A stretch of 64,000 nt of DNA from Flexithrix dorotheae DSM 6795 (GTDB lineage Bacteria; Bacteroidota; Bacteroidia; Cytophagales; Flammeovirgaceae), in contig NZ_KB903435.1 of NCBI RefSeq assembly GCF_000379765.1, positions 62,110 through 126,109 of the forward strand, written 5' to 3'. This document shows, piece by piece, positions 1 to 64,000 of this stretch. The first letter of the stretch is position 1. Every line of letters begins with the position of its first letter. The position numbers were made by a program, and so were the translations under genes. Under the pieces are notes generated by a model. That model did not search any database and was not told the DNA's origin. It saw only the letters and a program-made list of their open reading frames with translations.

Positions 1-1
1 C

Positions 2-109
2 TCTTCCACAGGCCAGGATATCTTTACCTACGATCCGGAATGCAATGGAGCAAAAGATTATTTAGCACTTTCAAAAGAATTTTTAAATGGCAAAGAAGAA
101 AAAGTTTGA
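2..109 (+). CDS. parA: ParA-family partition ATPase, C-terminal end only
   Basis: Reading in frame from base 2 gives 35 codons and then TGA. The peptide contains TGQDIFTYDPECNGAKDY, which I recognise as the conserved end of ParA/Soj-type ATPases of Bacteroidota replicons (usual form: SGKDIFTYDPKCNGAKDY). ParA is the Walker-type ATPase that, with ParB, moves sister replicons apart. The rest of the gene lies before the window. Its stop lies 23 bases inside the following parB-like gene, so the two are likely translationally coupled. The piece is short, so the call rests on this motif and on the neighbours. Confidence 0.75.
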   Translation, partial: SSTGQDIFTYDPECNGAKDYLALSKEFLNGKEEKV

Positions 110-935
110 TGCTATACTTGGGAATGCATTAAGTAAATCAGATACATTTTCCAATGAAACCATAAAAGTTGATCAGGAATTTAAACAACTGATCCCAGCA
201 CTTACAGAGGAAGAGAAGTTTCAATTAGAACAAAATCTTATTAAGGAAGGCGTAAGAGAACCCCTTGTTGTTTGGGAGGAGGAAAACATCCTGCTCGATG
301 GACATAACAGGTTTGAAATTTCTCAAAATAACAATCTTTCTTTTAAAGTAAGCAGGCAATCATTTACTTCCAGAGAAGAGGCAAAAGACTGGATGATTGC
401 CAACCAGCTTGGGAAAAGAAACCTGACGAATGAACAAAAAAGCTACTTGAGAGGACTAAGGTATTTATCGGACAAACAACAGGGAAAGCGATCGGATTTA
501 ACTTCTGGACAAAATGTCCAAAAGTCAACAGCAACAATAATAGCCGACCAGTATAACGTGGATGAAAAGACGGTAAGAAGGGATGCCCAATATGCCAAGG
601 GAGTCGATTTAATTGGAAAATCCAATCCTGAACTTAAAAGTGCAATTCTGAAAGGTGATGCAAAAATCAATAAATCGGATGTCCAAAAACTCGCTGGAAT
701 TGAAAACAAAAAACTAAATATTCAATCAGCTCAGGATATTAAGAAAATCCTTACCAAACACAGTTCATCAAAAACTGAATTAGCAAAAAGCACTACCGAG
801 GGAATAAATGCTAATGTCAAAAAAATTAGAAATAAAATATTCAATGAATTGGATAAGTATATTTCTACAGGAAACCCGAAATCCTTCGACCAAATTATCA
901 ATCAATTGGAGGCCCTGAAAAAAGAGATCTCCTGA
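87..935 (+). CDS. parB: ParB-like partition / DNA-binding protein
   Basis: The 282-aa protein has the ParB N-terminal layout: a segment ending LIKEGVREPLVVWEEENIL, then LDGHNRFEI at about residues 69-77, in the place of the GERRxRA-type nucleotide-binding box of the ParB/Srx fold. A helix-turn-helix follows at about 150-175 (STATIIADQYNVDEKTVRRD). The C-terminal 80 residues are lysine-rich and probably helical, which fits dimerisation. It is expected to bind centromere-like sites and work with the overlapping ParA. The start overlaps the parA stop region, and a gap of only 62 bases follows before the primase-helicase gene. The box II sequence (DGHNR instead of GERR) is typical of plasmid ParB-like proteins rather than chromosomal Spo0J, so CTPase activity is uncertain. 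Confidence 0.75.
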   Translation: MAKKKKFDAILGNALSKSDTFSNETIKVDQEFKQLIPALTEEEKFQLEQNLIKEGVREPLVVWEEENILLDGHNRFEISQNNNLSFKVSRQSFTSREEAKDWMIANQLGKRNLTNEQKSYLRGLRYLSDKQQGKRSDLTSGQNVQKSTATIIADQYNVDEKTVRRDAQYAKGVDLIGKSNPELKSAILKGDAKINKSDVQKLAGIENKKLNIQSAQDIKKILTKHSSSKTELAKSTTEGINANVKKIRNKIFNELDKYISTGNPKSFDQIINQLEALKKEIS

Positions 936-997
936 TATTAGATTTTCATTATAATACCAATTATCCTTTTTTTCAATAATATTTTTTGAGATAAGAA

Positions 998-3403
998 ATG
1001 CCTGAATTAAGCGAATTTTTAGAAACCGATATTTATCCTGCGGTATTTTCCCGACTGGATACCTTATTGCCTGAGTTTGATTTACAATATAAAAAAGGAT
1101 ATTGGCAAAGTGGGAAACAGAATAAATTGAAAACGGATGGGACAGAAGGCAGCACTGGCGGCTCAGTTTATATTTATGAAAACAGACCGGGGATTTTGAA
1201 GAGTTTTAAAGCCTCCTCCCCTTCTAAAAATCTTGTAGCTTATATTACCGAAAGGGATGGAATTTCCTGGATAGAAGCGGCAAATTTTCTTGCTGAGCAG
1301 GTGAACCTTACCCTCCCACATTCCAACCCGGAGCAAATCCAAAAACAAAAGGAAAACACACAAATAAAGGAAATCTGGTCGTCTGTAGAAAATTACTTTC
1401 AATACTTATTATTACATGAAAAAGAAGGGGAAGCGCATGTAAAATACCTGAAAGAGGAGAGGGCATTTACTGATCAGGATATAGAAAATACTGGATTTGG
1501 ATTCTATCCGGGAAAAAGCCGGTTAAAAAAATATCTCCTCAAGTCGGGATATGAAGAAGACAAAATTGACTCCCTGCTTACTTCTTTCACTTCAGAAGAA
1601 AAGTTTGACCTGGCTATTCCGGTAACTGACAAACTGGGAAGGACAGAGGGGTTTATCCTCAGAAATATTAAACCTGCTCACAAAGGAGACCGGTATCGAT
1701 ATACTGAAGGTTATGAAAAGTCAAGAAACTTATTTAACCTAAATATAAGAAAGACTTCCCCCGATAAACCACTTATATTGGTAGAGGGCCAGATTGATTG
1801 TAAACTGATGGAATCCCGAGGTTTGGAAAGCGTAGTTTCCATTAATGGCAGTGATTTATCAGATGCGCAGGCAGGGCAAATACTCGAAAGTAAAGCCAAA
1901 ATTATCATTTTTTGCCTTGATGGAGATTCTGCAGGAAAGTTCGCTACGGAAAAAGGCCTGGAAAAACTCTTAAACAGCCCTGAGAGTGAATTTCTCAGTT
2001 TCTTAATAGTTGCCCTACCAGAGCAGGAAAAAGACCCTAATGAGGTGATAAAAGCCTTAGGCGAAGAATCCCTACAAAAGGCGATAGATGAAGCCCTTCC
2101 TCTACATATTTGGTTAAATATTTCTATTCTGGAAAAAATAAAGACCAGTGAGGGAGATATGCTTACCCAGGTGGAAGAAGAAAAATACCTGGAATCTATT
2201 GCGGCCCATGCTTCTACCATTAAAAACCAGCTTACAAAAGGCAAATTTCTGGATGTATTTATGCAGAGCCGGGGAGAAGAAGCTGGAATTACCCGCCAAA
2301 CTATTGAAGAAGCTGCAGCAAAACTACGGTATAACCATCAGAAAGAACAAGAAGCCAAAGACCTGCAAAGGGTTACTCAAATTGCCTCAAGGCTATTGAG
2401 GGAAGGACAGGTTCTGGAGGCCAAACAACAATTGGAAAATAAACTTTCCCAATTCGTAAGCATTGAAATCCAGGAGAAAGTCAAACCCTATACCTATTCT
2501 GAATTTGTAGAGGAAACCGCTACCGAACCAGACGATCTTATCACAGGAATTGCTTCACTTGACAGAATTATAAAAATTCCTCAATCTGCTATTACGCTGG
2601 TAGCCGCAAGACCATCACATGGCAAAACAACCCTTATGCTTAATATGTTTTATAACATGATCAAGCATTACCCTGAAAGACAATTTTCATTTTTTACTTA
2701 TGAGGAACCTGCCAAATATCTTTTACTCAAAATTCTCAACAGGATATTATATGAAGAATTTAAGTATAAGAGTGATTTGAACTTTTTAAGAAGTTATCAG
2801 GCAGGTAAAATTAATACGATTGATCAGGTGGAACAAGCCAAAAAAAGGCTGAGTGAACTCATTAATCACAAAAGACTAAATATTTTTAGCTTTAACCTGA
2901 ATGATAAAGAACTGGCTGAGGCCATAAAAGCTCAATACAAAAAGGGAACAACCGGAGCCGTTTATATAGATTATATTCAAAAAATCCCAGTCAGTCAACA
3001 AGCTAAGGGGTATGAGGTCATCAAACAAATTTCCAATACCATTTTAAATAAAATAGCTGTTCCTTTGCAAATTCCAGTAATTTTGGGAGCGCAATTTAAC
3101 CGGGAAGCCAGAGCCAACAGGGTAGGGGAACTGCACTCTGATATGCTCAGAGAAGGTGGAGATTTGGAGCAGGATGCGAATACTATCCTGGGATTGCTAA
3201 ATTATAATTTTGTGGATGAAACTGAGGATGAAATGGGAACGCCATTGAAGAAGGGAGAAATTTCTCAGATTGACATAAAAACTTTGAAATACAGAAACGG
3301 AACCCCGGGAAAAATTGCTAACTTAGAACTACACGGTAAGCACCATTATGTACAAACACTGGAAAAAGAGAATACCTTAAACTATTTGGGTAATAATGGA
3401 TAA
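998..3403 (+). CDS. Toprim primase / DnaB-type replicative helicase fusion
   Basis: The 801-aa protein combines primase and helicase parts in the order seen in phage T7 gp4-like enzymes. Residues 1-130 resemble a primase zinc-finger region (WIEAANFLAEQ) but have no cysteine, so the CHC2 zinc site is missing. A toprim domain follows, with VEGQID (Glu near residue 263) and CLDGDSAG (Asp near 308). The C-terminal half is a RecA/DnaB helicase core: Walker A ARPSHGKTT near 534-545, Walker B-like VYIDYIQ near 655, and GAQFNREAR plus the REGGDLEQDAN segment near 700-730. It should unwind DNA and lay primers for replication of this replicon. It lies between parB and the initiator gene and overlaps the latter by 8 bases, so the genes look like one replication operon. 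Priming activity without the zinc finger is not certain. Confidence 0.85.
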   Translation: MPELSEFLETDIYPAVFSRLDTLLPEFDLQYKKGYWQSGKQNKLKTDGTEGSTGGSVYIYENRPGILKSFKASSPSKNLVAYITERDGISWIEAANFLAEQVNLTLPHSNPEQIQKQKENTQIKEIWSSVENYFQYLLLHEKEGEAHVKYLKEERAFTDQDIENTGFGFYPGKSRLKKYLLKSGYEEDKIDSLLTSFTSEEKFDLAIPVTDKLGRTEGFILRNIKPAHKGDRYRYTEGYEKSRNLFNLNIRKTSPDKPLILVEGQIDCKLMESRGLESVVSINGSDLSDAQAGQILESKAKIIIFCLDGDSAGKFATEKGLEKLLNSPESEFLSFLIVALPEQEKDPNEVIKALGEESLQKAIDEALPLHIWLNISILEKIKTSEGDMLTQVEEEKYLESIAAHASTIKNQLTKGKFLDVFMQSRGEEAGITRQTIEEAAAKLRYNHQKEQEAKDLQRVTQIASRLLREGQVLEAKQQLENKLSQFVSIEIQEKVKPYTYSEFVEETATEPDDLITGIASLDRIIKIPQSAITLVAARPSHGKTTLMLNMFYNMIKHYPERQFSFFTYEEPAKYLLLKILNRILYEEFKYKSDLNFLRSYQAGKINTIDQVEQAKKRLSELINHKRLNIFSFNLNDKELAEAIKAQYKKGTTGAVYIDYIQKIPVSQQAKGYEVIKQISNTILNKIAVPLQIPVILGAQFNREARANRVGELHSDMLREGGDLEQDANTILGLLNYNFVDETEDEMGTPLKKGEISQIDIKTLKYRNGTPGKIANLELHGKHHYVQTLEKENTLNYLGNNG

Positions 3404-4829
3404 GAAGCTAGAAAAGAAGATAAAGGATTATTTGTATGAAAGAGGCTATCACCAGGCACTCGTTAACCAGGTGATAAAAGCCCTTACCCAGGAGGATGCC
3501 ATTAAGCAAGCTGAGTTTCTCAACAGGATAATCGGTGAATTAAAGAATTTTTACAATGTGCTGGCCCAGGAGCAGGACTTAGTACTGGAAAGAGATGGAA
3601 AGTTTATAAAAAGCACAGAGAAGGAAATTTCCCAGGCCCTTTCCCTTCAAAGCGAAATGCTTAAAACCGGATTAAATAAATTTAAGGAAAGCGGATCGGT
3701 AGAACTCTTTAACTATTTTTCTAATGACCAAATCCTGCTCTTTTCCCATATTATTGCCGAATATTTAAAGCAAAGCATTACCCCGGTAATCCGGCATGGT
3801 CACGAACTATTTAAGGTTTATGCCAGGAAGCAACTCAATGGAAAACAGCTTTCCATATTTTCTGCAGAGCAAACACCCAGAAAGGTTCAGGAAACAGAAC
3901 TTTTTAATAAAAAAATAGATGAATTACTGACAAGTAATCAAGCAAAAAATCCAAGTTCTATATCCAGGGCTATTGACCTCCCTCCAATTTTTGAAAATAA
4001 TATGCCTTCCGATGTCCTTCAACAGGTTTCAAGGGATTTTTCTGAAAATGAGGTGAAGTCTATTCATGCTATAGTAGGCCTGGTGAATAAGGCCATTGCC
4101 ACTAAGGACATTGAATACGTGAAAAACCTGGATTTGGTAGTGCTGGAGTTTGATTTAGGCGAATATTATAACCTTTACGGGCTGGTGAAAAAGAAGGAAA
4201 AGGATGGGAAATTCAGGTTTGATACCAGAGCTCAGGACAGGGCCAAACAAGGTTTATTAGAGCTACATAACAGGGAGTTTATTTTGCCAAATGAAAAAAC
4301 AGTTGTAAGTAAAAAAAGCACAAAAACAATTAGGGAAATCAATATCAAGAAACTGGTTGATATTAAGGGAATAAAAATAGTAGAAGAACAGAAAACAGGT
4401 CATGAAAAAATCATTTTGAGTAACAGCATGAAGCTTACCCTTGATGGAGTTTTCCTAAGGGATTTACAGAAAAATTATTTTAAACTTCCCAAATACCTGA
4501 ATAAAGAAATAGTGGATGCAATGGGGGGAAAACGGATTTCCCCAGCCATTCAATTATTTGTGGTTAATTTATTTGCCCATGCCCAGAAGGCTCAAACCAA
4601 TACTATAGAACAAAATTATGAAACCCTGATTCCAATTATGAGATTGGAGAATTATGCGAAAAACGGCAGGAAAGGCATCATTAAAAAGAGAATAAGCCAG
4701 GGAATAGAGTGTGCCATGAAAATTGGAATTTTGAAAAATTTTGAAGAAGGCCGAAACAAATGGGGAGGATTGAAATATATTTTTCATGTCAATCTGGATT
4801 ACTTCAAATTCAATCAGGAAATAGATTAA
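3396..4829 (+). CDS. Putative replication initiator (winged-helix Rep protein)
   Basis: The 477-aa protein starts 8 bases inside the primase-helicase gene. I see two segments that read like the paired winged-helix domains of plasmid Rep initiators (RepB/Rep_3 class). One is at about residues 205-300 (NEVKSIHAIVGLVNKAIA ... DRAKQGLLELHNREFIL). The other is at about 365-470 (LPKYLNKEIVDAMGG, ISPAIQLFVVNLFAHA, then RKGIIKKRISQGIECAMKIG before an aromatic C-terminus). The N-terminal 200 residues are helical and charged, with no recognised motif. The replication role rests on this fold impression, the adjacent par and primase-helicase genes, and three iteron-like repeats immediately downstream (4869-4986). 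I infer that it binds the GGTKGGTG-type repeats. A non-replicative DNA-binding protein of a mobile element remains possible. Confidence 0.6.
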   Translation: MDKKLEKKIKDYLYERGYHQALVNQVIKALTQEDAIKQAEFLNRIIGELKNFYNVLAQEQDLVLERDGKFIKSTEKEISQALSLQSEMLKTGLNKFKESGSVELFNYFSNDQILLFSHIIAEYLKQSITPVIRHGHELFKVYARKQLNGKQLSIFSAEQTPRKVQETELFNKKIDELLTSNQAKNPSSISRAIDLPPIFENNMPSDVLQQVSRDFSENEVKSIHAIVGLVNKAIATKDIEYVKNLDLVVLEFDLGEYYNLYGLVKKKEKDGKFRFDTRAQDRAKQGLLELHNREFILPNEKTVVSKKSTKTIREINIKKLVDIKGIKIVEEQKTGHEKIILSNSMKLTLDGVFLRDLQKNYFKLPKYLNKEIVDAMGGKRISPAIQLFVVNLFAHAQKAQTNTIEQNYETLIPIMRLENYAKNGRKGIIKKRISQGIECAMKIGILKNFEEGRNKWGGLKYIFHVNLDYFKFNQEID

Positions 4830-4868
4830 ATATTTAAACCCAAACTTCCATTGATGTTAAACAGTTAA

Positions 4869-4986
4869 AGTTGGTGCCAGTTGTGTACTAATTCCTGTAT
4901 TATTTTCATATTGGTGGGTGTTAGTTATGCAGTATTTCCTTCCAAATCCTTTAATCTCGTAAAGAAGGTGGGTGTCAGTCGTGCAG
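4869..4986 (+). repeat. Three iteron-like 20-bp direct repeats downstream of rep
   Basis: Copies start at 4869 (degenerate, AGTTGGTGCCAGTTGTGTAC), 4913 (GGTGGGTGTTAGTTATGCAG) and 4967 (GGTGGGTGTCAGTCGTGCAG). All point the same way, 44 and 54 bases apart, with AT-rich spacers. They match the repeats at 18191-18653. Their position just after the initiator-like gene suggests Rep-binding sites, for replication control or autoregulation. The repeats are seen directly; the binding is inferred. Confidence 0.7.
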
Positions 4987-5010
4987 TTACCAATCCTATT
5001 GAGTATTATA

Positions 5011-5044
5011 AAAAAAATCCCTACCAAATTAAATGGTAGGGATT
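5011..5044 (-). terminator. Rho-independent terminator of the giant PKD gene
   Basis: A perfect 11-bp stem, AATCCCTACCA (5016-5026) with TGGTAGGGATT (5034-5044) and a 7-base loop, is followed on the minus strand by a run of seven Ts. It lies 23 bases beyond the stop of the minus-strand gene. Confidence 0.9.
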
Positions 5045-5066
5045 CAGGTATAAATTTAAACTGTTT

Positions 5067-8000
5067 TTATCTGATCAATAGCACAGATCCGGAATAGATA
5101 ATTTCTTTATCAGGTTCTAATTCACTCGTATAGGTAACCTTATAGGGATAAGTTCCTGAAGGCATATCTTTTCCCAAATAATCACCTATCCAGCCTTTTG
5201 TAGGTTCTGTGGTTTTAAATATTGGTTCACCCCATCGGTTATAAATGATTAACTCAAAGGCAACCATATGGGCCCATTCCGGTTTGAAATCATCATTAAC
5301 CCCATCTCCATTAGGTGTAAATGCTGTTGGGAAATAAACCCTTGGAGGGCACAATTCTGTTACTTTCACAGATTTTCTGGAAGTACAACCAACAGAATTT
5401 TCTACAATCACATGATAAATTCCCTCTTTCTCAACTTCAATGATTTGGGTGGTCATATCATTACTCCAGGTATAAGCACTTCCTGCTCCAGCATCCAGTT
5501 TTAGAGGACCATCTTCAAAACAGTGTATCTGTTCTTCAGGAAGGGTTTCAATTGTTGGAATACTATCGAAATTAACCGTTATGGTTTTAGTAAAAATACA
5601 TTCCTTACCCAAATAATCCACCACTGCTTCCACAAAGTAATCACCTGGCTCAGTTACAGCAATTCGAGCTGATCTGTCCCCTGTGGACCAAAGGTATTTT
5701 GCATCATAACCTACTATAGAGGCGTCCAGTATGGGAATCTCGCCCTGACAAACCGCAGTATCCGCATTTAGAATAGGCTCCGGAACTACTACAACCCTAA
5801 CCGAATCAAAACTTAAACAACCATTCTCATCCTGAACGGTAACCGTATAAGTAGTGGTTTCTTCAGGAAGTACATTAATTCCTTTGGTGGTTTCACCTGT
5901 ACTCCATAAATATGTTAATCCTCCTGTAGCAGATAAACTTGTCCTTTCCCCATCACACAATCGCTTATCAATTCCGGCATAAGCCTCAGGTAGGGAATAA
6001 ATAGTTATAGGTTTCACAATTGTGTCCACGCATCCTGTAATACTGGTCACTTTTAGTAATACTTCATAATCACCCGGCTCATCATAAATAAATCCAACTT
6101 CTGCTCCTTCCAATTCAAATTTTCCATCATGATCAAAATCCCATTCCTGTGAGACAAAATCTCTACCTGCATCATTGGAGGTACTTATAAACTGAGCTTC
6201 ACTTCCAAAACAAACATTTTCAGTATTGAAATCAGCCACAGGGCTTTGGTATACAGTAAGTTCCTGGCTTGTTTGACTGATACAACCATTATTTGTTGTC
6301 ACTGTTAGCGTAACTTTATATACTCCTGCATCTGGATAGGTAATACTTGGGTTTTGCTTTGTTGAAGTCATTGCTACCCCACCAATTGAAGTTCCAAAAT
6401 CCCATACCCATGTGGAAAGAAAATCCGTTTCCGGAAAAGGTAGTGAAGTAGAGTCAATAAAGAAGCTCACCTGACCGTTACAGAGGTTTTCTGAAAGGAA
6501 AACCACTTCGGGAACCGGATGAACCTTTACCGGATAAGTAATGAAATGAGAACATCCATTGTTTGTGGTAACCGTAAGTGTCACATCATAAGTCCCGGCT
6601 GCGGTATAATCGAATGTTGGATGCTGTAAATTACTATCCTCTTTTCCATCTCCATCAAAATCCCAAGACCAGGTATTGATTACACTTGTTAAAATTTCAT
6701 CACCATTCATATCTTTTTCCACAGTAGATTTATCAGTAAATACAGTGGTATTTCCAAAACAAACCGAAGTAGCTTCAAAATCTGCTATTGGATTAGGCCT
6801 TACAATTACTTCCGATGTATCAGAAGAGAAACATTCTTTATCCGTGTAAGTAGTTAAAATAACGGTATAAGTTCCCGGCTCTTCATATTCATGTGCAGGG
6901 TTTTGGATAAATCCTTTCTTTCCATCACCAAAATCCCATTGCCATAATCCGATTTCATTCCCCGGAGGCTGATTGCCATCACTATTTGGCGTTAATATAC
7001 TCGCATCGGTGAATTGAGTGATACCGCCATGACAAACTGTATCTGCTACAAAATCGGTGATAGGAGAGGGGTGAATCACAAGTGGTTTAATAATCAAATC
7101 CGAACAAGACTCATCCTGGTTTGTGACCACTCTTAAGCTTACTAACACAGTATCCGGAACAATGTATGTAATATTTGGATTTTGAGTTGTAGCAATATCT
7201 CCATTTCCAAAACTCCAGTACCAGGCTTCAATTTTATTACCAGGTATGGAATCCCCATTTGCGTCAGTTTCCAAAGTAGATAAATCAGTGAAGTTAATAT
7301 CCACTCCCTGGCAGTTGGCATCCATAGAGAAATCAGCCACTGGAGCAGGATGAACAATTACATCAACAACAGCTGAAGTATCATTACAGCTTTTATCTGT
7401 TTCTGCTATTAAATAAGCCTGATAAGTTCCTGGAAAATTATAAGTATGAGAAGCTTCCCCTGTAGCAGTTAGTTCCGGTCGTGAGAAATCTCCAAAATCC
7501 CAATACCAGGCTGTAATTGTATTCCCCGGAATAGAATCCCCTTTATAATCTGGATGAATAGTGGTAATATTATCTGTAAATATATTCTCAGCATATTGGC
7601 AAGCCTCTGAAACTGAAAATACCGGAATGGGGTCTGGATGAATGGTAATGGTTTTTATGAGGGTTCTTTCACATCCTAAAGCTGTTGTGATCGTTAATCT
7701 CACATCATAATCTCCTGCTTTTTCATATACAAAGCCTACCTTGTCCTTGTCAGCACCATTTAATACTTCCGTACCATCATTTTTAAAATCCCATTCCCAA
7801 TGCACTATTCCTGGAACCCTGCTTCCGTAAACTGGATCTGGGAAAGTCGTTTGATCCCAGAAGAAAATACTATCGCCCATACAAACATTGATGCTGGTGT
7901 AGCCAAAGTCTACCTGAGGATCATCTACAGGAACATCTATGGTCACTAATTCCTGGCAACCTTTATCAGTAGTTACTCTTAATGTTACAGGATGATCGCC

Positions 8001-11000
8001 TTGATGATTAAATGGAGGAGCAGTTATAAGCTCTCCCGAATCTTCAAAAATACTGTCATTATTAAAATCCCATTCCCAATTGGTGATGCCACCACTTCCT
8101 ACACTACTGCTGCTGCCATCAAAACTAAATGATTCATCAGCGCAAAAGCCCGTAAAAGTAAAGCCAGGTACTGGAATCTGGTCAGTGGTCAGATCAAAAG
8201 TTTTGGTGGTGGAACTAATACAACCTTTATCGGATGTTACGGTCAAAGTAATTGATTTTGTTGCAGGATAAGAAGCTGGAGTAGGATATACCTTTTTAGC
8301 ATTTCTACCATAGACTTTTTCACCATCAAAATCCCATTCAAATTGAACATTACTATATCCTACAGGTATTGTAGAATTATCAAAGAATAATAAAGTAACT
8401 CCATCACAAACATTGGAAATATCAAAATCTACTACTGGCTTAGGATAAATAGTGATATTTTGAGTAGTCGTATCTTTACAACCCTTATTCGTTGTGGTAA
8501 TTAAAGCAACCGTATAATCACCTGCTACACTATGAGCGAAAGAAGGAGTTTCACCCAAGGCGTCTTCAGTAAATGTTGTTCCATCATAATCAAAATCCCA
8601 TTGATACTTATCAATTAGGCTACCGTTAAAGTTAACAACATCGGATGAATTTGAAATCCCAGCCTGCACATCAGAATCCACACAGACATTATCAATTGTA
8701 AAATTTGCAACTGGCTTAGGATTTACAATTATATCTGTTGTTTCAATAGCCGAACAGCCATTATTAGTAACTACCCGAACGGCAACTTTGTAAGCTCCGT
8801 GTGTAGCAAAGTTATAGTCAATCGTTGCTGTTGAATTAGACGTTGTAGCTTCAATGTTAAAATTACTTCCATCATAATTGAAATCCCATTCGTATTGATC
8901 AATAGCTGGTACTGGAGTTACTCCTCCAGGATTTGCTACATTAGAAGCCGAAGCATCAAAAGTAATCACCTCATTGAAACAAACTTCATTACTTGAAGGT
9001 GCAAGTTTTGGCGTTGGTAATGGATAGATATGTACATCTTTGGTAATTACCTCATTACAAGTACTATCGGTAATTGCTCTTAATGTTACAGGATATATTC
9101 CTGTTCCTCCACTAAATAAATGTTGCGGATTCTGAATGAAACTATCTGGAGTTCCATCATTATCAAAATCCCATTCCCATCCTATTACATTTCCAACAGC
9201 AACTGTGGAAGAATCATAAAACTGGACTGTTTCCCCATCGCAAAGGTTTTCTGTGGAGAATTCAGGAACTGGTAGTGGGTTAATAACAATTTCACGGATA
9301 AAAATATCACTACAACCATTACCTGCAAATACCTCCAATGTAGCCTGATAAGTACCAGCAGTTGAGTAAGACCAAAAAGGATTATCTAAATCACCTTCAT
9401 CAAAAATACCATCTCCATCAAAATCCCATCTGATAGAATCTCGTCCACTTATTGGAGGGAAAGTGGATGTATTGGTAAAATCAATTGTTACCCCTTCACA
9501 TAAATTCTGAAATGGGTCAATTTTAAATTTTCCATATGGTCCATCTTCAAAAATAACTTCTACGGTGTCGCTTTTGGCACAAACTGTATCTCCATTATCC
9601 AAAATGTATAAATCCACTGTATAGGTTTTTGTACTAATCACGGCTGGTAGCGTGATTGAAGGATCATTTGAAAACACAGCTCCTCCATCTACCCTCCATT
9701 CATAATGAATGGTACCCAAAGTAATATTATGAGAAGGATTAAAAGCATTTAAAGTCTGATCTCCAAAGTTGATACAATAGGTCGTATCATTACCTATATC
9801 CAAAGTAGGGCAGGGGAGAACGGTAATGGCGATATCCGATGGTGTTGAAAATCTACAGCCTGCTGTATCATATAAAATCATCTCTGGTTCAAACTTACTT
9901 GGTAAGCCAGCTGTAACAGGATTATATATTTTGGATTTGATCGAATCCTGGGGTGTTTTCAAAGTCAGGTCTCCATCGCCATATTGCCACTGATAGGAAT
10001 TGGTTACATTATCAGAAGTACCTTCAAAGTTAACCTCAAATGGCTCATATCCGATGGTATCGTCTACAGCAAAGGTTCCATCAGGCCCTTTAACCTTTAC
10101 AAAATCTGTAATTGTAACAGAATGACTACAATTAATAGAATCCCAAACGGTAAGTGTAACATCAAACCCCTGGGGATTTGGTCTGTCATAAATTCTTGTG
10201 GGGTTTTGTAAGGTTGAAGTTGCACCATCACCAAAATCCCATAACCAGGCTACAACAGGCACTTTTCCCATGGACGTATCCTGGAAACTAATGGCTGCCG
10301 GAGGGCAATTCACTTCAACAGGATCAGCGGTAAATAAGGCTTCTAACTGATGACCAAGGTTTATCTCAAAAGTTTTAGTGATAGTATTTGTACAACCATA
10401 CTTATCGGTTACTTCCAAAGTCACCTCATGTGTTCCATCAGGAAAGTTTGCTTTTGGTTTCCTGTTAGAGGAACTTGGTGAAAAGGTAATACCAGAAGTT
10501 GTTGTACTCCACTTATATTTTGGTTCATAGGCAGTACTATCATGCTTTACTCCCACAAAACTCACCTCCATTGTTCCGCATGATCTAACTGAATCCATCG
10601 TAAAATCAGGCTTGGGCATAGTTGCTCTAATCCAGGTGCTTTTGGAATAATTACATCCTTCATTGGTTTCCACCACAAGTGTTACCTTATATCTATCGCT
10701 TTGTTTAGCTTTTGGCTCAGTAAAAGTATAGGTGAAATTCGCTGATGTTTCAGGTTGGGCAACATTGTCAACTTTCCAGATTCTACTCTTAAAGGTAGCC
10801 CCATGAAAAGTGGACTGATCTTCAAAATTTACCGTTAATGGAGCACAACCATTACTTTTATCTTTTACTAATTTGACATTTGGTCCTGTAACCGTAATCC
10901 AGTCTTGCAATAAAGTATCTACCACACAACCATTGGAAGTTACTTGTAATTCTACATCGAAAGTCCCTGCCTTATTAAATGTTACTTCAGGCGTTTTCCC

Positions 11001-13352
11001 GGATTTATTCTGTCCGTCACCAAACTTCCACTTGTAATTTGATCCTCCTACAAATACTGCATCAAAATTAATTTTATCCCCAATACAAATGTTATGGTCC
11101 GAAGCAGTAGGGTTGAGGTCTGGAAGCGGAGCAGGCATGGTAACCACTCTCTCGTGATAATCATAACAGCCAATTCCTCCTAATGGAGCATTATTAAATA
11201 CCTCCAATTCTATAGTAGCAGTTACTCCAGGTTCAACCTGCCAAACCGGGTTTAGATCTGTGGAAAAATCTGCGTTTCCTGCATCATCAAAATACTTCCA
11301 GCTGTGCAACTGCGCATTTTGGCTTTGGTTCACGATTTCCAATCTTCCCGGATCACAATTATCAATGATCACATCAAAATCCGCCAACGGGACTTCCATT
11401 GTGATAGTCTTGTAAATAGGCTCAGAATAACACCCATTTGAATACGCTCTCATAGCAACCGTAATTGGACCCGCAGGTAGGTTATCATATACATTGGATC
11501 CATTATAAGCACTTTGCCAGTTACCAGAGTTGGTATAATCCCATTCGAAGAATGTTGGAAATGGATTGCTCGGATCGGTTACCGAATTATTTGCAAAATC
11601 AACTCTGGTTCCATTACAAATAACCGTTTTGGAAGGGGTAAAATCCAGACTGATTGGAGGCATCCCCACCCTTACGTAGTTATACCTTGTAAAATCTTCG
11701 CTACATTCAGAATTTGAAGCGGTTAATTTTATTTTATAGGTCCCAGTATTTAAATTAAAATTAGGTTCTTCATCAGTTGAGGTTTTCACTAATACGTTAT
11801 CCTGATTATAAACCTCCCAAAACCAATCTGTTACACTTATACTACCTAAAGTAGAAGTACGATTCTCTAATTGAATAGCTAAAGGCTCGCATCCTTCTCT
11901 ATTACCATCAATCCTAAAATCCACATCTATTGGTTGGGATTCAATACGAATCGTTTCCGTTTCCTCACAACCTAGTCCATCATCTATGGTAAGTCTAACA
12001 TCAAAAACACCATGGCTGGTAAAATTATGGGAAATATTGTTTGGAGGTGTTCCGGCTCCGGTAATCGAATTACCATCTCCAAAATCAATTTTATAATTCA
12101 CTGCATTTTCAGAGGCACTTCCATCAAAAGTTACTGTGAAATTATCAGCACAAAATTCTGTATGGTCTGCCTGAATATCTGCCACAAGCTGTGGAGGAAT
12201 ATCCAGGGTTTTGGTTACCACACCCACACAAGTACCATCCCCACCTGTAATCGTCATGGTTATGGTTCTGGTTTGCGTTGTAGTTGTATTATTATTAAAA
12301 GTATGATTTACATCTCTTCCGGTATCAGAATTTCCATCACCGAAATCCCAGGAAACATTTTGAAAGGAAAATTGAGGAGAAGAATTATCTTTAAAATTAA
12401 CCTGCATAGGGGTACAGGTTGTAATTAAACTCATATCAAAATCAGCTGTAAAATCATGTAGTTGAATGTAATCATCCCTGGTGAAAGTTTGAGAACAACC
12501 AGATTCGTGGGTTACCGTAAGTGTTACATCAAATAAATCCGGATCGCTTCCGGTCTTGGAATAAGTATGTGTAGGATCCTTATCGGTAGAAGTTGAACCA
12601 TCTCCAAACTCCCAGAGATAGGTCAGGCTACCTGGTGATCCTATACTGGTGTTATCATTAAACTTAACAGTAAGGTCATTTCCACAGCTTATTCTTATAT
12701 CATTCGTAATAAAATCTACATCCAGATCATCAATGATGGTAATTAAACCTGTTTTTTTTATGGCAGCTCTACAACCATTATCATCTTCCACAAAAACAGC
12801 CACATCAAAAACCCCAGCTTCATTAAAAACATAAAAAACATTTTTTCCTGTGGCCGACCCGCCATTACCAAATTCCCAAATCGTTTTTGAATCATCTATA
12901 TTACCTGAAACCCCATCGGATTTATCTTTAAAATAGATGGTATCTCCTTTACATCCACCAATAGCACTATAAGTAAATTCAGCCTGAGGCCCTTCAAAAA
13001 CCTCCACAAAATCTGTTTTAGTCACAATTGCATCCGGAGTTGGAGAATTGTCATAATAAATCTCCACTTTTATGGTAAATGTACCTGAAGTGTTATAAAT
13101 CCTTCCTACTTTTTGCCTGCCTGCTCCTTCGGGTTTAATATTATCTCCCAGATCCCACTTATAATTTGTTACCGTTTTAGAAGGATCAAGTCCTGTTACT
13201 TCAAACTCCACAGAAAAAGGAATACAGCCTTTTTCTACTGAACCTGAAACAAGCTTGATATCTTCCTGTGCCATCAGGTTATTCCCCAAAATGAAAAATG
13301 TAATTAGAAGAATCCACCGAAAGTTTTGTAAAGTTTTGTAGTTTTTAGCCAT
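5067..13352 (-). CDS. Giant secreted PKD-repeat protein with T9SS type B (CHU_C) C-terminus
   Basis: The 2,761-aa protein begins with a signal peptide (hydrophobic WILLITFFILGNNLMA, cleavage near residue 28). About 25 immunoglobulin-like PKD domains follow, each marked by variants of WDFGDG, WDFDGDG or WDFNND and by THTY/YTVTLTV-type strands. Near the end is a segment with TYLWSTGETT, YLWSTGDRSA and YTWSNDMTTQ units. The last ~90 residues form a gliding-motility-type domain: FPTAFTPNGDGVNDDF, then IYNRWGEPIF and a final SGSVLLIR. That end is the T9SS type B sorting signal, so the protein should cross the outer membrane and be exposed or released, probably as an adhesin or matrix fibre. A PorP/SprF-family gene lies just upstream, a pairing known for SprB-like adhesins. 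The paired cysteines near most repeat borders suggest disulfide bonds. The ligand cannot be told from sequence. Confidence 0.92.
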   Translation of the reverse strand: MAKNYKTLQNFRWILLITFFILGNNLMAQEDIKLVSGSVEKGCIPFSVEFEVTGLDPSKTVTNYKWDLGDNIKPEGAGRQKVGRIYNTSGTFTIKVEIYYDNSPTPDAIVTKTDFVEVFEGPQAEFTYSAIGGCKGDTIYFKDKSDGVSGNIDDSKTIWEFGNGGSATGKNVFYVFNEAGVFDVAVFVEDDNGCRAAIKKTGLITIIDDLDVDFITNDIRISCGNDLTVKFNDNTSIGSPGSLTYLWEFGDGSTSTDKDPTHTYSKTGSDPDLFDVTLTVTHESGCSQTFTRDDYIQLHDFTADFDMSLITTCTPMQVNFKDNSSPQFSFQNVSWDFGDGNSDTGRDVNHTFNNNTTTTQTRTITMTITGGDGTCVGVVTKTLDIPPQLVADIQADHTEFCADNFTVTFDGSASENAVNYKIDFGDGNSITGAGTPPNNISHNFTSHGVFDVRLTIDDGLGCEETETIRIESQPIDVDFRIDGNREGCEPLAIQLENRTSTLGSISVTDWFWEVYNQDNVLVKTSTDEEPNFNLNTGTYKIKLTASNSECSEDFTRYNYVRVGMPPISLDFTPSKTVICNGTRVDFANNSVTDPSNPFPTFFEWDYTNSGNWQSAYNGSNVYDNLPAGPITVAMRAYSNGCYSEPIYKTITMEVPLADFDVIIDNCDPGRLEIVNQSQNAQLHSWKYFDDAGNADFSTDLNPVWQVEPGVTATIELEVFNNAPLGGIGCYDYHERVVTMPAPLPDLNPTASDHNICIGDKINFDAVFVGGSNYKWKFGDGQNKSGKTPEVTFNKAGTFDVELQVTSNGCVVDTLLQDWITVTGPNVKLVKDKSNGCAPLTVNFEDQSTFHGATFKSRIWKVDNVAQPETSANFTYTFTEPKAKQSDRYKVTLVVETNEGCNYSKSTWIRATMPKPDFTMDSVRSCGTMEVSFVGVKHDSTAYEPKYKWSTTTSGITFSPSSSNRKPKANFPDGTHEVTLEVTDKYGCTNTITKTFEINLGHQLEALFTADPVEVNCPPAAISFQDTSMGKVPVVAWLWDFGDGATSTLQNPTRIYDRPNPQGFDVTLTVWDSINCSHSVTITDFVKVKGPDGTFAVDDTIGYEPFEVNFEGTSDNVTNSYQWQYGDGDLTLKTPQDSIKSKIYNPVTAGLPSKFEPEMILYDTAGCRFSTPSDIAITVLPCPTLDIGNDTTYCINFGDQTLNAFNPSHNITLGTIHYEWRVDGGAVFSNDPSITLPAVISTKTYTVDLYILDNGDTVCAKSDTVEVIFEDGPYGKFKIDPFQNLCEGVTIDFTNTSTFPPISGRDSIRWDFDGDGIFDEGDLDNPFWSYSTAGTYQATLEVFAGNGCSDIFIREIVINPLPVPEFSTENLCDGETVQFYDSSTVAVGNVIGWEWDFDNDGTPDSFIQNPQHLFSGGTGIYPVTLRAITDSTCNEVITKDVHIYPLPTPKLAPSSNEVCFNEVITFDASASNVANPGGVTPVPAIDQYEWDFNYDGSNFNIEATTSNSTATIDYNFATHGAYKVAVRVVTNNGCSAIETTDIIVNPKPVANFTIDNVCVDSDVQAGISNSSDVVNFNGSLIDKYQWDFDYDGTTFTEDALGETPSFAHSVAGDYTVALITTTNKGCKDTTTQNITIYPKPVVDFDISNVCDGVTLLFFDNSTIPVGYSNVQFEWDFDGEKVYGRNAKKVYPTPASYPATKSITLTVTSDKGCISSTTKTFDLTTDQIPVPGFTFTGFCADESFSFDGSSSSVGSGGITNWEWDFNNDSIFEDSGELITAPPFNHQGDHPVTLRVTTDKGCQELVTIDVPVDDPQVDFGYTSINVCMGDSIFFWDQTTFPDPVYGSRVPGIVHWEWDFKNDGTEVLNGADKDKVGFVYEKAGDYDVRLTITTALGCERTLIKTITIHPDPIPVFSVSEACQYAENIFTDNITTIHPDYKGDSIPGNTITAWYWDFGDFSRPELTATGEASHTYNFPGTYQAYLIAETDKSCNDTSAVVDVIVHPAPVADFSMDANCQGVDINFTDLSTLETDANGDSIPGNKIEAWYWSFGNGDIATTQNPNITYIVPDTVLVSLRVVTNQDESCSDLIIKPLVIHPSPITDFVADTVCHGGITQFTDASILTPNSDGNQPPGNEIGLWQWDFGDGKKGFIQNPAHEYEEPGTYTVILTTYTDKECFSSDTSEVIVRPNPIADFEATSVCFGNTTVFTDKSTVEKDMNGDEILTSVINTWSWDFDGDGKEDSNLQHPTFDYTAAGTYDVTLTVTTNNGCSHFITYPVKVHPVPEVVFLSENLCNGQVSFFIDSTSLPFPETDFLSTWVWDFGTSIGGVAMTSTKQNPSITYPDAGVYKVTLTVTTNNGCISQTSQELTVYQSPVADFNTENVCFGSEAQFISTSNDAGRDFVSQEWDFDHDGKFELEGAEVGFIYDEPGDYEVLLKVTSITGCVDTIVKPITIYSLPEAYAGIDKRLCDGERTSLSATGGLTYLWSTGETTKGINVLPEETTTYTVTVQDENGCLSFDSVRVVVVPEPILNADTAVCQGEIPILDASIVGYDAKYLWSTGDRSARIAVTEPGDYFVEAVVDYLGKECIFTKTITVNFDSIPTIETLPEEQIHCFEDGPLKLDAGAGSAYTWSNDMTTQIIEVEKEGIYHVIVENSVGCTSRKSVKVTELCPPRVYFPTAFTPNGDGVNDDFKPEWAHMVAFELIIYNRWGEPIFKTTEPTKGWIGDYLGKDMPSGTYPYKVTYTSELEPDKEIIYSGSVLLIR

Positions 13353-13761
13353 CTAGAATTTTATGTTAGCCGGTTTGGGTTTACTTATAACAAATGTCAT
13401 ACACTTACATGAAATCAGTGTTCTAACTTAACGTGGCATTTACTACATACTATGTATACTTTAATGGTGAAAACTAACACTTATGAACATCTGTATTTTG
13501 GGGTTTTGTATAAGATGAATGGATTGATAAACCCCACTCAGCAGGGTTGGGTGGTACTTTGTGAACAATTGTTAGTGGAAAAATGTGATTTTTCAATTCT
13601 TTTATTACATAATAAGGATTTCTTATAAAGTCGCATTAAAGTTTATTAACCTATTAACAAATGAGTATTTTTCATCTTAGATGTAAAAAAAATATCCTAT
13701 GGAAATCATAGGATATTTTTATATGTTGTTATTTTTTTCTATAGAATAGTAAGAATAATTT
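13353..13761. other. Intergenic region between giant PKD gene and PorP/SPOR gene
   Basis: This 409-base AT-rich stretch should hold the minus-strand promoter and leader of the giant gene. It also carries the terminator of the gene at 13762 (hairpin at 13691-13717). I see no convincing small gene. No exact TAnnTTTG element was found in the expected orientation close to the start, so the promoter is not assigned. Confidence 0.6.
13685..13717 (-). terminator. Terminator of the PorP/SPOR gene
   Basis: The stem AATATCCTATG (13691-13701) pairs with CATAGGATATT (13707-13717) around a 5-base loop. A flanking A-run (T-run on the minus strand) lies 45 bases past the minus-strand stop, and a T-run follows on the + strand, so it could act in both directions. 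Confidence 0.85.
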
Positions 13762-15141
13762 TTATTTTATTTCCATAGTCCAAATTTTTCCTACTTTTCC
13801 TGTCTCCTTTAAGCGGTCCCTTTCGGCATCAGCACTAGCTTTATCGGCTTGTTTATCAAGGAATACATAATACAATCCTTTTTCAGAATTAAAACCATAT
13901 TTAGAATTGAATCCAAGCTTAAACAACTGATCACTGAAATTTTCGGCATTTCTAAACTCTTCAAATGAGCCTACTACCACATAAAATCCTTTTCCCATTT
14001 TAAACAAGCTTTCTTTTGGATCAGATTCGGTTAATTGCTCAATCTTATTTTTAGTTTCTCCTGTTGTTGGAAGGACAATTTCCTTAACTGGCTCCTCCAC
14101 TAAATTCTCCATTTCAATAGTTTTACCCTCTTTTTCTTCTACAGGCGGAGTCATCTTTTGCTTTTCTTCCACTTTATTTTCCTTCTCCTCTTTTTCTTTT
14201 GGCGATTTTTCTACTACTTCTTTGGCCTTACGCTCTTTTCGCTCTACCACCTTCGACTTTTTCTCTCCAAACCTTATCTTCAATTGTATTTCATGACTAT
14301 TGATGGACACTCCTCCAAGAGTTCCTACAGGTTTTTCATAGCTATAAACCAGGTCCAGTTTTTCCTTTAAACTAATACCCGCCAAAGCCCTTAAACTTTT
14401 ATCTGGACTGTATCCACCTCCCAGATATATCAGCTTTTGTATTTTCAATAAACCAGAAACCTCAAGCTCATCCTTAAAAAGTTCATTCATTCTGTACATC
14501 AATACTGGCATAAATGTGTACAATCCATCTTTAAAACCAAACTGGTAACTTGCTGTGATTACCTTTTCATCCAAATTCCCGATTTCTCCCTGTTCAAAAC
14601 CATCCGATCCAACAGGGTTTACAGTAAACAATCTGGGTAAGGCAAAGCCCACCTCGAAACCCTTATATTTATAATGTACACCAGCATTTCCATCAAGGTA
14701 ATTATTATTGGCAACAATATTGGCCAAAGCCGGATCATTTGGGTTGCTCACATTGGCCAGGTCAAATTTACTCGAACCCATTCCACCTGAAATTCCAAAC
14801 TTAAAATGGTGATCTTCACCAAATGATGCTTTATATCCCAGGGTTAATAATAAATTATTATTACTCAGTAAAATACTCTTGTCATTCATCAGTAACAATC
14901 CAAAATTGAGGCTCCCTTTAGTAGGCAACATCAGATTGAAAGCAGTACTAATTGGAGCATCTTCAAATCCTGACCATTGCTTTTTGTAAGTCATGCCCAC
15001 TTCTGTATAACCGCTATTGCCCACAAATGAAGGATTGATTAAATAAGGATTCGTCAGGTAAGTTTGAAAATCTGGTCTTTCCTGAGCAATGCTCATGGTC
15101 CAGATAATGGATATTATGAAAGTAAAAATTCCTTTTTTCAT
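13762..15141 (-). CDS. PorP/SprF-family outer-membrane protein with C-terminal SPOR domain
   Basis: The 459-aa protein has a signal peptide (KKGIFTFIISIIWTMSIAQE) and then the PorP/SprF pattern: QTYLTNPYLINPSFVGNSGYTEVGMTYKKQW, a glycine-rich beta-barrel with GYKASFG and FGISGGMG, and strands ending near residue 285. PorP/SprF proteins help deliver T9SS cargo to the cell surface. Residues 290-370 are a Lys/Glu-rich linker. Residues ~378-459 (GKGFYVVVGSFEEFRNAENF ... GLYYVFLDKQADKASAD) look like a SPOR domain, which binds denuded peptidoglycan glycan strands. The fusion could anchor the barrel to the cell wall. It lies between two CHU_C-tailed proteins on the same strand, which fits an accessory role in their export or display. 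Confidence 0.85.
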   Translation of the reverse strand: MKKGIFTFIISIIWTMSIAQERPDFQTYLTNPYLINPSFVGNSGYTEVGMTYKKQWSGFEDAPISTAFNLMLPTKGSLNFGLLLMNDKSILLSNNNLLLTLGYKASFGEDHHFKFGISGGMGSSKFDLANVSNPNDPALANIVANNNYLDGNAGVHYKYKGFEVGFALPRLFTVNPVGSDGFEQGEIGNLDEKVITASYQFGFKDGLYTFMPVLMYRMNELFKDELEVSGLLKIQKLIYLGGGYSPDKSLRALAGISLKEKLDLVYSYEKPVGTLGGVSINSHEIQLKIRFGEKKSKVVERKERKAKEVVEKSPKEKEEKENKVEEKQKMTPPVEEKEGKTIEMENLVEEPVKEIVLPTTGETKNKIEQLTESDPKESLFKMGKGFYVVVGSFEEFRNAENFSDQLFKLGFNSKYGFNSEKGLYYVFLDKQADKASADAERDRLKETGKVGKIWTMEIK

Positions 15142-15249
15142 AGCTAATAAGTAAGTGGTTAGACTGAAAAAACAACCATTTAATTTGCCATCACTGATTG
15201 ATATTGAGATGAAAGCTCAATATTAAAAGTACTGGTACTTAATTGGTTT

Positions 15250-17973
15250 TTATCTCACAATCCTTATCCCTCCGGTAAATGTTTTTTGGTCAGAACTAAA
15301 AATATAATAGTAGGCACCTTCTGGTAATTCGGTACCAGCATTTGAAGCATTCCAGTCATTATTATAGGGCATGGCTTCAAAAACACGTTGCCCGGATCGA
15401 TTAAATATGGTTAATTTGAAGTTTTGGTAATTTTCGATCTCCTCTATCACCCACACATCATCAATTCCGTCACCATTGGGAGAAAACAGATTAGGGGCAT
15501 TAATCTCTGTTACCTGAACAGCCAATACAGTAAGAGAAACCAGGGCTTCACTTGATTCTCCATCATTATCCGTAACCACAATCCTAAAGGTATAAACGCC
15601 CTCAGATAATCCTTCAAGTAACAAATCCTCCTCCGTAGGGTTAATTAAAGTAGCTTCCGGCCCGGAAATCTGTGACCAGGCAATGGTGGAAATGGAACCA
15701 TCAGGATCTGAGATGCTAGCATCAATCGTCAGGGAATTTTCAGGGAGTGTAATTTCAAAATTTGCCGACACCTCAATTACAGGAGGCTGTAAAACTGTTT
15801 CCTCCTGGTCAACAATGTTGATGGTGAAAGCTTTTTCGTATTCCCCACCTTTTCCATCTGCAGTCTTTACCCGAATGCTATATGAAGATTTGACTTCATA
15901 ATCAAAAACTGCATTAGATACTAAGGACGTACCAGAAATGGAAAAGGAAGCATTATCAGTATCTCCGGTTCCGGTTACTAAAGTATAAGTATGTGAATCA
16001 GAACCATCAGCATCTGAAGTTGAAAATGTACCTATAGTAGTTCCTGAAGTCAAATTTTCTGAAATCGTATCCTTACTTAGGGAAATATCGGTTGGAATAT
16101 TATTCACTTCTGAAACCGAAATGGTAAAAGCTTTTTGAAATGTTCCTCCGTTTCCGTCATTGGTCTCTACCCTAATTTGGTATGAATTCTTTGTGGAAAA
16201 ATCAAATACTTCAGCCGTCTGTAATTGAGTTCCAACAATTGTAAAAGATGCATTATCAGTATCCCCGGTTCCGGCAATTAAAGTGTAAGTGTGGGTATCA
16301 CTACCATCCGTATCAGTAGTAGAAAAATTTCCCACAACTGCCCCAACTGCCACTCCTTCATCAACCTGATTACCAGACAAGGCAATGTCTGTAGGATCGT
16401 TATTTAAAACGATATTGGCATTATAGCTTTCTCCTGTAAATACAAGATTTTCTATCACTTTATCCAGGTTTGTATTATCAGTCATTTTTAAAGCTAAACT
16501 CCCAACACCGGTTCCAGTGGACACACTAATTTCATAAGTGGTACCTGAACCTGTAACTGAGGTAATATTCTGACTACCTGATAACCCGCTTTGTTCTACT
16601 TCAAAATTGCCCGTACTTAATCCGGTAATGGCTTCAGAAAATACGATTTGCCATCTCACTGTCCCCTCCTCAGTCGGATCGGGATCCAATTTGCTCAGGC
16701 TGGTGATGCTGGCTGTTGGAAAAGAAAAATTATAAGCAGCTCCTTTACCACCATTATCCTGATTTGAAGTAATCATAACAGATGCACCCGAAACAGCCAG
16801 GGTATAACCAAATTGCTCATTGATAGCTTTATCTCCAGCTTCTACTCTGCTCACCAATTCAAATCCATTTAGTCCGCCTGCATATTTAGTAAATCCTAAA
16901 ACTTCTCCTGTGCTGCTGCTTTTTCCATAAGCCCCTCCAATTACCAGGTTTCCAGAAATAGCCACTGATTGTCCAAAAAGCGCATCATCACCTGGGCTGC
17001 TATCTACTAATTTTTTGAGTTGTCCCCAATTACCAGCTCCTCCGGTATTTTGGGAAAATAAATATACGGCACCGTTTTTTGTAGATGGATTGCTATATTG
17101 AGGAGCCCCCACCGCAATTAAAGTATCGGAAATGGCCACAGAATTTCCGAAAAATGCTGCATTTGAAGGATCATCAGGTAGAATTTTTTTTACTAAACCC
17201 CAATTGTTTGCCCCCCCTTGATTTTTTGAGAATAAATAAACACCACCAGAATCAGTTGTACCATTTTCCTGTTTTCCGGCACCAACCAGCAATTGATCAC
17301 CCCCTAATTGTACTGCCACACCAAACTCATCATCCTGAGCCAAACCAGTAGGAACTACTTTTTTAATCAATCCCCAATTATCCGCTCCTCCTTCATCCTG
17401 GCCAAAAATATAAACAGCCCCACCAGTATTCGAAGGATTACCATTTCCCGGTGCTCCAATGGCCACTAATCCATTAGCAATGTCAGCTTTTGCACCAAAC
17501 CAATCTCCTGCCACACCATCTGCTGCCTGTATTGTAACAATCCATCCCCAGTTATCAGCACCTCCAACGTCTTTACCAAAGATGTGTGCCTGACCTTTTG
17601 CTCCCCCAAAACCATACTCTCCAACAACAATTAGATTACCGGAAATTCCTACCGCGTAACCAAACTGTCCATTTAGAGATGGGGTGGGGGCAGTTAATTT
17701 TTTAACTTGTCCCCAGGTGCCTGAAAAATTTTGAAATATAAAGACAGAGCCTGCTTTGTTATTCCCCGAATTCTGATCTCCTGGAGAACCCACTACCATC
17801 AGATCCCCTTCAATATCTCCCGACCAACCAAAAAAGTCGAATGTGGCTCCGGAAAAGTCATTTACTTTGGCAAGTTCCGAAAAAACAATATCCTGAGCTA
17901 TTGATGGTTGACTAAAAGCAAATAGAATAATGATAAAAGGCGAAAACCTCTTTAGAGCTGCTTGAAAGTTCAT
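15250..17973 (-). CDS. FG-GAP/cadherin-repeat surface protein with T9SS type B C-terminus
   Basis: The 907-aa protein starts with a signal peptide (FSPFIIILFAFSQPSIAQD). Residues ~30-420 hold about seven repeats with the pattern DxFGxxVAISGxLxVVGAP...GAVYIF, as in FG-GAP/integrin-alpha-like propellers. Residues ~530-740 contain two nearly identical cadherin-like domains (PTDIALSGNQVDEG and PTDISLSKDTISEN, each with DTDGSDTHTY- and DNASF-type motifs). A PKD-like unit follows, and then a CHU_C domain (NLFSPNGDGIDDVWVI, IFNRSGQRVFE, ending GGIRIVR), the T9SS type B sorting signal. It is probably a secreted, calcium-stabilised surface or adhesion protein. The PorP/SPOR gene begins 108 bases downstream on the same strand, so the two may be co-transcribed. 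A hairpin (ATATTGAG/CTCAATAT, 15201-15223) lies between them, without a clear T-run. Confidence 0.9.
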   Translation of the reverse strand: MNFQAALKRFSPFIIILFAFSQPSIAQDIVFSELAKVNDFSGATFDFFGWSGDIEGDLMVVGSPGDQNSGNNKAGSVFIFQNFSGTWGQVKKLTAPTPSLNGQFGYAVGISGNLIVVGEYGFGGAKGQAHIFGKDVGGADNWGWIVTIQAADGVAGDWFGAKADIANGLVAIGAPGNGNPSNTGGAVYIFGQDEGGADNWGLIKKVVPTGLAQDDEFGVAVQLGGDQLLVGAGKQENGTTDSGGVYLFSKNQGGANNWGLVKKILPDDPSNAAFFGNSVAISDTLIAVGAPQYSNPSTKNGAVYLFSQNTGGAGNWGQLKKLVDSSPGDDALFGQSVAISGNLVIGGAYGKSSSTGEVLGFTKYAGGLNGFELVSRVEAGDKAINEQFGYTLAVSGASVMITSNQDNGGKGAAYNFSFPTASITSLSKLDPDPTEEGTVRWQIVFSEAITGLSTGNFEVEQSGLSGSQNITSVTGSGTTYEISVSTGTGVGSLALKMTDNTNLDKVIENLVFTGESYNANIVLNNDPTDIALSGNQVDEGVAVGAVVGNFSTTDTDGSDTHTYTLIAGTGDTDNASFTIVGTQLQTAEVFDFSTKNSYQIRVETNDGNGGTFQKAFTISVSEVNNIPTDISLSKDTISENLTSGTTIGTFSTSDADGSDSHTYTLVTGTGDTDNASFSISGTSLVSNAVFDYEVKSSYSIRVKTADGKGGEYEKAFTINIVDQEETVLQPPVIEVSANFEITLPENSLTIDASISDPDGSISTIAWSQISGPEATLINPTEEDLLLEGLSEGVYTFRIVVTDNDGESSEALVSLTVLAVQVTEINAPNLFSPNGDGIDDVWVIEEIENYQNFKLTIFNRSGQRVFEAMPYNNDWNASNAGTELPEGAYYYIFSSDQKTFTGGIRIVR

Positions 17974-18190
17974 TAGTTTGTTGTTTAGTTAATCCCCTTC
18001 TTTCTGTTTTCCACACCTACCAAATACCCAAAGAAGTTAAAGTGGATTTATTACTCAAATGTATTTAACAATAGTAAACGTTATCCTACCTCCCATATTA
18101 AGGTAAGAGGCCATTTTCTTTTTGTTTCAATTCTCTAAATCAGGAAGTTGTGAAGGAAAAATAGATTTCAGATTTCATTATCAATTTTAT

Positions 18191-18653
18191 AGTTGGTGTT
18201 AGTTATGCAGTACAATAAATATTAATCACAATTCCCGTTGGTGCTGGTTGTGCAGTACAAATTAATCAAATGTTATAGGTTGGTGTTAATCGTGCAGAAA
18301 ATACCATTCAGCAAAAGGTGGGTGTTGGTTATGCAGAAACTCACAAATGGTAATCAATTTGGTGGGTGTTAGTCATGCAGTTTGAGCTTCTATCTAACTA
18401 CAAAATGGTTGGTGCTGGTTGTGCAGGAGGGATTCCAGACTGGTGGGTGTTGGTTGTGCAGGAGTTCATTATAAAAGGTTGGTGTTAGTTGTGAAGTAAA
18501 GCAGGAGAATAGCAAATAAAGGTTGGTGCTGGTCGTGCAATCAATAATTGGTGTTTATCTTGCAGAAAGTGGGTGTCAGTCGAACACCAGGTGGGTGTTG
18601 GTTGTGCAAAAGGTGGGTGTTGGTTGTGTAGAAAGTTGGTGCTAGTCTGATTT
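18191..18653 (+). repeat. Array of 14 iteron-like direct repeats, putative origin or incompatibility locus
   Basis: Fourteen copies of a 20-bp motif (consensus GGTKGGTGYTRGTYRTGCAG) all lie on the + strand. They start at 18191, 18236, 18278, 18317, 18361, 18407, 18442, 18477, 18521, 18546, 18568, 18590, 18612 and 18634. The last five are spaced exactly 22 bases apart, about two helical turns; most earlier gaps are 35-46, near twice that. Spacers are unrelated AT-rich sequence, so this is neither a CRISPR nor a simple tandem repeat. The copies at 18568 and 18634 have lost the 3' TGCAG end. Same-orientation sites of 20-22 bp in helical phase are the hallmark of iterons bound by plasmid Rep proteins. 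The same motif follows the initiator-like gene at 3396-4829. Binding and origin function are inferred. Confidence 0.75.
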
Positions 18654-18750
18654 TAATTTGATCTTAAAAAGCTTATAACCAGAAAGTTACACCATAAAAA
18701 CCTCGCATATAATTTATATAAAGTTAATAACTTAGATAAATTAATAGAGA
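18654..18750. other. AT-rich tract next to the phased repeats (candidate unwinding element)
   Basis: Immediately after the 22-bp-phased repeats, about 100 bases are very rich in A and T, including ATATAATTTATATAAAG and a run of TTAATAA-like words, and no gene is present. In iteron origins the unwinding element usually sits beside the iterons. A one-mismatch DnaA-box-like word, TTTTCCACA (18007-18015), lies on the other side of the array. Both are suggestive only. Confidence 0.35.
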
Positions 18751-18783
18751 AAAGGGAAGTAATTCTAATGAATACTTCCCTTT
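18751..18783 (-). terminator. Terminator of the DUF3347 lipoprotein gene
   Basis: The stem AAAGGGAAGTA (18751-18761) pairs with TACTTCCCTTT (18773-18783) around an 11-base loop. On the minus strand it is followed by TTCTC and AT-rich sequence. It lies 25 bases past the minus-strand stop. Confidence 0.75.
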
Positions 18784-18807
18784 CCTTATCAAAAATGTAT
18801 GAAAGAT

Positions 18808-19377
18808 CTAATTAGCAGCAAGGGTTTCCTTCACATAACCACAGTTTAGCATTTTATCACCAAAATATGGATTTTTTACTTCTTCCTTCTTGCTTAACCA
18901 AAAGGCTCCTTTATTGTCAAATGCCATTGGGCAATATTGCTGGTAAACCTCTTCAGAATTTTCTCCTTCGTTTTTTACCTTTTCAAATAACTCTTTTGAG
19001 ATGTTTTCAAATTCAGCTCTTTGTGTTTCCACATCTTCAGACGAAATAATTTTCTCTGCAGCTGATTTAATTTCTCCTTCAGATTTTTCTGCCAGCAGTT
19101 TAGCTGCTTTTTTAGCAATGTCTGCATCTGTTGCTACAAGGGCATCTTTTAGGAAATAATAAGTTTCGAGCATTCCCGGGGTACCTTCCAATTCCAGATT
19201 ATAATCTGAGGCATCTATATCCAGGCTAAGCTTTGCTTCTTCCACTTTTTCATGGTCATGAGCAGCTCCTTCATCGTGTGATGCATGGTTTTGATGATCC
19301 TTTTGCCCACAATTGGTTAATGCAATTAGGGCAAAAATTGACGCGAATACCGAGATGGATATAAAACGACTTTTCAT
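18808..19377 (-). CDS. DUF3347-domain lipoprotein, histidine-rich N-terminus
   Basis: The 189-aa protein has a lipoprotein signal (IFALIALTNCGQ, Cys near residue 24) followed by a His/Asp/Glu-rich stretch (HQNHASHDEGAAHDHEK). The rest matches DUF3347: an alpha-helical region with LETYYFLKDALVATDADIAKKAA, and a C-terminal YQQYCPMAFDNKGAFWLSKK ... NPYFGDKMLNCGYV. DUF3347 proteins often accompany copper or other heavy-metal efflux systems, and the CPM and MLNCG cysteine/methionine motifs with the His-rich tail suggest metal binding in the periplasm. No metal pump is adjacent, so the substrate is unknown. It has its own downstream terminator and appears monocistronic. Confidence 0.8.
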   Translation of the reverse strand: MKSRFISISVFASIFALIALTNCGQKDHQNHASHDEGAAHDHEKVEEAKLSLDIDASDYNLELEGTPGMLETYYFLKDALVATDADIAKKAAKLLAEKSEGEIKSAAEKIISSEDVETQRAEFENISKELFEKVKNEGENSEEVYQQYCPMAFDNKGAFWLSKKEEVKNPYFGDKMLNCGYVKETLAAN

Positions 19378-19521
19378 ATGTTTAATTTTTACAGTTAAAG
19401 GTCTTTTTTAAATGAGAAATCCCCTATCAATTGGTTCGGAGTTTTAATTTTTTCAATTCAAAATTAGTTCATTCTGATGAAAGGATTAACAAATCAATCT
19501 ATAAAAAGGTGCAATGAGACA

Positions 19522-22500
19522 TTAGTCTATTTTGCATAAATTTTCAATATAAGCCTTACTGCCATCATTTACCCACTCATCCAATTGTGCCGGATCTTTC
19601 ATCTGTTGACCTCTGAATCTTGGAACCACCACATAGCCGCAAGGTACATCAGATAAAGCAGACATATCACTCCATAATTTTTCTATTTGAGCAACAGGAT
19701 AAATGTCTTCCTGCCCATGTCCCCAGCGGAATTTTACGTCCTTAATCGTAACATAAGTAGGCATTCGCTGAGCCATTTTTCTTACCGCCTCATCAAGTTT
19801 CTCCTGTTTTCCACTCAGGTCTTTTCTTTTCAATCCGAAAAGTGCCAGAAGCGGATCGATCTGAATCCAGGTAGTCATCGAATTATAATAACTCAGGTTT
19901 AATTCATCCTCCTCTCTGGGCTGTGCCAATCCTTCCAGTAATCTGGTTTTGCCATTCACTTTTGCCAATCCTCCGCCTCTGTCTTCAATTCTTCGGGGAA
20001 CTACTTCAAATGTCAGGATATTTCCTGAAGCAAGGTGGTGGCCAAGTGCATCCGGATTTAAATCTGCTCCAAGAGTATCAATATTGTGCAGCATAAGGGT
20101 TTGTAAATTAGAATTTTCCTCTAGTACTTTCCCCAAAGTGCCGTTCCGCAACATATTAGAAATTTCGTACCAGTGACCTAATGGGCTAAATCGCTGACTT
20201 GCCAGGTTATCTTCATAATCTGAACCTTCGCCTTTCTCTTTGGCCCACCCAATCAGGGTTTTTCGAACCGCATCTCTAACCTTTTGCTTATTTTCATCAA
20301 GTGTTTCCTGCGGAGTTTCTTCCCACAGAAACCTTAAATCTCTCTCCATTGGAATAAACCGTTGTCCAATTGATCTTCCGGCTGATAGATAGACCGGTCC
20401 ATCATAACCAAAATTATTAGACAGTTCCAATTGGTTTGCAATGGCATTTTGGGTTAAATAACTCGTGGCTATAATGTGGGGAATGTTCGCCTTATATTTT
20501 TGGGCTACTTTCCTGGTTTTGCCCAAATGTATTTCAAGAAAGCTTCGGTGTTGGCCGTTTATTTCAATAAACTGATTGAGTGCTTTAATTACCCCGGCTC
20601 CTTTTGTCCATCGACTACCTACTCCTGCGGCAAGAGAGAAAATTCCGGCTTCTCCTTTTTTAAGCGCATTTTCCCCTTCTTTCTGATGTTTGGATAATTT
20701 ATCCAGAAATACCACATCTCCTTTTTCCACATCTTCGATAGAAGTTTGCACAGGGAGTCTGTTTCTGGAAAGTCCAATCCTTCCTTTTCTTAAATCATCT
20801 CTTATTTGTTCATGCTGAATATAATCAAAACCATTTTCCTCCTTAACTTTTCTGGCTTTTTCATTTTCCAATAATTTATTTTCCTGATTAGCAGAATCCA
20901 CTACCCTGAATAGGCTACTTACCATAGTTCGGAGAAGGGGATAGGCTTCTTCATTCTTTTCACAAACCACAGTATAAAAATCCATTTCTGCTCTTCTGGA
21001 ATAAGGAATTTCCTCAGGATTTTTAGTAGATAAAGTAGAAAGCTGCAGGTTATAATAAGCATTGGGCATTAAAGCTTTTTCACCGTTCAGTAAATTGGCT
21101 GAAGTACCTGCCTTATTAATTTTAAAATTATAAACTACAGGTTCCATAGCGAATGGCATGGAATCTTTCAACTCTTCCTTTGTTTCCATCAAAATATCCA
21201 GCACACCATCTTTCCTTTCGGTATATTTCTCAGGATTTACAAACATGCCCATTCCTCCTCCGGACATACCGCCAAGCATTAAGAAACCGAGGTAGTCCTC
21301 ATTAAATCGCTTTATTGCTTTCTTTATAATCACTTCGGTGAAATGAGTTGAGGCCCAGGGGATGATAGTTTTAATAGGATTATCCCAATTTTTCTGGGTG
21401 CTTGCTGCCAGTTTACTGATGTCTCCAGCTTTTAATGCTGCGAGAATATCATCAAATATGGCATTGGTATTTTGCCTGGCTACCCATTCTTTGGAAGAGC
21501 GCAGCAGGTATTTTTCCGTTACCATCTCCAAAATAGGCCCAACATTCGAAGCCATTCCTCCATGCATTAATACAAGAGAATTGGCGAGCCTTTCATCCAT
21601 TTCCGGATGTAGTTCTCCATCTTTTAAAATACGGTGCCTGGGTAATAAACACCCTCTGCTGATGCCATATTCGGGATCACCTTCTTTGGCAAAAGTGCCT
21701 TCTATGGCTTTTATACCCGGCCAAATTCCTCCTGAATCCTGCCAGCCACCACCAGAACCACCAACCCATTCTCCCAATATTGCTCTGGAAGCCGCAAGTC
21801 TTCTTTCATTTTCTTCCAATGGCCCTTCCAGGGATTTGGTCTGGTTAGTGGCCCGCATCAATACGCTAATCATGGAAGCCAGTAAATTGGTAGAAACTGC
21901 AAACCTGGAGCCTTTTGGGATGTCATTTACTTTGGTTACGAGTTCAAAACCCATTCCCTGGCCCACAATTTCTCCAAGAATATTCTCCAGACTTTGGTTA
22001 GTACCTTCAAACGAAGGAGGAATTACACCAGAAGCAATAATTCCCGCTTTAAGTAAACTCAAGTAGTCATTTCCAAAGTTGAATAAATCACTTAAGTCGG
22101 AAATGTCTTTGGTTGCATTTAAATCGAGACTGGTAACCCGGATTACGGGTTCGGGAATTACCCTCAAATAAGATTCAATAGGGGGCTTAATATCTTTATC
22201 CCGTTTGTAAACGCCCAAATCTATGGATACATTACAAACTCTTGCGCCCTCAGGATAATCCATTCCTAAAAAGAAAATATCCGACCAGCCGCTATGACTA
22301 AGGTCCATCCTTACAGAAGTTTTTTCCATTAGAATAGGATAGAGCACATTCCCGTTTTCCCGGGTCATCATCCTCGGATGAATTTTGATTGGATGCTCAT
22401 CTTTATTTCCTACGCGAAACATCCATTGGTTTCCTTTACTGGACCGTACACTTTTCCTTACCTGGTCAGCCAGAATCTGAAAAGACAGTTGATGATAGGA

Positions 22501-22857
22501 ATTAGCCAAACCACTCAGGATGGTGGCATTCAATCCTTCATTTTTTAATTGATTTCTGAAAATGATAATGGCCTGTTCAAATTTTCTGGTAAGCAGGCAT
22601 TCAAAACCATCATAAGGAATTTTCCCTACCTGTTTTATTTCTGCAGAATCTGCGAGCACAAATCTGTAACCGGCATATAAAAACAAACAGGCTCTTACAC
22701 GCTCATAGAGGTTTTCTGTAGATTTTCTGAATTTTTCAAGTTCATCAAGATCATTTGCCAGAGATTTTACAGAATCATTTTTACATAAATCGAAAAATGA
22801 CTGGTTTCTAATTTCCGGATCCGGACTTGTAATTGTTGCTATGAATTTATTACTCAT
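19522..22857 (-). CDS. Putative bifunctional GHMP-type sugar kinase / UDPGP-type nucleotidyltransferase
   Basis: The 1,111-aa protein appears to hold two enzymes. The middle part has GHMP-kinase features: IPKGSRFAVSTNLLASM near residues 310-330 (in the place of the P-x3-GLGSSA phosphate loop), GGSGGGWQDSGGIWPGIK near 365-382 and GGMSGGGMGMFVNP near 530-545, much as in L-fucose-type kinases. The last ~400 residues contain GIFSLAAGVGSRWTKG near 712-727, followed by a UDP-sugar pyrophosphorylase-like core (HIIATSYLTQNAI, YDGPVYLSAGRSIGQR). It may phosphorylate a sugar at C1 and then form the nucleotide sugar. In the known Bacteroides Fkp the order is the reverse, pyrophosphorylase first. A GalU-like gene ends 72 bases upstream on the same strand, so they may act together. 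The sugar and nucleotide are not readable from sequence. Confidence 0.65.
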   Translation of the reverse strand: MSNKFIATITSPDPEIRNQSFFDLCKNDSVKSLANDLDELEKFRKSTENLYERVRACLFLYAGYRFVLADSAEIKQVGKIPYDGFECLLTRKFEQAIIIFRNQLKNEGLNATILSGLANSYHQLSFQILADQVRKSVRSSKGNQWMFRVGNKDEHPIKIHPRMMTRENGNVLYPILMEKTSVRMDLSHSGWSDIFFLGMDYPEGARVCNVSIDLGVYKRDKDIKPPIESYLRVIPEPVIRVTSLDLNATKDISDLSDLFNFGNDYLSLLKAGIIASGVIPPSFEGTNQSLENILGEIVGQGMGFELVTKVNDIPKGSRFAVSTNLLASMISVLMRATNQTKSLEGPLEENERRLAASRAILGEWVGGSGGGWQDSGGIWPGIKAIEGTFAKEGDPEYGISRGCLLPRHRILKDGELHPEMDERLANSLVLMHGGMASNVGPILEMVTEKYLLRSSKEWVARQNTNAIFDDILAALKAGDISKLAASTQKNWDNPIKTIIPWASTHFTEVIIKKAIKRFNEDYLGFLMLGGMSGGGMGMFVNPEKYTERKDGVLDILMETKEELKDSMPFAMEPVVYNFKINKAGTSANLLNGEKALMPNAYYNLQLSTLSTKNPEEIPYSRRAEMDFYTVVCEKNEEAYPLLRTMVSSLFRVVDSANQENKLLENEKARKVKEENGFDYIQHEQIRDDLRKGRIGLSRNRLPVQTSIEDVEKGDVVFLDKLSKHQKEGENALKKGEAGIFSLAAGVGSRWTKGAGVIKALNQFIEINGQHRSFLEIHLGKTRKVAQKYKANIPHIIATSYLTQNAIANQLELSNNFGYDGPVYLSAGRSIGQRFIPMERDLRFLWEETPQETLDENKQKVRDAVRKTLIGWAKEKGEGSDYEDNLASQRFSPLGHWYEISNMLRNGTLGKVLEENSNLQTLMLHNIDTLGADLNPDALGHHLASGNILTFEVVPRRIEDRGGGLAKVNGKTRLLEGLAQPREEDELNLSYYNSMTTWIQIDPLLALFGLKRKDLSGKQEKLDEAVRKMAQRMPTYVTIKDVKFRWGHGQEDIYPVAQIEKLWSDMSALSDVPCGYVVVPRFRGQQMKDPAQLDEWVNDGSKAYIENLCKID

Positions 22858-22929
22858 GCTATGAATGGAGACACTGAATAAATTGGAAAATTTTTTTAAT
22901 AATTTAGAGTGTACTTAATCGTAGGAAAA

Positions 22930-23871
22930 TTATTGTTTTTTGGTTTCAGCCAATAATTCTACGAGTTGGGTAAGTACTTCGTCTTTTTCCTGCCCGGCAA
23001 GACCCAAAGCGACCTGAGCTGCCAGCAAGCCAAATTTTTTCCCAATATCGTATCGGTTTCCTTTTACTTCCTGTGCCAGATATTTGTCATTATCGGCCAA
23101 TTCCTGAAGTGCAGGAGTAAGCAGTAAGGGGTAATTCTTTTCTTCCAGATGTTTTTCCAGAATATCGAAAATGACAGGCTGAAATACATGCATGCCAAAG
23201 AAACACAAATAGTATCCGGTTCTTAATCCAGGGGTTTGTAATTCAAGCTCAGCCACACTTAAAGAAGGCTTCTCAATTATTTTTTCAATTTCATAAATCC
23301 CCGAAGTGGTCCCAAAGTGCTTTCCGGTTAGAGTTCCATATTTACCCACTAAAAATTCTTTGGTAGGGTTCACTGCGGAAACAGAGCAATTTTCCTGAAT
23401 AGCCAGATCAATCAATTGCCTGGCACAACTTTTTCCGGCTTGGTGAGAAACATACAGGTAATCTCCCAATAGCAATAAAAATGGTTCTCCATTTACGAAA
23501 TCTTTGGCGCAATTTACGGCATGCCCGTAGCCTTTGGATTTTTTTTGAACCGAAAACTGTAACCTGCCCAGCAAATCCTGAATTTTTTCTGCTTCTCTTT
23601 GTGCCCATTCTATTCCTGAATAGGTATGGAGCAGATTTTCTCTCAGGTTTTTAAAATTTTCCAAATAGCGTTTTTCATCCCCGGGGGCACAGACTACACA
23701 AATTTCTTCTACTCCGGCATTTATGGCTTCTTCAGCAATAATTTGCAAAACAGGTTTGTGAAGTCCATCGATATCTACAACCGGCAACATGGCTTTTTGG
23801 ACGGTATCAGCAACCGGATAAAGTCTTTCCCCTCTTCCTGCTGCTGTAATTACGGCTTTTTTTACTTTCAT
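22930..23871 (-). CDS. GalU-like sugar-1-phosphate nucleotidyltransferase
   Basis: The 313-aa protein matches the GalU/UTP-glucose-1-phosphate uridylyltransferase family in length and motifs. It starts VKKAVITAAGRGERLYPVADTVQKAMLPVVD, the nucleotide-binding GxG-x2-R motif followed by the KxMLP loop. It continues with PVLQIIAEEAINAGVEEI, LLLGDYLYVSH (the metal-binding Asp) and IEKPSLSVAELE. It should join a sugar-1-phosphate to a nucleotide in the cytoplasm, making a precursor for glycans. The next gene on the strand encodes a fused kinase/nucleotidyltransferase, which suggests a shared role in nucleotide-sugar supply, perhaps for glycosylating the surface proteins encoded nearby. Deviations from the exact GalU motif (RGERLYP instead of GTRFLP) leave the substrate open. 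Confidence 0.8.
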   Translation of the reverse strand: MKVKKAVITAAGRGERLYPVADTVQKAMLPVVDIDGLHKPVLQIIAEEAINAGVEEICVVCAPGDEKRYLENFKNLRENLLHTYSGIEWAQREAEKIQDLLGRLQFSVQKKSKGYGHAVNCAKDFVNGEPFLLLLGDYLYVSHQAGKSCARQLIDLAIQENCSVSAVNPTKEFLVGKYGTLTGKHFGTTSGIYEIEKIIEKPSLSVAELELQTPGLRTGYYLCFFGMHVFQPVIFDILEKHLEEKNYPLLLTPALQELADNDKYLAQEVKGNRYDIGKKFGLLAAQVALGLAGQEKDEVLTQLVELLAETKKQ

Positions 23872-24098
23872 CTGGATAGTATTGGTAAGTGTACCAGAAT
23901 ATTTTTTCTGGCGAATATGATTGAGAATTAGTTTATTGTTACAAAAGATTAAATGATCTTCTGTTTATTTTTTTAAAATCGCGTGATATTAATGCATTTC
24001 TGAAAATTATATAAAAAATGGAGATTGATTTTAAAGTTTATTAGGAAATTATATTCAACCCTGACTGGATCCTTTTCAGTCACTGCAAAACTAGCAAA

Positions 24099-24148
24099 AG
24101 TTGGTGCTTATCGTGTAGTTGGAGATTTTTTTCTTGCTGATTGTGAAG
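24099..24148 (+). repeat. Isolated iteron-like repeat plus a degenerate copy
   Basis: AGTTGGTGCTTATCGTGTAG (24099-24118) matches the iteron consensus at most positions. A weaker copy ends at 24148 (GCTGATTGTGAAG), 30 bases on. Both share the orientation of the main array. They lie in the 392-base gap between the GalU-like and thioredoxin-like genes, about 50 bases before the promoter of the latter. Confidence 0.5.
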
Positions 24149-24195
24149 ATCTTTGGTCTTGAATAAAGATTGTTTTCATGAAATTAAAAAATTTA

Positions 24196-24227
24196 TTTGC
24201 TTTAGTTAGGATTCCTAACTAATATTG
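24196..24227 (+). promoter_or_regulatory. Promoter with MarR-type operator, upstream of thioredoxin-like gene
   Basis: A Bacteroidota-type promoter can be read: TTTG at 24196-24199, a 20-base spacer, and TAATATTG at 24220-24227 (one mismatch to TAnnTTTG). The spacer is almost filled by the palindrome AGTTAGGATTCCTAACT, symmetric over 21 bases (24202-24222). A nearly identical half-site pair lies before the marR gene at 24534-24548. A regulator bound here would block RNA polymerase directly. Confidence 0.7.
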
Positions 24228-24263
24228 TGTCATTAATTATTTTCAAACCAAAAAATTTATAAA

Positions 24264-24497
24264 ATGAAAAAAGCAGTTTTTTATCATGCGGGATGTCCGG
24301 TTTGTGTCAGTGCAGAACAGGAAATGTTGAACTTAATTACTGACAAGGTAGAAGTAGAAGTAGTACATTTAGGAGAGGTGAAATCAAGATTACCTGAAGC
24401 AGAAAATGCGGGGGTAAAATCAGTGCCAGCCTTGGTTTTGGATAACGGGCATGTGTTGCACATTAACTATGGAGCAGGTATAGCAGATCTGAAGTAG
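24264..24497 (+). CDS. Small thioredoxin-like protein with CPVC motif
   Basis: The 77-aa protein has the thioredoxin-fold layout: a beta strand, then CPVC at residues 10-13 (FYHAGCPVCVSAEQEM), a strand VEVEVVHLGE, and the cis-proline segment VKSVPALVL near residues 52-60. It lacks a signal peptide and is probably a cytoplasmic thiol-disulfide protein, close in size to glutaredoxin-like or redox-active thioredoxin-like proteins. The start is supported by the promoter 37 bases upstream. The next gene is a cysteine-rich MarR regulator, and both promoters carry the same palindrome, so the pair probably forms a redox-responsive unit. Confidence 0.8.
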   Translation: MKKAVFYHAGCPVCVSAEQEMLNLITDKVEVEVVHLGEVKSRLPEAENAGVKSVPALVLDNGHVLHINYGAGIADLK

Positions 24498-24520
24498 AGT
24501 TGTTTTAAATCCGAAAAAAT

Positions 24521-24558
24521 TTTACCTCACATTGTTAGGATTACTAACTTTGTGAGGT
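24521..24558 (+). promoter_or_regulatory. MarR promoter/operator, also a hairpin
   Basis: TAACTTTG (24545-24552) is an exact -7 element, with TTTA at 24521-24524 in the -33 place after a 20-base spacer. GTTAGGATTACTAAC (24534-24548) overlaps the -7 element and shares its half-sites with the operator at 24202-24222. The outer arms ACCTCACA (24524-24531) and TGTGAGGT (24551-24558) add a stem followed by ATTTTTGTTTT, so the same DNA may terminate the upstream transcript. Confidence 0.65.
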
Positions 24559-24591
24559 ATTTTTGTTTTACCTTATAGAAAAAAAACAAAA

Positions 24592-25200
24592 ATGAAAGAA
24601 AGCGTATTCAATCCGGAACAGCAATTGGGGAATCTGGATAGTAAAATCATTGTGGCGCTGGAGAGAATTTCTGAAGCTTTTCGGGTGAATCTCTGGAATG
24701 AATCAAAAGATACGGGATTAAGCCCCATCCAAATCCAATTGTTGATTTTTATGGCTTTTCATGGGCAGGATAAATGTAAAGTGACTTATCTGGCCAAGGA
24801 ATTTAATATGACCAAAGCCACTATAAGCGATGCTGTAAAAATTCTGGATAAAAAAGCATTAATTGATAAATCTACAGATCCGGAAGATTCAAGAAGTTAT
24901 ACCATTCAATTGACAGCACAGGGTAGGGAAGTGGCTAAAAAATCAGCTTTGTTTGCGAATGGTTTTTCCAAAGCTTTAAGTGGAAACAGCCCCAAACAAA
25001 AAACAGATTTTCTGGTACAATTACTTCAGTTTATAGATCAACTTCATCGTTCAGGGGTTATCCAAATTCAGCGAATGTGTTTTTCCTGTGGACATTATCG
25101 GCAAAAGGAAGGACATTATTGCGAGTTATTGAACAAGCCTCTTTTGAGTTTTGAGCTTAGGGTTGATTGCCCAGAACATCAGGAAAAAAGTAAAAGGTAG
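24592..25200 (+). CDS. MarR-family regulator with C-terminal cysteine cluster
   Basis: The 202-aa protein has a MarR winged-helix core: LGLSPIQIQLLIFMAFHG-type helices, the recognition region VTYLAKEFNMTKATISDAVKILDKK at about residues 63-87, and the wing SRSYTIQLTAQGREVA. It is longer than a usual MarR (about 140-150 aa). The extra C-terminal ~45 residues carry four cysteines in CFSCGHYRQKEGHYCELL ... DCPEHQ (about 160-197), which could bind zinc or iron-sulfur, or act as thiol switches. The gene follows the CPVC thioredoxin-like gene, and both promoters contain the same palindrome, which supports autoregulation and control of its neighbour. The signal is probably thiol-related (oxidant, electrophile or metal); that part is inference. 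Confidence 0.85.
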   Translation: MKESVFNPEQQLGNLDSKIIVALERISEAFRVNLWNESKDTGLSPIQIQLLIFMAFHGQDKCKVTYLAKEFNMTKATISDAVKILDKKALIDKSTDPEDSRSYTIQLTAQGREVAKKSALFANGFSKALSGNSPKQKTDFLVQLLQFIDQLHRSGVIQIQRMCFSCGHYRQKEGHYCELLNKPLLSFELRVDCPEHQEKSKR

Positions 25201-25341
25201 AAGTGTAAGTAGAAGTTCTTTTTTTAATTTTCACCTTCTCTGTTAGCTTTTGTGTTTGGCTGGTGTCTTATTATTTAGCAAGTTTATATCTGTGCTATTT
25301 TTCTTTTTGCCATTTTTCCAGGGAACTTTCATATATGTGGT

Positions 25342-25362
25342 AATCACTCTATTACAGTGATT
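25342..25362. promoter_or_regulatory. Palindrome upstream of the GH92 gene
   Basis: AATCACT-N7-AGTGATT is a perfect inverted repeat 85 bases before the GH92 start. It could be an operator or a leader hairpin. No regulator is assigned. Confidence 0.35.
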
Positions 25363-25446
25363 TAATTTGAATAGACTAACAATATAGCAATTGGGAGGAC
25401 AACGAAATGATTGAAACTATAATTAAAATTACCAAACTATTAATAA

Positions 25447-27792
25447 ATGTATACTACTAAAATCTATAACTCATTTGTATTAATCCTGCTAATCATTTTG
25501 AATGCATGCTCTTCAAATATCAAGGAAGAGCCAAAATCAGAAAAAGAAGAATATGTGGATTTGGTTTATCCTTTTCTGGATGCAGCAAATTCCCGATGGT
25601 TTTACTTTTCATCAGCTTCCCGTCCTTTCGGAATGGTAAACTTAAGCCCGGATATGTCGATCAAAGGAGCATGGAATTCAGGCTACAGATACAAAGAAGA
25701 CAGCATCAAATTTTTCAGTCATATCCATGCCTGGCAACTTTCAGGGGTACCTGTAATGCCTACTGTAGGGGAGTTTAAAGGGCATTTGGGACCGGATCAA
25801 TACCAATCGAAATATAGCCATGAAAAGGAAAAAGTATTTCCGGGTTTTCATGAGGTGATGTTGGAAGATTACCAGATTAAAGCAGAGTTAACTTCCACCA
25901 CCAGAGTAGGTTTTCACCGATATACTTTTCCAAAATCTGCAGAAAGCAATATTTTGCTGGATTTAGGTACAGTTCTGGGGCCATCCGGGACCAGAAAAGG
26001 AAATGTAAAAAAGGTTTCTGATCAGGAAATTGAAGGATATGCTTTAATGGAAAAAACGGGTAGAAGGCCAAAAGATACTTATGTTTATTTTGTCATCCAG
26101 TTGGAAAAGCCTTTTCAGACTTTAAATGCCTGGAAAGATAAAAAGCTGATAGGTGAGGTAAATGAATTTGATGGAGAAAATGGAGGAGTTTACTTCGGCT
26201 TTGAAACTGAAGAGAACGAGCAGGTACAAATGAAAGTGGGAATTTCCTATGTAAGCGCAGCTCAAGCCCGGTTGAATATAGAAACTGAACTTCCGCATTG
26301 GGATTTTGAGCAGGTAGTGCAGGAATCCAGGGCTGAATGGAATGAAAAACTTGGTAGAATAAAAGTGAGTGGAAATGATGAACAACAAACCAGGAGGTTC
26401 TATACTGATTTGTGGAAAGCTTTGCAGGGGAGAAGAATCATTAGCGATGCCAATGGGAAATATTGTGACATGACAGGAGAAAAGCCGAGAATCGGACAAA
26501 TTCCATTAGAAAATGGAAAACCAAAATTCAATCATTTCAACTCAGATTCCTTTTGGGGAGCGCAATGGACAATCACTTCTCTTTGGCAATTGGTCTATCC
26601 TGAAATTGCAGAAGATTTTGTGAATTCTATGTTATTGATGTATGATGATGGTGGCTTAATTCCAAGAGGACCATCTGGGGGAAATTATACCTATGTGATG
26701 ACTGGAGCTTCTTCCACGCCATTTATTGTAGGGGCATATATGAAAGGCATTCGCGGATTTGATGTGGAAAAAGCTTACGAAGGCATGAAGAAAAATGCTT
26801 TGCCCGGTGGAATGATGTCAAAAGCGGGATATGAACATGAAACTACCAAAGGAGGAGGAATTGAATATTATATTGAAAAAGGTTATGTACCTTATCCCTT
26901 AGGTAAAAAAAGATGGGGAGGTCATCAGCAGGGAGCGGGACAAACGCTGGAATATAGTTATCAGGACTGGTGTTTGGCGCAATTGGCTAAGTCGTTGGGC
27001 AAAACAGAAGATTATGAACTATTCATGAAGCGCTCTGAAAACTGGAAGAATCTGTATGATGAAGAAAGTGGCTGGATTAGGGCAAAAGGGCATGACGGAA
27101 AATGGTGGACGCCTTATGATCCTTTTGAATTGAACCATGGTTTTGTAGAATCGAATGGTGCGCAAAGTACCTGGTATGTGCCCCACGATTTACCAGGTTT
27201 GGGTGAAAAAATGGGTGGAAATGAAAAAATGGCAGAGAAGCTAAATGAAAGTTTTGAAAAAGCTTCTGAATTGGGTTTTACCTCTGGAAATGCACATGCC
27301 GATGAAACTGATGAAAAATTCAGAAGAATTCCTATCAATTATGGCAATCAGCCCAGCATTCAAACCGCATTTGTTTTCAATCATATTGGGCATCCGTGGC
27401 TCACTCAATATTGGTCCAGAGAAGTGTTGGACAAAGCATTTAGTCAATTATCTCCCGAAAGAGGTTTCAATGGGGATGAAGATCAGGGGTTAATGGGTTC
27501 ACTGTCAGTATTGATGAAAATTGGCTTGTTCGAAATGAAAAGTGGAAACGAAGCCGAGCCTAAGATGGAACTGGGCAGCCCTATTTTTGAAGAAATTAAC
27601 ATTAAACTCAGCCCGGATTATTTCCAGGGAAAAGAATTCACCATCAAAGCTAAAGGCAACAGTGAACAAAACAGGTACATCCAATCCGTAAAGTTGAATG
27701 GCAAAACCCATGAAAGCATTTTCCTTAATTTCCATGACTTAACCAAAGGCGCAACCGTGAAATTGGAAATGGGAGACCAACCTAAGAAATAA
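25447..27792 (+). CDS. GH92-family exo-alpha-mannosidase, lipoprotein
   Basis: The 781-aa protein carries a lipoprotein signal (LILLIILNACSS, Cys near residue 22), so it is periplasmic or surface-anchored. The body fits glycoside hydrolase family 92: PFGMVNLSPDMSIKGAWNSGYRYK, the early HIHAWQLSG motif, GFHRYTFPKSAESN, TDLWKALQGRRIISDANGKY, FNSDSFWGAQWTITSLWQLVYP, and the late GFNGDEDQGLMG segment with the acidic pair conserved in the family. GH92 enzymes are calcium-dependent and remove alpha-linked mannose, for example from high-mannose N-glycans. There is no SusC/SusD pair here, so it is not part of a classical polysaccharide utilisation locus. A strong hairpin terminator follows. Confidence 0.93.
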   Translation: MYTTKIYNSFVLILLIILNACSSNIKEEPKSEKEEYVDLVYPFLDAANSRWFYFSSASRPFGMVNLSPDMSIKGAWNSGYRYKEDSIKFFSHIHAWQLSGVPVMPTVGEFKGHLGPDQYQSKYSHEKEKVFPGFHEVMLEDYQIKAELTSTTRVGFHRYTFPKSAESNILLDLGTVLGPSGTRKGNVKKVSDQEIEGYALMEKTGRRPKDTYVYFVIQLEKPFQTLNAWKDKKLIGEVNEFDGENGGVYFGFETEENEQVQMKVGISYVSAAQARLNIETELPHWDFEQVVQESRAEWNEKLGRIKVSGNDEQQTRRFYTDLWKALQGRRIISDANGKYCDMTGEKPRIGQIPLENGKPKFNHFNSDSFWGAQWTITSLWQLVYPEIAEDFVNSMLLMYDDGGLIPRGPSGGNYTYVMTGASSTPFIVGAYMKGIRGFDVEKAYEGMKKNALPGGMMSKAGYEHETTKGGGIEYYIEKGYVPYPLGKKRWGGHQQGAGQTLEYSYQDWCLAQLAKSLGKTEDYELFMKRSENWKNLYDEESGWIRAKGHDGKWWTPYDPFELNHGFVESNGAQSTWYVPHDLPGLGEKMGGNEKMAEKLNESFEKASELGFTSGNAHADETDEKFRRIPINYGNQPSIQTAFVFNHIGHPWLTQYWSREVLDKAFSQLSPERGFNGDEDQGLMGSLSVLMKIGLFEMKSGNEAEPKMELGSPIFEEINIKLSPDYFQGKEFTIKAKGNSEQNRYIQSVKLNGKTHESIFLNFHDLTKGATVKLEMGDQPKK

Positions 27793-27801
27793 AAGAGAAA
27801 G

Positions 27802-27841
27802 ATTATCAAGGGTGTCTAAACTTTTAGATACCCTTGATAAT
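27802..27841 (+). terminator. Terminator of the GH92 gene
   Basis: A long stem of about 18 bp joins ATTATCAAGGGTGTCTAAA and TTTAGATACCCTTGATAAT with one G-T pair and a tiny loop. AT-rich sequence ending in TTTTT follows. Confidence 0.8.
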
Positions 27842-27852
27842 TCATAATTTTT

Positions 27853-27969
27853 GCTATTCGACTTTTACAAAGTCGAATCTCTATCATAGGATTTGCAATC
27901 CTCCTCAGTAACTGTGATTCGGATTAAAAATCCTGTGATAGCACATCGGGATTGCAAATCACGATGTGC
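27853..27969 (+). repeat. 117-bp composite palindromic (REP-like) element, copy 1
   Basis: The element starts GCTATTCGAC and holds a chain of hairpins: ATTCGACTTT/AAAGTCGAAT (27856-27878), AGGATTTGCAATCCT (27888-27902), GGATTAAAAATCC (27921-27933) and GCACATCG/CGATGTGC (27941-27969). The reverse complement of 42052-42168 aligns with it without gaps over all 117 bases, apart from scattered changes and a divergent centre of about 18 bases. It is non-coding and lies between convergent genes. Confidence 0.8.
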
Positions 27970-28002
27970 ATAAAAACTATCCTTAGTTTGCAAATGGAAT
28001 AA

Positions 28003-28040
28003 AAAAAGGCAAACAAGCGCATCCGCCTATTTGCCTTTTT
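28003..28040 (-). terminator. Terminator of the GMC oxidoreductase gene
   Basis: AAAAAGGCAAA (28003-28013) pairs with TTTGCCTTTTT (28030-28040) around a 16-base loop, with an A-run (T-run on the minus strand) after it. It lies 20 bases past the minus-strand stop. Confidence 0.8.
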
Positions 28041-28059
28041 AATTCTTAGAACCAGCCTT

Positions 28060-29769
28060 TTATGCTTTACTTTCATTTATAGCATGATCTACTGCTCTGG
28101 CTGTTAAGGCCATATAGGTTAAAGATGGATTTTGTGTACTGGTGGAAGTCATACAGGCCCCATCAGTCACATAAACATTCTTACAGGCATGTAACTGATT
28201 CCACTTATTAAGTAAGGAAGTTTTAGGATCTTTTCCCATTCTTACCCCGCCCATTTCATGAATATCCAGTCCCGGAGCTTGTTTTGAGTCACTGGTTTTG
28301 ATATCTGTGAATCCGGCTTCTTCAAACATTTCAGTGAATTGTTCAAAGAAATCAGCAATCATTTTTTCATCATTATCATCATAATCCAAATCTATTTTTA
28401 ATAATGGAATGCCCCATTCATCCGTACGGTTGGTATCGAGCGTCAACTGGCTTTCTTCTTTTGGAATCGTTTCTCCCATAATGTGCGAGCCAACTCTCCA
28501 TGGTCCATATTCAGGATTTAAAAGGTTTTTCTTCAATTCAGCTCCCATAACATCTTTGGTATCCTGAATTACTTGTCTTCCTGCAGAAAATCCTGCCGCA
28601 TATCCTCTTAAGAAATCAGTTTCCTGTTTTTTTACATTTCTAAATCGGGGTATATAGGCACTGGTTGGTCTCCTTCCAAAACTGGCTTTATCTTTAAATC
28701 CTTCAAATTTTCCGGAAATTCTTCCCCGGTAAATATGGAATGCAATAAATTTTCCGAGCAATCCATTGTCATTTCCTAACCCATTGGGAAATCGCTTCGA
28801 TTTGGAATTCAATAAAATCAGGTTGGTATTGAACGCACTGGCATTCACAAAAATGATTGGTGCATAATATTCTATCGTTTCTTTAGTATTGGCATCAATC
28901 ACATTTACGCCAGTGGCTTTTTCTTTCTCATCATCATAAATGATAGAATGTACCACGGAATCATTTACCAGGGTTAGATTACCTGTTTTTTCCGCCCAGG
29001 GTAAAGTACTGGAATTACTGCTGAAATAGCCTCCAAAAGGACAACCTCTTTGGCATAACCGTCTTTGTTGGCACAATCCTCGTCCCTGATTTGCAAAATT
29101 TTGGGCATTCCCGGTAATATGGGCACATCTTGCGATAATGACATGTCTGTTGTTATTATACTTTTCCGCTACCTGGCCCTTAAAGTATTTTTCTACACAG
29201 GATAATTCCAGTGGGGGTAAAAATTCCCCATCGGGAAGTTCGGGAATACCATCTTTGTTTCCGGATATCCCTACAAATTTCTCTACATAGCTATACCAGG
29301 GAGCAATATCTTTATATCGGATAGGCCAGTCAACAGCAAAATTATCTCTGGCAGGGCCTTCAAAATCATAATCACTCCATCGCTGGGTATGTCTGGCCCA
29401 CATCAGGGATTTTCCACCTGTCTGGTAACCCCGAATCCAGTCGAAAGGTTTTTCCTGTACATATGGATGTTCCTTGTCCTTAACAAAAAAGTGTGCGGCA
29501 TCTTCTTTAAAGGCATAACATTTACTGATAATTGGATTCTCATTTTTAATGGCTTCCGGTATTTCCCCTCTGTGTTCAAATTCCCAGGGAAATTTATTGG
29601 TAGTAGGATAATCCTGGATATGCTTCACAGATCTGCCCCGCTCAATTACAAGTGTTTTTAAACCTTTTTCTGTAAACTCTTTTGCTGCCCAGCCTCCGCT
29701 AATTCCGGAGCCAATCACAATGGCATCATAAGTTCTTTGTTGCTTGCTATCTATATTAAAATTAGGCAT
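28060..29769 (-). CDS. GMC-family FAD oxidoreductase (gluconate 2-dehydrogenase alpha-like)
   Basis: The 569-aa protein opens with the FAD-binding motif YDAIVIGSGISGGWAAKEF and later has GYQTGGKSLMWARHTQRW, a Cys-rich segment CQQRRLCQRGCPFGG near residues 234-248, and a C-terminal ASTQNPSLTYMALTARAVDH-like end (TSTSTQNPSLTYMALTA). The conserved HEMGGVRMG is present near 505. These are features of GMC oxidoreductases that pair with a gluconate-2-dehydrogenase subunit 3, encoded here directly upstream with an 8-base overlap. In Bacteroidota such pairs have been linked to C3-oxidation of sugars and glycosides, passing electrons to a cytochrome. No signal peptide is visible, so it probably rides the Tat signal of subunit 3. 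The actual substrate is not known. Confidence 0.9.
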   Translation of the reverse strand: MPNFNIDSKQQRTYDAIVIGSGISGGWAAKEFTEKGLKTLVIERGRSVKHIQDYPTTNKFPWEFEHRGEIPEAIKNENPIISKCYAFKEDAAHFFVKDKEHPYVQEKPFDWIRGYQTGGKSLMWARHTQRWSDYDFEGPARDNFAVDWPIRYKDIAPWYSYVEKFVGISGNKDGIPELPDGEFLPPLELSCVEKYFKGQVAEKYNNNRHVIIARCAHITGNAQNFANQGRGLCQQRRLCQRGCPFGGYFSSNSSTLPWAEKTGNLTLVNDSVVHSIIYDDEKEKATGVNVIDANTKETIEYYAPIIFVNASAFNTNLILLNSKSKRFPNGLGNDNGLLGKFIAFHIYRGRISGKFEGFKDKASFGRRPTSAYIPRFRNVKKQETDFLRGYAAGFSAGRQVIQDTKDVMGAELKKNLLNPEYGPWRVGSHIMGETIPKEESQLTLDTNRTDEWGIPLLKIDLDYDDNDEKMIADFFEQFTEMFEEAGFTDIKTSDSKQAPGLDIHEMGGVRMGKDPKTSLLNKWNQLHACKNVYVTDGACMTSTSTQNPSLTYMALTARAVDHAINESKA

Positions 29770-30406
29770 AAATATTTATTCTTTTGGTAGGATCAATGGT
29801 TTCACATGGTTGGGAGCCTCCCGGAACTAACGGATAAGGCATCACCTCAGTCATGATATATTCCGATTGCATATAGCCATATTGGGTAAGTCCTTTAGTA
29901 GTATTGATAAAAGCCTTTATATCTTCAATGTAATACTCTGGTGGATGCTTCACCGCATCTGTTGATCCTTCTGCGGGTTCTGTTTTTTGCATATCCTCTT
30001 TCTTAATTCCCGGAACGGCCAGGGTTTCTTTAAGAAAAGCGATTCGCTCTTCCTGGGTCAATTTTTCGAATGCTTTATCCTTTAGTTTTTCTGTGTAAAG
30101 TACAAATTTATTCAGGCCGTTGATAAAGATAAGTTGATCAGATTCTTTCATACAGTCATCAACCATCACCCACACAAAGTTATGGACACCCAGCTCCTGA
30201 GCACCTGGGAATTTTTCTGAACTTTCCTGTGGGTCAGCAGGAATAATAGTGTTGACTAACTCCTTCAGAAATTCTTCCTGATCGGCTGTAATTTTCAGAT
30301 TATTTAAGGCAATAGATACCTTTTTTTCTGAAAAATCACAGGCCGGGAGCAGCATAGTTCCTCCGGCAATAAGACCAAGGTTTTTTAATAATGATCGTCT
30401 ATTCAT
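29762..30406 (-). CDS. Gluconate 2-dehydrogenase subunit 3-family protein (Tat-exported partner)
   Basis: The 214-aa protein has a twin-arginine signal (NRRSLLKNLGLIAGGTMLLPAC) with a lipobox-like cysteine at about residue 23. The remainder matches the subunit-3 family: EFLKELVNTIIPADPQESSEKFPGAQELGVHNFV, then LTQEERIAFLKETLA and the C-terminal FINTTKGLTQYGYMQSEYIM ... YPLVPGGSQPCETIDP. These small proteins accompany the FAD subunit and can carry the complex out through Tat. The gene overlaps the GMC gene by 8 bases, so the two form an operon. Confidence 0.9.
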   Translation of the reverse strand: MNRRSLLKNLGLIAGGTMLLPACDFSEKKVSIALNNLKITADQEEFLKELVNTIIPADPQESSEKFPGAQELGVHNFVWVMVDDCMKESDQLIFINGLNKFVLYTEKLKDKAFEKLTQEERIAFLKETLAVPGIKKEDMQKTEPAEGSTDAVKHPPEYYIEDIKAFINTTKGLTQYGYMQSEYIMTEVMPYPLVPGGSQPCETIDPTKRINIYA

Positions 30407-30608
30407 TTTTGTTAATTTTCATATTTCAATTATAGACCTACTGGTAAAATAATTTCCAATCCCGAATATAATAAATCACTTTTATTCTTTCCTGTTTTAA
30501 TTTTCTTAAATTGGAAAATCAGGGTTTTAATGAAGCCAACTCTCTGTTTTTTACCTTAAAAGGATGTAGAATCTTAAATTTCCACTTATCACCAAAACTG
30601 TCAAACTA

Positions 30609-31892
30609 ATGAAACAGACCAGAAGAAATTTTTTAAGTAAAGCCTCTGCAACTGCTTTAGGAGGAACTATGCTTTTTCAATCGTGTACAAATGAAAAGGC
30701 TTTAAACAATCATGAAAATGAAGTCCTAAAAACAGATTATAATGACCTGGATAAAATTCTTGCTCAACCGGTTTTAAAAAAGTCACTTTTTCCCGATCCG
30801 GTAGTGATTGAGAAACTGGAATTGGTAAGATATGAAAATAATTTTTTGTGTAAAGTCACTTCCAGGGATGGTGCAGAAGGTATTTCAGTTGGGAATAATT
30901 TTCAGATGATTCATTTTTATCCCATTTTTTTAAATCGTCTGCAACCCTTTTTTATTGGTAAAGATGCCAGAGACTGGGAAGATTTACTTGAAGAGGTTTA
31001 TGTATATAAAAGTAATTATAAAGTACAAAATCTGGCACTATGGGTGCCACTGGCTACGATTGAATTTGCTGTTTTGGACATGCTTGGAAAAATTGTCCAA
31101 AAATCAATCGGAGAATTAATCGGGGAGGTCCATCATCCGGAAATTGGCATTTATCAGGCGAACAATTTCAGAGGTAAATCTGCAGAAGAGTCGATTAAAT
31201 TGATTGAAGAACAGGTTCAGGAATCAAATGCCAGGGCAGTAAAATTCAAAGTAGGAGGAAGGATGAGCAAAGATAAGGATTATCCGGCTGGCAGAACCGA
31301 AAAATTAATTCCCTTGGTGAGAAAAACTTTTGGTGATGAAATGATTATTTATGCCGATTCAAATGGTTCGTATTCTGCCAGGGAAGCCATCAGAATTGGG
31401 AAAATTATGGAAGAATATAAATATGATTTTTATGAAGAACCAGTACCATTCGATTGGTACGAAGAAACCAAAGCGGTTACAGATGCCTTAAAGGTGCCAA
31501 TCGCTGGAGGGGAACAGGAACCCAGCATGCATAACTTCCGCTGGTTAATTGGAAATGATGGACTCGATATTGTGCAACCGGACATTTTCTATTTCGGAGG
31601 AATGATTCGATCCATGAAGGTCTCCCGAATGGCTGAAGCAAGAGGCAAAATTTGCATTCCACATATCTCCGGTTCGGGAATTGGATACCTGTATATGATG
31701 CATTTTGTTTCGGCAGTACCTAATGCAGGGCCTTACCATGAGTTCAAAGGATTCAATCAGGAAATTCCTATGGAATGCCCTACTTCCGATTTAAACAGTG
31801 AAGGAGGAAAAGTGAAAGTACCTACTGGTCCGGGTTTGGGACTCATTATCGATCCGGATTATATTGCCAAACATAAGTTGGTAAAAGCTTAA
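30609..31892 (+). CDS. Mandelate racemase/muconate lactonizing-type enzyme (enolase superfamily), exported
   Basis: The 427-aa protein starts with a twin-arginine signal (QTRRNFLSKASATALGGTMLFQSC), suggesting Tat export and possibly a lipid anchor at the cysteine. The barrel shows enolase-superfamily landmarks: the KxK-like FKVGGR near residue 216, the metal ligands in YADSNGSY (Asp), DFYEEPVPF (Glu) and IAGGEQEP (Glu), and CIPHISGSGIG in the place of the mandelate racemase His. It should abstract a proton alpha to a carboxylate of a sugar acid, giving dehydration or racemisation. An enolase-superfamily enzyme outside the cytoplasm is uncommon. It is divergently placed from the GMC pair and followed 20 bases later by a Crp-type regulator. 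Confidence 0.85.
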   Translation: MKQTRRNFLSKASATALGGTMLFQSCTNEKALNNHENEVLKTDYNDLDKILAQPVLKKSLFPDPVVIEKLELVRYENNFLCKVTSRDGAEGISVGNNFQMIHFYPIFLNRLQPFFIGKDARDWEDLLEEVYVYKSNYKVQNLALWVPLATIEFAVLDMLGKIVQKSIGELIGEVHHPEIGIYQANNFRGKSAEESIKLIEEQVQESNARAVKFKVGGRMSKDKDYPAGRTEKLIPLVRKTFGDEMIIYADSNGSYSAREAIRIGKIMEEYKYDFYEEPVPFDWYEETKAVTDALKVPIAGGEQEPSMHNFRWLIGNDGLDIVQPDIFYFGGMIRSMKVSRMAEARGKICIPHISGSGIGYLYMMHFVSAVPNAGPYHEFKGFNQEIPMECPTSDLNSEGGKVKVPTGPGLGLIIDPDYIAKHKLVKA

Positions 31893-31911
31893 AAATAAAA
31901 ATTTCAGACTT

Positions 31912-32448
31912 ATGAATCTGATAGCTGAACTCAAAAACAAAATCGATCAGGCAGGACTTTGGGGAAAAGACATTAGCCTATCCCGAAATCAATACCTGAA
32001 AGTAAAGGGAAGTGTGGACACCAATTTGTATTATGTAGTGAATGGTTCCTTGAGAGTTTTTTTGGACAATGATCTGGAAGAGCATACCATCCGGTTTGGC
32101 TATCAGGATAATTTCATTGCTGCTTTGGATGCTTTCATCTCTGAGAAACCATCCGATTTTTACATTCAGGCTTTGAAAAAATGTGAATTAAAAGTGGTTT
32201 CGAAGAAAAAATTTGTGGCTTTTATGGAAGAAAGCCGGGATAATCTATTGCTTTGGCATAAGATAATGGAGCAGCTCATTTATCAGCAAATCGAAAGGGA
32301 AAAGGATATATTGATCAGTTCTCCAATGGAGCGTTATGAAAGGGTTTTAAAAAGAAGCCCCCAACTATTTCAGGAAATTCCCCATAAATATATTGCTTCC
32401 TATCTCCGCATGAGTCCGGAAACCCTTTCCCGTCTCAAAAAACCTTGA
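31912..32448 (+). CDS. Crp/Fnr-family cyclic-nucleotide-binding-domain regulator
   Basis: The 178-aa protein has the cNMP-binding beta-roll (YLKVKGSVDTNLYYVVNGSLRVFLDNDLEEHTIRFGYQDNFIAALDAFISEKPS) and a C-terminal helix-turn-helix, HKYIASYLRMSPETLSRLKK. It lacks the usual wing after the recognition helix, as in many short Bacteroidota Crp-like proteins. It begins 20 bases after the enolase-superfamily gene and could be co-transcribed with it. A DinB-like and an SRPBCC gene follow on the same strand. Whether it binds cAMP is not clear, because the phosphate-binding RxS motif is not apparent. Confidence 0.85.
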   Translation: MNLIAELKNKIDQAGLWGKDISLSRNQYLKVKGSVDTNLYYVVNGSLRVFLDNDLEEHTIRFGYQDNFIAALDAFISEKPSDFYIQALKKCELKVVSKKKFVAFMEESRDNLLLWHKIMEQLIYQQIEREKDILISSPMERYERVLKRSPQLFQEIPHKYIASYLRMSPETLSRLKKP

Positions 32449-32505
32449 CTTCAATCAAGATTTATCAATTTAAAAACCCTGAATTTTGAAATAAAAACAA
32501 AAGTT

Positions 32506-33087
32506 ATGAAAATATCAAACACCAGTTTAATTGAAGATTTAATAGAAAGAACCAGAGAAAACCTCAATCAGGCAGAATCATTTATGGAATTTTCCTCCGA
32601 AATGCTCAATTGGAGGCAATATGAAAATAAATGGAGTATCCTGGAATGTATTGCTCACCTCAATTTGTACGGTGACTTTTATTTGCCAGAAATCAATAAC
32701 AGAATTGAAAATGCCCGGCAGTTGGACAATCCTATTTTCAGAAGTGGATGGTTGGGTAATTATTTTGCCAAAAGCATGCTGCCCAGGGAAAAACTGAATA
32801 AAATGAAAACCTTTAAAAGCATGAATCCTCTAGGCAGCAAACTGGATAAAGAAGTGCTAAAAGAATTTATCAACCAGCAAAAGACCATGCTGCGTCTGTT
32901 GGACAAAGCCCGAACTATTGACTTAACCAAAACCAAAACCTCCATTAGCATTTCCAATTTTATTAAATTAAGACTTGGAGATACATTTAGGGTAGTGATT
33001 TACCACAACCAAAGGCATATCGTACAGGCAAATAATGTGTTGGTACATCACAAGGAAATGAGCGGAGGATTGAAAATGGAGGTTTAA
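32506..33087 (+). CDS. DinB/YfiT-like four-helix-bundle protein
   Basis: The 193-aa protein fits the DinB superfamily: WSILECIAHLNLYGDFY (the first metal-ligand His) near residue 50, and FRVVIYHNQRHIVQANNVL near 165-180 (the later HNxRH pair). Such proteins are metal-dependent thiol transferases or hydrolases, or of unknown function, in Bacteroidota. It follows the Crp-type regulator by 57 bases. No signal peptide is visible, so it is cytoplasmic. The substrate is not known. Confidence 0.8.
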   Translation: MKISNTSLIEDLIERTRENLNQAESFMEFSSEMLNWRQYENKWSILECIAHLNLYGDFYLPEINNRIENARQLDNPIFRSGWLGNYFAKSMLPREKLNKMKTFKSMNPLGSKLDKEVLKEFINQQKTMLRLLDKARTIDLTKTKTSISISNFIKLRLGDTFRVVIYHNQRHIVQANNVLVHHKEMSGGLKMEV

Positions 33088-33179
33088 TATTATATTTGGC
33101 CTAAAAAAATATGGATTAAAATGATTTGAAGTTCCATGGTTTTTTAGGCTTTCATTTACCTTTTCATAACAATCAGGAT

Positions 33180-33662
33180 ATGCCCAGAATTAAATTAAAA
33201 ACTATTATTTATGCCGAAATCCAGGTAGTTTTTGATTTATCCAGAAGTATTGATTTACATAAAATTTCCACTGCTCAAACACAGGAAGAAGCTATTGCCG
33301 GGAAAACAAGTGGTTTATTGGAACTGAATGAATCGGTGACCTGGCGAGCCAAACATTTGGGCATAACCCAGACTTTAACTTCAAAATTGACGGAGTTTAA
33401 CTCTCCCGGGTATTTTGCTGATGAAATGGTGGATGGGGCATTTAAGCGCTTTAAACACGAACATTATTTCAGTAAATTAGGGGAAAAAGTGGAAATGACA
33501 GATATTTTCGATTATATATCACCTTTTGGGATATTGGGTAAAATAGCCGATTTCCTCTTCCTGGAGAAGTATATGGAAAACCTGCTCATTAAAAGGAATC
33601 AGGTAATTAAAGACTTTGCGGAGACGGAAAAGTGGAAGATGGTTTTAGCTCAGAAACCATAA
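33180..33662 (+). CDS. SRPBCC-family (START-like) ligand-binding protein
   Basis: I place the start at the ATG at 33180 (MPRIKLKTIIYAEIQVVFDL), because the 18 residues from an in-frame TTG at 33126 do not resemble the family. The resulting 160 aa match SRPBCC proteins: IYAEIQVVFDLSRSIDLHK, then LNESVTWRAKHLG, DEMVDGAFKRFKHEHYF, and a long C-terminal helix ENLLIKRNQVIKDFAE. These are small hydrophobic-ligand-binding proteins, often called cell-division-inhibitor-like, with unknown ligands. It shares the strand with the DinB-like gene upstream. Two BlaI-like operators begin 13 bases after its stop. Confidence 0.8.
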   Translation: MPRIKLKTIIYAEIQVVFDLSRSIDLHKISTAQTQEEAIAGKTSGLLELNESVTWRAKHLGITQTLTSKLTEFNSPGYFADEMVDGAFKRFKHEHYFSKLGEKVEMTDIFDYISPFGILGKIADFLFLEKYMENLLIKRNQVIKDFAETEKWKMVLAQKP

Positions 33663-33674
33663 AAATTAAAATAT

Positions 33675-33745
33675 TACGAAAATATTCGTAGATAGACTTG
33701 ACTTATTCAATTCTCTCTAATACATTTGTTACGAACTTATTCGTA
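33675..33745 (+). promoter_or_regulatory. blaI promoter with two BlaI-type operators
   Basis: Two 16-bp palindromes, TACGAAAATATTCGTA (33675-33690) and TACGAACTTATTCGTA (33730-33745), share the half-site TACGAA/TTCGTA. Between them lies a promoter: TTGAC at 33698-33702, a gap of about 20 bases, and an exact -7 element TACATTTG at 33721-33728. The second operator would cover the transcription start, 27 bases before the blaI start codon. This is the expected layout of an autorepressed BlaI/MecI system. Confidence 0.85.
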
Positions 33746-33771
33746 GATTATAATTTTTTATCCCTTTTCAT

Positions 33772-34164
33772 ATGAAAAACAATCCACTACCCAAACCGAC
33801 CGAATCGGAACTGGATATTTTGCAAATACTCTGGGAGTTTGGCCCAAGTACTGTCCGATTTGTAAATGACCAGCTGAACAAGCTCAAAACAACCGGATAT
33901 ACCACCACGCTGAAAATTATGCAAATTATGGCAGAAAAGGGACTGGTGGCCCGGGAGCTTTCTGGAAAAACCCATATTTATGAGGCAGTTGCCAAAGAAG
34001 AAGCTACCCAACTTCAGTTACTTGATAGATTTGTTGAAAAGGTGTTTAAAGGCTCAGCGGCAAAATTGATGCTGCAGGCATTGGGCAATAAAAAGTCCAG
34101 CCCTAAGGAAATCAAACAAATCAAAAAATTATTAGAAGACCTTGAAAATAACAAAGAGCTATGA
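33772..34164 (+). CDS. BlaI/MecI/CopY-family repressor
   Basis: The 130-aa protein matches BlaI-type winged-helix repressors: PTESELDILQILWEFGPSTVRFVNDQLNK, GYTTTLKIMQIMAEKGLVARE (recognition helix and wing) and the C-terminal dimerisation helices. Such repressors keep their own promoter off until a membrane M56 protease triggers their cleavage. The two palindromes upstream (33675-33745) are the likely operators. Its last codons overlap the M56 gene by 4 bases (ATGA), which makes them a coupled pair. There is no beta-lactamase gene nearby, so the inducer may be another envelope stress. Confidence 0.92.
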   Translation: MKNNPLPKPTESELDILQILWEFGPSTVRFVNDQLNKLKTTGYTTTLKIMQIMAEKGLVARELSGKTHIYEAVAKEEATQLQLLDRFVEKVFKGSAAKLMLQALGNKKSSPKEIKQIKKLLEDLENNKEL

Positions 34165-36902
34165 ATATTTTAGATAAAATTGCTACTATGGATAATATGG
34201 TAGAGGCCCTGAGCATCACTATTTTACATTCTCTCTGGCAGGGTTTACTTATTGCGGTATTATTGGGAATTATTCTTAAGATCCTTCGAAGAAAAAGCGC
34301 TGAAACCCGATATTTAGCCTCTTTGTCCGCTATGTTGGTTCTACTTGTTGTGGTGGTGAGTACATTTCTGATTACTTTCCAATCTGAAGAAAACCTGAAT
34401 ACTTCTTCCGGATTAATGCCATCAATTATTTATGAGGATTTATCGGAATTGTCAATTTCCAGTAAGTCAACCAAAAATTCACTATCATCTTTATTGAGTA
34501 GTTTTTACAATAACACTGTGGAAACAATAAAAACCTATTCTGATATGATTTTCATTTGTTGGCTGGTAGGGGTTGGTTTTTTCTCTTTGCGATTTATCAG
34601 TGGGTTATATTATATTCAAAAAATCAAAACACAGAAAGTTCAACCTGTAACTGAATACTGGCAGGAGAAACTGGAGGTGATGTGTGCAAAAATGAATATT
34701 TCCCTGAAGGTTAGCCTGTTCCAATCTGATTTGGTAGAAGTGCCTACGGTAGTTGGGTGGTTAAAACCAGTGATTCTGATGCCTGTGAGTATGCTTTCTC
34801 AAATTCCAGTAGCTGAAATTGAAGCCATTCTGGCACATGAACTTGCGCATATCAGGAGGTTCGATTATCTGTTCAACATCCTTCAGTCGATTATTGAAAT
34901 TCTCCTGTTTTTCAATCCTGCTGCCTGGTGGATTTCTGTTTGTATTAATGATGAAAGGGAAAACTGCTGTGACGACCTTGCACTGAAAGCTACAGGAAGT
35001 GTAAAAGCCTATGTCAATGCCCTGGCCAACCTTGCACAAACCCAGTATAATACACCCGAGTTTTCACTTTCGGTAATGGGGAAAAAGGGCAGTGTATTGT
35101 ATAGAATAAAAAGAATTGTGGCGAAGGGAAACAATCAGTTGGAAAGTGCCAATGCCCTTTCTCAAAAAACACTTGGAAGATTTACCGCAGCATTATTTAC
35201 CCTATTCCTGCTGGTTTTCTTTACAGTATCTTCCGGATATAAGCCAAGTAATGCGATGCCTCCTGAATGGAAAACAGACCAGGTAAAAACTATTTTTCTG
35301 GATGATACCACCAAAAAGAAAAAACTGAAAGTAATTGAAATAGCAGTGGAAGGTAACTCATCAGAGATTGCTCAGGATTCCAATGTCTGGGTGAATGAGG
35401 AAATTTTCACCATAGAAGATGGAGATACCATTATGCACAATATTGTTGGCATTGGAGAAGGAGGTACCTGGGTAGGTAAAAATATGGATGGTTCATTTGA
35501 TGGTGTGGATGAAATCATTGAATTTCATTCTGAAAATGATTCTCTTTTAAATACACATGACGTGAAAGTGATGTACTTGAAAAATGGGAAAATGATAAGA
35601 GAAGAGCTTATGCAATATAAGGGAGATTTTTATCAGGGGGATTTTCATTTCGAAAATGATAGTTTAAACTCGGGTAAGGGAAAAAAAATTCAGGTGAATT
35701 TGATTAATGGAAATAATCCAAATTTACCATTAGGGGATTCGACCAAAAAGCAAAGAAATATAGTATTTATTGGAAAGGATAGTCTTCATACCGGAAAACA
35801 TCATGATGCAAAAGTAAGAATCGTATCTACCAATGAAGGAAAGGATCCCCTATATGTGATTGATGGAAGGGTGCAAAAAACAAATAAAGAAATATTTGAT
35901 TTAGATCCTCATGAAATAAAACGTATGGATGTACTTAAAGGCGAAAGTGCTATTGCAATGTATGGAGAAAAAGGGAAGGATGGTGTAATTTTAATTACCA
36001 CAAAAAATAATAAAGAGTCAAAAGAAAATCAAAAGAAAAAGATTGATTTAATTGACAATAAAAATATAGAATCGGATAGTACTTTTTCTGGGAAACATCA
36101 TGTGTCACGAGTAAAAATTGTATCACCTAATGGAGTATTAGAACCCCTTTATGTTATTGATGGAAAAATTCAAACTGAAATTAATGATTTAGATCCAAAT
36201 AGCATTAAGAATATCGAAGTACTTAAAGATGAAGCTGCTATTGCCAAATATGGAGATAAAGGGAAAAATGGGGTAATTATTATTACCACGAAATCCTTCA
36301 AAGAACCAAAAGAAAAAGAGAAGGTTAAAACCAAGGTAAAGGTTAAAAAATTTGCTGAATCGGATAGCAATCTTGTAGTAGATATTAAAGATTCTAACAG
36401 CGTTAAAATCAAGTCATCAGATAGCATGGATGATGTTACCATTTTTATTGATGGATTTGAAAGTTCCCAAAAATCTTTGGAGGCACTGGATCCTACAAGC
36501 ATTGCTACCATTGAAGTGATAAAAGGTGAAAAAGCAGTGGAAAAATTTGGAGAAGTGAGTAAAAAAGGGGTGATTTTGGTAAAGACTAAAAAAGGGACTG
36601 GACCTGTAGTTGAAAAGCAAAGTTTAGTCACAAAATCAGCTTTGGCGCAATCTGTAATAGCCTATCCCAACCCAACCGAAGGAGAGATGAATATCAGTTT
36701 TGAGTTAAAGGAAAATGAAAAAGTAAGTATTGAAATATTCGATCTTTCAGGTAAAAAAGTGGAGACCTTATTGAACAAATCAATGGCTGCTGGCAAGCAC
36801 CAGGTAACCTGGGACTCAAAGGATTTGCCCTCAGGTTCTTATTTGCTGAATATCTCTACCAAAAATGAAAAAATTGAGAGGAAAGTTTTATTAAACAAAT
36901 AA
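34161..36902 (+). CDS. BlaR1-like M56 membrane protease with TonB-plug-like repeats and T9SS type A tail
   Basis: The 913-aa protein has M56 features: transmembrane helices near residues 15-40, 45-70 and 125-150, the zinc motif HELAH at 226-230 inside ILAHELAHIRRFDYLFN, and another helix near 345-365. The usual sensor domain is replaced by ~540 residues of other sequence. Three repeats resemble the plug region of TonB-dependent receptors (PLYVIDGRVQ...IKRMDVLKGESAIAMYGEKG...DGVILITTK, near 563, 660 and 755). The last ~80 residues form a T9SS type A sorting domain (YPNPTEGEMNISFEL ... GSYLLNISTK). It should sense an envelope signal and cleave or induce cleavage of BlaI. A sorting tail on a protein with transmembrane helices is odd, because type IX cargo normally is free of them. 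The tail may instead act as an interaction module. Confidence 0.85.
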   Translation: MNILDKIATMDNMVEALSITILHSLWQGLLIAVLLGIILKILRRKSAETRYLASLSAMLVLLVVVVSTFLITFQSEENLNTSSGLMPSIIYEDLSELSISSKSTKNSLSSLLSSFYNNTVETIKTYSDMIFICWLVGVGFFSLRFISGLYYIQKIKTQKVQPVTEYWQEKLEVMCAKMNISLKVSLFQSDLVEVPTVVGWLKPVILMPVSMLSQIPVAEIEAILAHELAHIRRFDYLFNILQSIIEILLFFNPAAWWISVCINDERENCCDDLALKATGSVKAYVNALANLAQTQYNTPEFSLSVMGKKGSVLYRIKRIVAKGNNQLESANALSQKTLGRFTAALFTLFLLVFFTVSSGYKPSNAMPPEWKTDQVKTIFLDDTTKKKKLKVIEIAVEGNSSEIAQDSNVWVNEEIFTIEDGDTIMHNIVGIGEGGTWVGKNMDGSFDGVDEIIEFHSENDSLLNTHDVKVMYLKNGKMIREELMQYKGDFYQGDFHFENDSLNSGKGKKIQVNLINGNNPNLPLGDSTKKQRNIVFIGKDSLHTGKHHDAKVRIVSTNEGKDPLYVIDGRVQKTNKEIFDLDPHEIKRMDVLKGESAIAMYGEKGKDGVILITTKNNKESKENQKKKIDLIDNKNIESDSTFSGKHHVSRVKIVSPNGVLEPLYVIDGKIQTEINDLDPNSIKNIEVLKDEAAIAKYGDKGKNGVIIITTKSFKEPKEKEKVKTKVKVKKFAESDSNLVVDIKDSNSVKIKSSDSMDDVTIFIDGFESSQKSLEALDPTSIATIEVIKGEKAVEKFGEVSKKGVILVKTKKGTGPVVEKQSLVTKSALAQSVIAYPNPTEGEMNISFELKENEKVSIEIFDLSGKKVETLLNKSMAAGKHQVTWDSKDLPSGSYLLNISTKNEKIERKVLLNK

Positions 36903-36943
36903 AAGCCCCAGCTTTTCCAAATCAATATTTTGGGTTCAATTAA

Positions 36944-36988
36944 TTAGAAAAAAAGCTGTTTCCAGTTCGGAAACAGCTTTTTTTCTAA
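36944..36988. terminator. Bidirectional terminator between the M56 gene and the RND gene
   Basis: A 20-bp perfect stem, from TTAGAAAAAAAGCTGTTTCC (36944-36963) to GGAAACAGCTTTTTTTCTAA (36969-36988), surrounds a 5-base loop with T-runs on both strands. The convergent genes end at 36902 and 36993. Confidence 0.95.
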
Positions 36989-36992
36989 TACC

Positions 36993-39900
36993 TCAATATT
37001 CTTCTTCCACCAATTCTTGGTGCTGGTCAGGTTGCTCTTGTTCTTCTACCTTTTGTTCCTTTATAGCCCTCTCTACTTCTTCTCTGGTTGGTTTCTTACC
37101 ACTGATCAACCAGAGGAATCCCACTTTTATCATATTTCCTGTAGAAAGCAACATTGGCAACATCACCAGGGTGAGCAGGGTAGCCAGACTTATTCCGTAG
37201 GCAATGGAAATCGCCATTGGGATTAGGAATTGCGCTTGCCTGCTGGTTTCAAATATCAATGGGGTCAGTCCGGCCACAGTGGTAATGGTCGTTAGAAAGA
37301 TTGCCCTGAACCTTGATTTTCCGGCTTCAAACAATGCTTTTTCATATTCCATTCCTTCCCTCAGGTATCCATTAAATTTTTCGATTAATACCAGGCCATC
37401 ATTCACTACAATTCCTATTAAGGCAATGATGCCCAAAAAGGATAAAATATTGACAGGAAATCCGTGAATCCAGTGCCCCCAGGCCACTCCGATTAAACTG
37501 AAGGGCACCATTAACAATAATAAAAGAGGCTGACTAAAAGACCTAAAAGTAAAGGCAATCACCACAAAAATGAGGAAAACTATTACTGGCAATACCAACC
37601 CGGCTGAGCCTGTAACTTTATTGGCTTCCCGGTTTTGTCCTTCAAATAAAGCCGTTACACTGGGAAATTGTGCATTGATCACCGGCAACATTTTAGCTTT
37701 GATTTCCTGCTGAATATCTGGTCCGGAATCCACATTAGGATTTTTCAAATCCGCATCAATTCTAATTTCTCTTTTTCCGTCCAGGTGATTGATAGAGATT
37801 TCCCCTCTTTCGATGGAATAATCGGCAATTTCACTTAGTGGAACCCGCTGACCACTTGGACTTACTACCCGCATATCGTCCAGGTTTTTGATAGATGATC
37901 GCTGTTCTTTATTATACCTTACCCAAACCCTGATCTCATCTCTTCTTCTTTGGAAACGCTGCGCCTGATAGCCGAAAAACCCACTTCTTACCTGACTAAT
38001 TACATTATTTAGCTGAAAACCCATGGCATAGGCATTGTCTTTTAGGCTAATTTTTATTTCCTTAATTCCTGCAGGGTCGTTATCCGCTAAATCTTTCAGG
38101 GCAGGATGTTGGGCCAGTTCTTCTTTTAAATATTCTTTTGCTGCTTTTAATTCCTGTATATTGCTACCAAGTAAGGAAACTGAAACAGGTTTTCCTCCAA
38201 AATTACTTCCAGATCCAAATTCCACACTTTCCGCTTCCTGAATGTTCCCTACTTTTTCATTAATGGCAGTGGCGATGGCAAAAGAAGGAAAATTTCTTTT
38301 TTCACCAGGAAGCAGGTTGATTAAAAGGGAAGCATTGGATGTTCCGGGCCCAATTTTTCTGATGATATTTTCTACCACATCAATATTGCCTTCCTGCCTG
38401 GCTGTGAAATCTTTGTTTACCTCCCAGGCTGCTTCTTCAATCACTGTGATTAGAGAATCAGTGATGGCTTCATTTGTCCCTTGTGGCATTTTTAAAGTAA
38501 TGGAAACCCGGTCACTGGCAATATTTGGGAAAAAGGAAACCCGGATAATTCCCCCTGCAATAGCCCCCAGGGTAACTAAAAGGAGTGCAATAGGAATGGC
38601 AAAGCCAAGTAACTTATTGTGAAGGAAAAATTTTAAGTAAGGCGCATAAAGTTTATCCCGCATCCAGGTAATCAATTGATCGGCATATTTATTAAACCAG
38701 TAGGTTTTTTGCTTGCTGGTAAGTGCTTTTGAATGGGCTACGTGAGCAGGTAAAATTATAAGAGCCTCAATCAGAGAAACTGATAGAGTAAGTATTACCA
38801 CTATCGCAACTTCAGAGAAAAACTCCCCAATTCTTCCATCCAGAAAGAAGAAGGTAGAAAAAGCAATAAGTGTGGTAAGAATAGCGGATGTGATAGGAGG
38901 GATCACTTCCATAGTTCCATCAATAGCCGCTCTTATTGCAGATTTTCCTTTTTCATAATGGAAGTAAATATTTTCTGCAATCACAATACCATCATCTACC
39001 AGGATACCAATTACAATGATCATCCCGAAAAGTGACAGTACGTTGATGGTCACGCCCAAGTAATTGGCAAAAATAAACATCCCAAAAAAGGAAATTGGTA
39101 ATCCAAAAGCTACCCAAAAAGCAAGTCTTGGTTTGAGAAAAAGCGCCAAAAATAACAATACCAATAAAATTCCCTGAGTGCCATTTTCCATTAAAAGTTC
39201 AGTCCTTTGCACAACGGTGATGGAGGAATCCCTTGTCACATCAAGTTTTACATTTTGATGGGTCTCATTGAAATTTTCAACATATTCTTTGGATTTGTTG
39301 GCAACTGAGATTAAATCTTCGGAGTTAGTGGTACTCACCGTGATCGTCACGGAAGGTTTTCCATTAAAATAGGATCTTTCAGGAGTTTCGGACCACCTGT
39401 CCCTTACCTCTGCAATATCACTTAATCTCACCAGGTTACCCTTTTGATCTGCTTTTACAACAATATGGTCCAGCTCATCACCGTGATAAACCCGGTTGCT
39501 TACCCTGATCAGATATTCCTCATAGGCAGTCTTAATTGATCCACCCGTAACCAGAATATTGGTGCTGGTAACGGCATTGGCCACTTCCTGAAAAGTCAGG
39601 TTGTAGGCTCGGAGTTTACTTTCATCAACAGCAATTTCTATTTCCTCGGCTGGGAACCCGGAAATTTCTACCTGGGAAATGCCATCAATTCCCCTTAAGT
39701 CGGTTTCCACATCTCTGGCAATGGTTTTCAGAGATTTAAGAGGCACATTATCCCCACTAAGGGCAATGGAGACAGCTTCTGTTCGGAATATTTCTTTGGA
39801 AATAACAGGAGGCTCCATACCTACAGGAAATGAAGGGACTTTATCCACTGCATTTTTGATATCTGCAAGTACCACATCAATATCATATCCTTTCAGGATT

Positions 39901-40184
39901 TCTACCCGAATACTGGCAGAGTTTTCTGAAGAGGTAGAAGTAAACCGGTCAACTCCGATTAATCCCCGGATGTTATCTTCAATTTTGAGTACTATCCCTT
40001 CCTCCATTTCTTCAGGCGAAGCCCCGGGATAATTTACACTAATATTGATGTTTCTGGATTCATTAAGAGGGAAAAACGAAGATTTTAAAGAGGAAAGACC
40101 TGCTATTCCCAGAACCACAATTCCCAGGATAACCACATTTACGGCTACCGGATATTTGATGAAATGAGCAATAATTTTCTTCAT
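36993..40184 (-). CDS. RND-family efflux permease
   Basis: The 1,063-aa protein has the length and layout of an RND inner-membrane transporter, with twelve transmembrane helices in two halves and large periplasmic loops. The start KYPVAVNVVILGIVVLGIAGLSSL, the helix FGMIIVIGILVDDGIVIAENIYFHYEKG (DDGIVIAE in the place of the DDA-type motif in TM4) and the C-terminal FSLIGVAWGHWIHGFPVNILSFLGIIALIGIVVNDGLVLIE are family landmarks. It works with the adaptor at 40240 and an outer-membrane channel not in the window. Together with the MarR regulator it forms a regulator-adaptor-permease operon on the minus strand, with gaps near 55 bases. The substrate is unknown; its motifs fit the multidrug (HAE) rather than the metal (HME) group. 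Confidence 0.95.
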   Translation of the reverse strand: MKKIIAHFIKYPVAVNVVILGIVVLGIAGLSSLKSSFFPLNESRNINISVNYPGASPEEMEEGIVLKIEDNIRGLIGVDRFTSTSSENSASIRVEILKGYDIDVVLADIKNAVDKVPSFPVGMEPPVISKEIFRTEAVSIALSGDNVPLKSLKTIARDVETDLRGIDGISQVEISGFPAEEIEIAVDESKLRAYNLTFQEVANAVTSTNILVTGGSIKTAYEEYLIRVSNRVYHGDELDHIVVKADQKGNLVRLSDIAEVRDRWSETPERSYFNGKPSVTITVSTTNSEDLISVANKSKEYVENFNETHQNVKLDVTRDSSITVVQRTELLMENGTQGILLVLLFLALFLKPRLAFWVAFGLPISFFGMFIFANYLGVTINVLSLFGMIIVIGILVDDGIVIAENIYFHYEKGKSAIRAAIDGTMEVIPPITSAILTTLIAFSTFFFLDGRIGEFFSEVAIVVILTLSVSLIEALIILPAHVAHSKALTSKQKTYWFNKYADQLITWMRDKLYAPYLKFFLHNKLLGFAIPIALLLVTLGAIAGGIIRVSFFPNIASDRVSITLKMPQGTNEAITDSLITVIEEAAWEVNKDFTARQEGNIDVVENIIRKIGPGTSNASLLINLLPGEKRNFPSFAIATAINEKVGNIQEAESVEFGSGSNFGGKPVSVSLLGSNIQELKAAKEYLKEELAQHPALKDLADNDPAGIKEIKISLKDNAYAMGFQLNNVISQVRSGFFGYQAQRFQRRRDEIRVWVRYNKEQRSSIKNLDDMRVVSPSGQRVPLSEIADYSIERGEISINHLDGKREIRIDADLKNPNVDSGPDIQQEIKAKMLPVINAQFPSVTALFEGQNREANKVTGSAGLVLPVIVFLIFVVIAFTFRSFSQPLLLLLMVPFSLIGVAWGHWIHGFPVNILSFLGIIALIGIVVNDGLVLIEKFNGYLREGMEYEKALFEAGKSRFRAIFLTTITTVAGLTPLIFETSRQAQFLIPMAISIAYGISLATLLTLVMLPMLLSTGNMIKVGFLWLISGKKPTREEVERAIKEQKVEEQEQPDQHQELVEEEY

Positions 40185-40239
40185 GTGTATATATATTTTG
40201 TAGGCCCGGTGTTGTTGACTTCTTGTCGATCAGAAAAAA

Positions 40240-41358
40240 TTACTGAGCGGGTTGATTTGTATTTACCTCCATCCCTGAGTATGCACCCGGAACGGGTCTG
40301 ATTACCAACTGATCTCCATCTTTTAGGCCTTTTACAATAACAGATTTTTGCATTGAATAAACTGGTTCTATGTCCACTAATTCCAGTTTCTTATCTTTTA
40401 CTATGTAAAGCTTTGAACCTTCCACCAGTAAATTTCTGGCCACTTCTTTAGCATCTTCAATAGGGTTTCCTTCAATTACTGCTTCCAGATACATCCCTTC
40501 TCTCAAATCTTTACCTGTTAACTGAATAAAAATTTTCACAGTTTGAGTAGCCAGATCAATTTTCCCGTTTATTCTAGAAATTCGTCCTTCCCATTGGTGT
40601 TTTTCAAAACCGGGTTCCCTCACTTTCACTTTTTTTCCAATTTCCAGTGATGACATTAAGGCTTTTCCTACAGCTACTTCCATTTCGTAGGAAGAAGTGC
40701 TGATAAATTCTCCCAATTTCTGTCCCTGTCTGATTAAAGTGCCCGGAGTAAGTACACCATCAGTTACCACTCCAGAAAATGGAGCCCTTAGTGTATACTT
40801 CTCGTAAATAATCTCCATGTTTTTGGTATTATAATAAGAAGCATAAATATTTCTGGCCGTGATAAAAGTTCGCTCTTTTTCAGATTGAGGTTTGGGTAAC
40901 TCCGGGACTGGTTTTTCCAAATCAAAATCCCTGAGATAAGTCGCCCAACTATCGAATGATTCCGGGTAATCCAGTTTTAAATCAGCCATTATCGCATTGA
41001 TCAGATTTTGCAGATTACTTTTCTGAGCCATCAAATTGGCATAATGGTCATTGCTTCGGATTTTCACCATCACTTGTCCCTGATTAAAATAAACACCGGG
41101 TTTAAATTCCTTACCCGTTTTTTCCATCACTCCCTGCACTTCAGAAAATAATTCTATTTTATTTTTAGCTACCAAAGACCCGCTTTCAATTACTAAAACA
41201 GGCACATTAGTATTTTCTACTTTTTCCACAAAAACAGTTTGTAATACATTTTCTGGTTGGGGTCTCCTTGGTTTTTTCGTGTCTTTAAGTTTGGTAAAAC
41301 CAAAAAAACCTAAAACTAAAACCACAATCCCAATTCCTATAGTGATGTACTTTCTCAT
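40240..41358 (-). CDS. RND periplasmic adaptor (membrane-fusion) protein
   Basis: The 372-aa protein has an N-terminal membrane segment (YITIGIGIVVLVLGFFGF), then the lipoyl/barrel-sandwich pattern ESGSLVAKNKIELFSEVQGVMEK, a short helical hairpin, YTLRAPFSGVVTDGVLTPGTLIRQGQKLGEF, and a beta-barrel ending at GDQLVIRPVPGAYSG. This is the MFP family that bridges an RND pump to the outer-membrane channel. It lies 55 bases before the RND gene and 53 after the MarR gene on the same strand. The hairpin is shorter than in AcrA-like adaptors. Confidence 0.93.
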   Translation of the reverse strand: MRKYITIGIGIVVLVLGFFGFTKLKDTKKPRRPQPENVLQTVFVEKVENTNVPVLVIESGSLVAKNKIELFSEVQGVMEKTGKEFKPGVYFNQGQVMVKIRSNDHYANLMAQKSNLQNLINAIMADLKLDYPESFDSWATYLRDFDLEKPVPELPKPQSEKERTFITARNIYASYYNTKNMEIIYEKYTLRAPFSGVVTDGVLTPGTLIRQGQKLGEFISTSSYEMEVAVGKALMSSLEIGKKVKVREPGFEKHQWEGRISRINGKIDLATQTVKIFIQLTGKDLREGMYLEAVIEGNPIEDAKEVARNLLVEGSKLYIVKDKKLELVDIEPVYSMQKSVIVKGLKDGDQLVIRPVPGAYSGMEVNTNQPAQ

Positions 41359-41411
41359 GTTTATTTTTTAGTATCGATTTTATTATTTAGTGTTTATAAA
41401 AAGCCCAATGT

Positions 41412-41870
41412 TTAGTTTGAAGCCCGGTTAATATTATTGTTTACTTTTTGCATTACTTTTATTACTGTCTCAATTTCTTCAGGTGAAATTCCTTCCTGTA
41501 TACAACCAACCACTTTTTCTATAACAGGTGCCGATTTCTGTAAAATTTCGCATCCGTGTTTAGTAATGAAAATATGATTGATCCTCCCATCAATTTTAGA
41601 AGGAATTCTTTCAACCAGTTTTTTTTTTTCCATGGTAGTAATCAGCCGGGCAAGAGAGGCTTTATCTCTGTTGGTGAGGAAAGCCAGGTTTTGTTGAGGT
41701 TGTCCATTTTGTTCATTCAGCTTTTTGAGCAGAATCCATTGGACTTTGGTTAGTTCGATGCCTTTTAGGTTGAGGAAATCTCCTATAAAATAATCAAGAA
41801 CCTTCATTGTCCTTCCCATCCAGGGAAGTAAAGTGTGCTCCAGGTTAAGGATGTCTTCCTTTTTTTTCAT
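41412..41870 (-). CDS. MarR-family regulator of the RND operon
   Basis: The longer reading frame begins at 42002, but the added N-terminus is non-homologous. The likely start is the ATG at 41870 (MKKKEDILNLEHTLLPWMG), giving 152 aa, the usual MarR length. It has the winged helix LTKVQWILLKKLNEQ...LAFLTNRDKASLARLITTMEKKKLVER, the recognition region, and a dimerisation tail. The gene heads the operon with the adaptor and RND pump. Upstream on its strand are a -7 element TATCTTTG (rc of 41889-41896) and the palindrome TTGCATATGCAA (41915-41926), consistent with autoregulation. Binding of drug-like ligands is typical of the family but not shown. Confidence 0.88.
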   Translation of the reverse strand: MKKKEDILNLEHTLLPWMGRTMKVLDYFIGDFLNLKGIELTKVQWILLKKLNEQNGQPQQNLAFLTNRDKASLARLITTMEKKKLVERIPSKIDGRINHIFITKHGCEILQKSAPVIEKVVGCIQEGISPEEIETVIKVMQKVNNNINRASN

Positions 41871-41888
41871 AACATAGAATATTAAGCG

Positions 41889-41926
41889 CAAAGATAGACA
41901 ATTATAAGAAGTAGTTGCATATGCAA
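41889..41926 (-). promoter_or_regulatory. Promoter and palindromic operator of the MarR-RND operon
   Basis: On the minus strand TATCTTTG (41889-41896) matches the -7 TAnnTTTG element. TTGCATATGCAA (41915-41926) is a perfect 12-bp palindrome 18 bases further upstream, about where the -33 region sits. The element resembles SlyA/MarR-type operators. No clear TTTG -33 element was found at 19-21 bases. Confidence 0.65.
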
Positions 41927-42051
41927 TTAAATAAACTGATAAACTATGTGATTTTTTCAACCAACCTGAAATGGAAAACAACCAAATTGAGTAAATGTTC
42001 AATGAAAAAAAGGGAGGGGTGTAGGAAAATGCTCACAAGTGCTGCTATGGT

Positions 42052-42168
42052 GCTCATCGGGATTTATAATCCCGATGTTCTATCGTAGGATTTTTAATCC
42101 GGATCATCATTGCAAAATCGGATTATAAATCCTAGGATAGTGATTCGACTTTGCAAAAGTCGAATAGC
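42052..42168 (-). repeat. 117-bp composite palindromic (REP-like) element, copy 2
   Basis: Its reverse complement matches 27853-27969 without gaps over 117 bases, except for scattered substitutions and a central ~18 bases. It contains CATCGGGA/TCCCGATG (42055-42077), GGATTTTTAATCC (42088-42100) and ATTCGAC...GTCGAAT (42143-42165). The substitutions keep the stems palindromic, for example GC to AT in loop positions, as expected of conserved hairpins. Confidence 0.8.
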
Positions 42169-42193
42169 TTTTATTACAATTTTTCATAAATAT

Positions 42194-42225
42194 AAAAGCC
42201 CGAGTTGTTTAACACTCGGGCTTTT
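42194..42225. terminator. Hairpin terminator downstream of the DUF2231/cytochrome gene
   Basis: AAAAGCCCGAGT (42194-42205) pairs with ACTCGGGCTTTT (42214-42225) around an 8-base loop. It lies 31 bases past the minus-strand stop and can act in either direction. Confidence 0.85.
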
Positions 42226-42256
42226 CATTTTTTGGTAGAAAGTAATAAAAATTCTA

Positions 42257-43717
42257 TTATGCTTCTTTAGTTGAGTTAGCAGTAGAATCTTCCATTTCTA
42301 CACCTATGTTAATTTCCATGTCAGGTCGCTCTTCTTTAACGTTGCTTACTGCCTCTTTATTTACATTAGTTTGCCATAAATAAACTTTTTTCAAATTTGG
42401 CAGCTTTTTTAAAGAATTTAAGCTCTCATCACCCACCTTACTTCCATATAAATTGATGTATTCCAAATGCTCGAGTTTTTCCAAATGTTTTATGCCAGCA
42501 TCTGTAATCTCATTTTTATCCAATCTCAGTTTGGTAAGATTAGGCAATTGACCGATAATTTCCAAATGCTCATCCGTAATATTACAATCGCTTAGATTCA
42601 GCCAGGTTACCTGATCTTTAGCTTTCAATAAAGCTTCAAGATTTGCTTTGGTAACCTCTTTTCCAGAAGTGGCAAAATTTACATCCAAAAAGGAATTTTC
42701 CATGGCGATGTTCATCACCAGAGCGCCTTCTTTTTTGATCCCTTCAATGGCTTCAGGAGAGGCTGCTGCCATTTCAGTTTCAAGGAAATCTGGTTTTCCG
42801 GCTTCCCCAACACCCAAAGTCTTTTCCAGAGTCAGTTTAATTTCATCATCCATTCCCACCTGGGCCACTTTATTTTCATAAGAAGCTCCTTTATTAATCC
42901 ACCAGGCAATAATTTCCACTTCCTCATCTGATAATGGTGTTTTACCTTCCGGAGGCATAAAATCATCATCATCATGCGGTAAGGTAATTCTTTTGTAAAT
43001 TTCACTGCCATGCGCATTTCCGGCTTCTATGATTGGTCCATTTTCCCCACCTGCCTTAAAAGCCTCTACTGAAGTTAAGAGCAATTCTCCTTTTTGCTTG
43101 TCAGGATTGTGGCAACTTACACATCTGGCCTCCATCATGGGCTGAATGATATCTTCAAAAACCAAAGCCGAATCCAAATTTGTAATTTTTTTCCTTTCTT
43201 TCCCTTTTCTGGGTTCCATCCCCACAATACTCCTGAATGGCTCGGGTGTATATTGTGTAAGATAAGTAGAACCGTGGGTTAAATTTCCTCCTAAATGACC
43301 GGCAAAAGTCATTATCCCCATTACTGCAAAAAGCGAAAAAGTGTACAACTGCTTCATCAATTGCTGATCGCCATTTTCAGATTTTATTTTGGCAAAATAG
43401 GCTACAAAAGCAAATACTGCTACAAAAATACCCAGCCATTTGTGCCAGAATAAAGTGGAATCATCATAACCACCACCCTGAGAAAGCATAAAACCAACGA
43501 TGGCTGAAACTACTGCACTGATTCCTCCTAATAAAAGCGCAAATCCTGTGGCATCTCGTAGACTTTTATATTTTTCCTGCCATCTTGAAGCCATTTCCAT
43601 TAAAAAAGCCAAAATCAAAAAACCAATTGGCATGTGCACCACAAGCGGATGAAACCTTCCAAAAAAGATCACAAAGTCTGAAGGACCATCGGCAGCTAAT
43701 AAAATATTGAATATCAT
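42257..43717 (-). CDS. DUF2231 membrane / c-type cytochrome / leucine-rich-repeat protein
   Basis: The 486-aa protein has three parts. Residues ~10-155 hold about four transmembrane helices in DUF2231 style (FFGRFHPLVVHMPIGFLILAF). Residues ~185-270 contain a c-type cytochrome domain with CVSCH near 200 and MPPEGKTPLSDEEVEIIAWW, the Met ligand region of planctomycete-type cytochromes. Residues ~355-465 form four or five leucine-rich repeats (LNLSDCNITDEHLEIIGQLPNLTKLRLDKNEITD). It is likely an inner-membrane-anchored electron carrier with a periplasmic protein-binding face. It ends the minus-strand row NHL propeller/DUF1501/DUF1553, all of which look like parts of one oxidative system. Confidence 0.85.
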   Translation of the reverse strand: MIFNILLAADGPSDFVIFFGRFHPLVVHMPIGFLILAFLMEMASRWQEKYKSLRDATGFALLLGGISAVVSAIVGFMLSQGGGYDDSTLFWHKWLGIFVAVFAFVAYFAKIKSENGDQQLMKQLYTFSLFAVMGIMTFAGHLGGNLTHGSTYLTQYTPEPFRSIVGMEPRKGKERKKITNLDSALVFEDIIQPMMEARCVSCHNPDKQKGELLLTSVEAFKAGGENGPIIEAGNAHGSEIYKRITLPHDDDDFMPPEGKTPLSDEEVEIIAWWINKGASYENKVAQVGMDDEIKLTLEKTLGVGEAGKPDFLETEMAAASPEAIEGIKKEGALVMNIAMENSFLDVNFATSGKEVTKANLEALLKAKDQVTWLNLSDCNITDEHLEIIGQLPNLTKLRLDKNEITDAGIKHLEKLEHLEYINLYGSKVGDESLNSLKKLPNLKKVYLWQTNVNKEAVSNVKEERPDMEINIGVEMEDSTANSTKEA

Positions 43718-43818
43718 AACTGATAAAATTTAGTATGTACCATGTTCATTATTCTGAGAAAATTCATTTCTTATCAAATTGTAATGGCAAAATTGAAATG
43801 TTTTTTAATTATTTAAAT

Positions 43819-44898
43819 TTAAACCCTTTCCAGTTTTATAGGATAAGTCTGGTGAGCATTCCACTGGCAGACATATATGTTTTTATCTTCATCGATACAC
43901 ACATCATGGCAGTGATTGAAAACCGGAGTTTCCTGCACCATCAATTGTAATTCTCCATTTCTGTATTCCGGAGCAGTTCCTGCCGGGTTGGAAATGACTT
44001 TATCCTTTTTATCCAAAATAGTGACGAAACCGGAATCGTTGGTACGGTTCAGGTATTTTAATCTCGACCAGCAAACCCCTGCATAAATATTATCATCATC
44101 AATTACTGCCCGGCACACAAAAGCTCCGGGTAGGAAAATAGTAGACAAGTATTTACCATCAAGCGAAAATCTCTTGAATGAATTATGAGATCTTGAAGTA
44201 CAAATTAAAGTAGGATTTTTCTTGTCTCTTGTATCCAGACAAACTCCGTGAGCTGTATCGAATTTATCATCACCATCCCCTTTTCCACCAAAATGCCTGA
44301 TGTATTCTCCTTTGGAATTATACTGAATGATATACTGTGAACCATAACCATCGGCTACATAGATATCACCATTTGGACCAATGGCAGTTTCAGTAGGCTT
44401 GAAGGGATCGTCTTCCTTGTAAATTCCAATGGTTTTAGGATGGTCTATCGTTAAAAGGATTTTTCCATCTACAGTAGCCTTGAATACTTTGCTGATATTA
44501 GGATCGCAAATGAATAACATATCTTCACCGCCTTCATTGGATAAAGTTAAGCCATGGCCGCCAGGGAAATCGTGGCCCCAGGAATCCAGTAATTTACCGG
44601 ATTTGTCATAGATTAAAATATTATTCTTGGTTTCGTCCCCCACCATGATCAACCTTCCTTTGGAGTCCATCACCATTTCATGGCAATTGTTAATTGGGGT
44701 TTTGGCAGGATCCAGGTTCCCCCATTCTTTATGCACACGGTATTTAAAATCTCCATGTCCAATAACTTCCTTGCTTAATTTTGGTTTGCTTTTGTTGATA
44801 TTAAAGCTGTAGGTTGGTGTTACTAATGCAGTTCCTGCTAATACTCCAGCACTCTTCAAAAAGGTTCTCCTATTCTTACTTGTAGATTTCATTTTCAT
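43819..44898 (-). CDS. Tat-exported NHL-type beta-propeller protein
   Basis: The 359-aa protein starts with a twin-arginine signal (STSKNRRTFLKSAGVLAGTALVTPTYS). The rest is an NHL/6-bladed propeller: GRLIMVGDETKNNILIYDKSGKLLDSWG, GPNGDIYVADGYGSQYIIQYNSKGEYIRHFGGKG, and the closing CHDVCIDEDKNIYVCQWNAHQTYP, with conserved His-Asp and Cys residues as in peptidylglycine monooxygenase-like or lactonase-like propellers. It is exported folded and probably holds a metal. It lies in a minus-strand row between the DUF1501 gene and the DUF2231/cytochrome gene. Catalysis is not shown. Confidence 0.8.
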   Translation of the reverse strand: MKMKSTSKNRRTFLKSAGVLAGTALVTPTYSFNINKSKPKLSKEVIGHGDFKYRVHKEWGNLDPAKTPINNCHEMVMDSKGRLIMVGDETKNNILIYDKSGKLLDSWGHDFPGGHGLTLSNEGGEDMLFICDPNISKVFKATVDGKILLTIDHPKTIGIYKEDDPFKPTETAIGPNGDIYVADGYGSQYIIQYNSKGEYIRHFGGKGDGDDKFDTAHGVCLDTRDKKNPTLICTSRSHNSFKRFSLDGKYLSTIFLPGAFVCRAVIDDDNIYAGVCWSRLKYLNRTNDSGFVTILDKKDKVISNPAGTAPEYRNGELQLMVQETPVFNHCHDVCIDEDKNIYVCQWNAHQTYPIKLERV

Positions 44899-45122
44899 CT
44901 TATAAAATTAATATTTCTATTTGTTGAGTCAAAATTTTTTAATAACAACCATTTGGTTTCAGCAGGGTTTGCATTTTTGCGACCCTCCGTTTTTGTAAGG
45001 GTTCTGCTATAAAGCAGGGGCTCTCTTAGGAGAAAACCCTGTTGAGACAATGGTAAAACTTGCAATATCGGGATTGTTTCCAATTTTTAAAAGTCCTTTA
45101 ATTCTTATTGAATTCAAAATAA
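44899..45122. other. Intergenic segment with hairpins, between propeller and DUF1501 genes
   Basis: This 224-base stretch contains several inverted repeats around 44980-45060, including CTGCTATAAAGCAG and pairs of ACCCT/AGGGT and CAGGGTT/AACCCTG words. It resembles a REP-like cluster, unlike the flanking DNA. The 62-codon frame through it has no recognisable product, and I treat it as non-coding. Confidence 0.45.
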
Positions 45123-46577
45123 TCAGGTTAATAAATCAGTGACAACGTTTCCATGGACATCTGTTAACCTGTATCTTCTTCCCTGATGTTTGAAAGTCAG
45201 TTTTTCATGGTCAACTCCAAGCAGGTGAAGTAAGGTAGCCTGAAAATCGTGCACATGGACGGGGTCTTTTACGATATTAAACCCAAAATCATCGGTTTGG
45301 CCGTGAATGTAACCTTTTTTCACTCCAGCTCCCGCCATCCATACAGAAAAGCAATAAGCATGATGATCTCTGCCATAATTTGTCTTGGTTAATTTCCCCT
45401 GAGAATAATTAGTTCTTCCAAATTCTCCTCCCCATATCACCAAAGTATCTTCCAGTAATCCTCTTTGTTTTAAATCTTTGATTAATGCTGCCGTAGGCTG
45501 ATCCACACTTTTACACATGGTTTGAATATCGTTGGGTAGATTGCCGTGCTGATCCCATCCCTGATGATACAATTGGATGAATTTCACATCTCTTTCGGCC
45601 AGTCTTCTGGCTAAAAGGCAATTGGCTGCATATGTTCCAGGTTTTCTGGAATCAGGACCGTACATGTCATAAATATAATCTGGCTCCCCGGTGATATCCA
45701 TCGTTTCAGGCACAGAACTTTGCATTCGGTAGGCCATTTCATATTGGGCAATTTTCGATTGAATTTCCGGATCTTCAAAAGCATTATATTGGTTTTCATA
45801 GACCTGCTTTAAATATTCCAGTTGTCTGGCCCGGTCATTTCTGTCAATTCCCGGAGGATTGTTCAGGTATAAAACAGGGTCTTTCCCCGAACGGAATTGT
45901 ACCCCCTGGTGCAGAGAAGGTAAAAAGCCATTGCCCCAAAGTCTTGAATAAAGTGGTTGGCCACCATTTCTTCCGGCTGATAGCAACACACAAAAGGAGG
46001 GTAGGTTTTCATTGTCGGTACCCAGGCCATAGCTAAGCCATGAGCCAATAGATGGCCTACCCGGTTGTTGAGATCCGGTTTGGAAGAAAGTAATAGCCGG
46101 ATCGTGATTAATGGCTTCAGTGTACATGGATTTGATCAGGCAAATTTCATCTGAAATTCCGGCAATATTGGGCAGTAATTCACTTACTTCTATACCAGAC
46201 TGGCCATGTTTATTAAATTTGAAATGAGAAGCTGCTAATGGAATGGATTTTTGACCCGAAGTCATTCCTGTAAGTCTTCTGCCCTTTAGCACAGAATCGG
46301 GAAGTTGTTCTCCATGCATTTTTTCCAAAGTAGGCTTGTAATCATAAGTTTCCAGCTGAGATGGGCCACCCGATTGAAAAAGATAAATAATCCTTTTGGC
46401 TTTAGGCAGATGGTGCAATTTATCCAGAATGCCACCGCCATCATTGGGTATTCCACTGGAAGCTAATAATTTATTTCCTGAGAATAAAGAAGCTAATGCT
46501 ACTCCTCCCAGGCCTAGTGAACTTTTGGTAAGAAAATCTCTTCTGGATTTTGTGCGGTGGTTTTCAAATGCTTTCAT
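45123..46577 (-). CDS. DUF1501 protein (Tat-exported)
   Basis: The 484-aa protein starts with a twin-arginine signal (KSRRDFLTKSSLGLGGVALASLF) and matches DUF1501: AKRIIYLFQSGGPSQLETYDYKP near residue 55, KSMYTEAINHDPAITFFQTG, YAANCLLARRLAERDVKFIQLYHQGWDQHGN, and DTLVIWGGEFGRTNYSQG ... GRDHHAYCFSVWMAGAGVK. The fold is alkaline-phosphatase-like (sulfatase or phosphatase superfamily). Such proteins pair with DUF1549/DUF1553 cytochrome proteins, first known from planctomycetes, as the next gene upstream shows. The partners are presumed to act together outside the cytoplasm; the substrate is unknown. Confidence 0.9.
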   Translation of the reverse strand: MKAFENHRTKSRRDFLTKSSLGLGGVALASLFSGNKLLASSGIPNDGGGILDKLHHLPKAKRIIYLFQSGGPSQLETYDYKPTLEKMHGEQLPDSVLKGRRLTGMTSGQKSIPLAASHFKFNKHGQSGIEVSELLPNIAGISDEICLIKSMYTEAINHDPAITFFQTGSQQPGRPSIGSWLSYGLGTDNENLPSFCVLLSAGRNGGQPLYSRLWGNGFLPSLHQGVQFRSGKDPVLYLNNPPGIDRNDRARQLEYLKQVYENQYNAFEDPEIQSKIAQYEMAYRMQSSVPETMDITGEPDYIYDMYGPDSRKPGTYAANCLLARRLAERDVKFIQLYHQGWDQHGNLPNDIQTMCKSVDQPTAALIKDLKQRGLLEDTLVIWGGEFGRTNYSQGKLTKTNYGRDHHAYCFSVWMAGAGVKKGYIHGQTDDFGFNIVKDPVHVHDFQATLLHLLGVDHEKLTFKHQGRRYRLTDVHGNVVTDLLT

Positions 46578-46625
46578 ATCAATTTAAATGTCTTTTTTGT
46601 CTTTAAAACTTGGCCAATTTTTACC

Positions 46626-49600
46626 CTATCGCTTGGTATAAACTTCATCCTGATTCATCATCATGCTGGTGGTCACGGCAAGTGCTGCAGTTTTTACCGG
46701 ATCAAGCTGGCGATCAAAAGGCATATCACCAATGGACAAAAGTTCCCGGGCTTTTCCAGGATTTTCCTTATAGTTTTTCAATTCATCCTCATACAGATTT
46801 TTAAACAATAATAACTCGTCCTGATTGGGATTTCTGCCGGTTAAGAGTCTGAAACCGGTTTCAATTTTGGTATCAATTTCTCCTTGATCGTCTTTCAATA
46901 ATTTTTCAGCTAACACCCTGGAAGCCTCCACATATTGTGGGTCATTAAGCAACACCAGTGCCTGTAAAGGTGTATTGGTATTTTGCCTTCTCACTATGCA
47001 AACATTCCGGTCGGAACCATCGAAAGCCATCATAGAAGGGGGAGGGGAAGTTCGTCTGATAAAGGTGTACATGCTTCTTCGGTAAAGTCCTTCTCCTTTG
47101 TCTTCCTTGTACTTTAATAAAATGGCGGAAAAGGAAGCTTTTTCACTCCACAATCCTTTTGGCTGATAGGGCTTTACACTGGGGCCACCTACTTTTTTCA
47201 CTAATAGTCCGCTGGAAGCCAAGACATTATCCCGAATCATTTCCGCTGACATACGGTGTTTTGGGCCTCTTGCTAAAAGGATATTTTCAGGATCAGATTC
47301 CCTTAATTCCTTCGAAGCTTTGGAACTTTGTCGGTAAGTGGCTGACATTACAATCATTTTTTGAAGTGCCTTTACATCCCAGCCGGATTCCCTGAAATGG
47401 ATGGCAAGCCAGTCTAATAATTTGGGATGGCTGGGTAATGCTCCCTGGTTTCCAAAATCTTCCGGAGTACTCACTATTCCTTTTCCAAAATAGTTTTGCC
47501 AATAGCGGTTTACTGTAACCCTGGCAGTTAAAGGATTATCTTCATGGAAAAGCCATTGTGCCAGTCCAAGTCTGTTTTTAGGTAAATCCTCAGCGAAGCT
47601 CAAAACAGCATCGGGTGTTCCGGGATCAACTTCTTCTTTTGGAGAATCATAAACCCCTCTGTCCAACACATGCGTTTTTCTGGGTTTATCCATTTCTTCC
47701 ATCACCATCACTTCCGAAATAGTATCCAAAAGACTGAAATCCTTTTTCCGGATATCCAGTAATTCTTGTTGAATTTTTTTGACTTGAGCATCCTGAGTTT
47801 TGGCAAAATACTCGGCTGCCAGCTTTTTATCATTATCCGTCCAATTATCTGGATTTTCGGGAATACCATCTTTTCCGGCTAAAACTGCAACTTCCAAAGC
47901 GGATAAATCCCTGTTGTAAATCACAATTTCTGAAAGGTTTCCTGTATAGATTCCATTATCTCCTGAAAATGCCCTGTAGCTTTTTCCAAATTGTAAGTTT
48001 TTATTCTGGGATTTTAGAGATTTATACAGGTTATCATGGTGAACAGTCACCTCAGCTTCCTTACCATTGAGGAAAATCTTCAAGCCCTTTGCTTTACTGG
48101 ACCCATCGTAGGTAATGGTAATCTGAGTCCATTCTTTTTCCGAAACTTTTTCTTTTGTTGAAATATGGATGAGGTTATGGGGTAAGGCATGCATTAACCT
48201 TACTGTAAGTTGCAGATTTTTATCCAGGTAAGCCTCATAACCTCTCCAGTAAGAGTTTTTATTTCCGGCATTTCCAAAAATTACGGTAAAATCATCTACA
48301 TTTTCCGGAGCTGCCCAAACCCCAATACTGAAGGGTTCATATCTTTCTACATGGGCCACGCCTTCCAAATGAAGATAATCATAATCGTCATTAAAATTTA
48401 ATCCTTTATGTGTTCCTCTTTCCACAATATCCAGTTCTCCATAGGCTTTTGCAGGTTTGGATGGCGATTTCAGGTTTCTTGTTTTATTATTTTCGGTCTG
48501 CTCCAGCGGGTAATGTGCCACAAGGCCATTTTGTGGAATTTTAGCAGGTTTTTTAAATTGTTTTACCAATAAGTCAGATTGAGAAATCTGTTCAATTATT
48601 TCCGCTAGTTTTTCGTCACCCCCTTTAAGCTGATTTTTGATAAATTCAATTTGCTGATCGGTTTCCTCTGATGTCATCCACAGCATGGGACCTGCATTGC
48701 CATCATCTCCGGTCATTCCCACCTCATTCACATTATTATAAAAAGCAGAAAGTTTGTAAAAATCCTTTTGGGTAAGGGGATCATATTTATGGTCGTGACA
48801 CCGGCTACATTCCAGGGTTAATCCTAAAAACGCTCTTGAAGTTGTAATAGCCCGGTCAAATACATATTCTAGTCGGTATTCTTCATCCACAATTCCACCT
48901 TCGGCTGTCATCGGATGATTTCGCTGAAATGCCGTTGCCAGAATTTGTTCTTTGCTGGGGTTGGGCATCAGATCTCCGGCAATTTGTTCAGTTACAAACT
49001 GATCGAATGGCATATTTTTATCAAATGCATCTATCACCCAGTCACGCCAGGGCCACATGTAGCGATAACCATCTGCGTGATAACCATGGGAATCGGCATA
49101 ACGAGCTACATCCAGCCAGTCCATAGTCAGTTTTTCAGCGTGTTCTTTGGACTTTAAAAGCCGGTCTACCAGCTTTTCATAAGCATTTTCAGAGTGGTCA
49201 TTTAAAAATGCATCAATTTGTGAAAGGGTAGGGGGAAGCCCTGTAAGGTCAAGATAAACTCTACGAACCAGTGTTTCTTTATTGGCTTCCTCAGAAAAGG
49301 AAAGTCCTTGTTTTTCCAGATTATTTAATACAAAATAGTCAATTTCATTTATCACAAGACCCTCTTCCTTTACCGTGGGAACTTCAGGTTTTTCAGGTTT
49401 GATAAATGACCAGTGAGGTTTGTATTCTGCACCCTGCTCAATCCATTTGGCAATAGTGGCAATTTCCTCCGTGCTTAAAGTAAGGTTGGATTCGCTTGGT
49501 GGCATTACCTGTTCCGGATCGTCAGAAATCATGCGGTACCAGACTTCGCTTTTGCCCAGCTTTCCCGGTACAATGGCATGTTTTCCCGGTGATTCCGTTA

Positions 49601-49862
49601 ATGCGGCATAAGCTCCTTCTTCCGTGTCCAGTCTGAGGCCGGCTTCTCTTTTATTGTTATCAAAACCATGGCAGGCAAAGCACCTGTCGGAAAGAATTGG
49701 TTTTACATGCAGGTTAAAGTCAATTTTTTCGGGAAGATCCTGATAAGCCTCCACAATTTCTGCTGGCTTTTCCACATGACAGCTTGCCGAAATTAGCGCA
49801 ATGAATAGACAAAGAAGCTGGGAAGAGAAAAGGTAAATGCTAGGTAATTTTCCGCGTTTCAT
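46626..49862 (-). CDS. DUF1549/DUF1553 protein with planctomycete-type cytochrome c and LamG-like domains
   Basis: The 1,078-aa protein has a lipoprotein-like signal (FSSQLLCLFIALISASCHVEK). In order it has a c-type cytochrome with CFACHGFDNNKREAGLRLD near residue 58 and VMPPSESNLTL, then DUF1549 (DYFVLNNLEKQGLSFSEEA, YLDLTGLPPTLSQIDAFL, DWLDVARYADSHGYHADGYRYMWPWRDWV). A concanavalin-like (LamG) segment lies near 450-650 (FSIGVWAAPENVDDFTVIF). DUF1553 follows (LAQWLFHEDNPLTARVTVNRYWQNYFGKGIV, ALVLLNDPQYVEASRVLAEK). The family occurs with DUF1501 proteins, as here (48-base gap). It probably takes electrons from substrate oxidation outside the membrane. The LamG insert suggests glycan binding. 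Confidence 0.92.
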   Translation of the reverse strand: MKRGKLPSIYLFSSQLLCLFIALISASCHVEKPAEIVEAYQDLPEKIDFNLHVKPILSDRCFACHGFDNNKREAGLRLDTEEGAYAALTESPGKHAIVPGKLGKSEVWYRMISDDPEQVMPPSESNLTLSTEEIATIAKWIEQGAEYKPHWSFIKPEKPEVPTVKEEGLVINEIDYFVLNNLEKQGLSFSEEANKETLVRRVYLDLTGLPPTLSQIDAFLNDHSENAYEKLVDRLLKSKEHAEKLTMDWLDVARYADSHGYHADGYRYMWPWRDWVIDAFDKNMPFDQFVTEQIAGDLMPNPSKEQILATAFQRNHPMTAEGGIVDEEYRLEYVFDRAITTSRAFLGLTLECSRCHDHKYDPLTQKDFYKLSAFYNNVNEVGMTGDDGNAGPMLWMTSEETDQQIEFIKNQLKGGDEKLAEIIEQISQSDLLVKQFKKPAKIPQNGLVAHYPLEQTENNKTRNLKSPSKPAKAYGELDIVERGTHKGLNFNDDYDYLHLEGVAHVERYEPFSIGVWAAPENVDDFTVIFGNAGNKNSYWRGYEAYLDKNLQLTVRLMHALPHNLIHISTKEKVSEKEWTQITITYDGSSKAKGLKIFLNGKEAEVTVHHDNLYKSLKSQNKNLQFGKSYRAFSGDNGIYTGNLSEIVIYNRDLSALEVAVLAGKDGIPENPDNWTDNDKKLAAEYFAKTQDAQVKKIQQELLDIRKKDFSLLDTISEVMVMEEMDKPRKTHVLDRGVYDSPKEEVDPGTPDAVLSFAEDLPKNRLGLAQWLFHEDNPLTARVTVNRYWQNYFGKGIVSTPEDFGNQGALPSHPKLLDWLAIHFRESGWDVKALQKMIVMSATYRQSSKASKELRESDPENILLARGPKHRMSAEMIRDNVLASSGLLVKKVGGPSVKPYQPKGLWSEKASFSAILLKYKEDKGEGLYRRSMYTFIRRTSPPPSMMAFDGSDRNVCIVRRQNTNTPLQALVLLNDPQYVEASRVLAEKLLKDDQGEIDTKIETGFRLLTGRNPNQDELLLFKNLYEDELKNYKENPGKARELLSIGDMPFDRQLDPVKTAALAVTTSMMMNQDEVYTKR

Positions 49863-50260
49863 ATTTTTTAGAATTATGTTAGTATCGTCCGGGAAGGCAG
49901 CCCTCTAAATTCACCTTCCAACAACTTGTAAAGTTATCTGGAGTTAACACACACAAATAGTATTATTTTAACTATTGATGTGCAAATTTTAGCAATGAAG
50001 GTTAAAACTGTATTAAGAATGCCTTCCCGAACCATTCCGGATTCGTCATGATAAATCCATTAGCTTAGGAACAAATTTCATTAAAATAATCTCCGGTTTA
50101 TTGTACTATTTTCTCAAAAATGCAGGTAAAAAAGGTTCATTCTCACGGTATGGGGCAAAAAAAACCTTCCTGCCTTGGGAGGTAAAACCTTTAACTTGAA
50201 TCTTATATTTATCTGCTCTACCTTGCTGCTTTAGTTATTTGAATCAATGAATCAAATTTT
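49863..50260. other. Divergent intergenic region between cytochrome gene and GH29 gene
   Basis: This 398-base non-coding stretch separates two divergently transcribed genes and must hold both promoters. Next to the GH29 gene there is a short direct repeat (TGAATCAATGAATCA, about 50240-50254). I see no small gene and no iteron, hairpin or operator that stands out. Confidence 0.6.
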
Positions 50261-51805
50261 ATGAAAATGGATTTTATAAGGTACAAAATTATTTTTTACC
50301 CTTTACTCGTAATTTTTGCAAGTTTATTATCCTGCAATGCTCCAAAGCAGGAGGAACAGGACGAAAGCCCTGAAAAAGAACTGACCTACAAGGCGGATTG
50401 GGAATCTTTAAAAAAACATAATGAAGCGCCAGAATGGTTTGCCAATGCCAAGCTGGGTATATATTTCCACTGGGGAGTGTATTCTGTTCCCGCATTTGGG
50501 AATGAGTGGTATCCCCGGCACATGCATTTCGAAAATAGAAAGGAATACAAACATCACCTGGAAAAATATGGTCATCCCTCTGAATTTGGGTACCATGATT
50601 TTGTTCCCATGTTTACAGCAGAACATTTCGATGCTAAAGAGTGGGTAGAATTATTCAAAAAATCAGGGGCGCGTTTTGCCGGGCCTGTAGCCGAACATCA
50701 CGATGGTTTTTCGATGTGGGATAGTGAAATAACTCCCTGGAATAGTATGGATAAAGGTCCTAAAAAAGATATTCTGGGCGAATTGAGTAAGGAGATTAAA
50801 GCCAGTGATATGAAACTTATTGCCACATTTCACCATGCCAGGCACTTACAAAGACATAATTCTACTTCAGAAAATCCTTATTGGAATAGTCATTATCCAT
50901 TTTTTGAAGGTATGCCTCCAAGCAGTGAGGATGAAGAATTGAAATACCTGTACGGAAATATTCCGGAGGAACAATGGAACAGAGAGGTTTGGATGGGTAA
51001 ACTGGTTGAAGTAATAGATAAATATCAACCTGATATTATGTGGTTTGATTCCTGGCTGGATGAAATTCCTGAATCCTACCGACAGGAGTTTTGTGCTTAC
51101 TACCTGAATGAAGCAGAGAAATGGGGCAAAGAAGTGGTAATTGTAAGAAAGCAGGATGATCTTCCATTGGATGTGAGTGTAGACGATTTGGAGAAATCCA
51201 GGAAAAACCGACTGGAGGAAAAAGTCTGGATGACCGATGAAACCATAAGCAAGGGAAGCTGGTGTTATACAGAAGATTTAAAAATAAAACCAGCAGGGGA
51301 AGTGCTTCATGTACTCATTGATATTGTAAGTAAAAATGGCGTTTTGTTATTAAATATTTCCCCTAAAGCGGATGGTACTATTCCCGAAGATCAGAGAACA
51401 TCCTTACTGGAAATGGGTAATTGGTTGAGCAATTATGGTGAAGCTATATATGACACCAAACCCTGGTACACTTATGGGGAAGGACCTACCAAAGAACCTG
51501 AAGGCCATTTTAAAAATCATGCAGAATTTCTAAAAATTAAGTATTCGGAAAAGGATTACCGGTTTACCGCAAAAGGAGATAATATCTATGTCATGACGCT
51601 TGGAGCTCCTCAAGCTAATGAAGAAATTTTACTGACTTCTTTTTCCAGGGAAAATTTACCCGAACCTGTAGAAATTAGTAAAATCTCATTGTTGGGAAAT
51701 GATGCGGAAATCGAATGGTCCCTTACTGATGAAGGCTTAAAAATAAGTATACCAGCCACCGACCTGGATGAAATGGCGGTTGTATTTAAAGTGGAGAAAA
51801 AGTGA
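50261..51805 (+). CDS. GH29 alpha-L-fucosidase-like lipoprotein
   Basis: The 514-aa protein has a lipoprotein signal (LLVIFASLLSCNAPK). The catalytic region fits family GH29: PEWFANAKLGIYFHWGVYSVPAFGNEWYPRHM, ARFAGPVAEHHDGFSMWDS, and PDIMWFDSWLDEI near residue 265, where the Asp of WFDSW is the family nucleophile. A C-terminal beta-sandwich domain follows. It would release alpha-L-fucose from glycans in the periplasm or at the surface. It is transcribed divergently from the cytochrome/DUF1501 row and stops at a strong terminator. Confidence 0.93.
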   Translation: MKMDFIRYKIIFYPLLVIFASLLSCNAPKQEEQDESPEKELTYKADWESLKKHNEAPEWFANAKLGIYFHWGVYSVPAFGNEWYPRHMHFENRKEYKHHLEKYGHPSEFGYHDFVPMFTAEHFDAKEWVELFKKSGARFAGPVAEHHDGFSMWDSEITPWNSMDKGPKKDILGELSKEIKASDMKLIATFHHARHLQRHNSTSENPYWNSHYPFFEGMPPSSEDEELKYLYGNIPEEQWNREVWMGKLVEVIDKYQPDIMWFDSWLDEIPESYRQEFCAYYLNEAEKWGKEVVIVRKQDDLPLDVSVDDLEKSRKNRLEEKVWMTDETISKGSWCYTEDLKIKPAGEVLHVLIDIVSKNGVLLLNISPKADGTIPEDQRTSLLEMGNWLSNYGEAIYDTKPWYTYGEGPTKEPEGHFKNHAEFLKIKYSEKDYRFTAKGDNIYVMTLGAPQANEEILLTSFSRENLPEPVEISKISLLGNDAEIEWSLTDEGLKISIPATDLDEMAVVFKVEKK

Positions 51806-51848
51806 GAAGTGTACTTTTCGACAAATGAATTTGTCCTCCATAAAAAGC

Positions 51849-51883
51849 AAAAAAGCAAGTCAGATGCTCTGACTTGCTTTTTT
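51849..51883. terminator. Bidirectional terminator between GH29 gene and sorbosone-dehydrogenase-like gene
   Basis: AAAAAAGCAAGTCAGA (51849-51864) pairs with TCTGACTTGCTTTTTT (51868-51883) around TGC. T-runs are present on both strands between the convergent stops at 51805 and 51905. Confidence 0.95.
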
Positions 51884-51904
51884 TATGAATTTTGATTCTA
51901 CTTT

Positions 51905-53878
51905 TTAATCCAAAGAATTGATCCATTTGGCAATTTTTAAAGCTTCAGCTTTTGGAACCTGAGGCATAGGAGGCATTTCAGTAGCATATCCTGGCCAGTT
52001 TTCAGGTTTAGGATTGTAAATTAATTCTACAATTTGCTCTGGAGTGTATTTCCTTTTTGCCACATCTTTAAATGCAGGCCCAATTTGTTTTTTGTCTGTA
52101 TTATGACAAGCCAGGCAGGTATTTTTGGTTAAAATTCCTTTTACCTCGTCATAAGTTGGTGCTGCAGAAGCTACGGCTACAACCTTTTTAGTTGGAGCGG
52201 TTTTTTTAGTTGAAGTAGTAGATTTAGTTGGCTTTTTCTCTACTTCCACCGGAATAGAAGAATCCTTTGTGCTCACCTTGGTAATATCTAATTTTTCTCC
52301 ATTAGGGATATTATTTAGAGTGTAATATGCAGTAGGGTGCACCAAAGAGTAAGAATTATTTTTATCTCTTACACCAGTTAAGGATACTGCATGAACGTGA
52401 TATTGTTGCAAACTATCCACAATAATTCTGGCTTTCATTCCATCATCAGATACCAATACCCCTTTTACTTTATGAGTCTTGTTTTTCACTGGAGGGCTAC
52501 CATAAACAGGGTGATATTTATAAGTGTAGCTGTAAACACTGTATGAAGCGATATCTTCAGCAGTTGCCTTATCCACTGGCTGGGTGAACTCGATTTCAAA
52601 CCCGTCAGGCTTGGCATTAATTTTTAGCATTTCAAAAGGCACCTGATCATTCCAAATTAGCCTTTGAAGTCCTTCATTGGCTTCTCCGGCAGAACCCCAA
52701 CCTCTGTTAGTTTCACCTACGAATAATGAGCCATCTTCCGCCCATGACATTCTCAGTACACCGGATTGGAATCCACTTCTAAAATCCCATGCAGCCCCCT
52801 GATATTCACCGTTTATTTTTTCCAGGTGAACCCTCATGATTTTACTTTGCCCCTGGTCACCCACAAGCAATTGTCCCTGAAATGGGCCAAAAGTATATTC
52901 CGGAATTTTTACGATTTCAGAGTTGGAAATACCTAAAATTCCATGAGGTAACCAAACTGCGGGAAGTTTTACCTGATCAAACTCCTTTTTTACATCATAT
53001 AAGGTTTTGAAGTCTTTTTCGTCAGTAATATTCTCTGGCTTGATATATCGGCCATTTTCATTTTTCACCTGTCTGTTGTCTATTTTGGCAAAAAATTCTT
53101 CTTCCGATAAAGTTACAGGAGAATTAGGTGAACCAGACCAGGCTAATCCTGCTGGGTGACCTACGAAATCCCCTTTTTCAACCTGCCATATTCCTCCGGA
53201 ACCAAACCAGTCTCCCTGATTATCTGTATAAAAAAGTTCACCATCAATCATGCTAAGACCACAAGGACTTCTCATTCCGGTGGCCCATGGCTCTAATTGA
53301 CCATCCTGATGAATTTTGAAAATCCAGCCTCTCCATGGCACCCTGCTTTCTCCTCTCCACCATTCTTCGTTTCCAAAGGCCACATTTCCTGACACAAAGA
53401 AGGAACCATCAGGAGCGATTTTAGGGCCGTAACTGTATTCATGGTAATGACCTGAAATTGGCCAGGCCGAAACAGTTTCGTAAACATCGGCATAACCATC
53501 TTTATTGGTGTCTACCAGTTTGGTTAATTCCCCTCTTTGGGCGCAATACAAAGCACCATCCTTGTATTCTAAACCAAGAATTTCGTGAAGCCCTGAGGCA
53601 AATTTCCTAAAATATGGGTTCATACTGGTAGGGTTCTCTACTATATAAACATCACCACGTCTGGTGGAAATAGCCAGGTCTCCATTTGGCAGGGTGGTAA
53701 GTCCTCCAACTTCCAGAATAGTTCCTTCCGGGGAAGGTACTTTCATGATCTTAAAAAAATCTTCCTCTAAAGGAGATTCCTGAGCGGAAACATTGCTCAG
53801 AAATACAGTGGAAAATAACAGGGCAAAAAGCGAAATGAGGCTTTTCCCTGCTTTTAATTTGATTAATATATTTTTCAT
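51905..53878 (-). CDS. Sorbosone-dehydrogenase-like propeller with C-terminal cytochrome c
   Basis: The 657-aa protein has a signal peptide (SLFALLFSTVFLSNVSAQE). Residues ~40-430 look like a six-bladed soluble quinoprotein or sorbosone-dehydrogenase-like propeller (GLTTLPNGDLAISTRRGDVYIVEN, AQRGELTKLVDTNKDGYADVYETV, GELFYTDNQGDWFGSGGIW, FVGETNRGWGSAG). A Lys/Thr/Ala-rich linker near 545-575 leads to a c-type cytochrome with CLACH near 593 and MPPMPQ as the likely Met ligand. It may oxidise a sugar and pass electrons to its own heme. The DUF1080 gene lies 101 bases upstream and the PVC-type gene beyond it, all on the same strand, so they probably form a unit. Confidence 0.85.
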   Translation of the reverse strand: MKNILIKLKAGKSLISLFALLFSTVFLSNVSAQESPLEEDFFKIMKVPSPEGTILEVGGLTTLPNGDLAISTRRGDVYIVENPTSMNPYFRKFASGLHEILGLEYKDGALYCAQRGELTKLVDTNKDGYADVYETVSAWPISGHYHEYSYGPKIAPDGSFFVSGNVAFGNEEWWRGESRVPWRGWIFKIHQDGQLEPWATGMRSPCGLSMIDGELFYTDNQGDWFGSGGIWQVEKGDFVGHPAGLAWSGSPNSPVTLSEEEFFAKIDNRQVKNENGRYIKPENITDEKDFKTLYDVKKEFDQVKLPAVWLPHGILGISNSEIVKIPEYTFGPFQGQLLVGDQGQSKIMRVHLEKINGEYQGAAWDFRSGFQSGVLRMSWAEDGSLFVGETNRGWGSAGEANEGLQRLIWNDQVPFEMLKINAKPDGFEIEFTQPVDKATAEDIASYSVYSYTYKYHPVYGSPPVKNKTHKVKGVLVSDDGMKARIIVDSLQQYHVHAVSLTGVRDKNNSYSLVHPTAYYTLNNIPNGEKLDITKVSTKDSSIPVEVEKKPTKSTTSTKKTAPTKKVVAVASAAPTYDEVKGILTKNTCLACHNTDKKQIGPAFKDVAKRKYTPEQIVELIYNPKPENWPGYATEMPPMPQVPKAEALKIAKWINSLD

Positions 53879-53979
53879 TTTTCTAGATTCTTTTTATTGT
53901 GGCTGAATAATTCACGAATTTAAATTTGCCACAATGACTGATAATGAATTTAACTGCTCAGTAATGGAATTACCTTTTA

Positions 53980-55797
53980 TTAGAAAAGGATGGTATAACT
54001 AAGGGAATTAGTCACCGGAGCGATTAATTCCTTTTTCCCATTGATTTCCCTAATGACAGGTTTTACCTGACTGGCATTGTCCACTCTGAGGTAAAATGAT
54101 TTATCATCAACCAAATACAATCCATCTGACAAATCTTCAATTGAATCTCCGGAAGCCAGCTGGATATACATGCCTTCTCCTGCACTTTCCAGTTTTATAT
54201 TTCTTTTGAGTGCTTTACCATCTTCCGATACCCTGATTTCATCATGAATGGTCTGATCAAAAATCTGATATTTAAAAGTAGGAAGACCAGCCTCATTCAG
54301 GTAATATCCCTTTGGTTTGTAACCAGTACCAGTTGTATCCTGTTTAAATGCTGTGGCAGAACTGGCTAATTTTTGAACAACCGGAAGCGGTTTGCCAAAG
54401 AATTTTACAGCTCCCATGGGCTTGGAAACGCCATTTCCACGGCTATGCCACATAGGTGTAGCATCTAAAAATTCCCCCTTCCAAAGCTGAACAATCATGC
54501 CATTATCCATATCGTAGGTATAGTGGATTTTTTGAGGACTTCCTACAGAAACTGCATGTACCACTCTGTCGGCTTCAGGAACATCTACAAAACTTCTCAA
54601 TATTTTAGTTTCAGGGGCATGAACCAAAATCGGATCAGCTGTCCTGTTGGTATTGAAATTATCCTCAGTGAAATGGAATCGTCTGATCCCTTTTCCTTCT
54701 AATGCAAACCCGATGCTTCCAGGCACCCAGCTCACTGTTTTGGCATAAACAATTTCCAGGTCATGCTCCCCTTTGTCTAATGAAATAGGTTTTCCTGAAA
54801 GGATTTTTTCTCCATTAATTTTCGTAGCTCCAAATCCTCCCGGGGCATTGATATAAAATTTAAATTCATCTGCTTCAGGAACACTTAGCTTACCATTGAA
54901 TTTAATCAAAAAGTTATTTTTTACATGGCTTACGTTTGCAGTTAATTTTTCAGTTTCCCCCGACTTTTTGGCCTCAATTGAAGCATAATCGGGCTCCACC
55001 TCAAATACCCCTTCATAAACATGATATTTCAAATCACTCATGGTAGGGTTTTTCTTGCCATAGTTTGTAATTTGAATGTTTCTAAAAGCTACAGGCCCAT
55101 GATCTCCCTGAATTCTCAAAGGTCCTTTGCTTACTTCATTTTCAGCCATGGGGCCTCTTGTCGGACCAAAAAGCTCCACATCTTCATGAATAGTCACACC
55201 ATTGAGTTCGATTTCCAACATTCTGGCATTGGCGATTTTTTTGCCACTTTCATCAAATTTAGGTGCCTGAAATCTGATTTTTAAATGTTGCCATAAACCC
55301 GGGGCAAGACTTGGGTTTTGTCGAGGTGCATAACCCTGGTAACCTTTTTGGCCATCTGGCTTACTTTCATCCCATCTTTCATAGATCCCGCCATTGTCAC
55401 CAGCTTTAGGATTTTTCACTCCCCAGCTATCCAGCAACTGGACTTCGTACCTTCCTTGTAAATAAATTCCTGAATTAGAACCTTTGGCCATCATGAAATC
55501 CAGTTCCAGGTCCATATCACCAAATTCTTCATTAGAATAAAGGTCTAATCCTTTTTTCTTTTTGGAAGGATTATTGACCAAAATTCCGGTTCCTTTGGAC
55601 ACTTCCAAAGTTTTGTCCTCCTGTAAATCTGCTACCACATTGCCCACAATACTCCAGCTTTTGCCTGGTTCCTTAAAAAAGGAGAGGTCGTCCAATGAAA
55701 TATTGTTTTGGGACATGCCGATCTGGGCATAAAAAATTGTGAAGCCAAATACCCATTGCCATTTCAGAGTATTCAGCACTTTTCTGCTCTTCTTCAT
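53980..55797 (-). CDS. DUF1080 (3-keto-disaccharide-hydrolase-type) protein with extra C-terminal domain
   Basis: The 605-aa protein has a signal peptide (WVFGFTIFYAQIGMSQN). Residues ~30-250 match DUF1080 (3-keto-disaccharide hydrolase domain): GIYLQGRYEVQLLDSWGVKNPKAGDNGGIYERWDESKPDG and GPLRIQGDHGPVAFRNIQI. Residues ~260-375 resemble a PA14-like sandwich (FKFYINAPGGFGATKINGEKILSGKPISLDKGEHDLEIVYA). The last ~220 residues have a repeated pattern seen in PVC-type heme proteins (PQKIHYTYDMDNGMIVQLWKGEFLDATPMW) and no assigned activity. With the cytochrome proteins on either side, it may cleave C3-oxidised glycosides. This fits the GMC pair at 28060-30406 but is inference. Confidence 0.82.
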   Translation of the reverse strand: MKKSRKVLNTLKWQWVFGFTIFYAQIGMSQNNISLDDLSFFKEPGKSWSIVGNVVADLQEDKTLEVSKGTGILVNNPSKKKKGLDLYSNEEFGDMDLELDFMMAKGSNSGIYLQGRYEVQLLDSWGVKNPKAGDNGGIYERWDESKPDGQKGYQGYAPRQNPSLAPGLWQHLKIRFQAPKFDESGKKIANARMLEIELNGVTIHEDVELFGPTRGPMAENEVSKGPLRIQGDHGPVAFRNIQITNYGKKNPTMSDLKYHVYEGVFEVEPDYASIEAKKSGETEKLTANVSHVKNNFLIKFNGKLSVPEADEFKFYINAPGGFGATKINGEKILSGKPISLDKGEHDLEIVYAKTVSWVPGSIGFALEGKGIRRFHFTEDNFNTNRTADPILVHAPETKILRSFVDVPEADRVVHAVSVGSPQKIHYTYDMDNGMIVQLWKGEFLDATPMWHSRGNGVSKPMGAVKFFGKPLPVVQKLASSATAFKQDTTGTGYKPKGYYLNEAGLPTFKYQIFDQTIHDEIRVSEDGKALKRNIKLESAGEGMYIQLASGDSIEDLSDGLYLVDDKSFYLRVDNASQVKPVIREINGKKELIAPVTNSLSYTILF

Positions 55798-56093
55798 TTT
55801 TGAATTAATAATTCTGATGTTTGATTTTCATATGTGCCCTCCTTGATAGAATAGAGCAATTTCTACGCTACCCGGGAGTATTGGCAAGATTGTAAATATT
55901 TAAGTAACCAGCCTTAAAAAACCGTGCTTTTTGACGGCCTCTTTTTCCGCTAAATTGCAAAAAAAGCTGCCAGGCCAAAAATACACCATTGCTTATGATC
56001 AGCTACCCGATTTATTATGATTTTTGGAATAATTCCATGTGAATCCTTTATCAAAAATAAGTGATTTTAGGGGCAAAGCATTTCTCCTATTGT

Positions 56094-59000
56094 CTACCCT
56101 TTTAAATTACTTAAAAATTCAACCACATCCCTGATTTCCCTTTTTGACATAATAGTACCCATTGGTGGCATACTTGATGGTAAGTTTTGTCTTTCTTTAA
56201 TTCGGGATACTGCCACTTCAAGTGGTTCAGCTGCTGAAGTTCTTATAATCAGTTCATGTTCATTTTCCTCCATCAAAATCCCGGAAACAGTCTGGCCATC
56301 ATCAAGGGTGATGTTTACCATTCCAAAACCTGGAGAAAGTCTTGCACTTGGCTCAATTAAAGCCTCCAGAATCTGTTCTCTGGTGAGAATATTTCCAATA
56401 TTGGTAAGTTCAGGACCTACTTCACCACCCTGCCCTTTCACCACATGGCAACGGACACACTGACCAGTTGAATTTCTGAAGAAATATCTCGATCCTACTC
56501 TGGCATCGCCACCATAAAGGGCCTCCTGAAAAGCAGCCACCGTATTACCTTCTTCTGGTTTTACCGAAGTGAGTTTGGTTATTAATGCCTCTGATTTAGT
56601 GGCTTCAATAGCTTCTGATAAATCCAGCGCTAGAGTAGGAGATAATTTTTTGCTTTCCAGATCATCTATCAGTTGATCAAAAACTTTTTGCGTTTTCTCT
56701 ACAGGCATTTTACCCAATACTTTCAGCAATTCCTGTTGTTCTTTCAATGAACCTTTTCTGAAAACAGAATTAGCCATATCGGATAATCCGGCTTCTGTGA
56801 TATCCAGTTGGTTTAGCAATCCCAGGGCTGAAGCTCTTACCTGACTATCGGCATCTGCCATTCCTTTTTTGATCAGGGATTCCATTTGATCGTATTCCAA
56901 CTCAAATAAAACAGGTATTAAAGCTGCTTTAACTTTTGGTGATTTGGTGTTGGCAAAAAGTTGTACCAGTTTATCATTTTGGTTGGAAATATTCAGGTTT
57001 TTCAACATGCCTGAAGTGGCCACAAGAATATCTTCATTCTTTTCACTTAAAAATTTATCCAGATTTTCTCCAACCTTTGTTTTTACCAATAAATCATCTC
57101 TTTTGACTACGCCTCTGTATCGTCCATCTACCCTATCCGTAACTGAAGGCTCAGCCCAGGTGCCCAAGGTGGCAATAGCTTCGGCCCTTAACACCGGGGA
57201 AATGTCCTTTCTTTGGGCAAAGTCAATCAATAAATTGAGTTCTTTTTCTCCTCCAACCCTTAAGGCTGCATTTATTGCTCTCCTTAATAATGGTTCGGTG
57301 GAGAATCTGTCTTCTGCAAGAATTGCAGCCAGGGCAGGTAAAGCAGGTTCAATTGACCAGTCATCATTAATGCCTCTGGCAGCTTCAGTCACAATATATT
57401 CGTCCTGATCGTTTAGGAAACTGGCAATTTTTTCATTTTGTAATCTCCTTAAAACCAATACTCCGGCAATTCTTAAAGACCTGTTTTCATTGGTAGATAG
57501 CGCAACTACAGGTTCCACTTTTCCAATTCTGGTAAGTGCCAACACTCCCGCATGACGCAAGTAAAGGTCCTCATCATTATTGGTTTTAAGCATTTCCAAT
57601 ATTGGCTCAATAGCTTTTTCATATTTCAACCTTCCCAAAGCCTGAGTGCTGAAAAATACCACTCTTGCATGGTCATGGTTTACCAGTGGAATTAAAGCTT
57701 CGGCTGCTTCGGGATATTTCACATCGCCAAGAATTTTGGCTGCCTGAGCGATAATTTCCGGATCGGAATCCTTTAATAATGGAAGCAGTGATTGGGCATA
57801 TTTCAAATCTTTTCTGGCTAACTGGCCAATACCCCATATTCCGTGAATTCTGGCCAGTTGGTTTTCTTTTTGGGTAATTATTTTTTGAAATACAGCATCC
57901 CCATCATTTCCTCTGGAAGCCAGTTCAAACTGTGCTTTTTGCCTGATTCTCATATCTGAATAAGACAAAAGCTCCAATAATTTTTCGTCACTCTGGCCAG
58001 CATAATCCAGCTGCATCAATTCCTCTGTCTTTTTCCTTATTTCTGCCAGATCATTTTCATTATTGGTCACATCCAGTTTCCATACTCTTCCATAATCCTT
58101 TGTACCCCAGCCATTTATCCAGTCTGCTACATATAAAGCACCATCAGGTCCAAATTTTATTCCTGTGGGCAATACACCTTTAAATACTTCAGTCTCACTT
58201 TGCAGGTCAAATGAAGCACCTTTGGGTTTGAGGGTAAATCCCCAAACAGGAGATCGGCTTGGATTACCTACAAACTCTACCAGAAAGAAATGATTTTTCC
58301 ATTTGGATCCCAAAGCTGTCCCAGGATTATAAGCCATTCCGGTAGGGCCATTATGGAAATTTTTGATAGGAGGAATAATGTGAGCGGCCTGTCCTTCCCA
58401 TCTGGGTTTAAAAAATTCCTCATCCATCCACACTTTATAGTTGTTGTTTTTGGGATCAGTATATTTCCCATACTGCCAATTGGCTCTCCAGCCGGCATCA
58501 GAACCTTCTACAATATGTACCAATCTTTCACTTTCACCAGGATGGTCACCATCGTTATCCGAACTGATGATGTTGCCATATTCATCGAATACAAATTCGT
58601 GGGTATTTCTCAAACCAGCAGCAAAAACTTCAAAATCGCTTCCATCGGGATTTGACCTTACCAAAACGCCCTGATTGGGATATTTATGATGTGTGCCATC
58701 CGGAGCGGTAATATTGGCTCCAATATCTCCAATGCCCCAATAAATTTTACCATCAGGCCCCTCAATGGCACCTGACATTCCGTGGCCACTGAAACCAATA
58801 TGCACGGCATAACCATGGCTTATAGAGGTTTTTTCATCGAGCACTCCATCATCATTGGTATCTTTTAAACGCCACATATCTGGGCCTATCCCTACAAAAA
58901 CATCTTCCCGCCTTACTAAAAGGGCACCGGCTACATCAGTGATTTCCTCATTAAAATCGCTGAGAATTCTGGTTGATACATCCGCAATACCATCTCCGGT

Positions 59001-59495
59001 TTCATCAGTCAACTTCCAAACTTCATCTTTTTCTACCGCAAGGTCTTTCCAATCGTGACTGCCATCATTATTCAAATCTTTTAACCAGGAATTTTCTTCA
59101 CTTTTCTCCGGAGCAAAATATTCTCTTAAAAAAGCTCTTCTATCTTCAACAGTCTCCAGGGCAATGGATGGGGTGATCCAGTTTCGGTGGCCCCTGATAT
59201 CGAATTCGGAGTTTTTCTGACGATTTGTTCTGGTGAGGTACACATTTCCAAAGTCATCTACAGACATGGCAATGGGATCGGGAGCCAGGGAATCGGAAGC
59301 CCAAAGGCTTACTTCAAGTCCATCGGCCAACTGGATGGCGGTGTTTTCTCTTATTTCCTTTGCTCTTTCAGCCAGGCCATCAGCATTTTCTCTAACGGTT
59401 AATGGTGTTTCTTTGGGTTTTTCTTCTTTACAATTACTTAAAAGGAATAAAGGAAGAAGGTAAATTATTAAATTTCTGAGAACGTTAATTTTCAT
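56094..59495 (-). CDS. PVC-type heme-binding CxxCH protein with HEAT repeats, lipoprotein
   Basis: I place the start at the ATG at 59495 (MKINVLRNLIIYLLPLFLLSNC) and not at 59585, because this gives a lipoprotein signal with Cys near residue 22. The resulting 1,133 aa contain an N-terminal seven-bladed, PQQ-like propeller (GLEVSLWASDSLAPDPIAMSVDDFGNVYLTRT, IEGPDGKIYWGIGDIGANITAPDG, HEFVFDEYGNIISSDNDGDHPGESER). A long HEAT-repeat region follows at about 500-980. The C-terminal cytochrome c has CVRCH near 1018, TNIGNILTREQILEALIEPSA and MPPMGTIMSKREIRDVVEFL. It is related to membrane-bound dehydrogenase proteins of planctomycetes. The DUF1080 and sorbosone-dehydrogenase-like genes lie downstream on the same strand. 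Confidence 0.88.
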   Translation of the reverse strand: MKINVLRNLIIYLLPLFLLSNCKEEKPKETPLTVRENADGLAERAKEIRENTAIQLADGLEVSLWASDSLAPDPIAMSVDDFGNVYLTRTNRQKNSEFDIRGHRNWITPSIALETVEDRRAFLREYFAPEKSEENSWLKDLNNDGSHDWKDLAVEKDEVWKLTDETGDGIADVSTRILSDFNEEITDVAGALLVRREDVFVGIGPDMWRLKDTNDDGVLDEKTSISHGYAVHIGFSGHGMSGAIEGPDGKIYWGIGDIGANITAPDGTHHKYPNQGVLVRSNPDGSDFEVFAAGLRNTHEFVFDEYGNIISSDNDGDHPGESERLVHIVEGSDAGWRANWQYGKYTDPKNNNYKVWMDEEFFKPRWEGQAAHIIPPIKNFHNGPTGMAYNPGTALGSKWKNHFFLVEFVGNPSRSPVWGFTLKPKGASFDLQSETEVFKGVLPTGIKFGPDGALYVADWINGWGTKDYGRVWKLDVTNNENDLAEIRKKTEELMQLDYAGQSDEKLLELLSYSDMRIRQKAQFELASRGNDGDAVFQKIITQKENQLARIHGIWGIGQLARKDLKYAQSLLPLLKDSDPEIIAQAAKILGDVKYPEAAEALIPLVNHDHARVVFFSTQALGRLKYEKAIEPILEMLKTNNDEDLYLRHAGVLALTRIGKVEPVVALSTNENRSLRIAGVLVLRRLQNEKIASFLNDQDEYIVTEAARGINDDWSIEPALPALAAILAEDRFSTEPLLRRAINAALRVGGEKELNLLIDFAQRKDISPVLRAEAIATLGTWAEPSVTDRVDGRYRGVVKRDDLLVKTKVGENLDKFLSEKNEDILVATSGMLKNLNISNQNDKLVQLFANTKSPKVKAALIPVLFELEYDQMESLIKKGMADADSQVRASALGLLNQLDITEAGLSDMANSVFRKGSLKEQQELLKVLGKMPVEKTQKVFDQLIDDLESKKLSPTLALDLSEAIEATKSEALITKLTSVKPEEGNTVAAFQEALYGGDARVGSRYFFRNSTGQCVRCHVVKGQGGEVGPELTNIGNILTREQILEALIEPSARLSPGFGMVNITLDDGQTVSGILMEENEHELIIRTSAAEPLEVAVSRIKERQNLPSSMPPMGTIMSKREIRDVVEFLSNLKG

Positions 59496-59776
59496 ATTCT
59501 GAAACTCTGAGTAATATAAATACACTTTTATAGGAATCGGTTTCCTTACCTTTTTAGATGAGTTTAAGGCAGGTAAAGCAGCCACTTTCCTATCAATAAA
59601 GCATCATGATAAGTCAAAATTCCGGCAATTTTAACGAATCATAAAGAGCAAAACAAATGAAATGGCTGAATGCGGAAAATAAAAGGGATAAGATCGGGAA
59701 TTTAAGGTGTAGAAGGGATTTAAAACATTTGCGAAGCCTTTTGAATCGATAATTATGGTTTATTTTCTCCTCGTTT

Positions 59777-60892
59777 TTACTGAGCCGAATTTTGTTGGGG
59801 ATTTGCGTTATGACTATTCTCAAAAACCACTCTGGAGCGGGGAAGGCTGTTGGGATAATTTTTTTGTAGGAAAGTAATGAGCTTTTCCCTTACCAATACC
59901 CTTAAATCCCAGGCGGTAGGAGAATCTGCAGCACTTACCAATGCCCTGATTTCCACAGTTTTTTCCGTAGAATCTGTCACCTGAAGTACATTCACTTTTC
60001 CATCCCAAAGATCAGTTTCATTTAAAATTCTGGTTTGTTCTTCCCGAAGGGCATCGAATGGCACATTGTAATCGGTATAAATAAAAATAGTTCCTAATAT
60101 ATCTGAATTGGTTCTTGTCCAGTTTTGGAAGGGTTTTTCTATAAAATAGGAGGAAGGCACTACAAGTCTTCTTTCGTCCCAGATTTTTACCACTACATAA
60201 GTCAGGTTAATTTCCTCAATTCTTCCCCATTCATTTTCTACAATGACCACATCATCCAGGCGGATGGGTTGGGTAAAAGCCAGCTGGATTCCAGCGAGAA
60301 TACCTCCTAAAATCTTCTGGGCGGCAAAACCCAGAATAATCCCGGTAACTCCGGCTGATGCCATTAAACTCAGTCCTATTTTTCGGATTTCGCTAAAACT
60401 CATTAAGGCCAGGGCGACAGCAATAACCAGAATTAGGGATACCAGAATCCTTTCTATTATTCTGAATTGTGTATAAATTTTTCTGGCTCGGAGATTATTC
60501 TTTTGCCCAATATCATAGTGTTTCAGCACAATGTATTTGATCAGTCCTACCAGTTTGATAAGGATCCAGGTAAGAATCGCGATCAACAATAGAGTTAATA
60601 CTTTTTTAGCAGGATTTGCAATTACTTCAGGTACCTGAGTGAATAGCATAGGAAGCCAGAGGGAAATAATTGCCATTAAAAGAATAACTGGTGTTTTCAG
60701 CCCTGTGCGAATCTTTCTGGCAAATTCATTTTTAGATTTTAGCTCAAGTCTTTTCACCAGTTGGTTGATTCCCAGGTAAATAGTGAATGTCACTATAAAA
60801 ATAATTCCTACCCCAAGTAAATAAGTCAGGATATCTTTTAGAGGAAAATTAAAATCAAATACGAAGCTGGAATTGCCCAATGAAAATGTCAT
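59777..60892 (-). CDS. MscS-type mechanosensitive channel
   Basis: The 371-aa protein has four or five N-terminal transmembrane helices, then the MscS pore and beta-domain signatures: ASAGVTGIILGFAAQKILGGILAGIQLAFTQPIRLDDVV (Gly/Ala-rich pore helix and QPIRxGD-like turn), GRIEEINLTYVVVKIWDERRLVVPSSYFIEKPFQNWTR and a C-terminal domain ending LPRSRVVFENSH. It should relieve osmotic pressure at the inner membrane. Its position in this metabolic region carries no obvious functional link. Confidence 0.92.
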   Translation of the reverse strand: MTFSLGNSSFVFDFNFPLKDILTYLLGVGIIFIVTFTIYLGINQLVKRLELKSKNEFARKIRTGLKTPVILLMAIISLWLPMLFTQVPEVIANPAKKVLTLLLIAILTWILIKLVGLIKYIVLKHYDIGQKNNLRARKIYTQFRIIERILVSLILVIAVALALMSFSEIRKIGLSLMASAGVTGIILGFAAQKILGGILAGIQLAFTQPIRLDDVVIVENEWGRIEEINLTYVVVKIWDERRLVVPSSYFIEKPFQNWTRTNSDILGTIFIYTDYNVPFDALREEQTRILNETDLWDGKVNVLQVTDSTEKTVEIRALVSAADSPTAWDLRVLVREKLITFLQKNYPNSLPRSRVVFENSHNANPQQNSAQ

Positions 60893-61305
60893 AGTTTCAG
60901 GTTGATTTTGTGCCGGATTTCAGAAATAGAAAATTCACTTATAAAAGACAGGGATTTGCCTGCGGTTTTAGGAAGGTGAAAGCTGATGAAGATATTACAA
61001 AACTAAAGTATAGGATTGGAAAAGGAAAAATGCTTTTTGATATCAATAGTTTTTAAAGCTTATGATTATGGAAATTTGGAGGTTAACCGCAATACCAAAA
61101 AAAAATATGGGATAATTCCAACCTCATATAAAATGGATGTGTATTTATTGTTGAGTGTTATGATTTATGGATATTATTATTTTTATTAGAATAATGAATT
61201 AAAAAAATTCAATTATTAAACATTTAAAATCAATTATTTGAAATACTCAAACTCAGGATACTCCTACTAACAAATTAAATATTTTTCATCCAAAAAACTA
61301 TTTAT
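60893..61305. other. AT-rich intergenic region before the orphan lipoprotein
   Basis: This 413-base stretch separates the divergent MscS and lipoprotein genes. It is strongly AT-rich, with runs such as ATTATTATTTTTATTAG and AATTAAAAAAATTCAATT. I find no gene, operator or iteron in it. An element such as TAnnTTTG was not identified with confidence. Confidence 0.55.
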
Positions 61306-61887
61306 ATGAAAGTGCAAAATTCTATTCTTTTACTTTTAGTACTATCTACAATTTCCCTCATTGGTTGTAAAGATGACGAAGTAAAACCTAACCAGTTATT
61401 ATTGAACACCGATGTGGAGGAAGGGAACAATGATCCTGATTATTGGTTTAAAAAGCAAAGCTCTCAATCCCAACATAATTGGTCGACAACTGAGGCTTAT
61501 TCTGGTGAAAAATCTCTGCACATTAACACAGAAACAATTGATTCTTTAGACTTTTCTCACTGGGCTCAGATAATTAATTCCAATATTCCGGTTGGAAAAG
61601 ATGTCACACTTAAGGCAAAAATTAAAAGTGAATTATCTGGGGAAGGCATTAGTTTGGTGATTAGGGGAGATGACACGGAAGACCCTAGAGATAACGATGG
61701 TTTGGCAGAACAATTTATAACTACTTATGGTAATACAGAAATTACAGGGAACTTCGACTGGAAAGAATATACTCTTAAACTTGAAAATGTAGAATCAGAA
61801 ATTAAAAGCCTCACCGTGTTTTTAATATATCTGCAAAATACAACAGGAGGAGTCTATTTTGACGATATTACCTTAACTTATGATTAG
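61306..61887 (+). CDS. Small lipoprotein with a carbohydrate-binding-like beta-sandwich
   Basis: The 193-aa protein has a lipoprotein signal (LLLLVLSTISLIGCKDDE, Cys at about residue 21) and a Lys/Asp/Glu-rich N-terminus after it. Residues ~35-193 read as a jelly-roll: NTDVEEGNNDPDYWFKKQS, W-x-TTEAYSGEKSLHINTE, WAQIINSNIPVGKDVTLKAKIKSE and the closing GGVYFDDITLTYD. This pattern resembles CBM-like or galactose-binding domains. There are no catalytic motifs and no partner gene next to it. A good terminator follows. I do not recognise a specific family, so its function is open. Confidence 0.6.
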   Translation: MKVQNSILLLLVLSTISLIGCKDDEVKPNQLLLNTDVEEGNNDPDYWFKKQSSQSQHNWSTTEAYSGEKSLHINTETIDSLDFSHWAQIINSNIPVGKDVTLKAKIKSELSGEGISLVIRGDDTEDPRDNDGLAEQFITTYGNTEITGNFDWKEYTLKLENVESEIKSLTVFLIYLQNTTGGVYFDDITLTYD

Positions 61888-61920
61888 GTAATACCCAGAT
61901 TGATTTAGTTGCAATTTTTG

Positions 61921-61946
61921 AAGCCCTTGTTTTTTCAGGGGCTTTT
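61921..61946 (+). terminator. Terminator of the orphan lipoprotein gene
   Basis: AAGCCCTTG pairs with CAGGGGCTT (one G-T pair) around a T6 loop, followed by TTTTT on the + strand. It starts 34 bases after the stop. Confidence 0.85.
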
Positions 61947-62004
61947 TTTATTATAGACCTTTCCTCTTTTGGCTAATACAGGAAACCTACAAATTCCGAA
62001 AATC

Positions 62005-63030
62005 CTAATAAGGCGATTCAAATAACTCAATATTGGTTTTATCAATGGTGAAAAGTCCTGTATTTACCGAAAAAGGAATATTGGTGATGCCGGCTTTTTG
62101 ATCGTCACCTGACAGGGTATTGGTTTTGTGTACCATATCGTATAAAAACTGGGCGCCATACCAGGTAAATAATTCCCGTTTTTGTCCTACCAAAGTCTGG
62201 ATAACGCCATCTCTTACCAGTTTTAAATGCTCTGGTTCGGTATCCACCGTAGTTATTTTTATTTTGCCCACCTTTCCTGCTTCTTTTACTGCCAGGCCAA
62301 TGCCCGGCCCACTCATGGCATCAAATCCGCAAATTCCAGCCAGGTCAGGGTTGGCACTGATCAGGTCAGAAGTAATTCTGGCAGCTTCTTCTACATTGGC
62401 TTTGTCATCATATTTCCCTACAACTTCTATTTCTGGGTAATTTTTCAAGACATCCAGCAAACCCTGGAAACCAGCTTCCATATTGGCTAAACCAATGATG
62501 CCCATATAGGCAATTTTACCTTTTCCTCCGATCAATTCCACCATAGTTTCCCCTTGCATTCGTCCGATTTCATACCAATTGGTGCCCAGAAAAGCATGCC
62601 TTTTAGAATTTACAATATCCGAATCGTAAACTACCGTGGGGATGCCAGCATCCACAGCCTTATTGATAGCGCTGGCAATGGCAGGATCAGTGCCATTAAT
62701 TAAAAGCCCGGCTGGTTTGGAAGGAATCACCTGCTCAATGAATGAGATTTGGGAAGCTACATCCCATTCGGAAGGACCTAAAACTGTGGTTCGTACGCCC
62801 ATTCTTTTTCCCCATTTTTTAAAAGCGGCCTGATCATGATTCACATACATGGGAAAATTGACAATGGTAGTGATCATCACATATTCCTCATCGGGATTTA
62901 CTGGCTTGGCGGCTTCCTCTTCCGCCTTTTTTTCTTTGAAATAAGCACCTTTAGAAGGATCACAACTGTACAATCCCAGGGTAAATAAGGTACAAAAAAT
63001 TAGGAAAAGTTGATTTTTATAAGTTTTCAT
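62005..63030 (-). CDS. Sugar ABC-transporter substrate-binding lipoprotein (ribose-type)
   Basis: The 341-aa protein has a lipoprotein signal (FCTLFTLGLYSCDPS). It fits the periplasmic-binding-protein family for ribose and related sugars (type I fold): PAGLLINGTDPAIASAINKAVDAGIPTVVYDSDI, HAFLGTNWYEIGRMQGETMVELIGGKGKIAYMGI, CGFDAMSGPGIGLAVKEAGKVGKIKITTVDTEPEHL. It should capture a monosaccharide in the periplasm. A permease of the same transporter class lies upstream on the same strand. The ATP-binding subunit is not in the window. Confidence 0.9.
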   Translation of the reverse strand: MKTYKNQLFLIFCTLFTLGLYSCDPSKGAYFKEKKAEEEAAKPVNPDEEYVMITTIVNFPMYVNHDQAAFKKWGKRMGVRTTVLGPSEWDVASQISFIEQVIPSKPAGLLINGTDPAIASAINKAVDAGIPTVVYDSDIVNSKRHAFLGTNWYEIGRMQGETMVELIGGKGKIAYMGIIGLANMEAGFQGLLDVLKNYPEIEVVGKYDDKANVEEAARITSDLISANPDLAGICGFDAMSGPGIGLAVKEAGKVGKIKITTVDTEPEHLKLVRDGVIQTLVGQKRELFTWYGAQFLYDMVHKTNTLSGDDQKAGITNIPFSVNTGLFTIDKTNIELFESPY

Positions 63031-63070
63031 TTTCAGTATTTTTAATCAAGTTATTTCATTAATTTCTCTG

Positions 63071-63274
63071 GCTAAAGTTTGTAACTTTAGCTTCATAATA
63101 AAAGGCAGTTTGTAACTGCCAAAAATCGCAATAGCGGTCAGACTAACCAAGTTTATCATCCTCGTTTTCAACGAGGATGGCTGAGAAAGGCGATTGTATC
63201 GCCAGTCTTGCGGAAAGTTGCAAACTTTCTTTTATTAAATAGGCTTAAGTAAACGCTTCGCTGATACTTAAGCC
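63071..63274. repeat. Cluster of short hairpins between binding-protein and permease genes
   Basis: At least six inverted repeats lie in about 200 bases: GCTAAAGTT/AACTTTAGC (63071-63091), GGCAGTT/AACTGCC (63104-63120), ATCCTCG/CGAGGAT (63158-63177), GGCGAT/ATCGCC (63189-63203), GAAAGTT/AACTTTC (63213-63229) and GGCTTAAGT/ACTTAAGCC (63242-63274). The stems differ from the 117-bp element but have the same style. The cluster is REP-like, and its last hairpin could also end the permease transcript or set relative expression. Confidence 0.7.
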
Positions 63275-63292
63275 AAGCAGAGCTAATACTTC

Positions 63293-64000
63293 TTACTCCA
63301 CCGCTTTTTTCAAATATTTTTTAGGTGTTACCCCTACATTTTTCTTTAAAATAATATCGATGACAACTGCCAGAATCAGGATTAGTCCAAGAATGATTTG
63401 TTGCCAGTATCCGGAAACTCTAGCCAAAATCATCACATTGCTGATCAGCCCCATAAAGATGGTACCCAACATAGCCCCCACAATTTTTCCCTGACCGCCA
63501 AGCAAACTTGCTCCACCTAAGATGACAGCAGTAATTACCCTTAATTCCATTCCCTGTCCGGAGGTAGACATAGCTGCTCCTAATCTTGATGAAAGTAAAA
63601 TTCCGGCAAATCCGGCAAGTGCAGAAATCAAAATAAAGGAATAGATTTTCATTTTTTCCACTCGTATTCCCGACAGCTTTGCTGCTTTTTCATTTCCTCC
63701 TATATAATAGTATTTCCGGAAAAAGGTGGTTTTGGACACTAAAAAGGAGAAAAGTGCAACAATGATAAGCATAAACCAGACAGGAGTTTGGAAACCAAGA
63801 ATTACGGTTTGGCCAATTACATTAAAGCTCTCCGGAAAGTTTTGAATTCCAGCGCCACTTACCATTAATGCGAGCCCTCTTACAATACCCATCATGGCGA
63901 GTGTCTGGATTAAAGGATTTATTCCGACTCTGGCTACAAGGTACCCATTGATAAAACCAATGAAAATGGCTCCACCCATTCCTGCTAAAATGGCCACCGG
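63293..64000 (-). CDS. Sugar ABC-transporter permease (RbsC/YtfT-type), truncated by the window edge
   Basis: The frame is open through the window end (first in-frame codons CCG GTG), so the N-terminal ~100 residues of a usual 320-350-aa RbsC-type permease lie outside. About 235 residues are seen, with several transmembrane helices and the conserved MAMMGIVRGLALM-like and GGNEKAAKLSGIRVEKMKIYSFILISALAGFAGILLSSRLG segments, then GGASLLGGQGKIVGAMLGTIFMGLISN near the C-terminus, the coupling-loop region of BPD_transp_2 proteins. It should form the membrane channel for the sugar captured by the binding protein encoded at 62005-63030, with the ATPase outside the window. Confidence 0.92.
   Translation of the reverse strand, partial: PVAILAGMGGAIFIGFINGYLVARVGINPLIQTLAMMGIVRGLALMVSGAGIQNFPESFNVIGQTVILGFQTPVWFMLIIVALFSFLVSKTTFFRKYYYIGGNEKAAKLSGIRVEKMKIYSFILISALAGFAGILLSSRLGAAMSTSGQGMELRVITAVILGGASLLGGQGKIVGAMLGTIFMGLISNVMILARVSGYWQQIILGLILILAVVIDIILKKNVGVTPKKYLKKAVE

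Follow-up and report, generated by a model that had tools for sequence, protein, structure and literature searches.

A single open reading frame of Flexithrix dorotheae DSM 6795 encodes a 913-aa protein in which a membrane protease of the M56/BlaR1 type is joined to three half-plugs, of the kind known from TonB-dependent transporters, and to a true T9SS type A C-terminal domain (CTD). Sequence and fold show that the locus holds these three domain types, a BlaI gene and a pair of dyads at its own promoter, and in three genomes no exact dyad occurs elsewhere. The locus was found in a window of 64,000 nt, which is the whole stretch of DNA analysed (GCF_000379765.1, NZ_KB903435.1, positions 62,110 to 126,109 of the forward strand), and the genome, 9.5 Mb in 101 contigs, is placed by GTDB in the lineage Bacteria; Bacteroidota; Bacteroidia; Cytophagales; Flammeovirgaceae.

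To our knowledge, it is little understood how Bacteroidota monitor the load on the T9SS. The odd combination described here, kept across two families, may couple protein export to gene control, and a conserved link, within one protein, of an inner-membrane protease and its repressor to a T9SS recognition domain is a directly testable candidate. The architecture also poses the question of how an anchored and an exported fate could be reconciled in one polypeptide. Among the full-text literature matches listed, no title or beginning of an abstract contained the M56-plug-CTD architecture. The features of the locus are collected in Table 1.

Table 1. Features of the blaI-M56 locus, numbered by position within the window
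Feature	Position	Strand	Size, basis or remark
Operator-like dyad 1, TACGAA-N4-TTCGTA	33675..33690	+	upstream of the -33 element
Promoter-like elements	33698..33728	+	TTGAC 33698-33702, TACATTTG 33721-33728; read from sequence
Operator-like dyad 2, TACGAA-N4-TTCGTA	33730..33745	+	just downstream of the -7 element
blaI-type repressor gene	33772..34164	+	130 aa; Penicillinase_R PF03965, E 2.2e-23, 83 bits
M56 protease - plug repeats - T9SS CTD gene	34161..36902	+	913 aa; Pfam and NCBIfam
Membrane protease part	34161..35228	+	PF05569, Foldseek, hydropathy
Signal-peptidase-I-like motif S-N-A, residues 363-365	35247..35255	+	behind TM4
Linker, residues 366-547	35256..35801	+	low model confidence
Half-plug repeat 1, residues 548-621	35802..36023	+	Pfam, repeat model, Foldseek
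Half-plug repeat 2, residues 647-717	36099..36311	+	Pfam
Half-plug repeat 3, residues 744-814	36390..36602	+	Pfam
T9SS type A CTD, residues 833-913 (about)	36657..36899	+	Pfam, NCBIfam, Foldseek

A protease, half-plugs and a T9SS tail in one protein

The protease part is well defined. Peptidase_M56 (PF05569) covers residues 36-317 with an E-value of 1.1e-30 (107 bits against a cut-off of 31; Pfam), and the active site consists of HELAH at 226-230, in which H226 and H230 are the two histidines, together with E267 and D271. This spacing is the same as that of H201, H205, E242 and D246, which form the active site of S. aureus BlaR1 in the available part of the structural report (PMC9834060). Residues 128-353 align with BlaR1 104-324 (phmmer), and BlaR1 structures take Foldseek ranks 1-5 (best E 3.5e-6) for a full-length model of low confidence (mean pLDDT 51.5, below 50 for residues 346-560), which gave useful matches from the protease and the CTD only. 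A simple hydropathy scan finds five hydrophobic segments (21-39, 55-73, 129-147, 244-262 and 338-356); BlaR1 itself is described as having four full TM helices plus a re-entrant loop (PMC9834060, in part). A topology of the BlaR1 kind would place both the N and the C terminus outside. No penicillin-binding domain is found among the Pfam families that match the 913-aa protein at E≤1, and the protein stays far below the cut-offs of both the BlaR1 and the MecR1 model of NCBIfam. Because the penicillin sensor is missing, the protein is not a beta-lactam receptor. The initial annotation, made from the sequence of the window, had proposed just this, a BlaR1-type membrane protease devoid of a beta-lactam sensor, and both parts of the proposal hold.

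The same annotation had described three repeats resembling the plug of TonB receptors. Three stretches are indeed matched by the Pfam family Plug (E 8.4e-16) and by the SusC/RagA signature TIGR04057 (83.4 bits against a cut-off of 46.2; NCBIfam), and since the best repeat spans only positions 55-106 of the 107 in the plug profile (Pfam), the repeats can be described more precisely as half-plugs. A structure model of repeat 1, made from 24 repeats (mean pLDDT 76, pTM 0.58), was matched at Foldseek/PDB ranks 1-30 by TonB-dependent transporters and by no other fold, with no match reaching E 0.001; SusC (8aa4_A) was matched with an E-value of 1.6e-3 and a TMq of 0.64, and RagA (6sml_B) at 1.4 A over 52 columns. 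Sequence matches, too, fall in the N-terminal plug region of SusC chains, for instance at 28-135 of 6zlt_B. No outer-membrane beta-barrel family was found among the Pfam matches of the protein, and the NCBIfam SusC model TIGR04056, whose best stretch is the plug region, remained below its cut-off. A protein that has half-plugs but no barrel is therefore not a TonB-dependent transporter.

The tail was recognized as Por_Secre_tail at residues 835-909 (E 8.1e-15; Pfam) and as a type A sorting domain by TIGR04183 (48.6 bits against a cut-off of 23; NCBIfam), and it ranks 11th among at least 120 TIGR04183 matches in its own genome, where 150 of 181 candidates were scored. In the fold search with the full-length model, the NucA CTD in its T9SS-bound form (8glk_D) came sixth (E 6e-4, TMt 0.72). 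The assignment of a type A sorting domain made earlier is thus upheld by profile, rank and fold. The genome also encodes four proteins of the PorU family (T9SS sortase) above the model cut-off. Two CTD motifs, L-beta3-beta4 and the last-strand motif, are described as important in P. gingivalis in the accessible text of PMC11285876. We equate one Gly by eye with the motif L-beta3-beta4, and all eight orthologues keep it; the last-strand Lys is kept in seven, the remaining one having Arg.

Occurrence among relatives

Searches with the M56 part only were used throughout; misses of a full-length-query search of the order, in which two candidates were scored per genome, were not counted. Within the family, 4 of 18 genomes gave a match at E≤1e-8 and 14 gave none. 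A search of 390 genomes from the order at E≤1e-60, with no more than five candidates scored in each, gave at least 89 M56 matches in at least 82 genomes, and all 89 proteins, one of them (G034) cut by a contig end, were classified with purpose-built HMMs. Eight have two to four plugs and a CTD, three have one plug and no CTD, and 78 have neither; a CTD without plugs was found in none of the 89.

When the 89 protease domains were placed in a tree, all eight plug+CTD proteins fell into one supported clade of 11 (99/82), which covers two families. The clade also holds three proteins without a CTD, namely G020, which has one partial plug, G054 and G106. Two findings had been named at the outset as arguing against the annotated architecture, a match of the repeats to another fold and orthologues without the tail. 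Neither came about: the repeats match TonB-dependent transporters, and all eight proteins with at least two plugs among the 89 examined have the tail, but three members of the same clade do not. The tree needs at least two changes, which could be a gain plus a loss or else two separate gains. A label shuffle of the tree (128 of 500 as low) compares the 11 labelled rows only and is silent on clustering among the 89. Because 14 of the 18 family genomes gave no such protease at E≤1e-8 and three members of the clade are without a CTD, the function is dispensable.

The phylum-wide M56 search (395 genomes, E≤1e-30, at most five candidates scored per genome) gave at least 62 matches in at least 56 genomes, and the 34 of these 62 matches that were examined contained no further plug+CTD case. 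Among 49 frames examined, order matches included, one is a shortened form of the gene itself, one (L228) has a single plug-like stretch, and 47 have neither plugs nor CTD. By eye, other M56 relatives have different ectodomains at the same place.

The blaI-M56 promoter and its dyads

The M56 frame begins 4 nt inside the end of blaI, and in all eight plug+CTD loci the M56 gene directly follows one for a BlaI homologue. Inspection of these loci by eye, several of them on short contigs, gave no other neighbour common to different genera. Bacteroidetes promoters have the consensus -33 TTG / -7 TAnnTTTG, and TTGAC together with TACATTTG, upstream of blaI, resembles this type. In the relatives, the promoter arrangement appears similar by eye, and similar dyads lie upstream of blaI.

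The dyad, allowing one mismatch, occurs twice in the window against a mean of 0.06 expected, and none of 100 shuffles reached two. From start to start, the two dyads lie 54-56 nt apart in five genomes, among them G068 with a looser variant; the dyads of G119, G144 and G171 are looser variants too. The exact dyad occurs twice each in the own genome, in the same-genus genome G012 (84% complete) and in G013, in every case solely at the blaI-M56 promoter, so that the blaI-M56 pair looks mainly self-controlled. Under these exact dyads no beta-lactamase or PBP gene was seen in the three genomes. On the strength of these sites, BlaI probably controls mainly the blaI-M56 operon, with the M56 protein itself as the output; degenerate BlaI sites may be present elsewhere.

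A wider BlaI regulon was considered and could not be established; sites with up to one mismatch are rarer than matches to a reversed control pattern in all three genomes (13 vs 40 in the own genome, 6 vs 21 in G012 and 17 vs 59 in G013). Two of the 13 sites in the own genome are those of the blaI-M56 promoter, and of the other 11, eight lie inside reading frames and three are intergenic. The initial annotation had pointed to the regulon of the BlaI partner as a check on a role in sensing the outer membrane or the T9SS. The sites of the own genome do point to a target, its own operon, but among the genes under these sites no set belonging to the T9SS or the outer membrane was seen.

Other genomes add a few candidate sites. 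Of the four one-mismatch sites in G012, three lie inside frames. The fourth, C322, lies between genes, 153 nt ahead of a MacB-like permease gene and 84 nt ahead of a divergent gene, and is a possible second target of BlaI in that genome. A relaxed dyad pattern was applied to seven other genomes; it exceeded its control in G012 (9 vs 4) and was level with or below it in the other six. A relaxed site in G171 lies 54 nt before a TlpA/AhpC-like gene that is itself directly upstream of blaI; in G144, relaxed sites occupy the stretch that separates blaI from a divergent PhoD-like gene, and two others precede ParE-type toxin-antitoxin operons by 42 and 54 nt. Outside the family of the window, neighbours or other genes may share these sites, or the dyads may belong to other regulators.

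Possible modes of action and comparison with known systems

As far as the proteins compared allow a judgement, a T9SS tail on a polytopic protein is an unusual combination, unlike the norm for T9SS type A cargo, which carries an ordinary N-terminal Sec signal peptide and is free of further TM helices. It had been called paradoxical from the start. The hydropathy scan shows no hydrophobic segment beyond residue 60 in any of 40 further tail proteins that the genome encodes; these 40 are higher-scoring rows from 119, with some left out, four frames open at the 5' end and one read as 46 aa, and in 17 of them the scan picked up nothing, signal peptides included.

This paradox of anchor and export could be resolved by a signal-peptidase-like site that follows the last helix. 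In S. aureus BlaR1, SpsB cleaves the bond between Gly331 and Gln332, which lies behind the last TM helix, and the sensor is shed (PMC9834060, in part). All eight plug+CTD proteins have small-x-Ala at the corresponding place, followed directly by Gln in two, and this Gln suits the Q-rule of Bacteroidetes, by which Gln is typical right after the signal-peptidase cut in the available portions of two reports (PMC5837995, PMC10653852). The same loose small-x-A rule is passed by 105 of 164 other M56 frames (one-sided Fisher p 0.03, with relatedness ignored), the controls having been taken from 177 M56 frames, of which four were dropped as too short and one for a weak TM4, and including a truncated copy of the gene itself and at least three truncated duplicates. 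The motif was accordingly rejected as a hallmark of the CTD group; with so many other frames passing, the site makes release of the ectodomain possible without proving it.

Given that release is possible at this site, we hold it most likely, if only tentatively, that the ectodomain, once set free from a self-regulated BlaR1-like protease, is a client of the T9SS. The protease would face the cytosol and the C-terminal part the periplasm, in the fashion of BlaR1, and the periplasmic part would consist of a flexible linker, two to four half-plugs and a CTD that works in the T9SS. Signal peptidase I would cut behind the last TM helix, as in S. aureus BlaR1, and the released piece would be guided by its CTD via the T9SS to the surface, where the half-plugs would act. 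As long as the piece is still attached, be it through slow export or a bound ligand, attachment would set the activity of the protease, which would cleave BlaI, and if BlaI binds the dyads, its cleavage would raise mainly the operon itself. It is conceivable, and in our estimate unlikely, that the receptor senses secretion as its own substrate, in which case export or release of the tail would switch the protease, which would set the amount of the protein via BlaI and make it a gauge of T9SS throughput.

The protein could instead, in the reading that the initial annotation put forward, stay whole in the inner membrane, where half-plugs and CTD would touch parts of outer-membrane transport or of the T9SS and signal to the protease, which would then cleave BlaI and perhaps other targets. 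Such a tethered sensor would follow the logic of BlaR1 and employ the CTD as the recognition element that it is known to be, its linker, some 180 residues long, could extend deep into the periplasm, and in P. gingivalis PorA, a T9SS CTD protein, feeds PorXY-SigP (PMC7712824, in part). However, none of the genes seen under the dyads in the own genome belongs to the T9SS or the outer membrane, and an anchored CTD engaged by the translocon should jam it; we give this arrangement a limited chance of being right.

Possible, if doubtful, is also that half-plugs and CTD are structural or ligand-binding modules of a periplasmic sensor of envelope signals and that the CTD does not serve T9SS export. 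The CTD could be reused as a structural domain because it is an Ig-like sandwich and many unrelated Ig-like domains match as well, those of DUF3244, alpha2-macroglobulin and S-layer proteins standing behind the NucA CTD in the Foldseek results. The different ectodomains seen by eye in other relatives would agree with such reuse, and the lack of a polytopic protein among the 40 other tail proteins is as expected if anchoring excludes export. Nevertheless, the CTD keeps its sequence hallmarks, including the C-terminal end, outscores most tails of its own genome, and is conserved as well as the protease, with 80% identity to the same-genus orthologue in G012 against 81% for the protease part, 60% for the plugs and 59% for the linker. 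Finally, a gene fusion or assembly artefact, or a decaying fusion, would suit the rarity of the architecture (8/89) and is very improbable, in our view refuted by the orthologues, which show the same architecture in eight genomes of two families; rough NG86 omegas of 0.10 for the protease part and 0.32 for the plugs, with a CTD dN of 0.10 (dS not computable), also speak against it.

The locus resembles BlaR1/MecR1-BlaI/MecI (PDB 8exs, 8exp) in its M56 protease with HEXXH...EXXXD, the adjoining BlaI-type repressor, the promoter dyads and the cleavable-looking place behind TM4. It differs in that the penicillin-binding sensor is replaced by an ectodomain of half-plugs and CTD, and in that exact dyads are located solely at its own promoter in three genomes, with no beta-lactamase or PBP gene seen under them. 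Within its own genome, the M56-TonB_C protein L003 is similar in combining an M56 protease with a TonB-related ectodomain; L003, however, bears a TonB C-terminal domain, and neither plugs nor a CTD were found in it. With SusC/RagA TonB-dependent transporters the protein shares the C-terminal half of the plug (SusC 8aa4_A, RagA 6sml_B), but instead of a plug within a barrel it has two to four tandem half-plugs, without a barrel, on an inner-membrane protein. T9SS type A cargo (TIGR04183; NucA CTD 8glk, mirolase CTD 8qb1) has the same C-terminal Ig-like CTD, with the Gly and Lys kept, whereas the M56 protein has in addition a polytopic N-terminal part. The PorA-PorXY-SigP system of P. gingivalis, as presented in the available text of PMC7712824, likewise has a CTD protein feeding into gene regulation. 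There, PorA acts via a sensor kinase and is a protein of its own at the surface, whereas the M56 protein bears the CTD on the protease itself.

Sites and likely regulon of the plug-less M56 paralogue, and dyads near toxin genes in G144

The M56 paralogue that is devoid of plug repeats has a separate site type, mostly of the form TACGA[T/C]-N4-[A/G]TCGTA, of which five copies lie upstream of the paralogue's blaI in F. dorotheae. In this genome, an additional site of the type was found 34 nt upstream of a permease, assigned by Pfam as MacB/FtsX-type (an assignment made for the F. dorotheae protein only), and another lies 50 nt upstream of its look-alike in the same-genus genome G012. In genome G013, such a site is positioned shortly upstream of the likely start of a similar protein, inside the longest frame of that protein. 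The MacB/FtsX-type permease gene and its counterparts are thus a likely regulon of the plug-less paralogue.

In G144, a genome outside the window's family, two ParE-type toxin genes are each paired with a small partner gene, and a relaxed TACGA-N6-TCGTA dyad lies 42-54 nt upstream of each pair.

Coordinates of the features discussed
Feature	Genome and contig	Position	Strand	Handle
Paralogue-type site locus	G000 (F. dorotheae):C80	241560-245438		L001
Paralogue-type site locus	G000:C2	796351		L304
Paralogue-type site locus	G012:C61			L300
Paralogue-type site locus	G013:C1	4680616		L299
Plug repeats 1 and 2	G012	747-1268 of L010		L010
ParE-type toxin genes	G144:C254	1228; 1762 of L296		L296
M56-TonB fusion	G000:C47	320534		L003
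PKD protein	window	5067-13352	-	
PSCyt1/PSCyt2/PSD1 protein and adjacent DUF1501 protein	window	46626-49862; 45123-46577	-	

T9SS-related and neighboring genes

The F. dorotheae genome encodes four full-length PorU-family sortases (C1, C29, C69, C30), every one above the model's cut-off. Within the window, a 2761-aa protein combines numerous PKD domains with a CHU_C T9SS signal, and a DUF1501 protein adjoins one with PSCyt1, PSCyt2 and PSD1 domains.

Repeats and relatives of the protease

Repeats 1 and 2 of the G012 protein share 82% identity at the protein level and 86% at the DNA level, and over a long stretch they do not differ at all; the two repeats of the window's protein are 62% identical. 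The G012 repeats may perhaps have undergone recent homogenization.

Another M56 protein of F. dorotheae is fused with a TonB C-terminal domain. Thalassobius is an alphaproteobacterial name, and the label of CAKZMZ010000267.1 (L039), uncultured Thalassobius, is perhaps wrong, because its M56 frame is the same as that in G002:C267, a contig of a genome assigned to the family of the window. Proteins L161 (G020), L341 (G054) and L168 (G106), which share a protease clade with the window's protein, lack the CTD and carry at most one partial plug, and they offer a natural series in which to test function.
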